A DNA stretch of 64,000 bases from Simiduia sp. 21SJ11W-1 (GTDB lineage: Bacteria > Pseudomonadota > Gammaproteobacteria > Pseudomonadales > Cellvibrionaceae): positions 3,770,001 through 3,834,000 of the forward strand of contig NZ_CP090959.1 of NCBI RefSeq assembly GCF_024138675.1, given 5' to 3'. The notes beneath the pieces were generated by a model. The model saw only the letters and a list, made by a program, of their open reading frames with translations. It had not been told where the DNA came from and made no database searches. Below, in pieces: positions 1 through 64,000 of the stretch (its first letter is position 1; every line of letters begins with the position of its first letter). Made by a program: the position numbers and the translations under genes.

Positions 1-687
1 ACCAATAAGAATCACTAAAATGCTGGATGCGCTGGTGAAAAAATAGTTATTCAAGGGGTTGATCTGAATCGCCGGGTCAACAATTTGCGCGGCACTCTGG
101 GTGAAACTTTGCAGCAAGGGGTCAATAGCCGAGGGCACGAAGTTAGCGGCAAAACCGCCCGATACACCGGCAAAGGCCGCGGAAATACCCGCCAGCGGGT
201 GGCGGCCCATGGCGTAGTAAATTACGCCTGCCAGCGGAATCACCAACACGTAGCCTGCATCAGTTGCAGTGTGGCTCACAATGGCCACCAGAATCACGAT
301 GGGCGTGAGCAAATACTGGGGCGTGCGATCCAGTACACGCTTGATACCGGTATTGATAAAGCCCGAGTGTTCAGCCACACCCACACCCAGCATGGCCACC
401 AGCACAACACCCAAGGGCGCAAAGCCTGTGAAGGTTTTCACCATATTGGCCAAAAAAGTGGCCAGGGAATCACCGGTTAACTGGTTGTTCACGACAATGG
501 CCGCGCCGGTGCGCGGGTCTATTTCGCTGAAACTCATACTCGAAAGCAGCCAGCTTAACGTCCATACGATTAACAGCGAGAAGAAGAAAATCATGGCGGG
601 ATCAGGCAACTTGTTGCCCGTGCGCTCAATCCAGTCCAGTATTTTTTCTAGTTTGGTGTTGGTGCTACCCGAGGTTGTGTCCTGCAC
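1..687 (-). CDS. AbgT-family transporter, N-terminal part (runs off the window)
   Basis: Inner-membrane transporter of the AbgT (p-aminobenzoyl-glutamate / antimetabolite efflux) family. The 229 visible codons are uninterrupted. They begin with a short cytoplasmic segment containing LDWIERTGNKLPDP, a family hallmark, followed by a hydrophobic helix (MIFFFSLLIVWTLSWLL), a polar loop (NNQLTGDSL), then FAPLGVVLVAMLGVGVAEHSG and SHTATDAGYVLVIPL, also typical. The start is taken as GTG because AGGAG lies 6 nt upstream; an overlapping ATG is out of frame. The RNA methyltransferase gene lies 25 nt upstream on the same strand, so the two may be cotranscribed. Substrate cannot be told from this half; members move folate breakdown products or export sulfonamides. 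Confidence 0.88.
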   Translation of the reverse strand, partial: MQDTTSGSTNTKLEKILDWIERTGNKLPDPAMIFFFSLLIVWTLSWLLSSMSFSEIDPRTGAAIVVNNQLTGDSLATFLANMVKTFTGFAPLGVVLVAMLGVGVAEHSGFINTGIKRVLDRTPQYLLTPIVILVAIVSHTATDAGYVLVIPLAGVIYYAMGRHPLAGISAAFAGVSGGFAANFVPSAIDPLLQSFTQSAAQIVDPAIQINPLNNYFFTSASSILVILIG

Positions 688-712
688 GGCATACTCCTAG
701 GTTGTGATTATT

Positions 713-1408
713 TTAATGTTCATCTGATCGCGTGGGCCTGTGCAATTTGTCGCACAGCGCATGCAAGAAGCCTATGGCTTTGGTATCGGCCTTTGGCAAC
801 ATCTCCAGCGCCCAGCGCGCCAGCTTGCTCTCTGGCCCATAGCGGTGAGCTTGCAACAAGGCTGAAACTTTCTCCCGCAATGCGCGATATTGTTGCGCAT
901 CAGACGGTGCTTCAGGCTGTTGCGCTCCTAGCGCCAGGCCCCGCAATTCGTAGGCATAGAGCATAACGGCCTGCGCCAGATTTAGCGACGGGTAAGGCGC
1001 CCCCAGGGCGATATTCGACACCAGATCACACTGGATAACATCGTCGTTAGACAGGCCCGAGGCCTCACAGCCAAATACCACTGCCACGCGGCCCAATGTA
1101 CCCGCCTTATTAGCAAGCACAGGCGCCAGCTCATGGGCGGGCGTGAGGCTTCTGAAGGGGTGGCGGGCTTTGGCCGAGGTGCCGATGCTGAGATCTACAT
1201 CGGCCAGTGCTGCCTGCAGGCTGTCATAATGCCTGGCACCTTCCAGCACATCGGTTGAGCCATGGGCCAAAATGCGTGCCTGCTTTTGGGCGTGGGCCTC
1301 GGTTGCGACCAAGCGCAACTGATGAAAGCCCATTGTCTTTAGCGCCCGGCAACTGGCGCCTACATTTTCGGGCACCGCCGGTGCCACCAGAACAAAAACA
1401 ACGTCCAT
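713..1408 (-). CDS. SpoU/TrmH-family RNA 2'-O-methyltransferase, TrmJ-like
   Basis: 231-residue SPOUT-class methyltransferase expected to 2'-O-methylate a tRNA or rRNA nucleoside using S-adenosylmethionine. Visible motifs are the N-terminal FVLVAPAVPENVGASCRALK (motif 1 type, NxGxxxRAxKxMG), VVFGCEASGLSNDD (motif 2) and PYPSLNLAQAV (motif 3, SLNLxQAV), with a helical C-terminal extension. The start is the ATG just before DVVFVLVAPA; the reading frame extends further upstream but that part has no family resemblance and overlaps the divergent pyruvate kinase gene. It resembles TrmJ in layout, but the usual trmJ sits near iscR/suhB, so this may be a paralogue; no symbol is given. A second TrmH-type gene lies at 45.6-46.2 kb. 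Confidence 0.85.
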   Translation of the reverse strand: MDVVFVLVAPAVPENVGASCRALKTMGFHQLRLVATEAHAQKQARILAHGSTDVLEGARHYDSLQAALADVDLSIGTSAKARHPFRSLTPAHELAPVLANKAGTLGRVAVVFGCEASGLSNDDVIQCDLVSNIALGAPYPSLNLAQAVMLYAYELRGLALGAQQPEAPSDAQQYRALREKVSALLQAHRYGPESKLARWALEMLPKADTKAIGFLHALCDKLHRPTRSDEH

Positions 1409-1522
1409 AGTATTCACTCTCTCAATGCCCGCTATTCTACTGCGATTAACAAGCCCTGGGGTATTTTGCGCACCTCTGGGCTCTGCTAGGCTGTGGGCAC
1501 TCCTTGCTCGATGGAACCCAGC

Positions 1523-2947
1523 ATGCGCAAAACAAAAATCATCTGCACCATTGGCCCGGCCACAGAAAGCTTTGACATGCTGGAGAAGCTCGCCCACGCC
1601 GGCATGAATGTGGCGCGGCTGAATATGTCCCACGGCGACCACACAAGCCATACCCGGGTGATAAAAGCCATCAAGCGCTTGAACAAGCAGCTCGCACACC
1701 CGGTGGCCATTTTGCTAGACACCCAAGGCCCCGAGATTCGCACCGGCGAGCGCGATAACGACCTCAACCTGCAAACCGGCGATGTTATTTCGGTAGTAGC
1801 CCGCGGCACCCAGGATGTTGAAGAGCACTCGCTGATGGTCAACTACGCAGATCTCATAGAAGACATGGATGTAGGCGACAAGCTCACCGTAGACAACGGC
1901 CTGATCAACCTGGAAATTCTGGAAAAGCACGAGCGCACGATGCGCTGCAAGGTTATAGACGGCGGCATTTTAAAGAGCAAGCGTCACGTGAACCTGCCCG
2001 GCATTCGCGTCAACCTGCCGGCCATTACTGAAAAAGACCGCCAGGATATCTTGTTTGGCATAGACATGGATGTAGATTACATCGCCCTGTCTTTTGTGCG
2101 CGAGGCGCGCGACATTACCGAGCTCAATACACTGCTGGGCGACAAGGCCGGCAAAATAAAAGTGGTGGCCAAAATTGAAAACCAGGAAGGCGTTGAGAAC
2201 ATCGATGCCATCATTCAAGCCGCCGATGGCATTATGGTGGCGCGGGGTGATCTTGGTTGCGAAGTGGATTTCTGGGAGCTGCCCAACATCCAGCGGCGCA
2301 TTGTGCGAGCCTGCGCCCAACAGGGCAAGCGCGTAATTGTGGCAACCCACCTGCTTGAAAGCATGATCGAGAACCCCATGCCCACCCGCGCAGAAGTTAC
2401 CGATGTGGCCAACGCCGTGTATGAAGAGGCCGACGCCATTATGCTCTCTGGCGAAACCACTGTGGGCAAATACCCCGTTAAATGTGTAGAGGCCATGAAC
2501 AACATCGCGCTCACCATTGAAAAGCACCGGGGTTTGAATTTTACCGCCGAACTCGAAACCCGCGATCACAAACAAAACCTGGCTGCCAGCGCCGTACATC
2601 TGGCCGAATCGCTCAAGGCCTGTGCCATTATTGTGATTACCCGGCGTGGGCGCATGGCCAACTATGTCACCAACTGCCACCCGCAGCACTCGCCCATACA
2701 CGCCTTTACCAACGATGGGCGCACGCGCCGGCAGCTGGCCATGAACCGCAATGTGTTTGCGCACAAGCTGTTGTTTTCCAAAGATCCTGAAAAAACTTTG
2801 TGTAAAGCATTCGAGCAACTGCTTGCCGCGGGTTTTGATCGGGCCGATCAGGTAGTGGTTATTTCAGACACCTTAGGCCACTATGACGCAGATTCCGGCC
2901 AAGGCATTGAGGCCATTCAGGTACGCAGCCTGGGCCAACCCCTTTGA
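1523..2947 (+). CDS. pyk: Pyruvate kinase
   Basis: Glycolytic enzyme converting phosphoenolpyruvate and ADP to pyruvate and ATP in the cytosol. The 474-residue product starts RKTKIICTIGPATES, matching the PykF-type N terminus. It carries the substrate/metal-binding segments LNMSHGDH, LDTQGPEIRTG and KIENQEGVENID, then VARGDLGCEV and the C-terminal allosteric domain (ITRRGRMANYVTN). In-frame starts also exist 4 and 10 codons upstream (ATG, GTG); the inner ATG is chosen because it fits the family's N terminus, though no strong ribosome site marks any of them. Divergent from the RNA methyltransferase and followed 41 nt later by a GST gene. Confidence 0.96.
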   Translation: MRKTKIICTIGPATESFDMLEKLAHAGMNVARLNMSHGDHTSHTRVIKAIKRLNKQLAHPVAILLDTQGPEIRTGERDNDLNLQTGDVISVVARGTQDVEEHSLMVNYADLIEDMDVGDKLTVDNGLINLEILEKHERTMRCKVIDGGILKSKRHVNLPGIRVNLPAITEKDRQDILFGIDMDVDYIALSFVREARDITELNTLLGDKAGKIKVVAKIENQEGVENIDAIIQAADGIMVARGDLGCEVDFWELPNIQRRIVRACAQQGKRVIVATHLLESMIENPMPTRAEVTDVANAVYEEADAIMLSGETTVGKYPVKCVEAMNNIALTIEKHRGLNFTAELETRDHKQNLAASAVHLAESLKACAIIVITRRGRMANYVTNCHPQHSPIHAFTNDGRTRRQLAMNRNVFAHKLLFSKDPEKTLCKAFEQLLAAGFDRADQVVVISDTLGHYDADSGQGIEAIQVRSLGQPL

Positions 2948-2988
2948 TGTAAAAAATTATTCAGTGCAGGTTATTTTAGGAGCATGTT

Positions 2989-3561
2989 ATGAAGCTGTAC
3001 GGATCCAACACCTCACCCTATGTCAGGCGCCTTCGCATTTGGCTGGCCGAGCGCGATTACGAATATATCAATATGAATATATTCGCAGGCGAAGACCGCA
3101 AGCTGCTTAAGGCAAAAAACCCCACCCTTAAGATTCCCATGATTGAGGACGACGGGCGGATTATTTTCGACTCCAACACTATTTATCGCTACCTGACTGA
3201 AAAATATGCCACGCCCGCACTTAACTGGGATCAGGAAAACCAGTTAACACTGGTAAACGCCGCCAGCGATTCATTAATTCAGCTACTACTGTGCGAACGT
3301 TCAAACCTGGATACCCACAGCGATGTGATGTTTTTCAAGCTGCAACGCGAGCGGCTGGCGGGGTTATTTGGCGAGCTGGACAAGCAGGTTGCCAAGGGCC
3401 AGTTTGATGAATGGAACTATGCCACCATTGGCCTCTATTGCTTGATAGATTGGGTAGAGTTCCGTGCGCTACACGAAATGCAAAGCTTTGGCGCGCTGCT
3501 GGAATTCCATAACCACCACGCAGCAACCCCCTTGGTGCAGGCAACCGACCCGCGCGATTAG
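2989..3561 (+). CDS. Glutathione S-transferase family protein
   Basis: 190-residue cytosolic GST-like protein. The N-terminal thioredoxin-fold domain (roughly 1-75) contains YGSNTSPYVRRLRIWLAER, with the Ser/Tyr region expected to contact glutathione, the cis-proline segment LKIPMIEDDG, and FDSNTIYRYL, which matches the glutathione gamma-glutamyl site (usually E/D-S). The rest is a helical C-terminal domain. AGGAG precedes the ATG at good spacing. Substrate unknown; members detoxify electrophiles or act in stress responses. It follows pyruvate kinase at short distance and may be cotranscribed with it. Confidence 0.88.
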   Translation: MKLYGSNTSPYVRRLRIWLAERDYEYINMNIFAGEDRKLLKAKNPTLKIPMIEDDGRIIFDSNTIYRYLTEKYATPALNWDQENQLTLVNAASDSLIQLLLCERSNLDTHSDVMFFKLQRERLAGLFGELDKQVAKGQFDEWNYATIGLYCLIDWVEFRALHEMQSFGALLEFHNHHAATPLVQATDPRD

Positions 3562-3862
3562 CACTTTTTTGCAATAACGGGCCTTGGTTTTGCCTGGAAT
3601 GGCTTGGCGCGGCTTGAATAAGCTTCATCTGCGCCTGTGCAGGCACAGGATGCACAGGCGCAGATATTGATCTTTGCCAACCGGCGCGCCAAAGGCCGGT
3701 GCGCAAAGGCTGTACGCTTGGTGTAACAGGCCATCGCCAAGGTTAACCCTGCAGATCACGGGTTTACAGCCGAGCGTGCACACCTTGTAGTACCGGCGCG
3801 CAGATAACGCAGTTGAACCCTGCGCGCCAAAGGTCTATCTTCACGGTTACAGCAGCCAGACC
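3562..3862 (+). other. Intergenic region, no gene recognised
   Basis: About 300 bases between the GST gene and gspA. The only clear structure is a perfect 14-bp inverted repeat (listed separately). The rest has several CCGGCGCGCC-like GC-rich stretches but no convincing reading frame or promoter that I can define. Confidence 0.6.
3627..3665. repeat. Perfect 14-bp inverted repeat, 11-nt loop
   Basis: Arms ATCTGCGCCTGTGC and GCACAGGCGCAGAT around AGGCACAGGAT. No clear T-run follows on either strand, so it is a weak candidate for a classical terminator; it could be a protein-binding palindrome or an RNA hairpin ending the GST transcript. Confidence 0.75.
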
Positions 3863-5542
3863 ATGCCCATGTATACCCAATACTTTGGTTTAAACGATAG
3901 CCCCTTTTCTATCTCGCCGAATCCGCACTACTTGTTCATGAGCGACAAGCACCGCGAGGCGCTGGGGCACCTGCTTTACGGCGTGGGCGTAGGCGGCGGC
4001 TTTGTGCTGTTAACAGGCGAAGTGGGCACCGGAAAAACCACCATTTGCCGTTGCCTGTTAGAACAACTGCCCGAAAATACCGATGTCGCCTTTGTGCTTA
4101 ATCCACTGCAGAACGCACGCGAGCTGCTGGAAAACATCAGCGAAGAGCTGGGCATTGAAATCACAGACGATCAACGCACCCTGCGCGGGCTTTCCAACGC
4201 GCTCTATCGGTTTTTACTGGCCAATCACGCCCGCGGGCGCAACACAGTGCTGCTGATTGATGAGGCACAAAATCTTGATACCAAAGTGCTTGAGCTTATT
4301 CGCCTGCTCACTAATCTGGAAACCAACACCAAAAAGCTTCTGCAAATTATTTTTATCGGCCAGCCTGAACTGCAGGCCATTCTGGAAAAGCCCGAGCTAC
4401 GCCAACTGGCCCAGCGCATCACCGCGCGCTTTCATATAGAGCCGTTAAACGAGGCAGAAACCCAGGCCTATATTCGCCACCGGCTACAAGTGGCCGGCCT
4501 GCCCGCCAGCCAACAATTGTTCCCACCGGCCATTATGCGGCGCATACATCAGCGCTGTGGCGGCATACCGCGCCTGATCAATGTGTTGTGTGATCGCGTG
4601 CTCTTGGGCACTTATTCCGAAAACAAAACCCAGGTAGATAGGCACACCTTAACGCGCGCAGCACGCGAGGTACTGGGCACGGGCGCCACCAAACTCCCGC
4701 CGCGCTGGGCTTTGGGCACGGCGGCAGCCCTGGTGTTGGGCCTTGGCTTATATGCGCTCTGGCCCGCGCCGCCCGCCATTACTGCGCCAGTATCCACAGC
4801 CACACCAGAGGCCAATGCAAGCACCCCAATCTCAAATGCGCCCTTGGCCACTGCCCCCATCCAGCGGCGAGTAGAGCAGCCACCCCCAGACCCGCTTGAT
4901 GCATTAATAGAGCAAAGCTTTTTACGCCGGGCAGGCGCCTTGAGCGCCCTGTTTACGCATTTACAATTGCCACAGTTAAGCGGGCCCGCGCCCTGCCGCG
5001 ATACCCGGGGTACAGGCATGAACTGCGCAGCACTCACGCTCGACAACTGGAACGGCTTGCTGCGCTACAACAGGCCTGCGGTAATAGAGCTCAACAGCGG
5101 CGACGGGCGCATGCGCTATGTGGCGCTACTGGGCCTACAGGCAGGCAATGCACATTTACTGCACCGCAATGGCACCAGTGAAGTACCACTCCTTTCACTG
5201 AGCCCACTGTGGAGTGGCGACGTTATATTTGCCTGGTCTGGCCCGGAAGATTATCAAAAGCCCCTGGCTGAGGGTGACGAAGGCGAGGCAGTGCGCTGGG
5301 TAGCAGCGCGGTTTGCAGAATTGGATGCACAACCCAAAGCGCTTACCGATAACCGCTTTAATCGCGCCCTTACCCAGCGCGTCAAATTGTTTCAACAGGC
5401 CCAAGGGCTTGAGAGCGATGGCATTGTTGGCTTGAACACATTATTGAAATTGAGCGACGCACTGGCGCTGGACAACACGCTGGTAAAGGTGTTTGTTGAA
5501 AAATCAGAGCAAGCGCCATCAACGCCTGTGAGTGAACCCTGA
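3863..5542 (+). CDS. gspA: GspA/ExeA-type AAA ATPase of type II secretion
   Basis: Inner-membrane ATPase that, with GspB, helps insert or assemble the type II secretion secretin through the peptidoglycan. The 559-residue protein opens with the family signature YFGLNDSPFSISPNPHYLF. A Walker A motif GEVGTGKTT lies at about 52-60 and Walker B VLLIDEAQN at about 128-136. A single membrane helix (around 282-301, ALGTAAALVLGLGLYALW) is followed by a proline/alanine-rich periplasmic linker, a cysteine-peptidase-like region and a C-terminal peptidoglycan-binding domain (QRVKLFQQAQGLESDGIVGLNTL). A second ATG two codons in is possible. Its stop overlaps the gspB start by one base (TGATG), indicating translational coupling. 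The main gsp operon is not in this window. Confidence 0.93.
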   Translation: MPMYTQYFGLNDSPFSISPNPHYLFMSDKHREALGHLLYGVGVGGGFVLLTGEVGTGKTTICRCLLEQLPENTDVAFVLNPLQNARELLENISEELGIEITDDQRTLRGLSNALYRFLLANHARGRNTVLLIDEAQNLDTKVLELIRLLTNLETNTKKLLQIIFIGQPELQAILEKPELRQLAQRITARFHIEPLNEAETQAYIRHRLQVAGLPASQQLFPPAIMRRIHQRCGGIPRLINVLCDRVLLGTYSENKTQVDRHTLTRAAREVLGTGATKLPPRWALGTAAALVLGLGLYALWPAPPAITAPVSTATPEANASTPISNAPLATAPIQRRVEQPPPDPLDALIEQSFLRRAGALSALFTHLQLPQLSGPAPCRDTRGTGMNCAALTLDNWNGLLRYNRPAVIELNSGDGRMRYVALLGLQAGNAHLLHRNGTSEVPLLSLSPLWSGDVIFAWSGPEDYQKPLAEGDEGEAVRWVAARFAELDAQPKALTDNRFNRALTQRVKLFQQAQGLESDGIVGLNTLLKLSDALALDNTLVKVFVEKSEQAPSTPVSEP

Positions 5543-6333
5543 TGTCTTACATTTTAGATGCGTTGAATAAGTCGGAACAGGAGCGGCGTGAGCAACAACA
5601 GGTGCCCAGCCTGCACGCCATTCACCAACCCGAAAAACGCACCACCGCACGGCCACACACGCTTTGGTTATTATTGGGTGCCATTGCCTTGTGTGCAGCA
5701 ATCCTAGCCGCTAGTTGGTGGCTGCTGGGCGAGCGGCCTGGTAAACCCGCCAAGCAGCCTGCAAGCCCACAAGTGACACAGGAAAATACACTAGCCGCAG
5801 CGATACAGGCCTCAATTACTCAGCCCGAGCAAGCACCTCAACCTTTACAGGCAACGTCAGAGCAAGAAGCTTTACCGGCAGCCTTGCAGTCAACACCGCC
5901 CCAAAACACGCGCCCACAGCGGCCAAAAACCGCGCCGGAACTACAGCCACAAGCCAACAGCGATGCAGTGGTATCGCTTTATACCAACCCGCAAGTAGAA
6001 CCCAAAACATCACCCAAAGCAGAGCCTCGGACCGTTAACAATTTACCACCTGCTGTGGCAAGCCAGGCACAAGCCGCCTTGGCCGTGCAGCAAGTGCTGC
6101 CCATATCAGCGCTGCCCATTGCAACGCAGCAGCGCCTGCCAGAGATGTATTATTCGGCTCACATTTATTCCAACGAAGAAGGCAAAGGCTTTGCCATTAT
6201 CAATGACCGCAGCCGCTACAAGGGTGACGTCATTGGCCCGGGCCTGTTTGTGCAGGAAGTGCGCGAGGAAGGCGTGGTACTTAATTTTGAGGGCCAGGCG
6301 TTTTTGTTAAACGCCCTTACCGATTGGCCCTAG
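5542..6333 (+). CDS. gspB: GspB-type general secretion pathway protein
   Basis: Partner of GspA in type II secretion. The 263-residue bitopic protein has the conserved N terminus SYILDALNKSEQERR (cytoplasmic), one membrane helix (LWLLLGAIALCAAILAASWWLL, about 34-55), a long low-complexity Pro/Gln/Ala region, and a C-terminal domain beginning LPEMYYSAHIYSNEEGKGFAIIND that matches the T2SSB/GspB periplasmic domain. Translationally coupled to gspA. The linker is long and repetitive, as usual for spanning the periplasm. Confidence 0.92.
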   Translation: MSYILDALNKSEQERREQQQVPSLHAIHQPEKRTTARPHTLWLLLGAIALCAAILAASWWLLGERPGKPAKQPASPQVTQENTLAAAIQASITQPEQAPQPLQATSEQEALPAALQSTPPQNTRPQRPKTAPELQPQANSDAVVSLYTNPQVEPKTSPKAEPRTVNNLPPAVASQAQAALAVQQVLPISALPIATQQRLPEMYYSAHIYSNEEGKGFAIINDRSRYKGDVIGPGLFVQEVREEGVVLNFEGQAFLLNALTDWP

Positions 6334-6339
6334 GCCGGG

Positions 6340-8145
6340 TTAAGTGGCATCTTTTGGTGTATCAATAACACAGCAATTTCGCCCGCGATCTTTGGCCTTG
6401 TAAAGCGCCTGGTCTGCGCGCGCAAATAGCTGGCTGCCGGTTTCACCGGCGCGCACCTGGGCCAAGCCTGCCGAGAATGTAATAGACAATTGCTGGTCTT
6501 TGAATTTGAATTTTGTGCCCGCCACAGCGGTGCGAATGCGATCCATCTTTTTGAGCCCGTCTTCTGCGGTGGTTTCAGGAAATAACACCACAAATTCTTC
6601 GCCGCCATAGCGGGCCATAAAATCCACGTCGCGCAGTTGTTTTTGAATGGCGTTACTGACCACTTTCAGCACTCTGTCGCCCACTTGGTGGCTGTAGTCG
6701 TCATTAAATTTTTTGAAGTGATCTATGTCGCACACCACCATCGTTAAATCGCGCTGGTAGCGGCGAAAGCGTTCTATTTCGTGGTGCAGCCGCTGGTTGT
6801 AGGCATCGCGGTTAGGCAGGCCTGTAAGATTATCTGTACTGGCTTTTTTATGGGCCGCTTCAAGTTCCGCGTTGCGCGCCTCGGCATCTTTTTTAAGTGC
6901 CGCTATGGTGGCCTCCATATCTTTTATTTTAGCCAAGGGCCCATCTTCGGCTGCGCGCGCCTTTCTGTGCCGGCTAACCACGGCGGCCAGCGTTTGCACA
7001 CGCGTTTCAATGGTACGTTTCAGTTCAGCCATATCAGACATAGATTGCAGCGCCTGGTCGAAGGCGCCCACTTCTGCATCCAGATCTATTAGCAACTGCT
7101 CTTCGCCTTCGGCAACCGCATTGGCCGCATCTACCGCGGCACCTGCCATGGTGATCATCTGGTTAATTTGCTCGAGCAGGTGTAACAGGTACTGCTGGTA
7201 ATCTTGCTTGGCGTTCACAATCAGCGCCATCACCAGATCGCGAATGTCTTCGAGCGTAGGCACCAGCTCATACCAGTTAAGGCCGTTGTGAATCCGGTTT
7301 TTAGCAGCCTCCGCCTTTTCTGCAACGGCGTCTTCGGGTTCCAGTTGATTCAGCAGATCGCCCAGTACACGGGAGATACGGTCGCTAATTTTGCCAAAGG
7401 GCGGCTCGTGCAAGGGCGCGCCACTTGGGTGCTCAATAAGCTCGCCACTGAGCCCCATGGGCGTCGCCTCTTGATGCTCTGGCGCATCATCGGGCGAGGC
7501 CTTTGCGGGTGTTTCAGTTGGGAGTGCAGCGCTTGGCTCGGGCTGAACATCTTCAGCACTCGGCTCTGTTGGCTCTTGGGCGAGCTCTGCCTCGGCGATG
7601 GTTTCGTCGCGGGCCTCGGAAGCCTGAGCCTTTGGTGCTTCACCTTGCGCTTTGGGCGCGCCAAACAAGCGGGCCAGTAAACCCGGCTGGTCGCTGGCGG
7701 CCATACCTTCAGCGGGCTTGAGGTTGCTTAAAGCTTCAAGCACCGGCGCCCATTCGTTGGCGAACGATTGCGATCTAAATAACTTGGTTGCGAGTTTCAG
7801 ATTTTTTTTGCTGGCGCCATCCAGGGCGAATTCAGACAAACTGTTTTGCAGGTCTGCTATGGCCTGTTGCTCGCGCTCGCGGGTGAGCTTGAGCTGGCGC
7901 TGGTAGTCTTCCAGGGTTTGTTCAAGCAGTGCCAACTGGCCAGGCTTACCCCAGCTACCGCGCTTGGCCTGCTGGTAAACGGGGTTTAAACCCTTGGAAA
8001 GCTGTTGATCTAGCAATGCGGCTGTACGGGCGAGTTTTTCGATGGCGCGCTGCAGGTCATCGCTGGCGCCCGCGGCACCACGCTCCTGTAATAGCTCTCG
8101 GTATTTTTCGCGCCAATAGGCTGCATCTTTAACGGGGGAGTTCAC
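6340..8145 (-). CDS. Diguanylate cyclase (GGDEF)
   Basis: 601-residue protein predicted to make cyclic di-GMP from two GTP. The GGDEF domain is C-terminal (about 433-595), beginning TDNLTGLPNRDAYNQR, with an intact active-site GGEEF near residue 514. An RxxD inhibitory site (RDVD) lies exactly five residues before it, so product feedback is likely. The N-terminal ~430 residues hold no domain I can name: helical segments, an acidic Pro/Ala/Glu-rich linker around 175-235 and a coiled coil just before the GGDEF. No membrane helix is evident. GTG start with a GAAGGAAGG ribosome site. Its place beside dsbA, cytochrome c4 and engB matches a Pseudomonas GGDEF gene (dgcH, as I recall). Confidence 0.9.
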   Translation of the reverse strand: MNSPVKDAAYWREKYRELLQERGAAGASDDLQRAIEKLARTAALLDQQLSKGLNPVYQQAKRGSWGKPGQLALLEQTLEDYQRQLKLTREREQQAIADLQNSLSEFALDGASKKNLKLATKLFRSQSFANEWAPVLEALSNLKPAEGMAASDQPGLLARLFGAPKAQGEAPKAQASEARDETIAEAELAQEPTEPSAEDVQPEPSAALPTETPAKASPDDAPEHQEATPMGLSGELIEHPSGAPLHEPPFGKISDRISRVLGDLLNQLEPEDAVAEKAEAAKNRIHNGLNWYELVPTLEDIRDLVMALIVNAKQDYQQYLLHLLEQINQMITMAGAAVDAANAVAEGEEQLLIDLDAEVGAFDQALQSMSDMAELKRTIETRVQTLAAVVSRHRKARAAEDGPLAKIKDMEATIAALKKDAEARNAELEAAHKKASTDNLTGLPNRDAYNQRLHHEIERFRRYQRDLTMVVCDIDHFKKFNDDYSHQVGDRVLKVVSNAIQKQLRDVDFMARYGGEEFVVLFPETTAEDGLKKMDRIRTAVAGTKFKFKDQQLSITFSAGLAQVRAGETGSQLFARADQALYKAKDRGRNCCVIDTPKDAT

Positions 8146-8212
8146 GGGCCTTCCTTCTCACTCGGGTTGCACTAAGCAGTGTAGACACCCGTGAGCAATA
8201 GTTGGCCATGAA

Positions 8213-8234
8213 AAAGGGGGCCTAAGCCCCCTTT
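8213..8234 (-). terminator. Rho-independent terminator after dsbA
   Basis: Nine-base-pair stem (AAAGGGGGC / GCCCCCTTT) with a CTAA loop. Read on the minus strand it is followed by a T-run, about 20 nt after the dsbA stop. Confidence 0.85.
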
Positions 8235-8255
8235 AGATCACAAGTAGGTGTGTAC

Positions 8256-8894
8256 TTACTTGGCGCGCTCAGCGCGAATCTTTTCAACCAGGAAGTCGGC
8301 CACTTCCAGCATGGCCTGCTGGCTGCCGGCGGCGCTGGCAGAGATGCGGTATTTGCCATCTACCACCAGCTCTGGGGTACCGGTAACGCGGTAGCTGCGC
8401 GCGCGGGCATCTGCCTGACGCACTTTGCCGGTTACACCAAAGGAGTTGAACACCTTGGCAAACTTGTCTGCGTCTACGCCATTGGCCACAAACAGCTCGG
8501 CAATTTCTGCCTCATTGGCCAGGCGCTGCTTGCGCACGTTCATGGCGTCGAAGATTGGATCGTGCAGGGTTTCCAACACGCCGAGCGCCTTGGCGGTGTA
8601 GAAAGCGCGTGCGTGCAGCTCCATGGTTTTGTTCCACATGGCGGGCGAGCGCACAAAGGCCACATCGTCGGCCTGCTTTTCTTTCCACGACTTTACCAGT
8701 GGCTCGAAGTGGAAGCAGTGGCCACAGCCGTACCAAAACACTTCGGTCACTTCTATTTTGTTGGGGTTGGCGGTGCGTACCGGGTTATCAAGCACTACGT
8801 AGTGTTTGCCCTCTTGGTATTTTGCAGGGCCCTGGCTATCTGCACAGGCCACCAAAGACACCATCAGGCCCAATACGGCCACAAGAATTCGCAT
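8256..8894 (-). CDS. dsbA: Thiol:disulfide interchange protein DsbA
   Basis: Periplasmic oxidase that introduces disulfide bonds into exported proteins and is reoxidised by DsbB. The 212-residue precursor has an N-terminal signal. The active site is C57-G-H-C60 within FWYGCGHCFHFEP. The cis-proline loop reads GTPELVVDG, and the helical insertion expected for DsbA lies between. The signal peptide ends VSLVACADS: this satisfies a lipobox (LVAC) but could also be an ordinary cleavage after Ala-Cys-Ala, so lipid attachment is uncertain. Flanked by its own terminator; cytochrome c4 lies upstream on the same strand behind another terminator. Confidence 0.95.
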   Translation of the reverse strand: MRILVAVLGLMVSLVACADSQGPAKYQEGKHYVVLDNPVRTANPNKIEVTEVFWYGCGHCFHFEPLVKSWKEKQADDVAFVRSPAMWNKTMELHARAFYTAKALGVLETLHDPIFDAMNVRKQRLANEAEIAELFVANGVDADKFAKVFNSFGVTGKVRQADARARSYRVTGTPELVVDGKYRISASAAGSQQAMLEVADFLVEKIRAERAK

Positions 8895-9021
8895 AACATC
8901 ACTCCCGTTAGTAAAGATTTGCCCGAATTATTCGGGTTTCATCGCGCGTGCGCAAGGCCACACCCGACAAACTGATTGCACCATAGGCCAAGCACGCTTA
9001 ACCCAGGCTGAATCTCAATAA

Positions 9022-9045
9022 AAAAGGCGACCTGGGTCGCCTTTT
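9022..9045. terminator. Terminator after cytochrome c4
   Basis: Ten-base-pair stem (AAAAGGCGAC / GTCGCCTTTT) with a CTGG loop. T-rich on both strands; on the minus strand it falls just after the cytochrome c4 stop. Confidence 0.85.
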
Positions 9046-9079
9046 AACTCGCTACACGCCGCACATGGCAGCGCCTTGC

Positions 9080-9730
9080 CTAGGGGTGCAGGCCGGCAAT
9101 GTAGTTTGCCACTGCACTGATTTCTGCATCGCTCAGTTGAGCGGCGACATCGCGCATGATTTTGTTGTCGCCATCGTTGGTGCGGTTACCGGCGCGGAAG
9201 TCTTTCAGCTGCTTCTCGATATAGGCTGCATACTGGCCGCCCAGACGCGGGTAGCCGGCCGGCTCGTTACCGGTGCCGCCAGGTGAGTGGCAACCCATGC
9301 ACGAGGGCACCTTGGTTTCCAGGTTGCCGGCGCGGTAGAGCTGCTCGCCCAGCGCCAGGCTGCTTACTTTGGCGCCGCTGTTAATCTGCACTTCGGCATC
9401 TTTATTAGAGCCTGAAAGCTGCATGGTGCCGGCATCGAAGAAGGCTGCCAAATCGGCAAGATCCTGTGCAGACATGTTATCCAGCTGGCCGGCCATCTCG
9501 GGGATAACGCGCTCACCCGCCTGGATGTCTTGCAGCTGCTTAAGCAGGTATTTTTCACCCAAGCCCGCAAGTTTTGGGAAGTTAGGTGCAGGGCTGTTGC
9601 CGTCGGCACCGTGGCAGGCTGCGCAGCCGGTAGCCAATGTTTCGCCGTTTTTGGCATCGCCCGCGAAGGCTAACTGAGACATGGCCACCAGGCCCAGCAT
9701 CGTTACAACCTGCTTAATCAGCTTGTTCAT
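9080..9730 (-). CDS. cc4: Dihaem cytochrome c4
   Basis: Periplasmic, probably membrane-associated electron carrier feeding terminal oxidases. The 216-residue precursor has a cleavable signal peptide (to about AFA, residue 23) and two class I c-type domains. Haem motifs are CAACH (36-40) and CMGCH (144-148). The distal methionines expected for c4 are plausible in VIPEMAGQL and KIMRDVAAQL. Length and tandem-domain layout are standard for the family. Transcribed alone, with a terminator after it; divergent from engB across a 150-bp gap. Confidence 0.94.
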   Translation of the reverse strand: MNKLIKQVVTMLGLVAMSQLAFAGDAKNGETLATGCAACHGADGNSPAPNFPKLAGLGEKYLLKQLQDIQAGERVIPEMAGQLDNMSAQDLADLAAFFDAGTMQLSGSNKDAEVQINSGAKVSSLALGEQLYRAGNLETKVPSCMGCHSPGGTGNEPAGYPRLGGQYAAYIEKQLKDFRAGNRTNDGDNKIMRDVAAQLSDAEISAVANYIAGLHP

Positions 9731-9881
9731 GTGATTAATCCATTATTTGCTAGTAAGTTGAACACTGCGTTAGCCGCGCCGATACTCACGGGCTACAATC
9801 GCCGCCCCCAGAACAGCGGGCGGTCACTGGGCGGGCATTATATACTAACCGCCTGATAACACACCAATTTTACGGATTCCC

Positions 9882-10511
9882 ATGGCAGATCAAATCAATT
9901 TTAACCTGGCGCGCTACCTGATGAGCGCCCCCTCTTTGGCCGAGTGCCCACCGGAATCCGGTGTAGAGGTCTGCTTTGCGGGCCGCTCGAACGCGGGTAA
10001 ATCATCGGCTATTAACACGCTTACCAACAACGGCAAGCTGGCGCGCACCAGTAAAACACCGGGCCGCACGCAGATGATTAACTACTTCACCTTGGGCTCG
10101 CCCGAGTACCGGTTGGTGGATTTACCCGGCTACGGTTACGCCAAGGTGCCCCTTGCCATGAAGCGCGAGTGGGATAGAAACATGGCCCAGTACCTGCAGG
10201 AGCGCGAAACCCTGGCAGGCATGGTGCTGATGATGGATGTGCGCCACCCCTTTCAGGAGTTCGACACCACCATGATCAACTGGGCCGTGGAAGCCGAGAT
10301 GCCGGTGCATATTCTGCTTACCAAGGCAGACAAGCTGAAAAAGGGCCCGGCCCAGGCCACCCTGCTGGACGTGCGCAAGCATCTGAAGGCCGCCAACGCC
10401 GATGATCTTGTGAGCGCGCAGCTGTTTTCTTCATTGAAGAAAACAGGCCTGCCTGAGCTGATTACCGTAGTAAACCGCTGGTTTAGCCAAGGGCCGCAGG
10501 AAGAAAGTTAA
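9882..10511 (+). CDS. engB: Ribosome biogenesis GTPase EngB (YihA/YsxC)
   Basis: Small GTPase needed for large-subunit ribosome assembly. In 209 residues it has G1 GRSNAGKSS (34-42), the G2 region ending TPGRTQ, G3 DLPGYGYAK (around 80-88) and G4 TKAD, all intact. Lies convergent with polA as in many gammaproteobacteria; E. coli has the spf small RNA between them, which I do not see here. Instead the gap holds a tandem repeat and hemP. Confidence 0.96.
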
Positions 10512-10586
10512 AGGGCGCTACAAGCGGTGTGTGTATTACCTTAAGAGCGCGGCTCTCTGGACGGGTACACACCAGGCCCAGGCTTT
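10512..10586 (+). other. Short spacer after engB
   Basis: Contains no clear terminator. It leads straight into the 138-bp tandem repeat. Confidence 0.4.
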
Positions 10587-10874
10587 GGGCGCCCTGCGCG
10601 CCTGAATACTCATCGCAGCAATTCGCACCACGCCGAATCGATGCGTCGACCCGGCGCCCTCCATGGCTCCTTTCGGCACATTGTCGCGTTTAGGTGATAC
10701 CTGCCATCCATGGCCGCTGCTCTCGGGCGTCCTGCGCGCCTGAATACTTATCGTAGTAATCCGCACCACGCCGAATCGATGCGTCGACCCGGCGCCCTCC
10801 ATGGCTCCTTTCGGCACATTGTCGCGTTTACCGTGATACCGGCCATCCATGGCCGCTGCTCTCGGGCGTCCTGC
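10587..10874. repeat. Tandem repeat, two units of 138/139 bp plus a partial third
   Basis: Units begin GGGCGYCCTGCGCGCC at 10587 and 10725, with a truncated third start at 10864. The two full units differ at only about eight positions and one single-base indel. Each holds an AATCGATGCGTCGACCCGG segment, CCATGGCTCC and the near-palindrome GGCCATCCATGGCC. Reading frames cross the repeats on both strands (for example a 123-codon minus frame with repeated AMEGAGSTHRFGVVR), but the odd unit length and absence of family resemblance argue against a protein. Confidence 0.9.
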
Positions 10875-10911
10875 CCTTCGCAGCATTTGTACTTCCATGT
10901 ACGGCATAAAA

Positions 10912-10939
10912 AACCCCGGTGCTGTGGGCTACCGGGGTT
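10912..10939 (-). terminator. Terminator-like hairpin, probable end of the hemP transcript
   Basis: Nine-base-pair stem AACCCCGGT / ACCGGGGTT with a 10-nt loop, followed on the minus strand by a run of six or more T. No other minus-strand gene lies upstream of it before hemP, about 270 bp away. Confidence 0.7.
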
Positions 10940-11207
10940 GCAAGGCTGCACCTTTATTGGGGTTCGGGTGCAGCGATTGGCCAGGGCTTGGGGAACCCTG
11001 CCAACACTGTTTGGAGTGCAGCGCCCGCGAAAAGTTGCCAACTTTACGTTTATTTACGACCGAAGGATGCCTCGCGGCGGTGAACGGAAACAACGCGTGG
11101 TTCGGGTGTGGCTGAGCACGGAGAGAGGTGCCGGCTGGGCCCCGAGCGCCCTGCGGTTAGCCCTGGTGTCTGCAGGGGGTGCTACCAAGGCTAACTGAAC
11201 ACTGTAA
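10940..11207 (+). other. Gene-free stretch downstream of hemP
   Basis: No recognisable gene, RNA or repeat. Open frames on both strands have compositions unlike the neighbouring proteins and no ribosome sites. Confidence 0.5.
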
Positions 11208-11384
11208 TCATTTGGTGAGAATCAGCTTCCCGGCTTTGGTTTGGCGCAGGAAATAATCTTGCCCGCCATGCTCGATCACAATTAAATTCTGCCCGCCCAA
11301 TAATTCATCACTGCCAACCCGTGCTTTGGCATCTGCTGGCTGACGTACGACTACGGCGCGCACGCCACTTAAACTCGCGTTCAT
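11208..11384 (-). CDS. hemP: Hemin uptake protein HemP
   Basis: 58-residue protein of the HemP family, usually found with haem or siderophore uptake genes; exact biochemical role is poorly defined. It has the family core SDELLGGQNLIVIEHGGQDYFLRQTKAGKLILTK (quoted here in parts: ELLGG, IEHGG, YFLRQT, GKLILTK). The ATG is preceded by GAGG. A Fur-box-like sequence lies about 50 bp upstream, so iron repression is likely. Unusually there is no TonB receptor or haem transporter beside it; it stands alone between polA and a repeat tract, with its own terminator-like hairpin. Confidence 0.85.
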   Translation of the reverse strand: MNASLSGVRAVVVRQPADAKARVGSDELLGGQNLIVIEHGGQDYFLRQTKAGKLILTK

Positions 11385-11434
11385 TTGTCACCTCGCTTGC
11401 TGATTTACTTCTCAATGAAGCACCCATTATTTAT

Positions 11435-11453
11435 AAATGATAATGATTGTCAA
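11435..11453. promoter_or_regulatory. Putative Fur box upstream of hemP
   Basis: AAATGATAATGATTGTCAA closely resembles the 19-bp Fur consensus (GATAATGATAATCATTATC), including the GATAATGAT core. It lies about 50-70 bp before the hemP start, a normal operator position. Confidence 0.75.
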
Positions 11454-11528
11454 CTGCATTTGCGCTTTAAGCAGCTTTGCGTGTGAAGCGCGTTCAACGG
11501 CCTCATTTCAAGGATTTGCAAAGGCCCA

Positions 11529-11556
11529 TAAAAAAACCCCGCCAAGTGGCGGGGTT
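11529..11556 (-). terminator. Rho-independent terminator after polA
   Basis: Perfect 10-bp stem AACCCCGCCA / TGGCGGGGTT with an AG loop. On the minus strand it is followed by a run of about seven T, 100 nt past the polA stop. Confidence 0.85.
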
Positions 11557-11656
11557 GGGCTTAATTTAAGCAATGGAATCCAAGGGAGAGCAAAACATCA
11601 CATGTTACTGATTGTTATGACTGGCGCATTTCCCAAAGGTTCAACATATTTTTCAA

Positions 11657-14392
11657 TTAATGGGCTTCATCCCAATTATTGCCCACACCGGCCTCAACCA
11701 GGAGCGGTACTTTAAGCTCTGCAGCCTTCGCCATACGCTCGCACAGCGCGGTTTGCAGGCGCTCAACATCGCCACAGGCAACCTCCAGCACCAATTCATC
11801 GTGCACTTGCATGATGATGCGGGCATCTGGCGCATCGCTTGTGCCCAGCCAATGGTGCACATCAATCATCGCGCGCTTGATGATATCGGCCGCAGTGCCC
11901 TGCATAGGCGCGTTGATCGCCGTGCGCTCGGCGGCCTGTTGGCGCATTTTGTTGCGGTCGTTAATTTCAGGCAAATACAGGCGGCGGCCGAACAAGGTTT
12001 CCACATAGCCCTGCTCGTGTGCCAGGCGGCGGGTGTCGTCCATATAGCGGGCCACGCCCGGGTAGCGCTCGAAATAGGTATCAATGTATTGCTGGGCCTC
12101 GTTGCGGCCAATGTGCAGCTGCTTGGCCAGGCCAAAGGCCGACATGCCGTAAATCAGGCCGAAGTTAATGGCCTTGGCGCTGCGGCGCATATCCGCCGTT
12201 ACGCCATCCAATTCAACGCCAAATACTTCCGCTGCCGTGGCCTTGTGCACATCCAGCCCTTGGCTGAAGGCATCCAGCAGGCCTTTATCTTCCGATAAGT
12301 GCGCCATGATGCGCAGCTCGATTTGGGAGTAGTCGGCGGCCATCAACTTATAGCCTTCAGGCGCTATAAATGCCTGGCGAATCCGCCGCCCTTCCTCTGT
12401 GCGAATAGGGATGTTTTGCAGGTTAGGGTCTGTGGAAGACAAGCGCCCGGTGGCGGTAACCGCCTGATGATAGGAGGTGTGAATGCGCCCGGTACGGGGG
12501 TTAATCATTTGCGGCAGCTTATCGGTGTAGGTGCTTTTAAGCTTTGAAAGGCCGCGGTACTCCATCAAAATTTTGGGCAGCGGGTAATCCAGCGCCAGCT
12601 CCTGGAGCACTTCTTCGGCCGTGGAAGGCGCGCCCTTGGGGGTTTTCTTCAATACCGGCAGCTCGAGCTTTTCAAACAAAATGGCGCCCAGCTGCTTGGG
12701 CGAGGCAAGGTTAAAGGGCTCACCGGCAATATCAAAGGCCTCGCGCTCAAGCTCCACCAGGCGCTTGCCCAGCTCCACGCTCTGCTCGCCCAGGCGCTTG
12801 GCGTCCACCAGGGCACCGGTGCGCTCTACAGCTGAAAGCACAGGCACCAAGGGCATCTCGATGGTTTCAAGCACGCGCTGCAAACTTGGGCTGGCGGCCA
12901 CCTGTGGGGCCAACTGCTGGTGCAGGCGCAAGGTAATGTCGGCATCTTCGGCGGCGTAGGGCGCCGCCTGCTCCAGAGCGATCTGGTTAAAGGTGAGCTG
13001 CTTGGCGCCTTTGCCGGCGATTTCCTCGAACTTTACCGTGGTTTCATCCAGGTAGAAGTTGGCCAGGCTGTCCATATCGTGGCGGGTAGCGGTGGAATTC
13101 AACACGTAGGATTCAAGCATGGTGTCGAAGGCGATACCGCCCAGGGTAATGTCGTAATTGGCCAATACGCTGGCATCGTATTTGAGGTTTTGGCCCACCT
13201 TGGCGGGCTTATCTGCCTCAAGCAGCGGCTTGAGCTGGGCCAGCACCCAATCGCGTGCGAGCTGCGCGGGCGCCTCCATGTAGTCGTGCGCCACGGGCAC
13301 ATAGGCGGCCTTACCTGCCTCCACAGCAAAGGATACGCCCACAATTTCTGCCTGCATGTAATCCAGGCTTGTGGTTTCGGTATCGAATGCAATAAGCCGC
13401 GCGGCTTTTAACGCCTGCAGCCAACGGTTGAAATCGGCCTCGGTGAGCAGGGTTTCATACTCGCGCTCAGCGGCTGGGGCGGCCTCGGCCTCAATGGGTG
13501 CGGGCGTTGGGGAATCAGTGCCCGCCTCAGACAGCTCATTAACCCAGGTTTTGAACTCCAGCTCCTGAAACAGCGCCAGTAGCTTGGCTTGATCGGGTTC
13601 GCCATTGGCAAGCTCGCCCAGAGTTTGCGGCAGCTCAACATCCAGCTTGATGGTGGCCAGCTCGTATGAGAGGTAGGCCTGGTCTTTGTGGGTTTCAAGC
13701 TTCGCGGCCATGGTTTTGGCACCGCGAAAGCCCAGATCAGCCACTTTATCCAGCTGGCCATAAATGGCATCCAGCCCGCCGAGGCCCTGCAACAGGGCAA
13801 GGGCGGTTTTCTCGCCCACGCCCGGCACGCCGGGTATGTTATCTACCTTGTCGCCCATCAGGGCCAGGTAGTCGATGATAAGCGAAGGCGGCAAGCCGAA
13901 CTTTTCTTCCACGCCGGCTGGGTCCATCACGGTGTTGGTCATGGTATTGACCAGCGTCACCTGGTCATTCACGAGCTGGGCCATGTCTTTATCGCCGGTA
14001 GACACCACCACCTGCAAGCCCGCCGCTTTGGCCTGGGCGCAGTAGGTGCCTATTACGTCGTCGGCCTCAACACCATCAATTACCAACAGCGGCAGGCCCA
14101 TGGCCGCTACTATGTCGTGAATGGGTTGCACCTGCGGGCGCAGGTCGTCTGGCATGGGCGGGCGCTGGGCTTTGTAGTCGGCATAGATCTCATCGCGAAA
14201 GGTTTTACCCTTGGCATCAAACACCACCACGATTGGGCTTGCAGGGTAGTCCTTTTGCAGGCGCCGGATCATGTTGATCACGCCCTTCACAGCCCCGGTG
14301 GGGTTGCCCTTGCTGTTGGTGAGCGGTGGCAAGGCGTGAAACGCACGGTAGAGGTAGGAGGATCCGTCGACGAGGACAACCGGGGTAGACAT
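11657..14392 (-). CDS. polA: DNA polymerase I
   Basis: Replication and repair polymerase that removes Okazaki primers and fills gaps. 911 residues when started at the ATG of [22 protein letters not shown], the usual N terminus; the frame runs 14 codons further upstream but these have no counterpart. Three domains are visible: 5' nuclease (about 1-290), 3'-5' exonuclease with [11 protein letters not shown], and polymerase with motif [17 protein letters not shown], motif [21 protein letters not shown] and motif [11 protein letters not shown]. All catalytic acidic residues appear intact. Transcribed alone; terminator downstream. Confidence 0.97.
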
Positions 14393-14735
14393 AGCAAATC
14401 CGTTGTTAGCGCAAAGGCGCAAAGGATACACCAAATGCCAGGCTCGGGCCCGAACCGGTAACAGCCTCGTACCGCAGCGCAGGTGTTACCTGAGGTGTTA
14501 CCCGCGCAACTTTGATCAAAAAACAACCACAACTGTAAAATTTAAAGAAAATCTGCAGGTTATCAGCGCTATTTAATGGGTTTTTGTCATATTTCTGAAA
14601 AAAACATAGCCTAATCTTTAAACAGTTGTTACCATGCGTAACAATTGAAACACAGCGAATTTTCGCACACAGACTTCCGTGTTATCGGCAGCCAAGGCCG
14701 GTAACACATCAACACCCTTAACGGAGGGCCACACA
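14393..14735 (+). other. AT-rich promoter region between polA and a small secreted protein gene
   Basis: Contains two direct copies of AGGTGTTACC (14481 and 14493), a T/A-rich section likely to hold divergent promoters, a perfect 7-bp inverted repeat (listed separately), and an inverse copy of GTGTTACC at 14700-14707. No gene is seen in it. Confidence 0.5.
14626..14644. promoter_or_regulatory. Palindrome TTGTTAC-N5-GTAACAA, possible operator
   Basis: Perfect 7-bp arms with a 5-nt spacer (CATGC), about 90 bp upstream of the small secreted protein gene. The half-site GTTAC recurs in nearby GTGTTACC motifs. The regulator is unknown. Confidence 0.5.
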
Positions 14736-14990
14736 ATGAAGAAGCTTGGTTTTCTGTTGTTAGCATTCACTGCAAACGCCGCCCTGGCTGCACCGCAAGC
14801 AAACGTTACCGCCGCTGTGGCAGTAGCCGGTGCAGACGCCAGCTGGACGGCCGATGCCGCTGAGAAAAATGCCCATACAACACAATTGAAAGAACTGAAC
14901 AGCGTTACTGCCAACCTCAGCAACATCATCAACGCAGACCTAGACGAGAAAATCGCCAAGCGTCTGCGTGAACAGGCCGAGGCCAAGTAA
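14736..14990 (+). CDS. Small secreted protein of unknown function
   Basis: 84 residues: a clear Sec signal peptide (KKLGFLLLAFTANAALAA, cleavage near AALA-AP) followed by about 65 mature residues rich in Ala, Asn, Thr and Lys, predicted to form an amphipathic helix (TTQLKELNSVTANLSNIINADLDEK split around Asn-Leu). It has no cysteines and no membrane helix. GGAGG lies 8-9 nt before the ATG, and a strong terminator follows, so it is a monocistronic unit. I do not recognise the family. It occupies the place beside polA and the znu genes. Function cannot be inferred; periplasmic location is likely. Confidence 0.75.
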   Translation: MKKLGFLLLAFTANAALAAPQANVTAAVAVAGADASWTADAAEKNAHTTQLKELNSVTANLSNIINADLDEKIAKRLREQAEAK

Positions 14991-15112
14991 CCTGCTTGCC
15001 CGCTTGGGCACACCCCGCCGGAGGCTCCGGCAACAGCTAGTTTTAGGTAATGGCACAGGCTTGGATGCCTGCAGGTGTTACCGAAGTGAGTTTAGACATC
15101 GCTAATGTTGTT

Positions 15113-15144
15113 GGCCGAGGGGTTCTGCCCCCCGGCCTTTTTTT
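15113..15144 (+). terminator. Terminator after the small secreted protein gene
   Basis: GC-rich stem (GGCCGAGGGG / CCCCCCGGCC, imperfect) followed by seven T. It abuts the end of the convergent znuA gene. A second small hairpin GCCGGA-GGC-TCCGGC lies nearer the gene at 15017-15031. Confidence 0.75.
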
Positions 15145-16114
15145 ATGCCTGCGGTTTGATAACGGCAAGGCTTGGGCCCGCTGGGCCTGAGCCTGCCAAG
15201 CAACCGGCCAAGGTGCCCGCCAGTTCCGACAACAGTGAACCATAGCGCCATGTTGCCGGGCCAAGGGCTGCACCCATCGGGTCTGCCACCACAAAGGGTA
15301 GGCCCAGTTGGGCGGCCAATTGGTGACTTGCCTGGGTATCGTAAAAGGATTCTGTCACCAAGCATTGCACACCGCGGGCCTCGTGCTGTAAATCCATTAA
15401 ATGGCGGGCACCGGGCTTTTGCTCGGGCGTGAGGGCCACAAAGGCGCGCTGGGTTAAACCAAAGCGGGCATTGAAATGCTCGTAGGCCGGGTGGTAGGCA
15501 ATGAATGCGCGGCCCGCAAAAGGCGCAAGCCGCTCTTTTAGGCTTTGGGCAAGCTCGGCCAACTGTGCCAGCAAGGCATCGCGCCGGCCGGCAATGGCAT
15601 CGGCCTGCTCCGGCGCCTGGGCCATGAGCTGTGCCGCCAGCCACCGTACAATCACCGCGCCGTTATCGGGGTTTAGCCACACATGGGGGTCGCGCTCGTG
15701 GCTGTGATGGCCTACCTCGGTTTGATGCAGCGGCTCGGGCCATTGCATGTCGGGTAAATCCATCAAGGGCTCGGCTGCTGGGTGCCCCTGTAAGGCTTTC
15801 ACCAAAAAGGGCTCAAGTATGGGGCCTACCCACAGCACAACATCGGCTGACTGCAGCATGCGCAGGTGCGAGGCGCGCAGGGCAAAGTGGTGCGGCGAGC
15901 GGTTGGGCGGCAGCAATACCTCCAGCGAATCGCCCGGGCCCAAGAGCGGCTCGGCAAGCATGGCCAGCGGCTCAATGGATGCAACCACCCGCGCCGATTG
16001 GGCAGGCGCAGCCGCCGCGCCCAACAAGGCCACCAGCACAAGCGCCATCAGGCCGCGCGCCGTTAACCGGGCAGGCCTAGTTAACCGGGCAGAGGTAAAG
16101 ATACAAACAGACAA
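15143..16114 (-). CDS. znuA: Zinc ABC transporter substrate-binding protein ZnuA
   Basis: Periplasmic zinc-binding protein delivering Zn(II) to ZnuBC. The 323-residue precursor has a signal peptide after a basic N terminus (ALVLVALLGAAAAPAQS). Zinc ligands are recognisable: PHHFALR, a short His-rich loop HQTEVGHHSHERDPHVWLNP, IAYHPAYEHF and the C-terminal TESFYD region. The His-rich loop is much shorter than in enterobacterial ZnuA. Divergent from zur across 116 bp containing a Zur box, so it is expected to be repressed when zinc is plentiful. Confidence 0.93.
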   Translation of the reverse strand: MSVCIFTSARLTRPARLTARGLMALVLVALLGAAAAPAQSARVVASIEPLAMLAEPLLGPGDSLEVLLPPNRSPHHFALRASHLRMLQSADVVLWVGPILEPFLVKALQGHPAAEPLMDLPDMQWPEPLHQTEVGHHSHERDPHVWLNPDNGAVIVRWLAAQLMAQAPEQADAIAGRRDALLAQLAELAQSLKERLAPFAGRAFIAYHPAYEHFNARFGLTQRAFVALTPEQKPGARHLMDLQHEARGVQCLVTESFYDTQASHQLAAQLGLPFVVADPMGAALGPATWRYGSLLSELAGTLAGCLAGSGPAGPSLAVIKPQA

Positions 16115-16180
16115 AGGTGCCTCCAGCGGCAGGCTTTTGGGCTTAAGGGGTTTCGGGGCAGTGCCAGCAAGGCCGCACTG

Positions 16181-16203
16181 AAAACGTTATATGATAACAT
16201 ATC
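16181..16203. promoter_or_regulatory. Zur box between znuA and zur
   Basis: The palindromic core GTTAT-ATG-ATAAC, flanked by GAAAAC and ATATC, matches the Zur consensus (GTTATANTATAAC). It lies between divergent znuA and zur, so one operator can control both znuA and zur-znuCB. Confidence 0.85.
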
Positions 16204-16230
16204 GGTTTTAGCCCATGTGCCCGCCTCCGC

Positions 16231-16734
16231 ATGAATCACACTGCCCTGCCCTTTCGGCGCCATAACCACCAGCACTGCATCAGCGATGCCCTGGCCCACG
16301 CCCGTGCCTTGGCACGCGAGCGCGGCCTGCGGTTAACGGCCCAGCGCGAGCAGGTGCTGCGGCTGATCTGGCAAAACCACAAGCCTGTGGGCGCCTATCA
16401 ACTCATGGAGCAGCTTGCCGAGCTCACCGGCAAGCGGGTTGCACCGCCCACCGTCTACCGGGCGCTGGAGTTTTTGCTGGAGCACCGGTTGATTCATCGC
16501 CTCAACAGCCTCAATGCCTTTATGGGTTGCGACTGCCCCGGCACCGGCCACGCAGGCCAGTTCATTATTTGCAGAGCCTGCGGGGTTGCCCTGGAGTTAA
16601 ACGAGGCCAGCGTGCGGGCACCCATTCAGGCCCTGGCGCAATCGGTGGGCTTTCAAATTGAGCAGCAAACCCTGGAGCTATCGGGCCTGTGCCCCAATTG
16701 CCAGGCCCAAGCCCCGAACGAGGACACCCAGTGA
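16231..16734 (+). CDS. zur: Zinc uptake regulator Zur (Fur family)
   Basis: Zn(II)-responsive repressor. 167 residues with a His-rich N terminus (RRHNHQHC), a winged-helix domain ([36 protein letters not shown]) and a dimerisation domain with a structural zinc site formed by CRAC and CPNC, plus [12 protein letters not shown] near the regulatory site. The stop overlaps the znuC GTG start (GTGA), showing coupling. It probably autoregulates through the Zur box just upstream. Confidence 0.93.
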
Positions 16735-17528
16735 CCCGCCTTATTGAAGCCAAACAACTAAGCCTACATCTGGCCGGGCGCGAGATTTTGCAAAGCGTGA
16801 GCCTCACGCTCAAGGCCGGTGAAATCACCACCCTCATCGGCCCCAATGGCGCCGGCAAAACCAGCCTCGTGCGCCTGCTGCTGGGCTTGCAACAGCCGAG
16901 TGCCGGCGAGCTCTGGCGGCAGCCGGCACTGCGCATTGGCTATATGCCACAAAAACTGCACATAGACCCATCGCTGCCACTCACCGTGATGCGCTTTTTA
17001 CAGCTTGGCGGTGCCAGCAAGGCTGCCCTGGCAGATGCACTGGCACTTACCGGTATCGGCCATTTGGCCCAAAGCCCTATTCAGGCACTTTCCGGTGGCG
17101 AAGTGCAGCGTGTGCTGCTTACCCGCGCACTGGCGCGCGAGCCGCAATTGCTGGTGCTGGATGAGCCGGTACAAGGGGTCGACATCAACGGCCAGGTAGC
17201 GCTGTATGAGCTGATCGATAAAATCCGCAGCCAGCGCGGTTGCGGGGTGCTGATGGTGTCGCACGATTTGCACCTGGTGATGGCCCACACAGATGAAGTG
17301 ATCTGCCTGAACCAGCACGTGTGCTGCCACGGCCACCCGGAAAGCGTCACCAACGATCCCGCCTACCTGGCCCTGTTTGGCAAGAAGGCGGCCAAAAGCC
17401 TTGCGGTGTACACCCACCATCACGATCACAAACACACCCTGCACGGCGATGTGGTGTGCAATCACGACCACAGCCTGCCGCCAGCCGAGTGCCCGGCCCC
17501 GGATCACAAGGATGCCAACAATGCCTGA
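16731..17528 (+). CDS. znuC: Zinc ABC transporter ATPase ZnuC
   Basis: Cytoplasmic ATPase of the ZnuABC importer. 265 residues from a GTG start overlapping the zur stop. Walker [10 protein letters not shown] (about 37-45), Q-loop MPQKLH, signature LSGGEVQR, Walker [13 protein letters not shown] and H-loop SHDLH are all present. The C-terminal tail is rich in histidine (THHHDHKH ... CNHDHS, about residues 228-250), a plausible zinc-binding extension. Its stop overlaps the znuB start by eight bases. Confidence 0.95.
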
Positions 17529-18303
17529 TTTCATGTTGCACGCCTGGCTTGCGGGCGCAGCCGTGGCATTGGTGGCCGGGCCCTTGGGCAGCTTTGCCGT
17601 GTGGCGACGCATGGCCTACTTTGGCGACACCCTGGCCCACTCGGCGCTACTGGGTGTGGTGTTTGGCCTGCTGCTGGATGTGAACATCAACCTGGCCGTT
17701 AGCCTGGGCTGCCTGATTCTGGCCGCCCTGCTGGTATTGCTGCAGCAAACCCGGGTGCTGGCCACCGATACCCTGCTCGGCATTTTGTCGCACACCACTC
17801 TCGCGTTGGGGCTTGTGTGCATCAGCGTGTTTGGCGATACGCGGGTTGATTTAATGGCCTACCTGTTTGGCGATCTGCTCACGGCAAGCGCCACCGATGT
17901 AATCACCATTGCCGCAGTGGCCGCCCTGGTGCTTGGGCTGATTGGCTATTTCTGGCGGCCGCTCATTGCCATCACCGTGCATGAAGAACTGGCGCGGGTT
18001 GAGGGGGTTAAGGTGGAGGCAGTGCGCATGCTGCTGATGCTGGCCATGGCACTGGTCATTGCCATTGCCATGAAGGTGGTGGGCGTGCTGTTAATTACCG
18101 CCTTGCTGATTATCCCCGCCGCCGCCGCGCGCAGACTCAGCCAAACACCGGAAACCATGGCACTCACCGCCAGTGGCCTGGGGCTGATTGCGGTCACCCT
18201 GGGGTTAGTGAGCTCTTACTACTGGGACAGCCCGGCAGGCCCGAGCGTAGTGCTGGGGGCAAGCCTGCTGTTTGCGCTCACGCTGTTAAAGCGCCAGCGC
18301 TAA
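17521..18303 (+). CDS. znuB: Zinc ABC transporter permease ZnuB
   Basis: Inner-membrane permease of the ABC-3 family; 260 residues, largely hydrophobic with about seven or eight helices. Family segments include [27 protein letters not shown] near the N terminus (read as [11 protein letters not shown] and [11 protein letters not shown]) and [38 protein letters not shown] near the C terminus. Last gene of the zur-znuC-znuB operon, overlapping znuC; convergent with the DUF4380 gene. Confidence 0.95.
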
Positions 18304-18322
18304 CAACGCCGGGCATCAAACC

Positions 18323-19261
18323 CTAGAGCTTTAAACCCAGCGATTGCAGCAGCGTTTGCAGCGAGGGCGAATCCACGCCCACTTCCACATCTGCCGGCAG
18401 CCGCACCAGCTGCCACTCGGTGGTAAACGCCGCCCGCGCACCCGGAGCTATGGTTTGATAGGCGCCTTGGGCTTCCAGCTCCAGGTAGCCCCGATTGCCC
18501 ACAAACACCTGCAATTCGGCCTCGCCAGGGGCCTGCTGGGCCTCGGCCAAATCATCAAAGCGCTTGATCCAGAGATCGCGCCCCTGCACCCACGCAAGCC
18601 AGCCGCGGCCATTGGCATTGAGCTTGCCCCGGCCCACGGGCTTGCGCGCATCCAGCCACACCAAATCGCCAAACTGCTCATAGGCAAGCTCGCCGTGGCT
18701 GAGCCACACCGGCGCCTGGGTGGCAAATACCACCAGGCCCGCCTGTGGCACCCGGGTAACCTCCCAGCCGGCGGCCTGCACCGGCGCCTTGCCGGGGTTT
18801 TCCAACCCATAGGCCAGCTGCAGGCGATCGCCCCCCAAGAGCGTGATCTGCTTGTGCAATTTAATGCCCGTTTGCGCATCCACCTGGCCCTGTAAACGCA
18901 GCTGGTTTGCGCTTTGTTCATAGCTGAAGGGCTGGGCGTCGAAGGCTTTGGGCGGTGGCCAATCCCAAGCCGCCTGCGGGCTCACCCACAAGGTGGAACC
19001 CCAATTGCCCTCGGTGCGGGCATCGGCCTGGGTGAGCAGTTCTCGCCCGTAAAAACGCAGCGAGGCAATGCGCCCGCCATCAATGGGCGACACTGTCACC
19101 ACCAGGTTGCCGCCTGCCAAGGGTGCTAGGGGTTCGGCCGGCTCTTGGCCGCAGGCCACAAGGCCCGCGCCAAAGCCCAGCAACGCCATGAGCAATCGCC
19201 GCCGGCCTCGGGCCCGGGCTGGCCCGGCGGTATGCGGCCCTTGCCGCTGTAGAAGGATCAT
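18323..19261 (-). CDS. DUF4380-type lipoprotein, last gene of the hem operon
   Basis: 312-residue predicted lipoprotein: basic N terminus (RARGRRRLLMALL), then lipobox LVAC-GQ. The mature part looks all-beta and resembles DUF4380 proteins, which are related to galactose-mutarotase-like folds (ISPIDGGRIASLRFYGRELL type start, here VSPIDGGRIASLRFYG). No catalytic residues can be assigned. The ATG overlaps the hemY stop (ATGA), so it is translated from the hemCDXY message. A haem-related role is possible only by context; an envelope sugar-binding or structural role is equally likely. Confidence 0.7.
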   Translation of the reverse strand: MILLQRQGPHTAGPARARGRRRLLMALLGFGAGLVACGQEPAEPLAPLAGGNLVVTVSPIDGGRIASLRFYGRELLTQADARTEGNWGSTLWVSPQAAWDWPPPKAFDAQPFSYEQSANQLRLQGQVDAQTGIKLHKQITLLGGDRLQLAYGLENPGKAPVQAAGWEVTRVPQAGLVVFATQAPVWLSHGELAYEQFGDLVWLDARKPVGRGKLNANGRGWLAWVQGRDLWIKRFDDLAEAQQAPGEAELQVFVGNRGYLELEAQGAYQTIAPGARAAFTTEWQLVRLPADVEVGVDSPSLQTLLQSLGLKL

Positions 19262-20523
19262 GGCGCCAAGGTACTGCCAGTGTGGCCAAATTGGGATTTG
19301 GGCTCGGGCACCGGTAACTCGGGCAGGTCGCTGGCAATCACCTTCAAGCCCTGCTGGTAGTAGCTGGTGCTCAGCTGGTGTTCGCCTAACGCGGCCATTA
19401 GGCGGGCAAGTTCTGCGTAGGTTTCCGGCGCGGCACTGAGCTTCAGGCTGGATTCAAAGTACTCCCGCGCCTTGCCCCACAATTGGTTGCGCAGCGACAG
19501 GCGCCCCAACGCCAACAGCAAGGTGGCGTTGCGCGGGCGCTCGCGCAGCCAGCCCTCAGCCACCAGCAGCTGCTTGCCCACATCTTCACCCTTCAAGCGG
19601 CCATACCAGTCGAGCAGGCGGTCGTCCCAGCTTTTGTGCAGGGCCTTGCGCAACAGCACTTCGGCATCGGCCTCGCCCACGTGCTGCACCAACAGGCGGG
19701 TATAGGCGATGAGCATATCGGCATCGCGCTGGGTGCGGGTATCAAAATGCTGCCACACCTTGTGCAGGGCGTTGGCCACGTCGCCGTTCGGCGGGTTTTC
19801 TACCGCCTGGGTGAGTTGGTAAATCTGGCAGCGCTGCTCCAGCTCTTTCAAGGTTTGCTCGGGCAATGGCTTGTGCTTTTTCAGCAGCGGCAAGAGCTTT
19901 TGCAATGAGGGCCAATCTTCCAGTGCCACGTAAGATTGGCGCAGAATATCGAGCACCACCGGGTGATTGGGCGTTTCTTCACGCACCCGCTCGAGAGCGG
20001 CCAGGCACTGCTCGTAGCGCTCGTCCATCAGCTCGATGCGGGCCTGGGCCAGGGCTGTGGCGAGTTTAAATTGCGGCCCCACCTGCTCGGCCTTGGCGAG
20101 CAACACCTGGGCTTCATCGCGATCACCCAGCTCGTAGGCGGCGCGCGCCGCCGCCAGGTAGTTGATCACAGGCACTATGGAGCGATCGGCCGACTTCAGC
20201 AATTTCTTGCGAGCAAGCTTCCAGTTGCCCTCCATGAAATCCACCAGGCCATCGGCCAGCTGGTTGCGGTTGCGCTCTTCGCTGCCGTGCATCACATAGT
20301 GGGTAACACCCAAAAAGCCGCGAATCACCGTAAACAGCGCGCGCAACACAATCCAGGCCATCAGGCCGAAAATCAGCAAGGCCAAAATGGCAAACCAGAG
20401 GCTGGTTTCCAGGCTGTAGCCATACACCGAAACCAGCAGGTAGCCGCTGTCTTTGGCCAGCTCGCTGATCAGCAAGCCACCGGCCAAGAGCGCAATGGCA
20501 ACCAGTAATACCAGTCGCTTCAC
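19258..20523 (-). CDS. hemY: HemY, protohaem biosynthesis-associated membrane TPR protein
   Basis: 421 residues with two N-terminal membrane helices (LVLLVAIALLAGGLLISEL and TSLWFAILALLIFGLMAWIVL) followed by a cytoplasmic or periplasmic TPR-rich domain (repeats such as AARAAYELGDRDEAQVLLAKAE and LGRLSLRNQLWGKAREYFESSL). It belongs to the gammaproteobacterial HemY family, not to the Gram-positive protoporphyrinogen oxidase of the same name; function is still vague. Overlaps hemX upstream and the DUF4380 gene downstream by four bases each. Confidence 0.92.
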   Translation of the reverse strand: MKRLVLLVAIALLAGGLLISELAKDSGYLLVSVYGYSLETSLWFAILALLIFGLMAWIVLRALFTVIRGFLGVTHYVMHGSEERNRNQLADGLVDFMEGNWKLARKKLLKSADRSIVPVINYLAAARAAYELGDRDEAQVLLAKAEQVGPQFKLATALAQARIELMDERYEQCLAALERVREETPNHPVVLDILRQSYVALEDWPSLQKLLPLLKKHKPLPEQTLKELEQRCQIYQLTQAVENPPNGDVANALHKVWQHFDTRTQRDADMLIAYTRLLVQHVGEADAEVLLRKALHKSWDDRLLDWYGRLKGEDVGKQLLVAEGWLRERPRNATLLLALGRLSLRNQLWGKAREYFESSLKLSAAPETYAELARLMAALGEHQLSTSYYQQGLKVIASDLPELPVPEPKSQFGHTGSTLAP

Positions 20524-21692
20524 GGGCGTACCCCCAAGGTCAGTCGGTATTGGCTGATGAACTGGTCAAGGCTTTGCACAGTGCCCGACAAATCCGGCAG
20601 TTCACTGTTAACCGAGCGCGCGGCCAGTTCGTCGAGTTGCTCCATCATGTGGTTGCGCTCAAAACTCACAGGGAAGTACTCCTCCAGCCACTGGCGCGCC
20701 AGCGCCAGGTTGGCACCGTAGAGTTTGCCATCGGCGCGCAAGAGTGCCAGTTGCGCCACTTGCAGCTTGAGCTTCAGGTTTTCACGCACGCGGATTTCCT
20801 GGTCGGGCGAGAGCAGCGGCTCCACGGGCTTTTCCAGCCGCTTGACGCGCACATAGCTGGCCAGCTGGCGGGTAAAGTTGCGCCAGCCAATGGTGATTTC
20901 CGCCCACAGGCGATCGGGATTTTTGCGAATAACCGCAGGCTCCACTTCTTCATTGGCGAACTCGCGTGGCGGCTGGCCCAGCGCCAGCTCATCCACTTGC
21001 ACCAATATGGCATCCAGCGCGAAGAACACACCGGTGTAGTCAACTGCCTGTAAGCGTTTGAGCTGCGCCAAATCTTTGGCCAGCTGGCCACGGGTGGCCA
21101 TCAAGCCCGCCGGATTGCCAAGCTCGGTTTGCACCTGGGCGAGCAGTTGATCGGCCAGCTCGAACAGCCCCACGGCACTGGTGGCTGCGCGCTCAAGCTG
21201 CAACCGCTGGCTGGCCTGGCGCACCAGAAACTGGGCTTCGTTGAGTAAAAACTGGGTGCGGCTGGCGGCGGTCATTTGCGCCAACTGTTGGCTTTGGGCG
21301 GCCAGTTGCGCTTCCACGCGATCGGTAAAGTCGTGATACACCCGCTCCGAGGCAGACTGGGCGGCTTCAAACCGGCTCAGGCTTTGGGCCAGCTCTACGC
21401 TCAATTGCCGCTGTTCGGCGCGCCACTGCTCGGCCTGCGCGGTAAGCTTGGCCACTTCATCGGCCTGGGCGCCTGCCTGCAGCTGCATCTGGCCCCACAG
21501 CCAGTGGCCGCCGGCGGCGCTGGCAGCCAGCACCGCAAGGAGCGCCAGCCACAAGGGCCAAACGGTGGGTTTAGCCTGAGCCTTGGCCTGGGTAGGCGCG
21601 GGAATCGGGGTATTGGTTTCAGCCACAATAGTGCCTCGGTCTTGGGAGGGCGGGCTGTCACCCGCTCCGTTGGGTTTGTCGTTATTGTTCAC
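20520..21692 (-). CDS. hemX: HemX-like membrane protein (uroporphyrinogen-III C-methyltransferase family)
   Basis: 390 residues. A proline/threonine-rich cytoplasmic N terminus, one membrane helix (WPLWLALLAVLAASAAGGHWLW) and a long coiled-coil periplasmic domain (AKLTAQAEQWRAEQRQLSVEL). HemX family segments include RTQFLLNEAQFLVRQASQRL and YLVRQA-type sequence. Although named as a methyltransferase, the family lacks an SAM-binding fold. Sits 18 nt after hemD and overlaps hemY. Confidence 0.9.
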   Translation of the reverse strand: MNNNDKPNGAGDSPPSQDRGTIVAETNTPIPAPTQAKAQAKPTVWPLWLALLAVLAASAAGGHWLWGQMQLQAGAQADEVAKLTAQAEQWRAEQRQLSVELAQSLSRFEAAQSASERVYHDFTDRVEAQLAAQSQQLAQMTAASRTQFLLNEAQFLVRQASQRLQLERAATSAVGLFELADQLLAQVQTELGNPAGLMATRGQLAKDLAQLKRLQAVDYTGVFFALDAILVQVDELALGQPPREFANEEVEPAVIRKNPDRLWAEITIGWRNFTRQLASYVRVKRLEKPVEPLLSPDQEIRVRENLKLKLQVAQLALLRADGKLYGANLALARQWLEEYFPVSFERNHMMEQLDELAARSVNSELPDLSGTVQSLDQFISQYRLTLGVRP

Positions 21693-21710
21693 AGCATCAA
21701 TGCCCAGAGC

Positions 21711-22493
21711 TTACTCTTGTTCGCCTGCCAGTGCCTGCTGCAGCCGCGCGCACATGGCGCTGTCGGTGGCGTTTTCAGCCACCAGCAGGGTGTCAAACCC
21801 TAGCCCACGGGCAAGCTCTGCCACCCGCTCGCCCGGCACCAGCAGCGGCCATTGGCGCCAGGGTTGGCCGCCGCCTGCCGCTATTAAGGCCGCGTGTAAA
21901 TGGTGCAGCGATTCGCCACTGTGCACACATAGCCACGCGGGGCCGGCACTCAAGGCCTTGGCCACCTGGCTGTTCAGCCCGGCCGGCGCCTGACGCTGGT
22001 ACAGCTCACAGTAGTCTACCCGTGCGCCGCGCGCGCGCAAGGTATCGCCCAGGTAGGTACGCCCGCCCAGGCCTCTGAAAATAAGGATCTGTTGATCGGC
22101 CACGGCCTGCAACTCGGGCAGTGCCAACAGCGCTTCGCTGTTCATGGCGCGGGTTATGGTCAACTCGCTCACCACCGGCAGGCCCGCGTCGTGAAGCGCT
22201 TGGGCGGTGGCCTGGCCCACGGCCAAAAACTGGCTGTGCAACGGCAGTTGTGGCCAGTATTCATCCAACCAGGCGGCGCCGTAACGCACGGCATTCTGGC
22301 TTACAAAAATGGCCCATTGGTAGCGGTCGAAATCGAGAATGCGGTTGCGCACGGCCTGCTGTTGATCAGCCGTGGCCAGCGGGGCAATCTCCAGCGCCGG
22401 CACCAACTGCACCTGAAAGCCCAGGGCGGCGAAGGCGGCGCCAGTGGCTGCGGCCTGATCTGCCGGGCGGGTAAGCCACAGCCGTGGGCTCAT
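21711..22493 (-). CDS. hemD: Uroporphyrinogen-III synthase
   Basis: 260-residue cytosolic enzyme that inverts ring D and closes hydroxymethylbilane to uroporphyrinogen III. The sequence is typically divergent but shows the expected two-domain pattern: [74 protein letters not shown] and a C-terminal [15 protein letters not shown]. Start overlaps the hemC stop by four bases (ATGA), the usual hemCD arrangement. Confidence 0.93.
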
Positions 22494-23419
22494 GATTGCG
22501 CGTAGACTTCCGCCAGAATTTTATCGGCGCCCTGGGCGAGCAACTGCTCGGCAATACGCACCCCCAGCTGCTCAGCCTCAGCTGCCTGCGCCCGGCCCTC
22601 GGCACGCAGCACTTGCTTGCCGTCCACGCTGGCCACCAGGCCCCGCAGCCACAACTGGCCTTCCTGATGCACGGCAAAGGCACCAATGGGCACCTGACAG
22701 CCCCCTTCAAGGTGGCGATTCATGGCGCGCTCGGCCATTACCTGCTGGGCTGAAAGCTCGTGGTGCAGGGGCGCGATCAGCGCCCGAATGGCCGCATCGT
22801 CGGTGCGGCACTCAATGCCCACTGCGCCCTGGCCGCCGGCGGGCAGGGAGTCGTCGGTTAGCAGGTATTCCTTGATGCGGGCTTTTTCACCCAGCCGGAT
22901 CAAGCCTGCTGCAGCCAGAATAATGCCGTGGTATTCGCCGGCATCCAGCTTGGCCAGGCGAGTGTTCACATTGCCGCGCAAAAAGCGGATGTCCAGATCG
23001 GGCCGGCGCGCCAACAGCTGGGCCTGGCGGCGCAGGCTGGAGGTGCCCACAATGCTGCCGGCCGGCAGTTCGGCGAGCGAGTTAAAGTGGTTGGCTACAA
23101 ACGCGTCGCGCGGGTCTTCGCGCTGGCAAATTACCGCCAGGCCCAAACCCTCCGGGAATTCCATGGGCACGTCTTTCATGGAGTGCACGGCGATGTCGGC
23201 CCGGCCTTCCAACATGGCGGTTTCGAGCTCTTTCACAAACAGGCCCTTGCCGCCCACCTTGGCGAGCGGCACGTCCAGAATTTTGTCGCCCTTGCTCACC
23301 ATGGGCACAAGCTCCACCGCGAGCTCCGGGTGTGCCGCTTCCAGCCGTGCCTTTACGTCATTGGCTTGCCAAAGGGCCAAGGCGGAGGTGCGGGTGGCGA
23401 TACGCAGTGTGGCGGTCAT
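22490..23419 (-). CDS. hemC: Hydroxymethylbilane synthase (porphobilinogen deaminase)
   Basis: Cytosolic enzyme polymerising four porphobilinogens. 309 residues with the N-terminal [13 protein letters not shown], active-site segments VHSMKDVPM and [12 protein letters not shown], and the dipyrromethane cofactor cysteine C241 in [11 protein letters not shown]. All key residues are present. First gene of the hemC-hemD-hemX-hemY-DUF4380 operon; algR ends 73 nt upstream on the same strand. Confidence 0.96.
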
Positions 23420-23492
23420 GGGGTTTCCTTAATGCAGCTAAACGTGGCGAACAAATCAAACGCGCGTTCAAAAGGCGGCCATGATAACACCT

Positions 23493-24227
23493 CTACAGCT
23501 TGGCCAGCAGGTCCTTCAACTGGGGCACATGGCGCCGGCTCACCACGGGTTTGATGTCTAGGTCGGCAAGCCGCAGGCGAAAGTGGCCGTCGCCGGTGCG
23601 CTCCATGGCCAGAATATGCTCCAGCGATACCAGCGAGTTGCGGTGCACGCGAATAAAGCGGCCCTGAAACTCGCTCTCGAGATCTTTCAGGGTGTCGTCT
23701 ATCAGGGTTTCACCGCCCACATGGTGCACGGTGACATACTTTTGATCGGCCAGAAAAAAGCGCACCTCCGACAGGGGTATCAGCTCGACACCGCGGCGGG
23801 TTTTGGCACTGATGTGCTGGCGCCCGGCGGGCGCCGCCTGCATGTCGCGCAGGGCATCGAGCTGCAGGCGGTTGAGTTTGGCGGCTTTATCGAGCGCGGC
23901 TTTTAGGTCTTCACGCTGCACGGGTTTCAATAAATAGCCCACCGCTTCAGTGCCAAAGGCATCGAGGGCGTATTGATCGTAGGCGGTGCAAAAAATAATG
24001 GCCGGCGCGTGATCGAGCTGGGCAATGTGCTTGGCGGTGGCAATGCCATCCTCACCCGGCATGCGCACATCCAGCAGCACTACTGCCGGGTCGTGGGCTT
24101 CAATGGCCGCCAGCGCGGCCTCGCCATCGGCGGCCTCGGCCACCACTTCAACGCCCTCTAGCTGCTCCGCCAAACGCCGCAAGCGCGCGCGCGCCAGGGG
24201 TTCGTCATCGACAATTAACAAATCCAT
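23493..24227 (-). CDS. algR: LytTR-family response regulator AlgR
   Basis: 244-residue DNA-binding response regulator. Receiver domain (about 1-120) with acidic pocket VDDEP, phospho-acceptor D53 in VLLDVRMPGEDG and the conserved K in GYLLKPVQ, then a LytTR DNA-binding domain (about 140-240; ISAKTRRGVELIPLSEVRFF, FIRVHRNSLVS). In Pseudomonas AlgR controls twitching, alginate and cAMP/c-di-GMP-linked genes; the targets here are unknown. Follows algZ by 9 nt, so the pair is cotranscribed and precedes hemC as in Pseudomonas. Confidence 0.93.
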   Translation of the reverse strand: MDLLIVDDEPLARARLRRLAEQLEGVEVVAEAADGEAALAAIEAHDPAVVLLDVRMPGEDGIATAKHIAQLDHAPAIIFCTAYDQYALDAFGTEAVGYLLKPVQREDLKAALDKAAKLNRLQLDALRDMQAAPAGRQHISAKTRRGVELIPLSEVRFFLADQKYVTVHHVGGETLIDDTLKDLESEFQGRFIRVHRNSLVSLEHILAMERTGDGHFRLRLADLDIKPVVSRRHVPQLKDLLAKL

Positions 24228-24236
24228 GGCCGTCTC

Positions 24237-25265
24237 CTATTGTTCCGTAATGGGGTAGCTGATGCGCACGCAAAAATGCTTGTCTTGCACGCCCACCTCG
24301 CAGCGCGCGGCGTGGCCAAAATGCGCCGCCAGGCGATCCCGAATATTGGCCAAGGCAATGCCGTTGCCAGGTGTGGGCGTAGACTGCCCCAGCGGGTTGC
24401 GCACCAGCAGGTGCAGGTGATTATTCTCGGCTGCAAGCGCAATCTCAAGCAACCCGCCCTCGCGACGTGCGCCAATACCGTGGTAGAGGGCATTTTCCAG
24501 CAGCGGCTGCAGTAGCAGGCTGGGCATCAGCGGCTGGCCCGGCAGCGGCTCGATGCGCCAATCCACCTGCAGGCGATCGCCCAGGCGCGCAGCCTCCATG
24601 GCCAGGTAGCGCCGGGCCAATGCCACTTCCTGTTCAACGGGCACCAGCGTCGCCTCTGAGAGGCTCGCGCGAAACAGTGCGCTCAAGTCTTCCACCATGC
24701 GCTCGGCGCGCTCGGCGTCTATGGCAATAAGGCTGGCAATGCTATTCATGGCGTTGAATAAAAAGTGTGGCCGTATGCGCGATTGCAGCGCCTGAATACG
24801 CGCCTCCAGTTGCGCGCGTTCGCCGCGCTGCAATTGCTGCTGCAGGTAAAAGTATTGCAGGCCAATGCCGGCAAAAATTGCCGCCACAATTAAATCTGCC
24901 CCCAGCGCCGACCAATCCAGCGGCTGCGGGCTCCACCAGTAACCCAGAAAAAACCACTGGCCCAGCAGCGTGAATAAAAAGGTGAGCGTGAGTATCAACA
25001 CATAGCTCAGTAGCACCGCCGCCCACAAAGGCCAGCGGGCCAGCAGCGGGCGCAGCCGGCAAATACAGGCGGCACTGGCCAGGGTGATCCACTGCACCAT
25101 GAGCGAGGTGAGCGCAAGGTCCACCCAGTTAAAGCCATCCAGCCCCCCGTTGTTAAGCACCAACACCAGCGCCAGCAATTCGGCAATCATCACCAGCCGC
25201 AACAGCGCAGGGCCGGTACAGAGGTTGGGTAGGGAATCTTGCTTAGCCGTTGTGGCTTGGGTCAC
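24237..25265 (-). CDS. algZ: AlgZ/FimS-type LytS histidine kinase
   Basis: Membrane sensor partner of AlgR; 342 residues. Four hydrophobic helices occupy the first half (VMIAELLALVLVLNN, WITLASAACICRLRPLL, WAAVLLSYVLILTLTFLF, LGADLIVAAIFAGIGLQYFYL), followed by a coiled coil and the His-kinase domain with IRPHFLFNAMNSIASLI (H of RPHFLFN is the phosphorylation site). The ATP-binding part has PSLLLQPLLENALYHGI and GNGIALANIRDRL. The GTG start is preferred because AGGAG lies about 6 nt upstream; the frame extends 25 codons further into the argH intergenic region without resemblance. Confidence 0.9.
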   Translation of the reverse strand: MTQATTAKQDSLPNLCTGPALLRLVMIAELLALVLVLNNGGLDGFNWVDLALTSLMVQWITLASAACICRLRPLLARWPLWAAVLLSYVLILTLTFLFTLLGQWFFLGYWWSPQPLDWSALGADLIVAAIFAGIGLQYFYLQQQLQRGERAQLEARIQALQSRIRPHFLFNAMNSIASLIAIDAERAERMVEDLSALFRASLSEATLVPVEQEVALARRYLAMEAARLGDRLQVDWRIEPLPGQPLMPSLLLQPLLENALYHGIGARREGGLLEIALAAENNHLHLLVRNPLGQSTPTPGNGIALANIRDRLAAHFGHAARCEVGVQDKHFCVRISYPITEQ

Positions 25266-25452
25266 TGCCTGCTCCTTTTGCTTATTATTCGCACTAAGGC
25301 GTGAATTGCCGCCAACGGTTGCGCAACAACTATTGCGCAAAGCACGGCGCTTTTGCTGCTGCGCGCACAGCCTGTCACATCAAGGGCCGCCAAAACTTCC
25401 GTTTATTGCGCAGCACACCGGTTGCGTGATCGCACTGCTGCGGCCAACTCGC

Positions 25453-25458
25453 TATAAT
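25453..25458 (+). promoter_or_regulatory. Probable -10 box of the argH promoter
   Basis: TATAAT, a perfect consensus -10, about 50 bp upstream of the argH start. No good -35 is visible at 17 bp, so an extended or activator-dependent promoter is possible. Confidence 0.45.
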
Positions 25459-25510
25459 GCCCGCCATTTTCACAGACTAACCCCGCACAATCTATTCAAC
25501 AGGCACACTC

Positions 25511-26908
25511 ATGAGTCAAGACAGCAGCATAAAACCCTGGGGCGGACGCTTCAGTGAAGCCACCGACGCCTTCGTAGAGCGCTTTACGGCCTCGGTTAAC
25601 TTTGACCAACGCCTGTACCACCACGACATCAATGGCTCCATTGCCCACGCCACCATGCTGGCCGAGGTGGGTGTGCTGACCGATGCCGAGCGCGACCAGA
25701 TCATCGAGGGCCTGGAGGCCATTCGCGCGGAAATCAAAGCGGGCGAATTCGGCTGGTCGGTGCGCCTTGAAGATGTGCACATGAACATTGAAGCCGCGCT
25801 CACCGAGCGCATTGGCATCACCGGCAAGAAACTTCATACGGGCCGCTCGCGCAACGATCAAGTGGCCACCGACATCCGCCTGTATTTGCGCGACGAAATC
25901 GACGCCATTGCCCGGGAACTCACCCGCCTGCAACAGGGCCTGGTGGGCTTGGCTGCGCGCCACGCCGATACCATCATGCCCGGTTTTACCCACCTGCAAA
26001 CAGCGCAGCCGGTGACCTTTGGCCACCATTTGATGGCTTGGAACGAAATGCTCCAGCGCGACTACAGCCGCCTGATGGATTGCCGCAAGCGCGTAAATCA
26101 ATCGCCCCTAGGCGCCGCCGCCCTTGCCGGTACCACCTACCCCATCAACCGCGCACGTACCGCCGAGTTGCTGGGCTTTGAAGCCCCCACGGAAAACTCG
26201 CTGGATTCCGTATCCGACCGGGATTTCGCCATTGAATTCTGCGCCTTCAGCGCCCTGCTGATGACGCACCTGTCGCGCGCCAGTGAAGAGCTGGTGCTGT
26301 GGACCAGCGCGCAGTTCAACTTCATCAACCTGCCCGATCGCTTTTGCACCGGCAGCTCCATCATGCCGCAAAAGAAAAACCCCGATGTGCCAGAACTTGT
26401 GCGCGGTAAAACCGGGCGCGTGAACGGCCACCTGATTTCACTGCTCACGCTTATGAAATCCCAGCCGCTGGCCTACAACAAAGACAACCAGGAAGACAAA
26501 GAACCCCTGTTCGACGCCATCGACACCGTAAAGGATTGCCTGCGCGCCTTCGCCGACATGGTGCCCGCCATAGAACCGCGCAAGGCCGAAATGCTGGAAG
26601 CCGCCAAGCGCGGGTTTTCCACCGCAACCGATCTTGCCGACTATCTTGTGCGCAAGGGCGTGGCCTTCCGCGACGCCCACGAAATTGTGGGTAAGAGCGT
26701 GGCCTACGGCATTGAGCAGGGCAAGGATCTTTCTGAAATGAGCCTGGAAGAGCTGAACCAATTCAGCGATACCATCGGGCAAGATGTGTTCGATGTACTC
26801 ACCCTCGAGGGCTCGGTGGCCGCGCGCGATCACATTGGCGGCACGGCACCGGCCCAAGTGCGCGCCGCCTGCGAGCGCGCTGGCAAGCTGCTCGCCCAGC
26901 GCGGCTAA
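25511..26908 (+). CDS. argH: Argininosuccinate lyase
   Basis: Last enzyme of arginine synthesis, splitting argininosuccinate into arginine and fumarate. 465 residues with the N-terminal [18 protein letters not shown], the substrate segment [21 protein letters not shown]-like [12 protein letters not shown] and the fumarase/aspartase-superfamily signature [12 protein letters not shown]. Divergent from algZ as in Pseudomonas. A nested GC-rich hairpin follows the stop. Confidence 0.97.
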
Positions 26909-26910
26909 GT

Positions 26911-26946
26911 AGGCAGATCCGGGGGCAAGCCTGCGCCCCCCTGCCT
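26911..26946 (+). other. Nested stem-loop between argH and the first hybrid kinase
   Basis: Outer arms AGGCAG / CTGCCT and inner arms GGGGGC / GCCCCC separated by a small bulge. It has no T-run, so termination would be weak; it could attenuate read-through from argH into the kinase gene. Confidence 0.5.
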
Positions 26947-26979
26947 ATACTTGAGCTGCATTTGCTGCAGCGTGCCGCC

Positions 26980-29900
26980 ATGACAGCCGACAAATCCACT
27001 GCCGACCTGCTTGCCACCATCGAGCTCCTGAAGGCTGAAAACCGGGAGCTTGCGGCAGCGCTTGAGCAAAAAAACGCAGCCCTCTCGGGCCTGCGCAATC
27101 ATGAAAAATTCTTCGAGCACTGGGCCGCGCGCCTTGCACGGCCCGAGGCCAGCGACGAAATTCACCAAGCCATGGCGGCACTGAACCTGCAGCTGGATAT
27201 CGATTTTCAAACCCTGTTTGACTATCACCCAGGCGAAAAAAGCTTCAGCTACGCCCAGGGCTTTCCCCCCAGAGACCCAACCAACACCGATGCCGGTGCC
27301 CCCGGCCTGCGCTACCCCTGGATTTTTCAAAAGGCGCGGCAAAAGCAAACCGTGGTGATTTACCACCGCGATGAACTGCCTCCCGAAGCACGTGAAGACC
27401 AAGACACCCTCAAGCGCCACGACATCGAAGCCTTGGTAGTGGTGCCCCATTTCAATGCCCGCGGGCTGATTGGCATTGGCACCTACGGGCTCAGTAAAGC
27501 CCGCTACCGGTGGGGGGCTGCACAAATCAAGTTGATGGAAGATTTCACCAAAATCGCCTTCAGCCACTTGGCGCAGCAAACACTGTTAAATTCGCAACTG
27601 GTGCACGCCGATGTACTGCAATCGGTGTTGGATTCCGCCCAGGTGGGCTACACAGTGTGGGAGCGCCAAACCGGGCAGATGACCTTCTCTGCCAATTGCG
27701 CCGACATGCTGGGCTACCCGCGCGGCACCCAAATAGATGCCTTTGCCCATATACACCCCGAAGATCAAGGCCTGGTAACCCAAAAGGTGAACCACTCAAT
27801 CCGCACCGGCGAGCCCCACAGCGTGAGCTACCGGGTGCTGGACGCCAAGCAGCAGGTGCACTGGTACCACCAGCGCTCAAGCATCATCCGCACCAATGAG
27901 CAGGGCCGGGTAGAACGGCTGGTAAGCTGTTTTGTGAACATCGATGAAGAGCAGAACGCCAAAACCGAGCGTCGGCGCATCCGGCAAATGGAATCGCAAT
28001 TAGCGCGCCTGGTGGTAGACGTACACGGCGATGCCCACACCCTGAAAGAGAGCTTTAACAACGCCGTGCAATCACTGTGCGAGCTGCTGCAGGCCGAACG
28101 TGGCTTCGTGTGTTACCGCCACCCGGATACCAACGCCCTCTACCTGCGCTACCAATGGCACCAAGAGGGTGTTGCCAGCGCCGAGCCGGTGCTCGTCCAG
28201 CACCGCCAGCACCCCTTGGCCTACCTCACCGGCGACACCCTGCTGGCCGTTGATCGCGTGGGCGAGGCGCACCGCTCAACCATTCCCGCAGAGGACCGGG
28301 CGCAATCGGTGATGATTGTACCGCTGCACGCCATTCGGCAATTCAACGCCTTTTTAGTGATAGAACGCGTTGCCGAGGCCAAGCGCTGGAGCGCCAGCGA
28401 CAAGCGCTTTGCCACTACCGTGGCCGATGCCATAGGCAGCCGCTATGTGCGCAACAAACTCACCGAGCGCCTGCTGCGCAGCGAACAGCGCTTTCGCGAC
28501 GCCATGGAAACCACCGAAGACGGCATTTGGGAGTGGGATTTAGACACAGACGAGGTGTACATAAGCCCTGGTCTGTACCGCATGGCAGGCTATGAGCCCG
28601 GCGAGCTGCCGAGCACCGGCGCCACCCTGCGCGCCATGGTGCACCCCAGCGATCACGGGCGCATGGCCGCCGAATTCGCCAAACTCAAAGACAACCGCAT
28701 CCCCTTTGAAGAAGGCCAGCTGCGCTGGCTGCACAAAACAGGTAAAACCCTCTGGGTGTATGGCCGCGCGCGCTGTGTAGAGCGCAGCGCCGAGGGCAAA
28801 ATAAAACGCATTCTGGCGGTGATCAGCAACCACACCCGCATCGTGAAACAACAAGAAGCGCTCGAAGCTGCGCGCCAGCAAGCCGATGATGCCAACGTGG
28901 CCAAAACCGAATTTCTGGCGCGGATGAGCCACGAAATCCGCACCCCTATGAACGCCATCATCGGCATGGCGCACCTGGCCCGGGATACCGAGCTTGATGA
29001 AACCCAGCGCAACTACATAGAGCACATAGATCAAGCCTCCAATTCGCTGTTACACATCATCAACGAAGTGCTGGATTTCTCGAAAATCGAAGCCGGCAAA
29101 CTGAGCCTTGAGAAAACCCCGTTCAGATTTGAAACCCTGTTCGACCAGCAAGACAAACTCCTGAGCCTGCGCGCGGCGGAAAAGGGCATTGAGTTGCTGT
29201 TCCAGCCAGACCCGGCCATTCCCGATCTGGTGCTGGGCGATGCCCTGCGGCTGGGCCAGATTCTCACCAACCTCACCAGCAACGCCATCAAGTTTACCCA
29301 GCGCGGGCACGTGCTGGTGAGAGCGGCTCTGGCAGACCAGAGTGAAGACCGGCTAACCATAACCCTTGCGGTATCAGACACCGGCATCGGCATCAGCCCC
29401 GAACAACAGTCGCAGCTGTTTAACCCCTTTACCCAGGCCGACGGATCCACCACCCGGCGCTTTGGCGGCACGGGCCTTGGGTTATCTATTTCACAGCGGC
29501 TGGCCAAGCTCATGGGCGGGCACATTGAAATCACAAGCACGCCGGGTGTGGGTAGCTGTTTTACACTCACCGTCAACCTCGATCGCTGCCAGCAGGCGCA
29601 GCCTGATTCAACCCCGCTTGGCGAGCTGTGCACGCTGGTGGTAGACGACAACGCCACCGCCCGCGAAGTGATCAGCGCCACCGCCCGCGCGCTCAAGCTA
29701 GACACCCATTGCCTGGCCTCGGGCCAAGAAGCTGTGGCGGCCATCGAAAGCGGGCACACCCGCTACGACCTGGTGCTGATGGATTACGACATGCCCGGCA
29801 TGGACGGCCTGCAAGCCAGCGCCGCCATTCGCGCACGCGCCGGCGCCAAACTGCCACTGATCATCATGGTAAGCGCCAGCCACAAAGACGAGGTGCTCAC

Positions 29901-30453
29901 GCCAGCAACCGAACAGCTGATAGATGGCTACATCTGCAAGCCTGTTACCCAGTCGCGCCTGCAGCACGTCATTAAAAACATCCTAAAGCCTAACCCGGCC
30001 AAGCAAGCGCAAAGTGCGGCCACCGATAGCTGGCCCGAGCTGCACGGCTTGCTGGTATTGCTGGTGGAAGACAACCCGGTTAACCAGAAGGTGGCCCAGG
30101 GCCTGCTCAAGCGCCAGCAGGTGCATTGCGACATCGCCAATAACGGCCAGGAAGCCATAGATACCTTGCTGGCCAAGGGCCCCGATCACTACGCAATGGT
30201 GCTCATGGATGTGGAAATGCCCTTGGTAGACGGCTACCAGGCCACCCGCTTTATTCGCGCGCGCGCAGAATTCGCCGCCCTGCCCATTGTCGCCATGACC
30301 GCCCACGCCATGAAGTCTGACCAAGACAAGTGCCTGCAAGCCGGTATGGATGCCTTTGTACACAAGCCCATCAAGCCCCAAAAGCTCTACCAGGCCCTGG
30401 CCGACATGCTCGCCAAACCTGCCGCCAAGCCCACCAATAGTGGTCTAAACTGA
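26980..30453 (+). CDS. Hybrid sensor histidine kinase with two receivers (GAF-PAS-GAF-PAS-HK-REC-REC)
   Basis: 1157-residue soluble kinase with no membrane helix. Order: short coiled coil (8-45), GAF-like (about 45-200), PAS (about 210-330), GAF (about 345-500), PAS (505-630, [21 protein letters not shown]), HisKA with phosphorylatable H651 in [16 protein letters not shown], HATPase (N box [13 protein letters not shown] boxes DTGIGI and GGTGLGLSI), then two receivers with acceptors D935 ([13 protein letters not shown]) and D1077 ([12 protein letters not shown]). No HPt domain is attached, so phosphate may pass to a separate HPt. The start is an ATG six codons inside the longest frame. The second half is clearly paralogous to the next gene. 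Confidence 0.9.
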
Positions 30454-30596
30454 ACAGTCTGACAGGCCGCTAACCGGTTCAAGAGCATGCACCTGGGCAC
30501 GCCCTTAAACCCAGGCAAGGTTCACCCAAAGCAACATGGGCGTTGAATTTTAGGTGAACGCGCAGAGCGTAAAATTTAAGGCGAAACAGGTACTGC
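30454..30596 (+). other. Spacer between the two hybrid kinases with inverted repeats
   Basis: Holds a hairpin CCTGGG-N12-CCCAGG (30492-30515) without a T-run and a looser repeat TTGAATTTTA / TAAAATTTAA (30543-30579). A separate promoter for the second kinase could lie here. Confidence 0.4.
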
Positions 30597-33224
30597 ATGG
30601 AAAAGCCACCCAAGCCGCAAGACCCACTCGCGCGCGCCGAGGCCCGCATTGCGGAGCTAGAGGCCAGGCTCGCCGCGCGCCGCGCACCCCCCAACCCCCG
30701 CCTTGGCGATCTCGCCGAAGCAGAGGCCTGGCTGCGCCAGGCGGTCACTGAAATATTCAACCACGACGAACCCGAAGCCCTTGAACAATCGCTCGCCAAG
30801 CTCGGCGAATTTCTGCATCTCGACGACTGCCTGCTAGCGCGGGTTCAAGGGCAGCAACTGCACTGGCAGCTCATCTGGCAGCGCCACCCCTCAGCGCAAG
30901 ACACGCGCGTATTCGCCCACTTCAATTTACAGCACATGCCCAACGCCTATAGCCAAATGCGCCAGGGCAAAATCGGCATAGACCACAACCTCAGCGCCAC
31001 CGGCTACTCCACACTTGAATCGAAAACCATGGCCGAGCAGCTGGATATTCAGGCCTACCTGATGGTGCCTGTATTGCAGCACGGCGAACTGCACAGCTTT
31101 CTGGCCCTTACCCAACGCCACCACCCACGCCACTGGAGCGACACAGACATACACGTAGCCGAAACCTTTGGCGCGGTGCTCAGCATGGCGCTCAGCCGAC
31201 AGCAATCGCTGCACGCCCTAAGCGTGAGCCAGCAGCGCTTTGAAGATGCCATGGCCGCCACGCGCGATGGCATCTGGGAGTGGGATCTCACCACCCATGA
31301 AATGTATTTCAGCGATGGCTTCTACCGCATGCTGGGCTACCAGCCGGGCGAGCTCGCTAACCACCGCGATCAGGTAACCCGCCTGCTGCACCCGGATGAA
31401 CGCCCCTGGTTTGAACACTTCGAACAGGCGGTGCGAAAAACCCGCCACAACCGCGAGCCCTTGCGCGCGCGCGAAGTGCGCTTCTTACACAGAGATGGCC
31501 ACACCATCTGGTGTTTTGTGCGCGCCAAATTCACCCACTTCGATGAGCAGCAGCAACCCACGCGTCTGGTGGGTGTAAACGCCGACATATCCAAATTCAA
31601 AGTGGTGCAAGAAGAACTCACCATTGCCAAAACCCTGGCCGATTCAGCCAGCCAGTCCAAGAGCGAATTTCTTACGCGCATGAGCCATGAAATTCGCACA
31701 CCGCTCAACGCCATCATTGGCATGGGCCACCTGCTAAAAGATACCGCTCTGTCGCGCGAGCAAAGCGAATTTCTAACCAATATCGATATCGCCGCCAGCG
31801 GCCTGCTGAGCCTGATTAACGAAATACTGGATTTTTCAAAAATCGAAACGGGCACCATTGTGTTGGAGCAAAATCATTTCGATTTATACCAGTGCATGAA
31901 CAAAATTTCGCAGCAATTTTCAGCCAAGGCGGAGCAAAAAGGCCTGGAGTTATTTTTCCACATCGCACCCGAGACGCCGCAATTTTTAAAAGGCGATGCG
32001 CTGCGCCTGCAACAAGCGCTCGGCAACTTGATAGACAACGCCATAAAATTTAGCCCGCAAGGTGAGATTTACGTTAACGTAAGCCCCCTTACCCAATGCC
32101 CGGAATTTGTTGAATTACAATTTACCGTTAAAGATTCAGGCATCGGCATGAGCAGAGAGCAGCTCGGCGAGCTGTTCACGCCGTTCATGCAAATAGACGG
32201 CTCCAGCCGCCGCCGCTTTGGCGGCTCGGGCCTGGGCCTTACGGTAAGCAAGCATTTAATCGAATTAATGCACGGCCAATTAAATGTAAAGAGCACACCC
32301 CAAAAAGGTAGCAGCCTGCAGTTTAACGCACGCTTCGGGCCCAGCCAGATTGGTGCCGCTCCGCTGCGCGACCGGGGCAAGCAGTTGCGGGCGCTGCGCA
32401 CGCTGGTGGTAGACGACAACAAAGCCGCGCGCCAAATCCTCACCAATCTAGCCCTGCATCTGGATTTAAAGGTGTCCGTTGCCAGCAGCGCGCAAGAGGC
32501 CTACAACATTCTAAAAGAGGCAGACAGCATAACCGACGGCTACTTCGAACTGGTGCTGATGGATTACAAAATGCCAGAGGAAGACGGGCTAACAGCCACC
32601 CATAAAATAAAGAACCAATGCGGCCTTACCCATATTCCGGCGATTATTCTTGTATCGTCCTTTCAGCGCGATGAAGTGCTGCAAGAGCGAAAATGCGAAA
32701 TAGAAAACTTCATTACCAAACCCGTAAGCCAGTCCCACCTGTTTGACGCCATTGCCGAAGTATTCGGCGAGCAGGCCTTCCGCACGGAAACCAACCCGAT
32801 TGCCGATGAGCAATTAAAAGAAGCGCTAGACGGCACGCACCTGCTATTAGCAGAAGACAACATCGTTAATCAAAAGGTGGCCATTGGCATACTGAAAAAA
32901 ATGAACGTAAAGGTAACGGTGGCAAATAATGGCCAGGAAGCCATAGATCTGCTTTACCAACACCCCTCACACACATTCGCCTGTATTTTGATGGACATGG
33001 AAATGCCCGAGGTAGACGGCTACGATGCCACCCGCCGCATCCGCGCAGGCCACCACTGCCACGACATCCCCATTGTTGCACTCACCGCCCACGCCATGCG
33101 CGGCGACCGCAAACGCTGCCTGGATGCGGGCATGAATGCCTATCTCACCAAACCCATCAAACCGGCGCTGCTGTATCGCACCCTGGCCGGAGTGATCGCA
33201 CCCGATTTGCAGCAGACGCAATAA
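30597..33224 (+). CDS. Hybrid sensor histidine kinase with two receivers (GAF-PAS-HK-REC-REC)
   Basis: 875-residue cytosolic kinase. N-terminal helix rich in Ala/Arg/Glu, a GAF-like domain (about 60-210), PAS (about 215-340, GIWEWDLTTHEMYFSDGFYRM), HisKA with H364 in [16 protein letters not shown], HATPase (LIDNAIKFSPQG, DSGIGM, GGSGLGLTVS), and receivers with D656 (LVLMDYKMPEEDG) and D800 (ILMDMEMPEVDG). It is shorter than its upstream neighbour by one GAF and one PAS; otherwise they look like products of a tandem duplication. Only seven bases separate its stop from the cyaA start, implying cotranscription and a functional link with cAMP. Confidence 0.9.
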   Translation: MEKPPKPQDPLARAEARIAELEARLAARRAPPNPRLGDLAEAEAWLRQAVTEIFNHDEPEALEQSLAKLGEFLHLDDCLLARVQGQQLHWQLIWQRHPSAQDTRVFAHFNLQHMPNAYSQMRQGKIGIDHNLSATGYSTLESKTMAEQLDIQAYLMVPVLQHGELHSFLALTQRHHPRHWSDTDIHVAETFGAVLSMALSRQQSLHALSVSQQRFEDAMAATRDGIWEWDLTTHEMYFSDGFYRMLGYQPGELANHRDQVTRLLHPDERPWFEHFEQAVRKTRHNREPLRAREVRFLHRDGHTIWCFVRAKFTHFDEQQQPTRLVGVNADISKFKVVQEELTIAKTLADSASQSKSEFLTRMSHEIRTPLNAIIGMGHLLKDTALSREQSEFLTNIDIAASGLLSLINEILDFSKIETGTIVLEQNHFDLYQCMNKISQQFSAKAEQKGLELFFHIAPETPQFLKGDALRLQQALGNLIDNAIKFSPQGEIYVNVSPLTQCPEFVELQFTVKDSGIGMSREQLGELFTPFMQIDGSSRRRFGGSGLGLTVSKHLIELMHGQLNVKSTPQKGSSLQFNARFGPSQIGAAPLRDRGKQLRALRTLVVDDNKAARQILTNLALHLDLKVSVASSAQEAYNILKEADSITDGYFELVLMDYKMPEEDGLTATHKIKNQCGLTHIPAIILVSSFQRDEVLQERKCEIENFITKPVSQSHLFDAIAEVFGEQAFRTETNPIADEQLKEALDGTHLLLAEDNIVNQKVAIGILKKMNVKVTVANNGQEAIDLLYQHPSHTFACILMDMEMPEVDGYDATRRIRAGHHCHDIPIVALTAHAMRGDRKRCLDAGMNAYLTKPIKPALLYRTLAGVIAPDLQQTQ

Positions 33225-33231
33225 ATGCTCA

Positions 33232-35976
33232 ATGCGCGCTGAAAAGCTCACCAGCAAACCGCTGCCGCTGGCCGTCGATCGCGACACCATCGCTCAAATA
33301 CGCGCGCGCTTTTTGGCGTTAAACAGCCACAGATTAAGCCTTGCCAAACAGCAGCTCGGCGAGCGCCAGCAACAAGCACTGGATGCACTGCCACTGTTAC
33401 TGCACTACAACCACCCGCGCCTGCCCGGGTATCTCTCGAAAATCAGCCCTGCAGGCTTTGCCAACTTCACCCCTACCGCAGGCCAACAGCAACTGTTGCG
33501 CCAAATGGCCCGCGGCTTCCGCTCGCAAGCCAACCCCAACCGCAAGATGCCACTGCTGGCTCTCTACGTGATGGGCAGCGTGGGCACTGTGGCCCAAAGC
33601 AGCAAAAGCGATATGGATTTCTGGCTTTGTTACAGCGAAGAGCTGACTGGCGAGGCTGTGGAGTTGTTGCAAAAAAAATGCAACGCCATTGCAAGCTGGG
33701 CCAAGGGCCTGGGGCTTGAGTGGCACTTTTTTCTCATGCAACCGGACGCCTTTTACGCGGGCGAGCACAGCCGGTTGTCGAGCGAATCCAGCGGCAGTGT
33801 GCAGCACTTTTTACTATTGGATGAATTTTACCGCTCGGCCATTTTACTGGTGGGCAGGTTGCCGTTGTGGTGGTTTATTGGCGACACCAAACGCACGGCC
33901 TACGAGGCAACCAAGGCAATTATTACCGAGAAAGGATTTTTACGGCCCAGCGAATGGCTGGACTTCGGGCCGGTGGGCGACGTGCCGGCGGCCGAGTTTG
34001 TATCAGCCGCTGTGTGGCAGTTGTATAAATCCATTCACTCGCCCTATAAATCGCTACTGAAACTCTTGATGCTGGAAGTGTACCTCAGCCGCTACCCGCA
34101 GGTGCTCACCCTGGCCGACAAAATGAAACTGTTGGTGTATGCAGGCATCACCAGCGCGGCCACGCTCGACCCCTACCTGTTACTGCTGGAAGAACTCTCC
34201 GATTATTTCAGTCACCGCCGCGAATATGAGCGGCTGGAGCTGATGCGCCAGTGCTTTTACTTTAAAGTGGGCGCAAGTTTCAGTTTGCTTATGGCAAACC
34301 AGGCATCAGCCGAAAAAGCCAACCAGCCGTTACTGGAAGCACTGCAATCCTGGCAGTGGGCGGCCTACGATTTTGATCACCTAGACCGCGCAGACAACTG
34401 GAACGCACAACAGGTGATGGCCGAACGCAAGCGCTTGGTGAACGAGCTTACGGCAAGCTACCGACAGCTGCTAACCCAGGCGCGCTCAACCCAGCAGGCG
34501 CTCGATCTCAACACCCAGGAAATCTCCATACTCGGGCGCAAACTGCACGCAGCCTTTGAGCGCAGCGCCGGAAAAATAGAATTCATCAACCCGGGCATCA
34601 GCAAGAATATCCGCGCCGACTTTTTACTGTTTGAGTTCAACCAGGGCCTGTGGTCGCTATTTTTAACCAACAGTTCATGGGAAAAAAGCCGCACCCCCAT
34701 TGCCAGTAACCGGTTTGTTTCAGCCATCATTTGTTGGTGTTTGGTTAACCGGATTATCGGGCGGGGCACAAGGGTAAGCTTTACACCCACCGGCCACTAC
34801 CAAGAGGCAGACTACAAACGCCTGGTGACTGTGCTCGAGCGGCTAGACTACGCAAACTGTTTAAGCCCCGATCACAACGACTTCACCCGCCCGCCCACAC
34901 CGCGCCTGGTATGCATGCTGGTGAATGATCCCGCACAGGCAGCAACAACCAGCAGCGCACACTACGCACTGTTTAGCGTTAACAGTTGGGGCGAAGTGCG
35001 GCTGCAGCACTTTGGGGCAAACCTTAAACAAGCCTTGGCGCTTTTTACCCAGCCACTGCCAGAAAATTGCACCGTCAAGGTTGAAGACTTACACGGCCAA
35101 ACGCCACGGGTATTGCTGCAGCAATTACACCGCTTGATTGAAGCCATTCAGTACGCGCAAACGCACCAGCCGCCGCAACGTCTGCTGGCCCACTTCCAGA
35201 GCCAATGGATTTTGGTTCAACAGCAAGCCCAGTGGGCGCTTTCAACATTCGAGAATATTGAGAGCGGCTGGCCAAGCTTGGCGCTGCCGCTGGCCTGCCG
35301 GCATCAGTTGCACTGCATGGCACTTGGGCCTGGTGCGCCCTATGAAGAAGTACTCTCGCTCATAGGCAGCACCGGCATGCGGCCTGCCATTAGGGTTTTT
35401 TACCGGCTGCATCAGGAAGTGGCGGAAATTTTTCTGATCGACGAGCGCGCAAGCCTCGTGCGCTTTGAGCAGCCATTTTTTTCAGAAGACAGGCTCTTGC
35501 GGCCGCTGCACAGGTTCATTCGCGCGAGCCTGCAGCGCAACCCGCAGGTGTGTGACGATTCGCTGTTTGGTATTTTCCCGGTGAATTTTTTCGAGATGCG
35601 CCGGCGCCAAAGTGGCCAGTTGTACGCAGAGCAGCGCTTGATCACCAGCGATATGGCCCGCGTGGCCATGCTCAGCCTGCAATTTGCCGTGCTTGAAATG
35701 GATTTTGATACACCGGTGAACAGCTGGGCTATGAGCGCCTCACTCAACGGCGAGCCCATTCACGGGCCAGATACCGAGCCCTTGCTCACCACCGTGGCCC
35801 GCGCCTTGATGGCCAAGCGGCAATCGGGCCAACGCTACCCCTGCTACCTGACCGATCTCGATTTATCGGCCACCGCAAATACCCTTATGCAATTTAACGG
35901 GCTGCAAACCAGCCATTATTTTCGGGTTAAAATTCGCCTGGAGCAGGCCCTGCATGATGCATTGCTTGCGCTATAA
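33232..35976 (+). CDS. cyaA: Class I adenylate cyclase
   Basis: Makes cAMP from ATP; 914 residues, usual for the gammaproteobacterial class I enzyme. The catalytic nucleotidyltransferase-like half is N-terminal, with YVMGSVGTVAQSSKSDMDFWLCY carrying the metal-binding DxD pattern (read as GSVGTVAQS and SDMDFWLC). Further family segments are MQPDAFYAGEHSRLSSESSGSVQHFLLLDEFYR, KSIHSPYKSLLKLLMLEVY and INPGISKNIRADFLLFE. The C-terminal half is the regulatory region. It follows a hybrid kinase by seven bases; in other bacteria cyaA normally has its own promoter. Confidence 0.95.
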   Translation: MRAEKLTSKPLPLAVDRDTIAQIRARFLALNSHRLSLAKQQLGERQQQALDALPLLLHYNHPRLPGYLSKISPAGFANFTPTAGQQQLLRQMARGFRSQANPNRKMPLLALYVMGSVGTVAQSSKSDMDFWLCYSEELTGEAVELLQKKCNAIASWAKGLGLEWHFFLMQPDAFYAGEHSRLSSESSGSVQHFLLLDEFYRSAILLVGRLPLWWFIGDTKRTAYEATKAIITEKGFLRPSEWLDFGPVGDVPAAEFVSAAVWQLYKSIHSPYKSLLKLLMLEVYLSRYPQVLTLADKMKLLVYAGITSAATLDPYLLLLEELSDYFSHRREYERLELMRQCFYFKVGASFSLLMANQASAEKANQPLLEALQSWQWAAYDFDHLDRADNWNAQQVMAERKRLVNELTASYRQLLTQARSTQQALDLNTQEISILGRKLHAAFERSAGKIEFINPGISKNIRADFLLFEFNQGLWSLFLTNSSWEKSRTPIASNRFVSAIICWCLVNRIIGRGTRVSFTPTGHYQEADYKRLVTVLERLDYANCLSPDHNDFTRPPTPRLVCMLVNDPAQAATTSSAHYALFSVNSWGEVRLQHFGANLKQALALFTQPLPENCTVKVEDLHGQTPRVLLQQLHRLIEAIQYAQTHQPPQRLLAHFQSQWILVQQQAQWALSTFENIESGWPSLALPLACRHQLHCMALGPGAPYEEVLSLIGSTGMRPAIRVFYRLHQEVAEIFLIDERASLVRFEQPFFSEDRLLRPLHRFIRASLQRNPQVCDDSLFGIFPVNFFEMRRRQSGQLYAEQRLITSDMARVAMLSLQFAVLEMDFDTPVNSWAMSASLNGEPIHGPDTEPLLTTVARALMAKRQSGQRYPCYLTDLDLSATANTLMQFNGLQTSHYFRVKIRLEQALHDALLAL

Positions 35977-36062
35977 ACCTTGCGCGCAAGCAGGCGCTAC
36001 CCGTTATTGAGAGGATGGGTATCCTAACGGTATACTTGCGCCCCACTTTTGAAGGTCTCACC

Positions 36063-36191
36063 ATGAACAAGGCTGTTTTTACGCTGTTAACTGCCCTGCT
36101 GCTTGCCAGCTGCGGCCAAACCGGGCCACTGGTATTGCCAGAAGCTGCGCCCGCCGATGAACAGCCCGCCAACGAGCAACCAGGTCAATAA
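36063..36191 (+). CDS. lptM: Small lipoprotein LptM (LppL/YifL family)
   Basis: 42-residue outer-membrane lipoprotein precursor. Signal peptide with lipobox LLAS-C, then the family hallmark CGQTGPLVLPE and an acidic Pro/Glu tail. E. coli LptM (YifL) assists maturation of the LptD LPS translocon. It is found directly before lysA in Pseudomonas (lppL) and here, with only three bases before the lysA start. Confidence 0.88.
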   Translation: MNKAVFTLLTALLLASCGQTGPLVLPEAAPADEQPANEQPGQ

Positions 36192-36194
36192 TCC

Positions 36195-37442
36195 ATGTCG
36201 TACTTTCCCCGCGTAGCCGGCCAGCTGCACGCAGAAGCTGTGCCGCTTGCAGACATCGCACGCCAGTTTGGCACCCCCACTTACGTCTACAGCCGCGCGG
36301 CAATTACCGAGGCCTATAGCGCCTATGCCAGCGCCTTGGGTGATCACCCGGGCATGGTGTGCTTTGCGGTAAAGGCCAACTCCAACCTGGGCGTGCTGGG
36401 TTTACTGGCAGATTTGGGCGCGGGCTTCGACATAGTGTCTGAAGGGGAGCTGGAGCGGGTGTTACTGGCCGGCGGCAAGCCCGAGCGCATTGTGTTTTCC
36501 GGCGTGGGTAAAACCGCCAGCGCCCTGCGCAAGGCATTGGAAGTGGGCGTGCACTGCTTTAACGTGGAATCGGAGGCCGAGCTTGAGCTGTTAAGCCAGG
36601 TTGCCGATCAAATGGGCACCACCGCGCACATCTCCCTGCGGGTGAACCCGGATGTAGACGCCCAAACCCACCCCTATATTTCTACCGGCCTGAAAGAAAA
36701 CAAATTCGGCATTGCCATTGAGCGGGCACCCGCCGTGTATGCGCGCGCCGCCAGCCTGCCGGGCATCACCATAGTTGGGGTAGATTGCCACATCGGCTCG
36801 CAGCTCACCCAGTTGCCGCCCTTTCTGGATGCACTTGACCGGCTGCTGCTATTGATAGATGAGCTGGCAGCCCAAGGCATTAAATTACACCACCTCGATA
36901 TCGGTGGCGGCCTGGGCGTTACCTACAAAGATGAAACCCCGCCCCCGGTGGCAGACCTGGTGCACGCAGTAAAAGAAAAGCTCGGCACGCGCGCGCTGGC
37001 GCTCGTGATGGAACCGGGCCGCTCCATTTGCGCCAACGCCGGCGTGCTGTTGAGCGAAGTCCTGTTTTTAAAGCCCACTGAGCACAAAAACTTTGCGGTA
37101 ATAGATGCCGCCATGAACGACAACATTCGCCCCGCCCTCTACCAGGCCTGGCAAGACGTGCAGCCCATTAGCCTGCGCGAAGAAGCCCCCAAAACCTGGG
37201 ATCTGGTGGGCCCGGTGTGCGAAACCGGCGACTTTCTTGCCAAAGACCGCGCACTGGCACTTGCAGCCGGCGACCTGATCGCAGTAATGTCCACAGGTGC
37301 CTATGGCTTTACCATGAGTTCCAATTACAACAGCCGCCCCCGTGCCGCCGAGATTATTGTTGACGGTGATCGCGCCCACCTGGTGCGCGCACGCGAGAGC
37401 CTGGCTGACCTGACCCTTGGTGAAAGCCTGTTACCCACTTGA
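36195..37442 (+). CDS. lysA: Diaminopimelate decarboxylase
   Basis: PLP-dependent last step of lysine synthesis; 415 residues. PLP lysine K60 in FAVKANSNLGVL, the HIGSQ substrate loop, the phosphate-binding GGGLGVTY, EPGRSICANAG, and the dimer-interface CETGDFLAKDR with the catalytic cysteine are all visible. Second gene of the lptM-lysA-dapF-DUF484-xerC unit. Confidence 0.97.
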   Translation: MSYFPRVAGQLHAEAVPLADIARQFGTPTYVYSRAAITEAYSAYASALGDHPGMVCFAVKANSNLGVLGLLADLGAGFDIVSEGELERVLLAGGKPERIVFSGVGKTASALRKALEVGVHCFNVESEAELELLSQVADQMGTTAHISLRVNPDVDAQTHPYISTGLKENKFGIAIERAPAVYARAASLPGITIVGVDCHIGSQLTQLPPFLDALDRLLLLIDELAAQGIKLHHLDIGGGLGVTYKDETPPPVADLVHAVKEKLGTRALALVMEPGRSICANAGVLLSEVLFLKPTEHKNFAVIDAAMNDNIRPALYQAWQDVQPISLREEAPKTWDLVGPVCETGDFLAKDRALALAAGDLIAVMSTGAYGFTMSSNYNSRPRAAEIIVDGDRAHLVRARESLADLTLGESLLPT

Positions 37443-37478
37443 TAGTACGCGCACAAGGCTGCGCGTTTAGGACCCTAG

Positions 37479-38309
37479 ATGCGCCTGCGTTTCAGTAAAA
37501 TGCACGGCATTGGCAACGACTTCGTCATGATCGATGCCATCAGCCAAAAAGTCAGACTCAATGCCGATAAGGTTCGCAAGATTTCCGATCGCCGCTTTGG
37601 CGTGGGTTGCGATCAGGTATTGATTGTTGAAGAGCCCACCAACCCGGACGTAGACTTCCGCTACCGCATTTACAATGCCGATGGCAGCGAAGTAGAAAAC
37701 TGTGGCAACGGCGCGCGCTGCTTTGCCAACTTTGTGCGCGAGCGCAAGCTCACCGGCAAAAGCATAATCAAAGTGCAAACCGCCAGCGGTATTTTGGAAT
37801 TGCGCGTTACCCAGGGCGACCAGGTGCAGGTAGACATGGGCGAGCCCGTGCTGGCACCCCAAGAGATTCCCTTTAACGCCCCAAGCCAAGCCACCCACTA
37901 CCCACTTGTGGTAGACGGCCAAACCTATGACATAGGTGCCGTTAGCATGGGCAACCCGCACGCGGTATTAACAGTACCCAGCACAAACGATGCCCCGGTG
38001 GCGAGCCTGGGTCCGAAAATCGAACACCACCCCAACTTCCCCAACCGCGTGAACGTGGGCTTTATGCAAGTGTGCTCGCGCACGGAAATTAATTTGCGCG
38101 TGCACGAACGCGGCGCCGGCGAAACGCTCGCCTGCGGCACCGGCGCTTGCGCGGCAGTAGTAGCGGGCCGCTTGCGCGACCTGTTAGACTCGAGGGTAAC
38201 TGTGAACCTGCCGGGCGGCTCGCTGGTTGTTGAGTGGGCAGGCAATGGCCATCCGGTACTGATGACAGGCCCCACCGCTCACGTCTTTCACGGGCAGGTA
38301 AAAATATAA
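37479..38309 (+). CDS. dapF: Diaminopimelate epimerase
   Basis: Converts LL- to meso-diaminopimelate for lysine and peptidoglycan. 276 residues, [13 protein letters not shown] near the N terminus. Catalytic cysteine pair C75 (ENCGNGARC) and C219 (LACGTGAC) is intact and spaced as in E. coli. Lies 36 nt after lysA. Confidence 0.97.
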
Positions 38310-38327
38310 TTAGCAAGGATTGTTATT

Positions 38328-38999
38328 GTGGCTGAGCACACCGTCACCGACGCAGAAGTCGCCGCCTATCTCGCCGAGCACCCGGATTTTTTTGAACAGC
38401 ACCCGGATTTGCTGGCCGACATGCAGCTACCGCACGACAGCGGCAACGCCATCTCGTTGGTAGAGCGCCAAGTGGCCGTGCTGCGCGAACGCAACATGGA
38501 CATGCGCCACCGCCTGAGCAAACTGCTCGACAACGCCCGCGATAACGACAAACTGTTTGATAAAACCAAGCGCCTGGTACTGGCCGTGCTTGAAGGCCGC
38601 AAGGCCGAAGACACCGTAAACACGCTCTATTACAGCTTCGAAAAAGACTTCCAGATTCACTTCACCCGGCTGGTGCTGTTTCGCCCAATCCCCGGCAAAC
38701 TGGGCCAGGCGCGCTGTGTAACCCTCACCGATGCCAAAACGCCGCTGGCCAAGTTTCTGAAGTCACAAAAGGCCATGTGCGGCCAGCTGGGCAACGAAGA
38801 AAAGGCCTACATTTTTGGCGAGCAGGCCCCGCTTGTGGGCTCGGCGGCGGTGGTTCCACTCATTCACGGCACCTGCTTCGGGCTGCTGGCTGTGGGCAAT
38901 CGCGACGCCAACTACTACCGCTCCAGTATGGGCACCCTGTTTTTGGGCTACATTGCCGAAATTTTAAACCGCACCCTGCCCTACCAGCTGGAGCGCTGA
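38328..38999 (+). CDS. DUF484 family protein
   Basis: 223-residue cytosolic protein with the family N terminus VAAYLAEHPDFFEQHPDLLADMQLPH, a coiled coil (VERQVAVLRERNMDMRHRLSKLL) and a GAF-like C-terminal domain. The family always neighbours dapF and xerC but its role is not established. GTG start preceded by AAGGA; six bases separate it from xerC. Confidence 0.9.
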   Translation: MAEHTVTDAEVAAYLAEHPDFFEQHPDLLADMQLPHDSGNAISLVERQVAVLRERNMDMRHRLSKLLDNARDNDKLFDKTKRLVLAVLEGRKAEDTVNTLYYSFEKDFQIHFTRLVLFRPIPGKLGQARCVTLTDAKTPLAKFLKSQKAMCGQLGNEEKAYIFGEQAPLVGSAAVVPLIHGTCFGLLAVGNRDANYYRSSMGTLFLGYIAEILNRTLPYQLER

Positions 39000-39005
39000 T
39001 CGGCC

Positions 39006-39959
39006 GTGGCCGAGCTGCCCTTTAGCGCCGAGATCGCGCGCTTTTTGGCGTACCTCAAAGGCGAGCGAAACCTTTCGCCACACACCTTGGCCGCCTACGG
39101 GCGCGACCTGGCCAAGCTGCAGCACTGGTGTGCAGGCCAGCAGCTCACGCTGCCCCAGCTTAACGTGCACCACCTGCGCCAGGCCCTGGCCCAGCAACAC
39201 AGGGCGGGCCTTGCGGGCAAGAGCCTCAGGCGCTGGTTATCGGCACTTAGAAGCTTCTTCGATTACGGCGTGCGCAAAGGCTGGCTTGCCAATAATCCGG
39301 CCGCAGGCCTTTCCGCCCCCAAGGTTGAAAAACGCCTGCCCCACACCCTGGATGTAGACGAAGTGGGCCAGCTGCTAAGCTTCCCGGACGACACCGAATA
39401 CAGCCCGCGCGACCGTGCGCTACTGGAACTTACCTACTCCTCGGGCCTGCGCTTGGCAGAACTTGCAGGCCTCAATCTGGCAGACCTGGATTTGGCCGAT
39501 GCCTCGGTGCGGGTAACGGGCAAGGGCGAGAAAACCCGTGTGCTACCTGTGGGGCGCATGGCCCTGCGAGCGCTGAAACAATGGCTACAAGTACGCGCCG
39601 ATTTCGCCAAACCCCAAGAACCGGCGCTGTTTGTCAGCCGGCAGGGCACCCGCATCAGCCACCGCCGCATCCAGCAGTTGTTTGCCCACTACAGCACCTA
39701 CATGGGGCTCGATAAACCCCTGCACCCGCACATGCTGCGCCACTCCTTTGCCAGCCATATGCTTGAATCTTCCAGCGATTTACGGGCCGTGCAGGAGCTT
39801 CTGGGGCACGCCAATATCAGCACCACGCAAATTTATACCCACCTGGATTTCCAGCACCTGGCCAAGGTGTACGACCAGGCCCACCCGCGCGCCCAGCAAA
39901 AACACAGCAACGCCAAAGACCGCACAGAAAATGCGGATATAGACCCTAGCCAGTCTTAA
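39006..39959 (+). CDS. xerC: Site-specific tyrosine recombinase XerC
   Basis: Resolves chromosome dimers at dif with XerD. 317 residues with SAM-like N-terminal domain and a catalytic domain containing the full set R149, K173, H242, R245, H268 and nucleophile Y277 (motifs SGLRLAEL, HMLRHSFASHML, LGHANISTTQIYTH). GTG start. The C-terminal tail (about 30 residues, charged) is slightly longer than usual. Confidence 0.96.
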   Translation: MAELPFSAEIARFLAYLKGERNLSPHTLAAYGRDLAKLQHWCAGQQLTLPQLNVHHLRQALAQQHRAGLAGKSLRRWLSALRSFFDYGVRKGWLANNPAAGLSAPKVEKRLPHTLDVDEVGQLLSFPDDTEYSPRDRALLELTYSSGLRLAELAGLNLADLDLADASVRVTGKGEKTRVLPVGRMALRALKQWLQVRADFAKPQEPALFVSRQGTRISHRRIQQLFAHYSTYMGLDKPLHPHMLRHSFASHMLESSSDLRAVQELLGHANISTTQIYTHLDFQHLAKVYDQAHPRAQQKHSNAKDRTENADIDPSQS

Positions 39960-40061
39960 GTAGGGCGTGTTAGGCTCAGGCCCTACCTGTGCTACCACCT
40001 GCGTTCGGCCCCAGGCCCCGCCTCAATAACAACAATCGCACGGGTAGCACATAGGTGTACC

Positions 40062-40793
40062 GTGACGCACGCAATAAAACTGATCAGCTTCGATTTAGAC
40101 AACACCCTGTGGGATGTTGAACCCGTCATCCACGCAGCCGAAGCCGCCATGCAGGCCTGGCTGGAAAACTTCTGCCCCAAGCTTGTGGCCCGCTTTAGCC
40201 CCGAGCAATTGCGCCAGGCGCGAATGGACTACTGGGCACACCACCCCGAATTCAGACACCTTATTACCCGCGTGCGCCGCGACTGCCTGCGCATGAAGCT
40301 CATCGAAGCTGGCTACTGCTTGAATCAGGCCATTGAGCTGGCCGACATGGCCATGGAAGTGTTTATGGATGCGCGCCACCAGGTGAACTACTTTGATCAC
40401 GCCCTGAGCACGCTGGATCAACTGGCCCCGCACTATACGCTTGCGGCCATCACCAACGGCAATGCCAACACCAAGCGCCTGGGCCTGCACCAATTCAGCT
40501 ACCACTTAAGCGCCGAAGACGTAGGCACCGCCAAACCCAGCCCCGAGCCCTTTGAATTGGCCATGGCCATGGCCTCGGTTAGCGCAGAAGAAATGCTGCA
40601 CATTGGCGATTGCCCGAACGACGACATAGCCGCAGCCGCAAGCCTTGGCATCAAAACCATCTGGTTTAACCCCAAGCGCAAAGCCTGGCCCCATACCCAC
40701 CTGGCGCCCAACGCCATTGTGCACACGCTGAAAGATCTCGCAGGCGCCATTAGCGGGCTCAACGGCGGCTCGCTGCAGGCGCAATCGGCCTAA
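40062..40793 (+). CDS. HAD-superfamily phosphatase (YigB-like)
   Basis: 243-residue cytosolic hydrolase. HAD motif I SFDLDNTLWD (D11, D13), motif II AAITNGN, the lysine in GTAKPSPEPF and motif IV HIGDCPNDDIAAAASLG are intact. Its position after xerC matches E. coli yigB, an FMN/5-amino-6-ribitylamino-uracil phosphate phosphatase, so a riboflavin-related substrate is plausible. GTG start; two bases separate it from the next gene. Confidence 0.9.
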   Translation: MTHAIKLISFDLDNTLWDVEPVIHAAEAAMQAWLENFCPKLVARFSPEQLRQARMDYWAHHPEFRHLITRVRRDCLRMKLIEAGYCLNQAIELADMAMEVFMDARHQVNYFDHALSTLDQLAPHYTLAAITNGNANTKRLGLHQFSYHLSAEDVGTAKPSPEPFELAMAMASVSAEEMLHIGDCPNDDIAAAASLGIKTIWFNPKRKAWPHTHLAPNAIVHTLKDLAGAISGLNGGSLQAQSA

Positions 40794-40795
40794 TC

Positions 40796-41092
40796 ATGAG
40801 CAGCGCCGGCATCAGCAAAACCCAGTCGAGCTTTTACCGGCGCCTGTACGTGGCGCATTTGATCAGCCAGGGCGTAAATACCGTGCCCGCCATCATCACC
40901 CACACCGGCATGCCAAGGCGCACCGCCCAAGACACCATCAACGCGCTGCATGAGCTGGATATCCACTGCCAGTTTGAAGGCCCCAATAAAACCGGCCACT
41001 ACCGCGTACACAACTGGGGGCCCATAGATGCAAACTGGCTGGCCGCCAACGCCCGCCGCCTGGCCACAAGCCTCGGCTACCCGAACAATTAA
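40796..41092 (+). CDS. Small winged-helix protein
   Basis: 98 residues. Contains a putative helix-turn-helix (TVPAIITHTGMPRRTAQDTINALHELDI) followed by a wing-like C terminus (HYRVHNWGPIDANWLAANARRLATSLGYP). It resembles short HTH-domain proteins found in pseudomonads. No ligand domain. Coupled to the HAD gene by a two-base gap and followed by a terminator. Could be a small transcription factor; target unknown. Confidence 0.75.
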   Translation: MSSAGISKTQSSFYRRLYVAHLISQGVNTVPAIITHTGMPRRTAQDTINALHELDIHCQFEGPNKTGHYRVHNWGPIDANWLAANARRLATSLGYPNN

Positions 41093-41126
41093 GCCCGGCT
41101 TCACGCCACCTGGTTTTAACAGGCAC

Positions 41127-41156
41127 AAAAAAGCCCGCGCTTAGCGGGCTTTTTTT
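41127..41156. terminator. Bidirectional terminator between the lysA operon and cytochrome c5
   Basis: Stem GCCCGC / GCGGGC with flanking A- and T-runs (AAAAAA ... TTTTTTT) and a 5-nt loop. It lies between convergent genes and works on both strands. Confidence 0.88.
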
Positions 41157-41167
41157 CATGCGCTCGC

Positions 41168-41590
41168 TTACTGCGAGTTGGCTACCATGTGATCTACCGC
41201 AGCCTTGATCTCATCATCAGAGCAATCCATACACAGACCCTTGGCCGGCATGCCGTTAATGCCGTTGATGGCATTGGCGTACAGGGTATCAATGCCTTTG
41301 CCTATGCGTGGCGCCCACTGGCCGGCATCACCCATTTTTGGCGCACCTGCAGCACCGGTAGCGTGACAGGTTACACACTTGGTGTCGTACACCTGCACAC
41401 CGGTGCGCGGGCCAGCTGCCACTGCAGCAACGGGTGCTGCTGCACAGTCATCGCCTGCAAGGCAGGTCTTGCCCGCAGGCGCAATGCGATCTGCAATTTC
41501 CTGGCTACGATCAGCCAAGGTCACCATGGATACACTCAACCCCAAACCGGCAGCCGCTAGCAGACAGAATACCTTCTTCAACTGGCTCAC
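41168..41590 (-). CDS. Cytochrome c5-type monohaem protein
   Basis: 140-residue secreted cytochrome. Signal peptide (VFCLLAAAGLGLSVSMVTLA) then a linker with a cysteine pair (CLAGDDC), haem motif CVTCH, axial methionine in GMPAKGLCMDC and an extra C-terminal cysteine pair (CMDC) typical of the c5 family. It is likely a periplasmic electron carrier to terminal oxidases. Monocistronic, with the bidirectional terminator after it. Confidence 0.9.
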   Translation of the reverse strand: MSQLKKVFCLLAAAGLGLSVSMVTLADRSQEIADRIAPAGKTCLAGDDCAAAPVAAVAAGPRTGVQVYDTKCVTCHATGAAGAPKMGDAGQWAPRIGKGIDTLYANAINGINGMPAKGLCMDCSDDEIKAAVDHMVANSQ

Positions 41591-41795
41591 TGAAAATCCC
41601 CTTGTAGTCCAATAGCCAAACCTGGCCGAAAGGCCGCATTATAGCCACAAAGCCTGCCCGGCGGAAACCACAACCCCATAGACGAACGCCAGCCAGATGC
41701 GTATCATGCGCCCACTTAACGCCCGCCCGAAACGCCTAGCGCGTAAGGTATAGAGCGAAAGCCGTGAGCGACCCTGTGCGACACAGTATCGCACT
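41591..41795 (+). other. Spacer between cytochrome c5 and the tRNA-Arg leader repeats
   Basis: Presumably holds the cytochrome c5 promoter on the minus strand. I see no gene or clear repeat in it. Confidence 0.4.
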
Positions 41796-42004
41796 AAAAA
41801 GTTTAAGCACCCGTAGCTCAGCCGGGCTGCGATCAGCCGGGTGTAGCCGGAACCAGCGAAGCACTGCTTCGCCCGGCGAAACGGCTGGCAGCTATGCTGA
41901 CAGACCGGCCCCAACACCTGAGTGCTGGGGAGCGCGTAGCGGTCTATCCGTTTAGCTGAGCAGTACAGAATTACAATGTGTGAAATTGTTCCAGGTTCAC
42001 ACCG
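41796..42004 (+). repeat. tRNA-Arg leader duplication, copy 1 (209 bp)
   Basis: Begins with AAAAAGTTTAA plus the first ~17 nt of tRNA-Arg (GCACCCGTAGCTCAGC), then diverges into about 180 bp that is nearly identical to copy 2. It includes CGAAGC-ACT-GCTTCG, a near-perfect CCCCAACAC / GTGCTGGGG hairpin and the tRNA upstream sequence. It is 15 bp longer than copy 2 because of an expanded CCGGGCTGCGATCAGCCGGG section. Confidence 0.88.
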
Positions 42005-42198
42005 AAAAAGTTTAAGCACCCGTAGCTCAGCTGGGTGTAGCCGGAATCAGCGAAGCACTGCTTCGCCCGGCGAAACGGCTGGCAGCTATGCTGACAGACC
42101 GGCCCCAACACCTGAGTGTTGGGGAGCGCGTAGCGGTCTATCCGTTTAGCTGAGCAGTACAGAATTACAATGTGTGAAATTGTTCCAGGTTCACACCG
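42005..42198 (+). repeat. tRNA-Arg leader duplication, copy 2 (194 bp)
   Basis: Same organisation as copy 1, starting with AAAAAGTTTAA and a 20-nt tRNA-Arg 5' end (to CAGCTGG), then the ~175-bp block. The hairpin CCCCAACAC-CTGA-GTGTTGGGG (42103-42124) is perfect here. A third start of the unit is the real tRNA gene, which follows directly. A TACAAT at about 42165-42171 could be the tRNA -10 box. Confidence 0.9.
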
Positions 42199-42209
42199 AA
42201 AAAGTTTAA

Positions 42210-42286
<77 letters not shown>

Positions 42287-42327
42287 ATTAAAAAGCCCAC
42301 ACGCCAAAAGCGTGTGGGCTTTTTAAT
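42287..42327 (+). terminator. Terminator after tRNA-Arg
   Basis: Eighteen-base-pair perfect stem built from AAAAAGCCCACACGC and GCGTGTGGGCTTTTT with a CAAAA loop and flanking ATT/AAT. Confidence 0.93.
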
Positions 42328-42480
42328 TGGTAATGCCAAAGGCATTTGTTCGAACCCCGGGTTCGACAAATCGTCAGGAACGATTTGGACCGCAACCGCG
42401 CCGCGAAGCGGTCAGGGGCAGGACGCCCCTGAGTCAATCCCTTCTGCAATTACGCCCACACCCATTTACCTCAATTAGCA
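42313..42480 (+). repeat. Multi-hairpin repeat downstream of tRNA-Arg, copy 1 (168 bp)
   Basis: Starts with the right arm of the tRNA terminator, then five consecutive hairpins: ATGCC-AAA-GGCAT, a TTTG/TCGAAC pair with GTTCGA/CAAA (42345-42370), AAATCGT-CAGGA-ACGATTT (42368-42386), GACCGC / GCGGTC (42388-42413) and CAGGGGC-AGGAC-GCCCCTG (42413-42431). It ends with TCAATCCCTTCTGCAATTACG, reminiscent of a tRNA 3' end, and a spare terminator left arm. Confidence 0.88.
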
Positions 42481-42492
42481 TGTGGGCTTTTT
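42454..42492 (+). terminator. Second terminator-like hairpin at the junction of the two repeat copies
   Basis: GCCCACA pairs with TGTGGGC across an 18-nt loop and is followed by TTTTT, recreating a terminator where copy 1 meets copy 2. Confidence 0.55.
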
Positions 42493-42624
42493 AATTGGTA
42501 ATGCCAAAGGCATTTGTTCGAACCCCGGGTTCGACAAATCGTCAGGAACGATTTGGACCGCAACCGCGCCGCGATGCGGTCAGGGGCAGGACGCCCCTGA
42601 GTCAATCCCTTCTGCAATTACGCA
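42481..42624 (+). repeat. Multi-hairpin repeat downstream of tRNA-Arg, copy 2
   Basis: Repeats copy 1 from TGTGGGCTTTTTAATTGG with one substitution in the 14-nt loop of the fourth hairpin (GCGATGCGG for GCGAAGCGG), diverging after CTGCAATTACGC. No protein-coding character. Confidence 0.88.
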
Positions 42625-42678
42625 CCCACGCACTTATCCAAAAAAGTATCCAACCAAGACCCGCAGCCAATAACCTGA

Positions 42679-42750
42679 ACATTTCGGGGGCGCATAAATA
42701 CATCCCTGTAGCTTGTCGCCGACGTCCTGTCGGCAACACCCCGAAACATC
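42679..42750. repeat. ERIC/REP-like imperfect palindrome
   Basis: Outer arms ACATTTCGGGG and CCCCGAAACATC enclose TACATCCCTGTAGCTTG and a 6-bp hairpin GCCGAC-GTCCT-GTCGGC. This layout resembles intergenic palindromic repeats common in marine gammaproteobacteria; family not named. The rest of the stretch to the next gene has no other recognised feature. Confidence 0.6.
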
Positions 42751-42819
42751 CAGCTTATTGCCTGCTAAGTGCCATACCCAAGCACTTGGCGACAGATATA
42801 TTTTCGAGCAATGAACTAA

Positions 42820-43131
42820 CTACCCCTCAGGCTTAACAACCCACTCAGGTTCTTCAAATTCACCTATTAACTTTACCGACACAAAGTCTGCGGCAGATTG
42901 AATGATGGTTTTCACTTCCGGATTGTTGTCGGCCTCCATGGCATCGCGATCGGTTTTGCTTTGCCAGTGGGCGATGGCGATGAGTTTATTGGGCTCGCCA
43001 ATTTTCCGGTGCAGTTCTGTGCCCATGGCACCCGGGTAGGTTTGAATCAGCTGGCTTGCACGCACCCAGGCCTGGGCGTAGTCTTCCGGGGTGTGAGTGG
43101 GCGCCACGGTTACTTCAAAAATAAATTTCAT
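42820..43131 (-). CDS. Antibiotic biosynthesis monooxygenase (ABM)-like small protein
   Basis: 103-residue protein with the ABM/dimeric alpha-beta-barrel pattern: FIFEVTVAPTHTPEDYAQAW, YPGAMGTELHRKIGEPNKLIAIAHWQSKTDRDAM, then a C-terminal strand FVSVKLIGEFEEPEWVV. Such proteins are cofactor-free oxygenases or simply small binding domains; no substrate can be inferred. It is encoded 33 nt after the DUF817 gene on the same strand, so cotranscription is likely. Confidence 0.8.
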   Translation of the reverse strand: MKFIFEVTVAPTHTPEDYAQAWVRASQLIQTYPGAMGTELHRKIGEPNKLIAIAHWQSKTDRDAMEADNNPEVKTIIQSAADFVSVKLIGEFEEPEWVVKPEG

Positions 43132-43164
43132 AATAACTTCCCCTGGATCGTGCGCGGGCCGGCG

Positions 43165-43998
43165 CTAAACGCCGCGTTCAAGCGCAGGCACACCGTCAGC
43201 CGCTGTATTTTTACGTGCAACTAATGAGACTAGCACAAAGCTCAGCAGCATCAGCAAGTACCAGGAGGAGAGCTTGGCCAGGGGCACCATGCGCCAGGAA
43301 TCTGATTGATTGGGGTATAGCCAGATGTTGGTGAAGGTGGCGATATTTTCTGCGAACCAAATAAAGAGCGCCACCAAAAACCAGCCCAGCAGCAGTGGCA
43401 TATGGCGGTGCTCATGAATCACTTTGAAATAAATACGGGTGTGGAGAAATAGCCCGCAGGTTGCACCTAAAAGCAACCAACGCATGTCCCAGATAAAATG
43501 GTGGGTAAAAAAATTAAGGTAAATGCCCGCCACCAAAATCACCGTAAGGTTGCGCTTCGGGTAGCGGGTGTATTGAAAATCGAAAATTCGCCATACGCGG
43601 GCAATGTAACTGCCCACGGCGCTGTACATAAACCCGGTAAACAAGGGCACATTGCCAATGCCGAACACATAGGCTTCAGGGTATTGCCAGGAGCCGATGG
43701 CATCTGAGGTTTTAAACAGCTCCATTACTGTTGCCAGCAAGTGAAACACCACAATCACCAGTGCTTCGCGCGCGGTTTCCAGCTTAAAGGCCAGCAGGAA
43801 AATCTGAAAGGCAATGGCTGCAAGGAAAATAAAATCGTAGCGGTGCAGGCTTTCGATGGGGTACCAGTAGTGCGTAACAATCATCACCAACAATAAAAAG
43901 CCGCCAAACACACAGGCATAGGCTTGTTTCAGGCCAAACCACCAAAGCTCTTTTACGGCTGCCGCCAACTGCTGTGAGGTAAGTTTGGCCACGCGCAT
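43165..43998 (-). CDS. DUF817 integral membrane protein
   Basis: 277 residues with seven to eight hydrophobic helices. DUF817 hallmarks include [55 protein letters not shown] (seen as [20 protein letters not shown] and RVWRIFDF), [19 protein letters not shown] and [25 protein letters not shown]. Function of the family is unknown. Confidence 0.9.
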
Positions 43999-44053
43999 TC
44001 CTTAGTTGCCGAATAATCGATCGGAGCAAAAGCCCCGGGCACTAATGCCTAAA

Positions 44054-44458
44054 TTACAGCGGCTCGCGATTAACTTCCGACACCTGTTCATTGAGCGTCC
44101 AGAGGTCATACAAATAGCCCAATAAAAACAGGCCGCCGGTGAAGAACCAAATGATGCCGGTAATCCACTTGCCCATGTAAAAGCGATGCACGCCAAAAAA
44201 TCCTAAAAAGGTGAGAAATATCCAGCTGAGCGTGTAGCTTGTGTGGCCTTCGGGGTAGCGGTTATCTGCCTCGGCATCCATGGCGGGTATGAGAAATAAA
44301 TCGATAATCCAGCCGATGAAAAACAGGCCCAGGGTAAAAAAGTACAGGGTGCCGGTAATGGGTTTGCCGTAGTAAAAACGGTGGGCGCCCATAAAGCCGA
44401 ATATCCACAGAATATAACCCATAACCTTACTGTGGGAATCTGATGCGATTGGCTGCAT
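44054..44458 (-). CDS. TM2-domain membrane protein
   Basis: 134 residues containing two TM2 units (two-helix hairpins with GxxGxHRFYxG): GYILWIFGFMGAHRFYYGKPITGTLYFFT and SWIFLTFLGFFGVHRFYMGKWITGIIWFFTGGLFLLGYLYDLW, separated by a polar segment (PAMDAEADNRYPEG). Role of bacterial TM2 proteins is unknown. Transcribed alone. Confidence 0.88.
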   Translation of the reverse strand: MQPIASDSHSKVMGYILWIFGFMGAHRFYYGKPITGTLYFFTLGLFFIGWIIDLFLIPAMDAEADNRYPEGHTSYTLSWIFLTFLGFFGVHRFYMGKWITGIIWFFTGGLFLLGYLYDLWTLNEQVSEVNREPL

Positions 44459-44529
44459 TGCGTATCCTTGGTTGCGTTGAAAAAGCCCACGCTAGCAGCC
44501 GAAACAGGCGCTCACAAGTGTGCTTTCGG

Positions 44530-45564
44530 TCAATCTACTTTTTCCTTCGCCCAACGACGATCTTGTGGCGTTGCTTCAAGCCCTGCATCTTCATCGTTTT
44601 CCCGGGGGTTGAGCACCAGACGCGTGTAGATGGGAAAGTGATCAGAACCTATGTGGCGCAGCCGCTGTATGTCGCCCAGCGCAAACTCGTGGCTGTGAAA
44701 AATATGATCGAGCGGCCAGCGCAAAAAGGGGATTTTGGCATTGTATGTATTGAACATGCCGCGCCCTACCCTTGGGTCTAGCAGGCCGCTGATTTTGCGA
44801 AACAACCGCGTAGTGGCAGACCAGGCCACATCATTTAGATCGCCTGTTACGATTACCGGTATGTCGCTGTGCTGCACAATTCTGGCAATGCGCACAAGTT
44901 CTGCATCGCGCTCGGTAGATTCGGCGTTTTCTGTGGGGCTGGGCGGCGCCGGGTGCAAAAAGTGCAGCTTCACAGCCTGGCCCTGCAAATTTACGCTGGC
45001 CTCCATTGAAGGTACACCCGGCTCAACGCGAAAGTGGATTTCCGGGTTTTCCAACGCGAGGCGTGAATACACGTGCATGCCGTACAGATTATCCAGCGGG
45101 CAGGTAATGCAGTGGGGGTAATCGGCTTGCAAAACATTCAGCTGCGTTTGCCACCAGCTGTCTGTTTCCAGGGTCACCAGAATATCGGGCTTGAGCCGCC
45201 GCACTTCGGCCAGTAATTTTTCCGCATTGCGATTGGTCATGAGTACGTTAGACGTCATGAGGCTTAGGGCCGGCCCCTCACGGGTTGCGCGCGCAACCTC
45301 TGCGGGAAATAACGGCGTGTAGGGCAACACCCACCACCACTGGATTACCACAGCCACCAAACCACAGCCAAGGGCTACGCCATCCAGCCAGGAATTTACG
45401 CCCACCCAAAGGCCCTGCACCAAGACAAACACCGAGGCGATAAGCGCCACCTGAAAACGCGGGAAATCCCAACCGCGCACCAGCCAGTGCTCGAAATGCC
45501 ACAGGGGAAGCAGGCTTGCCAATAAAATTGCAACACCCAACCAGGGCATCAGGTCAGTCCACAT
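44530..45564 (-). CDS. Membrane-anchored endonuclease/exonuclease/phosphatase-family protein
   Basis: 344 residues. Three N-terminal helices (LGVAILLASLLPLWHF, VALIASVFVLVQGLWV, ALGCGLVAVVIQWWWVLPY) anchor a C-terminal EEP domain (about 105-330). It has conserved elements LMTSNVLMTNRNAEKLL, LVTLETDSWWQ (metal-binding E), VIVTGDLNDVAWS (GDxN) and LDHIFHS ... GSDHFPIYTRLVL (SDH catalytic). The domain likely faces the periplasm. Substrate could be nucleic acid, phospholipid or inositol phosphate. Confidence 0.87.
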   Translation of the reverse strand: MWTDLMPWLGVAILLASLLPLWHFEHWLVRGWDFPRFQVALIASVFVLVQGLWVGVNSWLDGVALGCGLVAVVIQWWWVLPYTPLFPAEVARATREGPALSLMTSNVLMTNRNAEKLLAEVRRLKPDILVTLETDSWWQTQLNVLQADYPHCITCPLDNLYGMHVYSRLALENPEIHFRVEPGVPSMEASVNLQGQAVKLHFLHPAPPSPTENAESTERDAELVRIARIVQHSDIPVIVTGDLNDVAWSATTRLFRKISGLLDPRVGRGMFNTYNAKIPFLRWPLDHIFHSHEFALGDIQRLRHIGSDHFPIYTRLVLNPRENDEDAGLEATPQDRRWAKEKVD

Positions 45565-45621
45565 TTAGCGGGCTCCGGTGTTGTTATAAAAATCACTTGC
45601 ACGACAATCGCAACGCTCACA

Positions 45622-46233
45622 CTAAGATTTCACCCGCAATCGATTATTCACATCGCGCGCAGCAAGAATTTGCGCGCGTTCATCGGCAGGTGATGCATTA
45701 AACGCTTTAGCCGCACGATCATAAAGCAGCACATTTACAGAGGCAGCCAAATTCATAGAGCCACGGGTGGGCATGTACACAACGGCATCTGCGCTATCTA
45801 CCAGCTGCTGGCGCAGGCTGCCGTCTTCCGGGCCAAAAACATAGAGCGCACACTCCGGGTGTTCAAAGGCGGGCAATGGCGTTGCGCCCTCTACAAGCTC
45901 TACACACACCTTGGCCATGCCAGCGGGCAAGGGGGCGCTGTAAGTTTCTACCTGCAGTAAGGGAATCTGGTGGTTCGCACCTTGGGTGTCGGTATGAAAG
46001 CGCGCGGCGCGGGCAAAGCGCTCGCCGGTATAACACACACCCTGGGCGCCGTAGCAGCCGGCCGCGCGCAGCACCGCTCCCACATTGGCAGGGCTCTTGG
46101 GGTTAGTTAAGCCGATAGCAACGCGCATACCCGCCAGCAACTCGGCCAGCGGCTCTTGCCCATTGCCAAGTGAGGCGAGCGACGGCGCTGCAGATTGCGG
46201 CAGTGGTGGGGTTTTACCGGGTTTATCGCTCAC
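45622..46233 (-). CDS. TrmH-family RNA methyltransferase
   Basis: 203-residue SPOUT methyltransferase. Motif 1 NPKSPANVGAVLRAAGCYGA, motif 2 LYVFGPEDGSLRQQLVDSAD and motif 3 YMPTRGSMNLAASVNVLLYDRAAK (quoted in parts: PTRGSMNLAASVNVLLYD) are clear. It lacks the N-terminal substrate-binding domain of RlmB; RNA target unknown. Confidence 0.87.
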   Translation of the reverse strand: MSDKPGKTPPLPQSAAPSLASLGNGQEPLAELLAGMRVAIGLTNPKSPANVGAVLRAAGCYGAQGVCYTGERFARAARFHTDTQGANHQIPLLQVETYSAPLPAGMAKVCVELVEGATPLPAFEHPECALYVFGPEDGSLRQQLVDSADAVVYMPTRGSMNLAASVNVLLYDRAAKAFNASPADERAQILAARDVNNRLRVKS

Positions 46234-46318
46234 ACTGTGGCCTTGTTGAGATGATTAGGTAAAGGGCTATGCCATAGGGGCGATTGTACCGGCCAGAGCA
46301 CCCAAGGCCCAGCACGGC

Positions 46319-47749
46319 TCAACTTTGCGGTTTGCCCACCATATTGGCGGGATTTACCCATTCATCAAATTGCCGGGCGCTCACATAGCCAAGGGCCTGG
46401 GCTGCAGCCTTCAGGCTTGTGCCCTCGGCATGGGCTTTGTTGGCAATTTCGGCAGCTTTGTAATAGCCAATGTGCACATTCAACGCAGTCACCAGCATCA
46501 ACGATTGCGACAAGTGCTGTTCAATGCGCGCCTCATCGGCCTCTATGCCCTGCACACAATGGGCATCAAAACTGCGACAGGCATCGGCCAGGAGTTGCAC
46601 GCTTTCCAACACCGCCGCAGCAATCACGGGCTTGTACACGTTTAACTGAAACTGCCCGTGGCTGCCCGCAATGGATACTGTCACATCATTGCCCATCACC
46701 TGGGCGGCCACCATGGTTACGGCTTCCGCCTGGGTGGGATTCACCTTGCCCGGCATGATAGATGAGCCAGGCTCATTGGCCGGCAACTTGATCTCACCAA
46801 TGCCACAGCGCGGGCCACTGGCAAGCAGCCTTATGTCGTTGGCAATTTTCATCAGCGCCACCGCCAGCCGTTTACAGCTACTGCTGAGCGCTACCATCGC
46901 ATCGTGGGCGGCCAGTGCTTCAAATTTGTTAATGGCACTCACAAAGGGCAGGCCCGTTTGCGCGGCAATGCGCGCGGCCACCTGCTCGGCAAAACCCGCG
47001 GGCGCATTGAGGCCGGTACCCACCGCGGTACCGCCAAGGGCCAGCGCACTCACGCCCTTTAAGGCCTGGGCAATATCTGCCTTGGCCGATTGCAATTGCG
47101 CCACATAGGCGCTGAATTCCTGGCCGAGGGTGAGCGGTGTGGCGTCCATCAAGTGGGTGCGGCCAATTTTAACAGTGCCATCAAAGGCCTTTGCTTTGGC
47201 GTCAAATGATTTAACCAGGCCACTGATTGCCGGCAACAGCTGTTGCTGCACTTCTGTATAGGCGGCTATATGCATGGCCGTGGGGAAGGTATCGTTACTG
47301 CTTTGGCTTTTGTTGACATCATCATTGGGCGACAGAAATTTCTCGGCATCGTCCAGCTGGCCGCCATGCAGAATCTGCGCGCGATTGGCAATCACTTCAT
47401 TCACGTTCATATTGGTTTGTGTGCCGCTGCCGGTTTGCCAGATGACCAGCGGAAATTCATCGTCGTGCGTGCCCGCCAGAATTTCATCGCACACCCGCCC
47501 TATGAGGGCGGCCTTTTCCTGGGGCAGGCCGGCAAGCACCGCGTTTACCGCCGCGGCTGCTTTTTTAATATGCGCATAGGCATAAATAATGGGCATTGGC
47601 ATAGAGGCAGGCCGCCCAATGGCGAAGTTATGGCGGCTGCGCTCGGTTTGTGCGCCCCAGTAGCGCTGCTTGGGCACAGCCACCTGGCCCTGGGTATCGT
47701 GTTCATAGCGCACGGGCTCATCGCCTGCGGGTTCCTCACAATGTGACAT
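46319..47749 (-). CDS. fumC: Class II fumarate hydratase
   Basis: Iron-independent TCA-cycle enzyme interconverting fumarate and malate; 476 residues from the ATG with AGGAG upstream (the frame extends 16 codons further). Signatures: [72 protein letters not shown] and the superfamily signature [13 protein letters not shown]. Divergent from the NYN gene across 59 bp. Confidence 0.96.
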
Positions 47750-47808
47750 TGCTGTGACTCCTGTGTGAACTGATACAATAGTGCCCGCACTCACCAAGGG
47801 TAAGCCCC

Positions 47809-48297
47809 ATGGAACCGCTTCTCAGGCCTCGCATTGGCATCTTCGCCGATGTGCAAAACATCTACTACTGCACGCGCGACCGCTACCAGCGGCAGTTCAA
47901 CTACCGGGCACTGTGGCAACAGCTTAGCGAGCAAGGCGAAATTTGTCAGGCCTTTGCCTATGCCATACACCGCGGCGATGCAGGCCAGCTTAAATTCCAA
48001 ACAGCGCTTAGAAGCCTGGGGTTTACGGTTAAATTAAAGCCTTTCATTCAACGCAGCGACGGCTCGGCCAAAGGCGACTGGGATGTGGGCATCACCATTG
48101 ATGTGCTGGAGTACGCGCCCCGGCTGGATAAAATTGTACTGCTCTCGGGCGATGGCGACTTCGACCTGCTGCTGGCGCGCGTGGGCGAGCGCTTCGGCGT
48201 GCGCACCGAGGTATACGGCGTGCCGGGGCTCACAGCCCAGAGTTTGATAGACGTAGCAAGCCATTATCACCCTATTGAGGCATCGTTGCTGCGCTAG
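47809..48297 (+). CDS. NYN-domain protein (LabA/DUF88 family)
   Basis: 162 residues, essentially a lone NYN domain, a PIN-like fold expected to act as a metal-dependent ribonuclease. Conserved acidic residues occur in [27 protein letters not shown] and [21 protein letters not shown]. Target RNA unknown. Divergent from fumC; a 142-bp gap separates it from the rhomboid gene. Confidence 0.9.
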
Positions 48298-48439
48298 TTG
48301 GGGCGCACGTTCAAAATTGGTTATTATGGCGCTTGTCGCCAAATTTTAGCCGCTGTACCCAGCGCCACCGCGTTGCTGTATCAGGCAGTTGAGGCCTGGC
48401 CCAGCCCGAGGACGGCCCTCAAAAGACACGGAGTCACAC

Positions 48440-49864
48440 GTGATTATTCTGCCCACTGAAAAGCGCTTCGATGCGCGCCACACCCCCACAGTGCTCATTG
48501 GCATTGTGCTGCTTAATATTTTGGTGTTTTTCTTCTACCAAGGCGACGACAACAACAAAATCTACAGCGCGCTTAGCACCTACGAAGAACAGAATTTTCT
48601 GGAAATTGAATGGCCGCTTATTCAAGACTACCTTAAAGCACAAAACGAGCTGGATGCGCTCGATGATTTACTTGATCTACACGATGATAAGCAAACACAG
48701 GATTTAATGGTGCACATCCTATTGCGCACCGATTTCTATCAGCATGTGTTTCGCAACCCCTACCAACTCATCGGCTTTCAAAATGCCGATCGCTGGCTGG
48801 AGCATCGCGGCAAGATAAACCGCCTGATAGAAAATCTCAGCTTTAACGCCTACGGCCTGAAACCCGCCGAGCTTTCATTCACCACCCTCATCAGCCACCA
48901 GTTTTTGCACGGCGATGTGATGCATTTGCTGGGCAATTTATTTTTCCTGGTATTTTGCGGCTTTGCCGTAGAGGCCGCCATTGGCCACCTGCGCTTTTTG
49001 GGCTTTTATTTACTATCCGGTGTTGCCGGTGGCCTGGCCCACGCTGCTGTAGATTTTTCAAGCACCACCACCCTGGTGGGCGCCTCTGGCGCAATCTCGG
49101 GTGTCATGGCCATGTACCTGGCGATTTTCCGGCTGAAGAAAATCGAGTTCTTCTATTGGTTTTTTGTGGTGGTGGGCTACATGCGCGCACCGGCGCTGGT
49201 TATTCTGCCCATTTACATTGGCAAGGAAATTGTAAGCTTTTATACAGACGGCGGCTCCAACGTGGCGTTTATGGCGCACGCGGGCGGTTTTGTAGCCGGC
49301 AGTTTGTTGATGCTGGGCAACTACTTCATCAGCCCGAAAACCATTGATAAAGCCTACGTGGAAGAAGATCAAAGCATAGATCCGTTTCAACAAGCCCTGG
49401 CCGATATCTACACCCACATAGAGCAATTTCGCTTTGCTGCTGCCATTAAAGCGGTGGACGCCGCCATTGAACGATTTGGCGCGAACTTGCGGCTTGCCCA
49501 ATTGCGCGTGCAACTTACCCAACTGGATTCCGAACAAGCGCAGCGTCAATCGCAAGCGCTCTTGCTGGGGCTGGTGCCCGAATCACAACGGCAATTACAG
49601 CAACAAAGTGAACTGGTAAAAGCCCAGCCACAAGCACTGGCTCTGCTCGATGCCGAGCTGCGCTACCAGCTCACCGTGCGGCTTACCGCACTGCACGATT
49701 TAGGCGCCGCCGAAGTGGTGTTTGCGAGCCTCCAGCAAGATGCCAAACCGCACGAATCCCTGGGCGTGCTCGCCAAGAAACTTGCACTGGCATTTAAGGC
49801 ACTGCATAAACCCACCAAGGCCAAGCGCTATGAAGCGCTAGCGCAGGAATGGGCGGGAATTTAA
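48440..49864 (+). CDS. Rhomboid-family intramembrane serine protease with C-terminal extension
   Basis: 474 residues. One N-terminal helix (TVLIGIVLLNILVFFF), an acidic 90-residue loop, then a rhomboid core: LISHQFLHGDVMHLLGNLFFLVFCGFAVE, VGASGAISG (catalytic S216) and AHAGGF (catalytic H280). After it comes a 150-residue soluble helical tail (VEEDQSIDPFQQALADIYTHIEQF onward) with a TPR-like pattern. The GTG start has GGAG upstream; the frame extends 17 codons further without resemblance. Two bases separate it from the next gene, so the two are translated together. Confidence 0.9.
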   Translation: MIILPTEKRFDARHTPTVLIGIVLLNILVFFFYQGDDNNKIYSALSTYEEQNFLEIEWPLIQDYLKAQNELDALDDLLDLHDDKQTQDLMVHILLRTDFYQHVFRNPYQLIGFQNADRWLEHRGKINRLIENLSFNAYGLKPAELSFTTLISHQFLHGDVMHLLGNLFFLVFCGFAVEAAIGHLRFLGFYLLSGVAGGLAHAAVDFSSTTTLVGASGAISGVMAMYLAIFRLKKIEFFYWFFVVVGYMRAPALVILPIYIGKEIVSFYTDGGSNVAFMAHAGGFVAGSLLMLGNYFISPKTIDKAYVEEDQSIDPFQQALADIYTHIEQFRFAAAIKAVDAAIERFGANLRLAQLRVQLTQLDSEQAQRQSQALLLGLVPESQRQLQQQSELVKAQPQALALLDAELRYQLTVRLTALHDLGAAEVVFASLQQDAKPHESLGVLAKKLALAFKALHKPTKAKRYEALAQEWAGI

Positions 49865-49866
49865 CC

Positions 49867-51525
49867 ATGAAGGATTATTGCCAATATCACCCGTTGAGCG
49901 CGGCCACCTTTCACTGCGATCACTGCGCACATTTTTTGTGTGATCACTGTGTAGATCACAGCAAAATGCCGGAGCGCTGCATTCACTGCGGCGGCAAGCT
50001 TGAAAGCCTGGGCGCAAGCAACAGCGCCGAGCCATTCTGGCGGCGCTTGCAACAGGCATTTCGCTACCCGCTGGCAAGCCAATCACTTACGCTGATTGTC
50101 GTCGTATCGCTGCTTACCTCGGCGCTCTCTGTGCTGCCCTTTGCCATTGCTATTTATTTAATCGCAACCGGCGCGATGATGCGCTACAGCTTTGCCTGCC
50201 TGGAAAACACCGCGCAAGGCAAGCTCACAGCGCCAGATATCACCCACGCCTATGAAGGCGGGGTGGTATTGCTATTTCAATTGCTGGCAATAGTCGTAGT
50301 GATGACAGCCGTAGTGATTGGCATAGAAATGGCCATCAGCGAGGGCCTGGCCAAGCTTGTGGGTGTGCTGTTTGTGCTGGGTTTCCCCGCCGTTATTATT
50401 TTATTTGCCATCAACCAGAGCTGGCTTGAGGCCATTAACCCCGCCAGTATCTTGCGTTTGATTCTGGCCATTGGCCTACCCTACGGGGTGCTCCTGGGGC
50501 TAATTTTAGTAATGACCGCATCGGTAAGCGTGCTGCATGAAATCATTGGCACCGTGGATTTTCTGGCGGCGTTTTTACAATCGGCGGTGTCGAATTTTTA
50601 CACCGTGGTGGTGTTTCACATCATGGGTTATATGATTTTCCAGTATCAGGCCGAGCTGGGTTTTACTGCCCGCGCCGAAGATGGCGAAGCCCTTGAACGC
50701 TCTGAAATGGAGCTGCACAACGCCCGCATAGACATCGCCCTGAAAGAGGCACAATACAACAAAGTGGTGGATTTATTTGCAGAGGCAAACAGCAAGTTCC
50801 CAGACCAGGCAAGCTACTACCTGCGCTGCTTTGACTACCTCTGCAATGTTAATCTGCCTGAACGGCTAAGCCGCTTTGCCCCGCACTTTTTTGATTTTTT
50901 GTTTAAGTCCGAGCGCAAAGAGCAGGTGTACCCCAGCTACAAACGTTTGCTGCGCGCCCTGCCAGGCTACCAGCCAGAGGCGCCCAGGCTACGCCACCTG
51001 CTGGCCGAGCAGTGCTACAGCAATGGCGACGCGCGCTCTACACTCAAGCTACTCAATGGCCTGCACAAGCAAGCGCCCGACTACCCGCGCCTGGTGGCTG
51101 CCTACGAGCTGATGTGTGAAGCCCTGGCAGACATGCCCAACATGGGCAAGCAGCTCGCGCAGTGCCAGCAACTGGTGGCCAATATTAAACGCCGCGCAGA
51201 ACAGAAGGCAGAGGCCCGGGCTGCAGAAGTTGCCGCACGTACCGAGGCCGCCAAAGCCGAGCTTGCCAAAACCGTAACCCGAAGGGGCGGCGCACCCAAA
51301 GGCGCTAAGTTGATCAAGCCCAAACGCGAAGCCGATGCAGAACAATTAAATGATGAACACTTAACCCATGAGCAGCGGGTGCTCGGCAGCCGCCCCACGC
51401 GTATTCCCAGCGGCGTAAAACCGGGGGCGAAAAAAGCCGAGCCTGATTCAACGCAGGCCGCTGAGGCAGAATCAAAACCCTCAACCGATGACAACGACCT
51501 CCCGCCCATAGATTTCAAACTTTAG
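49867..51525 (+). CDS. Zinc-finger (B-box-like) membrane protein with helical repeat tail
   Basis: 552 residues, not assigned to a named family. N-terminal Cys/His cluster CQYHPLSAATFHCDHC-A-HFLCDHCVDHSKMPERCIHCG reads as a B-box/double zinc finger (C-x2-H and CxxC pairs). It is followed by about five hydrophobic helices (90-250), then a TPR-like domain (300-440, LKEAQYNKVVDLFAEANSKFPDQASYYLR), an Ala/Glu/Lys coiled coil and a charged disordered tail (Pro/Lys rich). Located directly after the rhomboid gene, so it may be the substrate, adaptor or partner of the protease. Confidence 0.75.
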   Translation: MKDYCQYHPLSAATFHCDHCAHFLCDHCVDHSKMPERCIHCGGKLESLGASNSAEPFWRRLQQAFRYPLASQSLTLIVVVSLLTSALSVLPFAIAIYLIATGAMMRYSFACLENTAQGKLTAPDITHAYEGGVVLLFQLLAIVVVMTAVVIGIEMAISEGLAKLVGVLFVLGFPAVIILFAINQSWLEAINPASILRLILAIGLPYGVLLGLILVMTASVSVLHEIIGTVDFLAAFLQSAVSNFYTVVVFHIMGYMIFQYQAELGFTARAEDGEALERSEMELHNARIDIALKEAQYNKVVDLFAEANSKFPDQASYYLRCFDYLCNVNLPERLSRFAPHFFDFLFKSERKEQVYPSYKRLLRALPGYQPEAPRLRHLLAEQCYSNGDARSTLKLLNGLHKQAPDYPRLVAAYELMCEALADMPNMGKQLAQCQQLVANIKRRAEQKAEARAAEVAARTEAAKAELAKTVTRRGGAPKGAKLIKPKREADAEQLNDEHLTHEQRVLGSRPTRIPSGVKPGAKKAEPDSTQAAEAESKPSTDDNDLPPIDFKL

Positions 51526-51535
51526 GCGGCAGGCG

Positions 51536-52585
51536 TTAATCCGGATCCTGTAATTGCTGTACAACCTGCGCGATGATCAACAAGCCCACAGGCAGCAGAA
51601 ACAAAAATACCGCATCGCCCATCCACACCAACGGGTGGGCAAGTGCTGCAAATACAAGGTAGGTGGTGTAGGCCACATAGCCCAATAAAAACAGGCAACC
51701 TTCAAAGCGATCTACCCGGGCGCCGGTAAAGAAAATAGGCAAGCACATGAGCGCCACCAAACACATCACCGGCACATCTACCGCCACAAGGCTCGCGGGT
51801 GCGGTAAGACCAACAGGCGCCAGCAGGCTCGATAAACCCAACACGCCCAGCAAGTTAAAAATATTACTACCCACCACATTGCCCACGGCCATATCGCGCT
51901 GGCCTTTTATAGCCGCAGCAATAGAGGCCACCACTTCCGGCAGCGAAGTGCCGGCGGCAACCAGGGTGAGGCCAATAACCAAGTCGCTTACACCCAAATA
52001 GGTGGCAAAGGCCACTACCGCCTCTAACAACCAGCGCGAACCCAGCACCAGCATGGCAAGGCCAAACAACACGCTTACTGCACTGCGCCAGGCAGGTGCG
52101 TGGGCTTGTAACTCCAGGGGTAGGGCCAGGTTTTCATCCTGGCGCGAGCTTTGGTAAAACACATAACCCAGGTAGCCAAGCAGGCCTGCAAACAAGAGTG
52201 CGCCATCGGCGTGGGAAAACCGGCCATCGCGGGCAAGCCACCACACCAAAAGGCTTGCGCCAATCATTACCGGTACATCCCGCCGAATCAATTGATGCCC
52301 CACCACCAAGGGCACAATGAGCGCCGTTAAACCCAGGATAAACAGCACGTTAAAAATGTTGCTACCCACAACATTGCCAAGGCCCACGGAATCCTGCCCG
52401 GCAATGGCCGCTTCAATGCTTACTGCAAACTCCGGCGCACTGGTGCCAAAGGCCACCACCGTAAGGCCGATTACCAACGGCGAAACACCCCAGCGGTTTG
52501 CCAGCTGTGCGGCGCCGTTAATAAGCCAGTTGGCACCTGCCACCAGCAACGCAAGGCCTGTAACAAACATCAATACACTGAACAT
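51536..52585 (-). CDS. Calcium/sodium antiporter (CaCA family, YrbG-like)
   Basis: 349-residue inner-membrane exchanger with about ten helices in two inverted halves. The duplicated alpha repeats are VGLTVVAFGTSAPEFAVSI / GNVVGSNIFNVLF and IGLTLVAAGTSLPEVVASI / GNVVGSNIFNLLG (ion-binding acidic residues in GTSxPE). The start is the ATG of FSVLMFVTGLALLVAGANWLI; the frame extends 30 codons upstream without a hydrophobic pattern. Confidence 0.93.
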   Translation of the reverse strand: MFSVLMFVTGLALLVAGANWLINGAAQLANRWGVSPLVIGLTVVAFGTSAPEFAVSIEAAIAGQDSVGLGNVVGSNIFNVLFILGLTALIVPLVVGHQLIRRDVPVMIGASLLVWWLARDGRFSHADGALLFAGLLGYLGYVFYQSSRQDENLALPLELQAHAPAWRSAVSVLFGLAMLVLGSRWLLEAVVAFATYLGVSDLVIGLTLVAAGTSLPEVVASIAAAIKGQRDMAVGNVVGSNIFNLLGVLGLSSLLAPVGLTAPASLVAVDVPVMCLVALMCLPIFFTGARVDRFEGCLFLLGYVAYTTYLVFAALAHPLVWMGDAVFLFLLPVGLLIIAQVVQQLQDPD

Positions 52586-52676
52586 AGGCACCAACCTAAG
52601 GGGAGTAGATGTGCGCAATATGAGGCTTTCATTGCCAATAAAACAGGGGTGCCCTGATAAATATTTCGCCCACAAA

Positions 52677-52698
52677 AAAGCCGGCGATTGCCGGCTTT
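52677..52698. terminator. Terminator after the DUF4156 lipoprotein gene
   Basis: Nine-base-pair stem AAAGCCGGC / GCCGGCTTT with a GATT loop and A-run on the plus strand (T-run on the minus strand). Confidence 0.8.
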
Positions 52699-52719
52699 AA
52701 TTAACTGTTAACACTGCAG

Positions 52720-53031
52720 TTACGGGCAGCGGTAAATGCCAAAGGTCATTGAGCCATCACTCTTTAATTCCGACTCGCGCACCAGGCGATTCCCGCCCAT
52801 GTTGAAGGCGGAATCTTTGGCCAACGCTGCCAGCTCGTCCATTACCTTTTCATCTTTGCGTACAAAAATGCCTACCTTGCTAACGCCCTTGGAGGTGGTT
52901 TCACCCAGGCGATCACAATGTTGTACGTCGCTTAACGGCTCTACAGAAATATGAGCCGCCTCTGGCTTGGGTTCTACCCAGGTACAGGCCGCGGCCAAGG
53001 CTGACAAACCAACGAGGGGAAGAATTCGCAT
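52720..53031 (-). CDS. DUF4156-type lipoprotein
   Basis: 103 residues. Signal peptide with lipobox ALAAA-C, then TWVEPKPEAAHISV and the DUF4156 core LSDVQHCDRLGETTSKGVSKVGIF, ALAKDSAFNMGGNRLV, TFGIYRC with conserved cysteines. Outer-membrane lipoprotein of unknown function; transcribed alone with a terminator after it. Confidence 0.85.
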   Translation of the reverse strand: MRILPLVGLSALAAACTWVEPKPEAAHISVEPLSDVQHCDRLGETTSKGVSKVGIFVRKDEKVMDELAALAKDSAFNMGGNRLVRESELKSDGSMTFGIYRCP

Positions 53032-53130
53032 AGCGCACTCCTTGACTGAGAAAAATTAACTGCGCCCACTTTACCGAAGCGCGCGCAATGCGCAAGGGGC
53101 AGTGCGCGCAATTACGAAAAACAGGCAAAA

Positions 53131-53154
53131 AAAAAGCGCCCTCTCTGGGGCGCT
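53131..53154 (-). terminator. Terminator after the aldehyde dehydrogenase gene
   Basis: Stem AGCGCCC / GGGCGCT with a short T/C loop; on the minus strand followed by eight or more T, just past the stop codon. Confidence 0.82.
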
Positions 53155-53170
53155 GTTTTCTTGCGCGGAT

Positions 53171-54664
53171 TTAGTCGAACTCAATCCAGGTGGTTTTAAG
53201 CTCGGTGTAATCATCAAAGGCGTGCATGGATTTGTCGCGCCCGTTACCCGATTGCTTAAAGCCGCCAAAGGGCACTGTCATGTCGCCACCGAAGTAGTTA
53301 TTGATGCCCATAGTACCCACGCGCACGGCTTTAGCTACGCGGTGTGCCACGTTGATATCGCGGCTCCATACCGCACCGGCCAGGCCGAAAATGGAATCGT
53401 TGGCAATTTCAATGGCCTCTGCTTCTGTATCAAAGGGGATAACGGTCATCACCGGGCCGAAAATTTCCTCCTGGGCAATGCGCATTTTGTTGTTGGCACC
53501 GGTGAAAATGGTGGGCTGGTGATAATAACCGCCTTCGGTAACCTCAACACGCTTGCCGCCAAAGGCCAGGGTTGCACCCTCGTCACAGCCAATTTGCACG
53601 TATTCGGCCACAGTGTTGTATTGCGCCTCATCCACCATGGGGCCCATGCTGGTTGACGGGTCTAGCGGGTTGCCGGGCGCCCAGCCTTTGGCGTGTTCTA
53701 TTACCTTGGCCACAAACGCATCGTGAATACTGCGCTCAACCAGCAAGCGCGTGCCCGCCGTGCAGGTTTGGCCGCCGTTATAAAACACGGCAGTTGCGGC
53801 CATAGCCGCGGCCTTGTCCAAATTGGCATCGGCAAACACGATGTTCGGGCTCTTGCCACCCAATTCCAGAAATGTGCGTTTGAGATTTGATTGGCCCGCA
53901 TACTCCATGAGCATTTTGCCCACGGGTGTGGAGCCTGTGAATGTAAGCCCTTCTACATCCATATGCTTGGCCAGGTGGCTGCCCAGGCTACCGCCAGGCC
54001 CCGGCAATACCTGCAGCACGCCATCGGGCAGCCCCGCTTCTTTGGCCAGGCCCGCAACCCTTAATGCGGTAAGCGGGGTATTGGAGGCAGGCTTTAACAC
54101 CACGGAGTTTCCGGTGGCAATGGCCGGCGCAATTTTCCAGGCGGTGGTAGAAAAGGGGAAGTTCCAAGGCACAATGGCCGCCACTACACCCAGCGGCAAG
54201 CGTGTAACAAGCGCCAGGGTATCGTGGGGCGTGGGTGCCACTTGATCATAAAATTTATCAATGGCCTCGCCACTCCAGCGCAAGGTGCGCGCCGCTGCCG
54301 GCACGTCCACATTCAGGGTATCGCTAATGGGCTTACCCACATCCAGCGATTCCAACAGCGCAAGCTCTTCTTTATTTGCCTCAATCAACTCAGCCCAGCG
54401 CACCAGCACTGCTTTGCGCTCAGAGGGCGCCTTGTTTGCCCAGGTGCCGGCTTCAAACACGGCTTTGGCCGAGGCAATGGCGCGATCGGCATCTTCCGGG
54501 CCACAGCTGGCAACCTGCGCCAAGGTTTCACCGGTGGCAGGGTTGATGGTTGGGCGGGTATTGCCCGATGCCGCATCAACATAAGCGCCATCAATGAAAG
54601 CGCGGCCTTCAATAGATATTGACTCAGCACGTGCGCACCAGTCTTTAAAGGTCAAATCAGCCAT
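53171..54664 (-). CDS. Aldehyde dehydrogenase (PuuC/KauB-like)
   Basis: 497-residue NAD(P)-dependent dehydrogenase. Catalytic E in FLELGGKSPNIVF, nucleophile C in YNGGQTCTAGTRL, nucleotide-binding VPWNFPF, KPASNTPLTAL and TGSTPVGKML are intact, with C-terminal NYFGGDMTVPFGGFKQSGNGRDKS. Overall closest to gamma-glutamyl-gamma-aminobutyraldehyde dehydrogenases of polyamine breakdown, but the substrate is not proven. Monocistronic. Confidence 0.9.
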   Translation of the reverse strand: MADLTFKDWCARAESISIEGRAFIDGAYVDAASGNTRPTINPATGETLAQVASCGPEDADRAIASAKAVFEAGTWANKAPSERKAVLVRWAELIEANKEELALLESLDVGKPISDTLNVDVPAAARTLRWSGEAIDKFYDQVAPTPHDTLALVTRLPLGVVAAIVPWNFPFSTTAWKIAPAIATGNSVVLKPASNTPLTALRVAGLAKEAGLPDGVLQVLPGPGGSLGSHLAKHMDVEGLTFTGSTPVGKMLMEYAGQSNLKRTFLELGGKSPNIVFADANLDKAAAMAATAVFYNGGQTCTAGTRLLVERSIHDAFVAKVIEHAKGWAPGNPLDPSTSMGPMVDEAQYNTVAEYVQIGCDEGATLAFGGKRVEVTEGGYYHQPTIFTGANNKMRIAQEEIFGPVMTVIPFDTEAEAIEIANDSIFGLAGAVWSRDINVAHRVAKAVRVGTMGINNYFGGDMTVPFGGFKQSGNGRDKSMHAFDDYTELKTTWIEFD

Positions 54665-55159
54665 AGTGTCTACTCCTCAATAATGGCTCCATTGTAGCGC
54701 CTCCAGTCAAAAGCCAAATGACCCAAATTGGTATCCACACACTAAATATCAGCGCTAGCCAATATAAATCTGGGGAATAGGGCTAAGCTGCTAACAGGCT
54801 AGGCTTGCGCTTCTGGATGCTATCGCACTCATTAAATGTATCTATTGTCGTTATAGGGCGGGCAAATACTGTAACTTCGCTAATTTACTTGCTTAAAAAT
54901 TGCACAGAAAACTGGTGCTTTCGTGCAACAAAAAGCCGATTTTTACAATTTCAACGCAAGCGAATACATTTTTTTGTAACCAAACTACAGAATCATTACC
55001 TTTATTTATGACATCTATAGGTGGCAGCAGGCTAATAGCCTTAGCTATTATGGCCTACCGCAATTTCCCGGCTGAAGGTTCAGCCGAGGCCAAAGGCTGA
55101 AAATACAGCCGGTGTCATACCGACAAAAAAAGGGCGGGTGCTACAGAGGAAGACAACAC
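54665..55159 (+). other. AT-rich intergenic region upstream of pntAA
   Basis: About 500 bases without a convincing gene. The middle is much richer in A+T than the surroundings and only supports a 68-codon open frame with no family resemblance or ribosome site. Near pntAA are small palindromes: CGGCTGA-AGGT-TCAGCCG (55069-55086) and a looser GGCTAATAGC / CTATTATGGCC. The pntAA promoter is presumably here. Confidence 0.5.
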
Positions 55160-56305
55160 ATGTTAATCGGTATCCCCAGAGAACTGGACGCGGGAGAAAC
55201 CCGCGTACCCCTGCTACCGGATGGGGTAAAAAAACTGGTAGCGGCCAACGCCACCGTGGTAATTGAAACGGGCTTGGGTGCATCACTGCAAATACCCGAT
55301 TGTGCCTATACCGAAGTGGGTGCCACCCTGGCCGTAAGCCGCGATGCACTGCTCGGCCAGGCAGACGTGCTTTTGCGGTTGCGTAAACCCCCGCTCGATG
55401 AAATAACCAAGCTCAAGCGCGGCGCCATTCACATCTCGTTTCTAGATCCATTCAACGAGCACGCACTTGTAGATGCCTTTGCCAAGCAGGGCGTCACCGC
55501 CATCAGCATGGAAATGATTCCGCGCATCACCCGCAGCCAAAAAATGGACGCCCTCTCATCCCAGGCAAACCTGGCGGGCTACGCCATGGTGGTATTGGCT
55601 GCAGACAGGCTGGATCGCATTCTGCCCATGATGATGACACCCGCAGGCACCATTACCCCGGCGCGGGTATTTGTGATTGGTGCAGGCGTAGCAGGCCTTC
55701 AGGCGATCGCTACCGCCAAGCGCCTGGGCGCACGGGTAGATGCCTTCGATACACGCCCCGTTGTAAAAGAACAGGTGGAATCGCTGGGTGCCAAGTTTTT
55801 GGAAATAGACCTGGGTGAAACCGGCCAAACCGCCGGCGGCTACGCCAAACAGCTCACGGCAGAGCAAATTGAAATGCAACGCCAAGGCCAAATGAACGTG
55901 ATGGCCAATAGCGACATCGTAATCACCACGGCCCAGGTATTTGGCCGCAAGGCACCGCGCATTATCACCAAAGAAATGCTCGCGGTAATGAAACCCGGTG
56001 CCATTGTGGTAGACATGGCGGTAGACAGCGGCGGCAACGTTGAAGGCTCAGAGCCAGACCGCGAAGTGGATATCGGCGGCGTAAAAGTGATTGGCTACCG
56101 CAACCTGCCGGGGCGGGTGGCACAAAATGCCAGCCAAATGTACTCCAACAATCTCATTAATTTGGTATTTGATTATTGGCAAAAAGAAGACGCCAGCTTC
56201 AGCCTGAATTTGGAAGAAGAAATTCTTAAAGGTTGTGTAATCACCCACGGCGGTGAGCTGGTAAATGCCGTGATAAAAAATGCCCGGGCGCAGGCCGCGG
56301 CCTAA
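55160..56305 (+). CDS. pntAA: NAD(P) transhydrogenase alpha subunit, part 1
   Basis: Soluble dI (NAD(H)-binding) domain of the proton-translocating transhydrogenase that makes NADPH from NADH. 381 residues, starting LIGIPRELDAGETRVPLLPDGVKKL; nucleotide site VIGAGVAGLQAIATAKRLGARVDAFDTRP. Alanine-dehydrogenase-like fold. AGAGGA lies upstream of the ATG. The alpha subunit is split into two genes here, with pntAB 28 nt downstream. Confidence 0.94.
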   Translation: MLIGIPRELDAGETRVPLLPDGVKKLVAANATVVIETGLGASLQIPDCAYTEVGATLAVSRDALLGQADVLLRLRKPPLDEITKLKRGAIHISFLDPFNEHALVDAFAKQGVTAISMEMIPRITRSQKMDALSSQANLAGYAMVVLAADRLDRILPMMMTPAGTITPARVFVIGAGVAGLQAIATAKRLGARVDAFDTRPVVKEQVESLGAKFLEIDLGETGQTAGGYAKQLTAEQIEMQRQGQMNVMANSDIVITTAQVFGRKAPRIITKEMLAVMKPGAIVVDMAVDSGGNVEGSEPDREVDIGGVKVIGYRNLPGRVAQNASQMYSNNLINLVFDYWQKEDASFSLNLEEEILKGCVITHGGELVNAVIKNARAQAAA

Positions 56306-56333
56306 CGCCAACCAAGATTCAGGAGTAAACCCC

Positions 56334-56638
56334 ATGACGCCAGAAATTCAACAACTGGTATACCTCACGTTCATATTGATGCTCGCCATCTTTGTGGGCT
56401 TTGAACTCATCGCCAAGGTGCCCGCCACCTTGCACACACCACTCATGAGTGGCTCGAACGCCATCAGTGGTATCACTCTAGTAGGTGCACTGGTTAGCGC
56501 CGGTGCCGAACACGCGCAACTGGCTACCTGGTTAGGCGCAGGCGCAGTTACCCTTGCCACCATCAACGTGGTGGGCGGCTACCTGGTGACCGACCGGATG
56601 CTCGCCATGTTCAAGAAAAAAGCGCAAGGGGGTGCGAA

Positions 56639-56642
<4 letters not shown>
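56334..56642 (+). CDS. pntAB: NAD(P) transhydrogenase alpha subunit, part 2
   Basis: 102-residue membrane part of the alpha subunit, three to four helices (VYLTFILMLAIFVGFELI, HTPLMSGSNAISGITLVGAL, WLGAGAVTLATINVVGGYLVTDRML). The proton-pathway segment TPLMSGSNAISGI is typical. Preceded by AGGAG; overlaps pntB by four bases (ATGA). Confidence 0.94.
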
Positions 56643-58006
<1,364 letters not shown>

Positions 58007-58021
58007 CAAAAAGCCTGAACA

Positions 58022-58050
58022 AAAAACCGCGCTCACAGGCGCGGTTTTTA
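58022..58050 (+). terminator. Terminator after pntB
   Basis: Stem AAAAACCGCGC / GCGCGGTTTTT with a short TCACAG loop and flanking A/T runs, directly after the operon. Confidence 0.88.
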
Positions 58051-58063
58051 ATTTAAAGCGTTC

Positions 58064-58087
58064 GATCAATAGGGTCACCCATTGATC
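58064..58087. repeat. RAYT-associated REP-like repeat, copy 1
   Basis: GATCAATAGGGTCA followed by CCCATTGATC, giving 7-bp inverted arms GATCAAT / ATTGATC around a 10-nt loop. Degenerate GATC-containing fragments continue to about 58126. Confidence 0.85.
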
Positions 58088-58121
58088 CCTGCATTGATCT
58101 TTGATCCCATTGATCTATTGA

Positions 58122-58637
58122 TCATTGCCCTCCTATGAACACCTTGTGCTCTTGGATCGTAACCGGGATAGGGCTTCGAAGGTGAATATTCGATTCTGAC
58201 TCAAACAAACTCGAAAGATATTCCAACATTAAATATAGCTCATCACTTTTTTCAAAAGTCACATATACATCATCAGCAAACTTGAATATCCAATGATTAT
58301 TCTTTTTTAGCAGACGCCCACTTACGTCAAAACTAAACTCCTTGCTCGGAGACAGTCGAACTTTTTCCGACTGTTCATTTAAACAAAATCTTTCACCTTC
58401 TTCTCCTGAGCCATTGCGAAGCAAAAAGCGAATTGAACATAGGCGATTTTTGGGGAGATCGACAACACCATTTTTTAAAGAAGTAATTGTGAAAGTCACT
58501 ACGAAATCTTCTCCATCCACAATTTCCGTCTTAGAAAATTTTGCGGTAATTTCCGCATCTTCAGACGGAGAGTATCGCTCACATCCAAGCATTAGAAAGC
58601 AAAAAATCATACAAATTGATCGAAGACTAAGGCCCAT
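58122..58637 (-). CDS. Predicted lipoprotein of unknown function in the AT-rich island
   Basis: 171 residues: signal peptide (RSICMIFCFLMLGC, lipobox MLG-C), then a mostly beta-rich domain (TEIVDGEDFVVTFTITSL, FSFDVSGRLL, WIFKFADDVYVTFEK) with two further cysteines. A+T-rich codons differ from the flanking chromosomal genes, suggesting acquisition. The start overlaps the end of an upstream open tail by about 11 nt. No family recognised; an immunity-type protein is one possibility. Confidence 0.65.
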   Translation of the reverse strand: MGLSLRSICMIFCFLMLGCERYSPSEDAEITAKFSKTEIVDGEDFVVTFTITSLKNGVVDLPKNRLCSIRFLLRNGSGEEGERFCLNEQSEKVRLSPSKEFSFDVSGRLLKKNNHWIFKFADDVYVTFEKSDELYLMLEYLSSLFESESNIHLRSPIPVTIQEHKVFIGGQ

Positions 58638-58751
58638 ATATCAAACCTCTCGCTGTACCTTTATCTACAGGTGTGAAACGAGTTCTATTCTCTAGTAAAT
58701 AGCTCATTGACTCGCCAAGGGAAGAACCGGATCTATTGGAGTATAAGGACG
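58627..58751 (-). pseudogene. C-terminal gene remnant truncated by REP copies
   Basis: Open frame of about 40 residues ending GTARGLIYGP, whose stop overlaps the start of the 171-residue lipoprotein gene. It begins exactly where the REP pair (58752-58780) stops, as if the upstream part of the gene had been lost. Identity unknown. Confidence 0.4.
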
Positions 58752-58780
58752 GATCAATAGGGTCAGGATCAATAGGGTCA
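58752..58780. repeat. RAYT-associated REP-like repeats, copies 2 and 3
   Basis: GATCAATAGGGTCA twice in direct repeat (58752-58765, 58767-58780), just beyond the 3' end of the transposase gene; followed by GAGTCATTAATC. Confidence 0.85.
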
Positions 58781-58786
58781 GAGTCA

Positions 58787-59500
58787 TTAATCCTTACCAA
58801 CCCCTCTGTATTCAGCCGATTTCCTATCACCACCTCGCCCAGATGGCGAGGCTCTGCGCCCGGTCTTGGCTTCTATTTGCGCCTTAAATCGATCATCGCC
58901 TAAAACCCAGGCTTTATTGGTGGCCTCACCTATCGCTCTCACGTCGCACTCGGCCATGCGGCCACGGAATAAACCGCGGTACGCCTTTTGGCGATCTGCA
59001 TTATTTTTGCCCAGCTGGTTATAGAGAGGATGCGCCGTCAGCAACTGGATTGGCTTCCCCAATGCATTGCCCTGATAACTGGACCAAGGGTAATCAGCGG
59101 CATGGGCCACCATATTGGCGCGCACGGGGTTTAGTTCAATATAGCGGTACACCGTTAATAAATAATTATTCTCACTCACCAACGTAGATTTGTAACGGCC
59201 TTCCCACAAAGTACCCGTACGGTTGTAGGTGAAATTAAAATACTGAACATACTTTCGGCCCAATGCCTGCATCATACGGCTGACGCTTTGCTCGCTGCTA
59301 GGGGTTGCCAACAGGTGAACGTGGTTGGTCATTAACACAAACGCATGGATAGCAACATCGTACTTAGCTGCCGCATCCTTAAGAAAAGAGAGATACGCCC
59401 TGTAATCTGCTTCATCGTAAAAGCAGGCTTCGCGGTTATTACCGCGCTGGATAACATGTTGGGCACAACCGGGAAGATAGAGACGAGGTAAACGGGCCAA
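58787..59500 (-). CDS. REP-associated tyrosine transposase (RAYT, Y1_Tnp family)
   Basis: 237-residue single-strand transposase of the IS200/IS605-like Y1 group, predicted to act on the neighbouring REP-like repeats. Start chosen at TTG giving LARLPRLYLPGCAQHVIQRGNNR, because GGAGGA lies six bases upstream; an ATG seven codons earlier would place that site inside the gene. Motifs: the HUH pair is in MTNHVHLLATP, and the catalytic tyrosine is probably in GRKYVQYFN; then GTLWEGRYKS, YIELNPVRA and YPWSSYQGNALG. Flanked on both sides by REP copies in opposite orientation. Confidence 0.93.
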   Translation of the reverse strand: MARLPRLYLPGCAQHVIQRGNNREACFYDEADYRAYLSFLKDAAAKYDVAIHAFVLMTNHVHLLATPSSEQSVSRMMQALGRKYVQYFNFTYNRTGTLWEGRYKSTLVSENNYLLTVYRYIELNPVRANMVAHAADYPWSSYQGNALGKPIQLLTAHPLYNQLGKNNADRQKAYRGLFRGRMAECDVRAIGEATNKAWVLGDDRFKAQIEAKTGRRASPSGRGGDRKSAEYRGVGKD

Positions 59501-59531
59501 AGGGATTCCTCCATGAATCACACATAGCCCA

Positions 59532-59550
59532 AGCCTAGGTGGCCTAGGCT
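59532..59550. repeat. Palindrome AGCCTAGG-TGG-CCTAGGCT upstream of the transposase
   Basis: Perfect 8-bp arms with a 3-nt loop. It lies between the transposase start and an inverted REP copy. It could be a transposase recognition hairpin or an operator for the transposase gene. Confidence 0.6.
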
Positions 59551-59566
59551 ATAAAATCAATGACTC

Positions 59567-59580
59567 TGACCCCATTGATC
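59567..59580. repeat. RAYT-associated REP-like repeat, copy 4 (inverted)
   Basis: TGACCCCATTGATC, the reverse complement of the 14-mer with one substitution; preceded by TGACTC. Confidence 0.8.
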
Positions 59581-59664
59581 CAAATACTAATGGCCCGTTC
59601 AGAGTTAACTAAGCATGTAATTGGCTATTAAGCTAGAAACCCTTAACTTAGTGCCATTCCACTC

Positions 59665-59678
59665 TGACCCTATTGATC
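59665..59678. repeat. RAYT-associated REP-like repeat, copy 5 (inverted)
   Basis: TGACCCTATTGATC, perfect reverse complement. It overlaps the end of the small membrane protein gene, supplying its last residues (Gly-Asp-Gln) and stop codon. Confidence 0.85.
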
Positions 59679-59879
59679 ACCCTTTCTTCTGCCAAGATAG
59701 TTATAAATATATTCTGATATAGAAAAACCGACCAATAAATAAAGCAACCACATCATTGGGGTTTGCAACATTGCACCCCAAAAATTCATAGTTTCAGAAT
59801 TTATCGATAACTGACAAGGCACACCCAAACAAAGAACAAGCACGCCCCCCAATATTCTAAAAAAGATTTCTCTACTCAT
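59670..59879 (-). CDS. Small two-helix membrane protein, unknown
   Basis: 69 residues from the ATG with AGGA upstream. Two hydrophobic helices: IFFRILGGVLVLCLGV and LQTPMMWLLYLLVGFSISEYIYN, short polar ends (NYLGRRKGDQ). Its 3' end lies inside a REP copy, so the original C terminus may have been replaced. AT-rich like the other island genes. No family recognised. Confidence 0.5.
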   Translation of the reverse strand: MSREIFFRILGGVLVLCLGVPCQLSINSETMNFWGAMLQTPMMWLLYLLVGFSISEYIYNYLGRRKGDQ

Positions 59880-59902
59880 TTTTCCTAAGGCACCACCACA
59901 GA

Positions 59903-59926
59903 GATCAATAGGGTCACCCATTGATC
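59903..59926. repeat. RAYT-associated REP-like repeat, copy 6
   Basis: GATCAATAGGGTCACCCATTGATC, identical in layout to copy 1, with 7-bp inverted arms. It lies between the small membrane protein and lipoprotein genes. Confidence 0.87.
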
Positions 59927-59930
59927 CTAT

Positions 59931-60260
59931 CTAAAACCTATCAACAACCTCTACAGCCAACCCAGCACTTATACGAATCATTTTTGGAGAAGAGCCATCT
60001 AAATAGTAAAGAAAATCATCTTTATCAAAAATTAGTTCACCACCGTGCTCATCATAAATTCTAACTTTAGCGATAGTTTTATTACTTTCAGACACAATTA
60101 ATCGCTCTCCACTATCAAAATGATAACTCATACCTTTGTCATCTTTATAAAATATTTCGATAGTTAACGATTCACCAGAGTCGTTGAAGAGTACTGGACC
60201 GTTTGTTGAGTCCCAACAGCCAACTAGAAAAACAACCAACAATATATAGAATATTCTCAT
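59931..60260 (-). CDS. Small lipoprotein of unknown function
   Basis: 109 residues: signal peptide and lipobox (YILLVVFLVGC), then a small beta-rich domain (GPVLFNDSGESLTIEIFYKD, SYHFDSGERLIV, IAKVRIYDEHGGELIF). AT-rich, island-type composition. Its ATG lies two bases after the stop of an upstream open tail. No family recognised. Confidence 0.65.
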   Translation of the reverse strand: MRIFYILLVVFLVGCWDSTNGPVLFNDSGESLTIEIFYKDDKGMSYHFDSGERLIVSESNKTIAKVRIYDEHGGELIFDKDDFLYYLDGSSPKMIRISAGLAVEVVDRF

Positions 60261-60262
60261 AA

Positions 60263-60390
60263 CTATCTCACGAGAGAGTGATCACCTGCTTCAGTTTCTA
60301 ATTTTTTGTCCTGAGATGCGACACGATCAATCATTGAAGCCACTCAACAAGATTCCAGCCACCTTCTAGTTTTTTACGAACGATACAGCA
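60263..60390 (-). pseudogene. C-terminal gene remnant with an apparent frameshift, truncated at a REP copy
   Basis: Two overlapping frames read ...RKKLEGGWNLVEWLQ and MIDRVASQDKKLETEAGDHSLVR; joined by a frameshift they would form one 40-residue tail ending just before the lipoprotein start. The left-hand limit is REP copy 7. Weak evidence: based only on composition and spacing. Confidence 0.3.
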
Positions 60391-60404
60391 GATCAATAGG
60401 GTCA
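60391..60404. repeat. RAYT-associated REP-like repeat, copy 7
   Basis: GATCAATAGGGTCA followed by GAGTTATTGAT. Marks the right edge of the island. Confidence 0.85.
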
Positions 60405-60508
60405 GAGTTATTGATATACCAAAGGATAACTTAGCTCGCACCTATTGGCGATCCAAATAAATATTACGGCCCAAAGCCATGAAATAAACAGCTAAAAGAT
60501 TATGGATG

Positions 60509-61909
60509 TCACTTGCGGCTTCTGAGCGCCAAGGCCGTTAGCGATTGCTGGGCCTGCATGGTGAAGTGGCCGAAGGCAGCCTGTTGATCTTCGGTGATGG
60601 GCTGGCCGATTTTGTCGGCGTAAAACAGTGCCGAGCGGCGGCCTGCGATTTCAATAGGCGCAATAATGCAGGGTACGGTGTTTAGCATGGGTTGCAGTAC
60701 GCCCGTGTACAGGTGCGACACGCTGATAACACGGGCGCTATCGAAATACTCGGGCTGGGCGTAGTTAAGCGCAACGGAAAAGAAGTTTTGCTCGGTGGAT
60801 TTCACTACCAGTTGTTCGCGCCAAAGCGGTGCCTGGGGGCCCAGGGCGTAGCGCATCATGAGTTGTTCACGCACCAATAGCACAACGCCCACCCGGTCGA
60901 GCCCCACACCTTTGTAGAGGCCCTCCATCACTATCTGGAAGAGGGTGTTTACATCTGTGCCCTGCTGCACGGCGCTGGAAAGATCGCGCAGCACTTTTAG
61001 CTGGAAACTCGGGTCTGGCTCGATGGTAACTACTTGTACGGGCTCGCGCCCGGCGATGGGAATCAGGCGCGAAATGCGCTCAGCACCAAAGGCGGTTACC
61101 ACATCGGCGGCTTGCTCTGCCATGGCTTGGGCATCGGCAAAGGCCTCTTCAGGACTTAGGTTGCGAAAGGCGGCAAGATCTTTTACTACTTTGGCGGTGT
61201 CTTCGGTTTCCCAACCGTAGTAGCTCGCCTTGCTTAGGGAGTCACCCAACAATACCGCCTGCGCGAGGGGTGTGTTATTGGCGCGGTTGGTGAGAATTTG
61301 GCTGAGCAGCGGGCTCAGGTGCCAGTTTTTCACGAGCTCGCGGGTGAGCTGGTTAAACTGCAGCGACAACACCTGCGCACAGGCTTCGGGCTCCTCAACG
61401 CCTGAGGTTATCAGGCTATCAAGCTGATCGGCTTGCGCGCCCCCCTTAGACCACACCGCCATTTCGCCCACGTGATACAAGAGCGCGGCAATAAACACTT
61501 CTTCGCGCTCGTCGGCATTGCCGGTGGGTACCAGCGCCTTGGCCTGCAATGCCGCATGAAAAGCGCGAGCCATCACCTGTAGCAGGCGTGCGCGGGGGTT
61601 ATCGCCCAATAGCTGGTCAACCAGCAGCAGCGAAATGCAGATATTCTTAACGCCTTCAAAGCCCACCTGAATAATGGCGCGGGTAATGGTGTTGATATTG
61701 CCACCACCGGGGTTGAAGTGGGTGCTATTGGCGGCGCGCAGCAGCTGGGAGGTGAGGTTGGAATCCTTCAGCACCACCTCACTCAATTGGTTCACGCGGG
61801 TGTCGTCGTTGGTGGTGAGTTGATTGAGGGTTTTCACCACCGAGCCCAGCACCGGCAAATCCACTGCATTGAGCTTGCTAACCCAGGCATCTACGCCCTT
61901 TACCGCCAT
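60509..61909 (-). CDS. HDOD-GAF signalling protein
   Basis: 466-residue cytosolic protein. The N-terminal half is an HDOD domain (LNAVDLPVLGSVVKTLNQLTTND, VVLKDSNLTSQLLRAANSTHFNP, ITRAIIQVGFEGVKNICIS, LYHVGEMAVW) without an intact HD metal site expected for a hydrolase. The C-terminal half is GAF-like (about 330-460, TDVNTLFQIVMEGLYKGVGLDRVGVVLL). The start is the ATG with GGAGA upstream. Divergent from the TraF-like gene. HDOD proteins often link to c-di-GMP or motility control. Confidence 0.88.
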   Translation of the reverse strand: MAVKGVDAWVSKLNAVDLPVLGSVVKTLNQLTTNDDTRVNQLSEVVLKDSNLTSQLLRAANSTHFNPGGGNINTITRAIIQVGFEGVKNICISLLLVDQLLGDNPRARLLQVMARAFHAALQAKALVPTGNADEREEVFIAALLYHVGEMAVWSKGGAQADQLDSLITSGVEEPEACAQVLSLQFNQLTRELVKNWHLSPLLSQILTNRANNTPLAQAVLLGDSLSKASYYGWETEDTAKVVKDLAAFRNLSPEEAFADAQAMAEQAADVVTAFGAERISRLIPIAGREPVQVVTIEPDPSFQLKVLRDLSSAVQQGTDVNTLFQIVMEGLYKGVGLDRVGVVLLVREQLMMRYALGPQAPLWREQLVVKSTEQNFFSVALNYAQPEYFDSARVISVSHLYTGVLQPMLNTVPCIIAPIEIAGRRSALFYADKIGQPITEDQQAAFGHFTMQAQQSLTALALRSRK

Positions 61910-62030
61910 GCTTGTCTCCCGCTTTTGCGCCGCCCACCGTATTTTGGCGCGCCGTTCCACTAAGACTAGCACCCCCTGCGGAAAATCAGTGCCTATACTT
62001 TTTTTTCACCCCCCGTCATGGAGACAGACA

Positions 62031-63455
62031 ATGCCCCACTGCGCTTTATCACGTACCGCCACTGTGGCACTCACATTAGGCTTTGCCACCAGCAGCCACG
62101 CCGGCGCCGGATTCGCCCTGCACGGGCCCGCGGTTACCACCGGCGGCCTGAGTAACGGCCAAAGCCTGCTGTCACTCAGTGCCAACCCCGCCGCCGCGAG
62201 TTTTGATCGCACCCGCGCCAAAGACGCGAGCGTTATTGGCGGGGTGTTTATGGGCGCCGGGGTTGAATACGGCGATGTGGAAGAACTGTTTGATCAGTAC
62301 GACGAGCTGGCAGAAGCCATTGCAGATACCAACGGCGTTATAGAGGGCATCAGCTTTAACGCCTTCGACCCCAACGCACCCGACTTTGCCAGCATTATTG
62401 CGGAGGCCGAAGTAGAAGCCATGCGCGTGGTGCGCCTGCTGGATGCGGTATCTGACGAGGGCTACGCCAATGCCGATGCAGGCCTTTACACCACGTTTAT
62501 TATTAACCACAACATACTGGGCGGCACCCTGGGGTTTGAATTTGACTACAGCGGCTCGGCCTCCGCACTGAGCGTAATAGACCCGTTTAATTTCGACGCC
62601 AACGTCGCGCAAACGGAACTGGATTCAGCCTATATGCTGATGCCCGGCGACCCAATCACCACCTTCGATTTAACCGGCGGCATTACGCTCACCATTAACC
62701 CCAGCACCGGCGATGTTACCGGCAGCTTCAGTAACGATAGCCTCTTGGCGGTGCGCGCAGCAGAAAAGCGCAGCCTGGGTATGAGTTACAGCTACGCCAT
62801 TAGCACCGGCAGCAGCCAGCTGCACCTTGGGGTGAAGCCCAAATGGGTACAAATGGGCCTTAGCCGCGTGGTGCCGCGCATTGGCGATATCACCGATTCA
62901 GAGGCGCTGTTTGACGACATTCGCGACGCCGAGAAAGAAACCAGCAGCAACTTCAGCCTGGATGTGGGCGCGCTCTGGGTGAGCCAACACCTGAGCCTTG
63001 GCGTGAGTGCCGAAGATGTGCTGGAGCCTGAATTCGATTTCAACGAGGTAGACACCAGCAGTTACTCAGCCGAAGTTGCCGCCGTCATTGATGGCTTGAG
63101 TAGCTACACCCAAGAAGCAAAAATCAGTGTGGAAGCGAGCCTGTACACTGCCGATCGAAGTTGGGCCTTGAGCGGCTACTACGAGCCCCAGGTGACCACC
63201 GATGCACTGGGTGAAGAACACCAGTGGATGCAGCTAAGCGCCGGTTGGCATGGCGACAACTTCTGGGTGCCCAATGTACGGCTGGGCTACCGCACCAATC
63301 GCGCCGGCAGTGAAGTGAGTATTTACAGCCTGGGCGTTACCCTGTTTCGCCACCTGAACCTTGATGTATCCAGCTCCACCGATAAGGTGACCATTGAGGG
63401 CACCAGCCTGCCGCGGGGCGCCAGCGCAAGTTTGGGCGTGACATTCGCCTTTTAA
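62031..63455 (+). CDS. TraF-like (plasmid-transfer TraF_2 family) outer-membrane-type beta protein
   Basis: 474 residues. Signal peptide (RTATVALTLGFATSSHAG), then GFALHGPAVTTGGLSNGQSLLSLSANPAAAS, characteristic of TraF-like chromosomal proteins. A long beta-rich body with alternating aromatic pattern ends in GVTFAF, a terminal Phe typical of beta-barrel outer-membrane proteins. Despite the family name there is no conjugation machinery here. GGAGA precedes the ATG. Possible outer-membrane channel or structural protein. Confidence 0.8.
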   Translation: MPHCALSRTATVALTLGFATSSHAGAGFALHGPAVTTGGLSNGQSLLSLSANPAAASFDRTRAKDASVIGGVFMGAGVEYGDVEELFDQYDELAEAIADTNGVIEGISFNAFDPNAPDFASIIAEAEVEAMRVVRLLDAVSDEGYANADAGLYTTFIINHNILGGTLGFEFDYSGSASALSVIDPFNFDANVAQTELDSAYMLMPGDPITTFDLTGGITLTINPSTGDVTGSFSNDSLLAVRAAEKRSLGMSYSYAISTGSSQLHLGVKPKWVQMGLSRVVPRIGDITDSEALFDDIRDAEKETSSNFSLDVGALWVSQHLSLGVSAEDVLEPEFDFNEVDTSSYSAEVAAVIDGLSSYTQEAKISVEASLYTADRSWALSGYYEPQVTTDALGEEHQWMQLSAGWHGDNFWVPNVRLGYRTNRAGSEVSIYSLGVTLFRHLNLDVSSSTDKVTIEGTSLPRGASASLGVTFAF

Positions 63456-63584
63456 CTTGCCCGCCGCCCACAATCTTGAAGCCAACACCCGTGCTATTTA
63501 GCGAAGCCACGGGCATTGGCGCACTGCTTTTGCCCTGCGGCACGGCACCGTAAAAATCAACGGCCAATAATTGCCACAGGCATC

Positions 63585-64000
63585 TTAAGATTTTGGCATT
63601 AATTCCATTAATGCAATTACGGTGGCCTCAACGCCCGTGGTTACCGCGGGCTTGGGTGTGATTTTAAACAGCGGGCTGTGGTGGCTTGGCACCGGCGCGC
63701 CGCCTGCCTTTTCGCGTTCAAAATCTGCTTTGGGCGTGCCGCCTACCTGAAAGTAGACACTGGGAATGTAGGGCTCTGTGGTAAAGAACGGGAAGTCTTC
63801 GGCACCCATGCCCAGGCGGCGGTAATTCGGGTCGAAAATATCATCGCCCAGCGCCTTGGCCCAGGCGGTTTTTAAGCGCTGGGTAAGTGGAATGTTGTTA
63901 ACAGTGGGCGGCGTGGGTTCATCGCTAATGATTACCTTGGGCAATTTGTCTTCCGGCAAGCCGGCTGCGCGGCCGGTATTTACCGCTACGCGCTCGATGG
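63585..64000 (-). CDS. M20-family amidohydrolase, C-terminal part (runs off the window)
   Basis: The visible 138 residues are the C terminus of a metal-dependent M20D-type amidohydrolase (IAA-amino-acid hydrolase/carboxypeptidase group): NNIPLTQRLKTAWAKALGDD, YRRLGMGAEDFPFFTTEPYIPSVYFQVGGTP (metal-binding E in GAEDF) and VPSHHSPLFKI (metal-binding H), ending VTTGVEATVIALMELMPKS. The frame stays open to the window edge. Substrate unknown. Confidence 0.88.
   Translation of the reverse strand, partial: IERVAVNTGRAAGLPEDKLPKVIISDEPTPPTVNNIPLTQRLKTAWAKALGDDIFDPNYRRLGMGAEDFPFFTTEPYIPSVYFQVGGTPKADFEREKAGGAPVPSHHSPLFKITPKPAVTTGVEATVIALMELMPKS

Follow-up and report, generated by a model that had tools for sequence, protein, structure and literature searches.

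The tandem element behind the tRNA-Arg(CCG) gene of Simiduia sp. 21SJ11W-1 is probably an RtT-like tRNA-trailer repeat whose T-loop carries a dispersed, apparently mobile repeat, here termed E3. Judged from the letters of the locus and from its intact counterparts in relatives, E3 is the occupant of the T-loop in a second, partial tRNA tail. The window (the whole 64,000-nt stretch of DNA that was analysed) holds two units of this composite, which arose by recent tandem duplication of the whole, and the tandem is not a chance local duplication.

A first-pass annotation had described a tandem 168-bp element of near-identical copies immediately after the tRNA-Arg terminator, and both TRF and repeat finding recovered two copies (Table 1). 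Of their 168 positions, 11 differ; the stretch from 42313 to 42455 holds a single difference, an A/T change at 42407 in the GAA loop of helix H2b. Each unit proceeds from the right arm of the terminator through an inverted copy of the tRNA acceptor/T-arm, the sequence GGGTTCGA and E3 to a decayed tRNA 3′ end. The last of these had been recognised from sequence as such, and relatives carry intact versions at that place. The reported density of hairpins also holds, as two 116-nt stretches of the window fold with z-scores of −3.3 and −3.5, values equalled by 0 and 1 of 200 shuffles, respectively.

Several of the proposed substructures required revision. The ATGCC-AAA-GGCAT hairpin and the GTTCGAAC/GGTTCGAC stem are present, but they are really the diverged inverted tRNA acceptor/T-arm and the T-loop copy. 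The GACCGC/GCGGTC stem is the minimum-energy pairing in the window copies, but it is not kept by relatives, where three of its pairs hold in 55.1% of cells compared to 86.8% for P1, 98.1% for H2a and 99.3% for H2b. A hairpin does form at the junction of the units, where a working terminator was thought to be rebuilt, but it is weak at best (−12.6 kcal/mol with a long loop, versus −29.8 kcal/mol for the original terminator) and goes unlisted by a pattern scan for loops of 3–8. The first unit is preceded by a strong terminator and the second by this weak one. When the window region was scanned with Rfam, only tRNA reached its cut-off; matches to mir-458 and Thr_leader fell below theirs, stem from the terminator hairpin and were rejected. 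A covariance model (R2) applied to the window returned, besides the two E3 copies, a single 10-bit fragment at E-values up to 5. A further palindrome lies at 42680–42755, with GTTTCGGGG-type arms around CATAAATACATCCCTGTAGCTTGTCGCCGACGTCCTGTCGGC, and similar inner sequences occur beside E3 at three other loci (L095, L096, L101).

Table 1. Features of the tRNA-Arg(CCG) locus and related loci. Positions are those of the window unless another locus is named.
Feature	Position	Strand	Basis or remark
5′ array, two 194-bp units	41833..42220	+	3 differences between copies
tRNA-Arg (CCG)	42210..42286	+	ARAGORN, Rfam tRNA
tRNA terminator hairpin, then TTTTT	42286..42328	+	fold −29.8 kcal/mol; pattern scan
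Tandem unit 1, 168 bp	42309..42476	+	TRF, repeat finding
Unit 1 diverged inverted copy of tRNA acceptor/T-arm (unit 2: 42493–42526)	42325..42358	+	sequence compared to relatives
Unit 1 GGGTTCGA, copy of 5′ half of T-arm and T-loop (unit 2: 42527–42534)	42359..42366	+	sequence; identical in relatives
Unit 1 E3 module	42367..42435	+	covariance model 79.4 bits; covariation
Unit 1 E3 helix H1	42367–42387		loop CAGGA
Unit 1 E3 helix P1	42388–42390 with 42433–42435		
Unit 1 E3 helix H2a	42391–42400		
Unit 1 E3 helix H2b	42401–42411		
Unit 1 E3 helix H3	42413–42431		loop AGGAC
Unit 1 decayed tRNA 3′ end, T-loop onward (unit 2: 42604–42622)	42436..42454	+	sequence; intact in relatives
Weak terminator-like hairpin rebuilt at junction	42454..42492	+	fold −12.6 kcal/mol; absent from pattern scan
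Tandem unit 2, 168 bp	42477..42644	+	TRF, repeat finding; 11 differences
Unit 2 E3 module	42535..42603	+	covariance model 76.4 bits
Y1_Tnp (RAYT-like) gene	59136–59467	−	repeats GATCAATAGGGTCAGAGT around gene
rsuA E3 insertion	L087 1501–1569		+23 codons in pseudouridine synthase

The E3 module is 69–70 bp in length, and the copies in the window run CAAAT...GAGTC(A). Its fold consists of H1 (loop nGGA) followed by P1, which encloses H2a, H2b and H3 (loop AnGGAn or AGGAn). The first E3 model was built from 6 of 22 modules; an initial MAFFT alignment, in which H2 and H3 of 19 modules were wrongly placed, was set aside. The larger of two alignments (A4) comprises the best 150 of 158 matches from 100 of the collected loci and contains 137 distinct sequences, in which 95.3% of pair cells are standard and all 24 pairs vary on both sides. 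A smaller set of 33 distinct sequences has 97.1% standard pair cells, with 22 of 24 pairs varying on both sides. The covariation scores are 0.666 for the larger set (0.158 when shuffled, at most 0.071 when slid) and 0.582 for the smaller one (0.156 and at most 0.081), and the fitting of these alignments to the structure biases them in its favour, although hardly to such a degree. The loops behave in the opposite manner: whereas the stems vary by covariation, the GGA is nearly invariant, being kept in the H1 loop of 132, the H3 loop of 131 and both loops of 126 of the 137 sequences. In 133 of 137, the ANGGAN loop of H3 is closed by a C-G pair. The stems also contain 58 G-U compared to 28 A-C combinations (a fraction of 0.67, bootstrap interval 0.54–0.81), an excess that is a modest sign of selection as RNA on the strand of E3.

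Homologues are abundant. Of 58 genomes, counting its own, 17 have a BLASTN match to part of the unit, and within the family the E3 model finds the module in 115 of 144 genomes, representing 29 of 32 genera. Five family genomes carry 12, 34, 123, 108 and 20 copies, and E3 is present in 69 of the 299 genomes of a sample of the phylum (E-value 1e-4). A degenerate sequence pattern matched 29 stretches in named genomes, which belong to Teredinibacter, Marinagarivorans, Endobugula, another Cellvibrionaceae genome, Paraglaciecola, Alteromonas, Aestuariibacter, other Alteromonadaceae and Lysobacter, along with one gammaproteobacterial bin. The same pattern matched no viral contig, and the window units matched no plasmid or phage record; carriage of E3 by such elements is rejected on account of these absent matches.

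The module is strongly associated with tRNA genes. Of all 62 E3 hits in the genus, counted over four genomes, 33 have a tRNA or tmRNA gene on the same strand no more than 600 nt away, where 0.4 would be expected under random placement with an assumed 45 isolated tRNA genes in each genome. This count omits four hits beside a tRNA gene on the opposite strand and includes two that are identical in sequence (G001 C4:420636 and C5:9105). The first-pass annotation had asked what fraction of matches follow tRNA genes: 29 of the 62 hits are on the 3′ side of a tRNA or tmRNA gene, and the remaining four of the 33 are in D-loop copies before tRNA-Ser(GGA). When hits are merged into clusters within 2 kb, 22 of 39 clusters adjoin a tRNA or tmRNA gene on its strand. 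The neighbours in the genus include the tRNAs for Arg, Ala, Phe, Pro, Ser, Asp/Val, Leu/Cys and Met as well as tmRNA. Homologues, covariation and this proximity thus support the proposal of a structured, selected or recently copied element associated with tRNA 3′ ends. They also answer the concern raised with it that a lack of homologues or of covariation in the stems would argue for chance.

However, the association with tRNA ends is not exclusive. Copies of E3 reside within REP-like inverted repeats (L078, L083, L088, L093) and within other palindromes (L094, L095, L096, L099, L101), and others are located at about 420 and 775 nt from a 5S rRNA gene of the opposite strand. Head-to-tail arrays of E3 without tRNA parts exist in two genomes (G001, G133). 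A protein gene, rsuA (RsuA model, 316.5 bits with a cut-off of 275), is cleanly interrupted in two genomes by 69 bp of E3 directly after CGA with the reading frame kept. This is a single event common to both genomes, and the site is uninterrupted in 10 other aligned genomes. More generally, the two bases to the left of E3 are GA at 98 of 143 places, with CA next (19). Because copies mostly follow GA, the T-loop sequence TTCGA^ATCC is a favoured site. Among open-access titles and the opening lines of abstracts, none names such a module or its dispersal.

Some additional placements deserve mention. At one locus of the window's own genome (L098 1501–1573), E3 exactly fills the gap between two genes, from the stop codon of the first to the start codon of the second, such that its AAGGA loop is located about where a ribosome-binding site would be. 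Five Lysobacter loci (L131, L137, L138, L144, L148) carry E3 in larger palindromic repeats without tRNA, and several Lysobacter copies are near a TTTTGGTTAC...GTAACCCGC motif.

The tyrT operon of E. coli is the best-known home of RtT RNA. In the K-12 sequence, rttR of the tyrTV operon has the order of parts seen in the composite: an inverted tRNA 3′ arm with UGAGA, a T-loop copy AAGGUUCGA, several hairpins, among them CCCGAAGGG, and then AUCC...CCA of the tRNA. As in the window, the repeats are in tandem behind a tRNA, and the unit includes the 3′ end of the upstream tRNA, which is decayed in the window and intact in its relatives. In contrast to RtT, the window copies have TTCGAA in place of TGAGA, contain the GGA-looped E3, lie behind a terminator and end in a decayed tRNA. 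The original report is that of Bosl and Kersten (1991), as cited in PMC4986893, and one later account (PMC7657543) places the UGAGA or tandem GA of the inverted arm opposite the T-loop copy.

The Rfam model for RtT (RF00391, gathering cut-off 45) scores four E. coli units at 132.9–137.5 bits. Below the cut-off are the tRNA-Ser(GGA) and tRNA-Tyr loci of the same genome as the window (41.2 and 39.6 bits), two further loci (L240, 29.4 bits; L100, 26.7 bits), and a locus scoring 16 bits with an E-value of 0.61 (L026) that has parts in a like order with UGAGA, a T-loop copy and a CCA end. Among 11 loci from outside E. coli, seven gave no RtT match at E-values up to 0.5, and in a set of 38 relatives, 11 were matched at an E-value of 0.01 with four passing the cut-off. 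The tRNA-Pro locus of one genome (G003) is matched by both RF00391 (30.3) and the E3 model (72.1). Of 97 E3 places on the 3′ side of a tRNA, 38 have TGAGA in the 50 nt before E3, compared to two of 38 places without tRNA, and the motif is absent in the window; the 97 among 143 E3 places is itself a biased rate, as the loci were mostly fetched as best matches. The window copies are not matched by RF00391 at E-values up to 5, nor in a search of their own genome, and on these grounds we describe the element as having an RtT-like architecture without assigning it to that family. The association of RtT with several tRNAs is in itself not new.

Composites of this kind are not confined to tRNA-Arg(CCG) in this genome. 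Eight of its tRNA and tmRNA genes, out of 40 examined, namely Ser(GCT), Ala(GGC), Leu(TAA), Ser(GGA), Tyr(GTA), Leu(CAG), tmRNA and Phe, are followed by a copy of their own 3′ end with scores of 14–19; none of 800 shuffled controls scored higher than 13. Leu(GAG) and the Arg(CCG) gene of the window, with its decayed copy, score 12, where the 99% control level is 11, and the composite of Arg(ACG) was recognised by eye. An inverted copy exceeds the shuffled maximum of 13 for one of the 40 genes, Leu(TAA) with 14, and Ser(GCT) and Tyr tie at the maximum. The T-loop modules share their hairpin order in part and not their sequence, and those of Ser(GCT), Ser(GGA), Arg(ACG), Leu(TAA) and Tyr are missing GGA loop pairs. 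Tandem composites with other modules are located behind Ser(GCT), Leu(TAA), Arg(ACG) and Leu(GAG) (L213, L220, L225, L228).

We propose that E3 inserts as a unit and would be moved in trans by a putative enzyme, although a search for such an enzyme found none, and the genomes compared include no insertion caught in the act. Behind tRNA genes, E3 would be tolerated in that the interruption affects the duplicated tail alone. Where tRNA and unit share a transcript, as is probable for rttR in E. coli and for the tRNA-Trp/secE arrangement in Alteromonadaceae, tRNA processing would release a small RNA. In the latter, the composite is situated between tRNA-Trp and secE (the identity of secE was tested in L126) and no terminator is visible between tRNA and composite, so the two should be cotranscribed. 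The units in the window lie behind a strong terminator and have decayed tRNA-derived arms, so it is probable that they are passengers with weak expression and not a functioning RNA gene. The E3 family may be functional elsewhere.

The conserved loops raise the alternative of E3 as a regulatory RNA, which would arise as a by-product when tRNAs are processed, titrate CsrA/RsmA by means of its two GGA hairpins and be maintained by selection for this function. The CsrA consensus corresponds to a loop of the ANGGAN type, which the C-G-closed loop of H3 resembles. GGA in a hairpin loop, usually present in pairs, is also given as the CsrA motif in PMC4333381, and paired hairpins with GGA loops are a feature that E3 shares with the CsrB and RsmZ sRNAs and with TwoAYGGAY (RF01731). 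The several GGA-loop hairpins expected of a CsrA-titrating sRNA are present as two per module, invariant loops on variable stems, in the great majority of sequences; the excess of G-U over A-C and the terminator-free Alteromonadaceae arrangement also fit. CsrA binding of E3 is accordingly a reasonable prediction from its loops. Titration as the reason for the existence of the element nevertheless seems rather unlikely to us. The five T-loop modules of this genome that are missing GGA loop pairs weaken CsrA as an account of all such modules, the GGA loops could equally be read by the factor that moves E3, and a terminator precedes the copies in the window. Neither the window nor L029 is matched by an Rfam Csr/Rsm family or TwoAYGGAY, L026 has only a far sub-cut-off match to CsrC, and E3 is, unlike CsrB and RsmZ, a dispersed module.

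Movement by known kinds of element was also considered. The composites might be scars of attachment sites, or minimal integrative elements, of integrases that target tRNA genes and cross over in the T-loop. A restored tRNA 3′ end upstream and a displaced one downstream would resemble the two sides of an integration, and tandem arrays exist. We judge this improbable, because no integrase is present within the composite, phages, plasmids and viral contigs yielded no match, and E3 also occurs in a protein gene and in repeats without a tRNA identity block. REP repeats and Rickettsia palindromic elements (RPE) are, like E3, short, palindromic and dispersed, and RPE are sometimes found in frame in protein genes. 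Such in-frame residence of RPE is noted in PMC3733652. E3 could by this likeness be a repeat of REP type for which a RAYT (Y1) transposase is the mover, or else a retroelement moved by a reverse transcriptase, and its occurrence inside REP-like inverted repeats and the presence of Y1_Tnp genes in 13 of 14 genomes searched are in line with this. However, E3 has a four-hairpin fold where REP has one, is strongly linked to tRNA genes, and has no GTAG or CGTC tag at its ends in the window modules and borders examined. It flanks none of 20 fetched Y1_Tnp loci, so a RAYT link in cis is rejected; the repeat adjoining the Y1_Tnp gene of the window differs from E3. One genome with 34 E3 copies (G028) has no Y1_Tnp match, and RVT_1 is absent from four E3 carriers (G000, G028, G105, G115). 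This origin is very improbable, and RAYT or an RVT_1 reverse transcriptase is unlikely to be the mover of E3, although a distant transposase acting in trans is possible.

The least probable explanation, which we consider to have almost no chance of being correct, is a chance local duplication or a replication slip, in which a switch of template between the T-arm hairpin and the terminator hairpin would have left an inverted triplication. Such a switch would produce a sense-inverted-sense order around two hairpins, and the inverted arms may indeed derive from it. Such a slip cannot yield a common, covarying E3 in 115 of 144 genomes or copies away from tRNAs. As an origin of E3 it is refuted by distribution and covariation, a refutation that is limited to E3 and does not extend to the inverted arms.

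Returning to the RtT-like reading, we tentatively entertain a broader form of it in which all RtT-type repeats would be places where dispersed structured modules of one proteobacteria-wide family reside in a T- or D-loop, E. coli tyrT would be one special case, and the GGA-looped E3 would be a CsrA-binding module delivered via tRNA transcripts. One genome carries the same composite behind several tRNAs and tmRNA with exchangeable modules, one of which is exactly inserted in a protein gene, and these two properties make the origin of RtT testable. The composites also point to a source of small RNAs that are set free when tRNAs are processed. Should the GGA loops bind CsrA, a global regulator would be rewired by dispersed repeats.

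The 5′ side of tRNA-Arg(CCG) is a mirror image of its 3′ side. Each unit of the array there contains the 5′ portion of the tRNA as far as the D-loop, a different structured module, an inverted D-arm and the leader, and upstream copies of the tRNA 5′ part are present for three of the 40 genes examined in this genome (Arg(CCG), Ser(GGA) and Leu(CAG)). The array is probably transcribed as a long leader, to judge from a promoter-like site at 41679–41707 before it. Sites of this kind are no commoner than in shuffles (1 versus 0.8), and this one draws its weight from identical hexamers before the tRNA in G003, where they are directly upstream, and in G001. The number of array copies in the four genus genomes is 0, 1, 2 and 4. 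Modules like the one in the D-loop are centred in long inverted repeats away from tRNA at four loci of another genome (L035, L042, L044 and L046 of G029).
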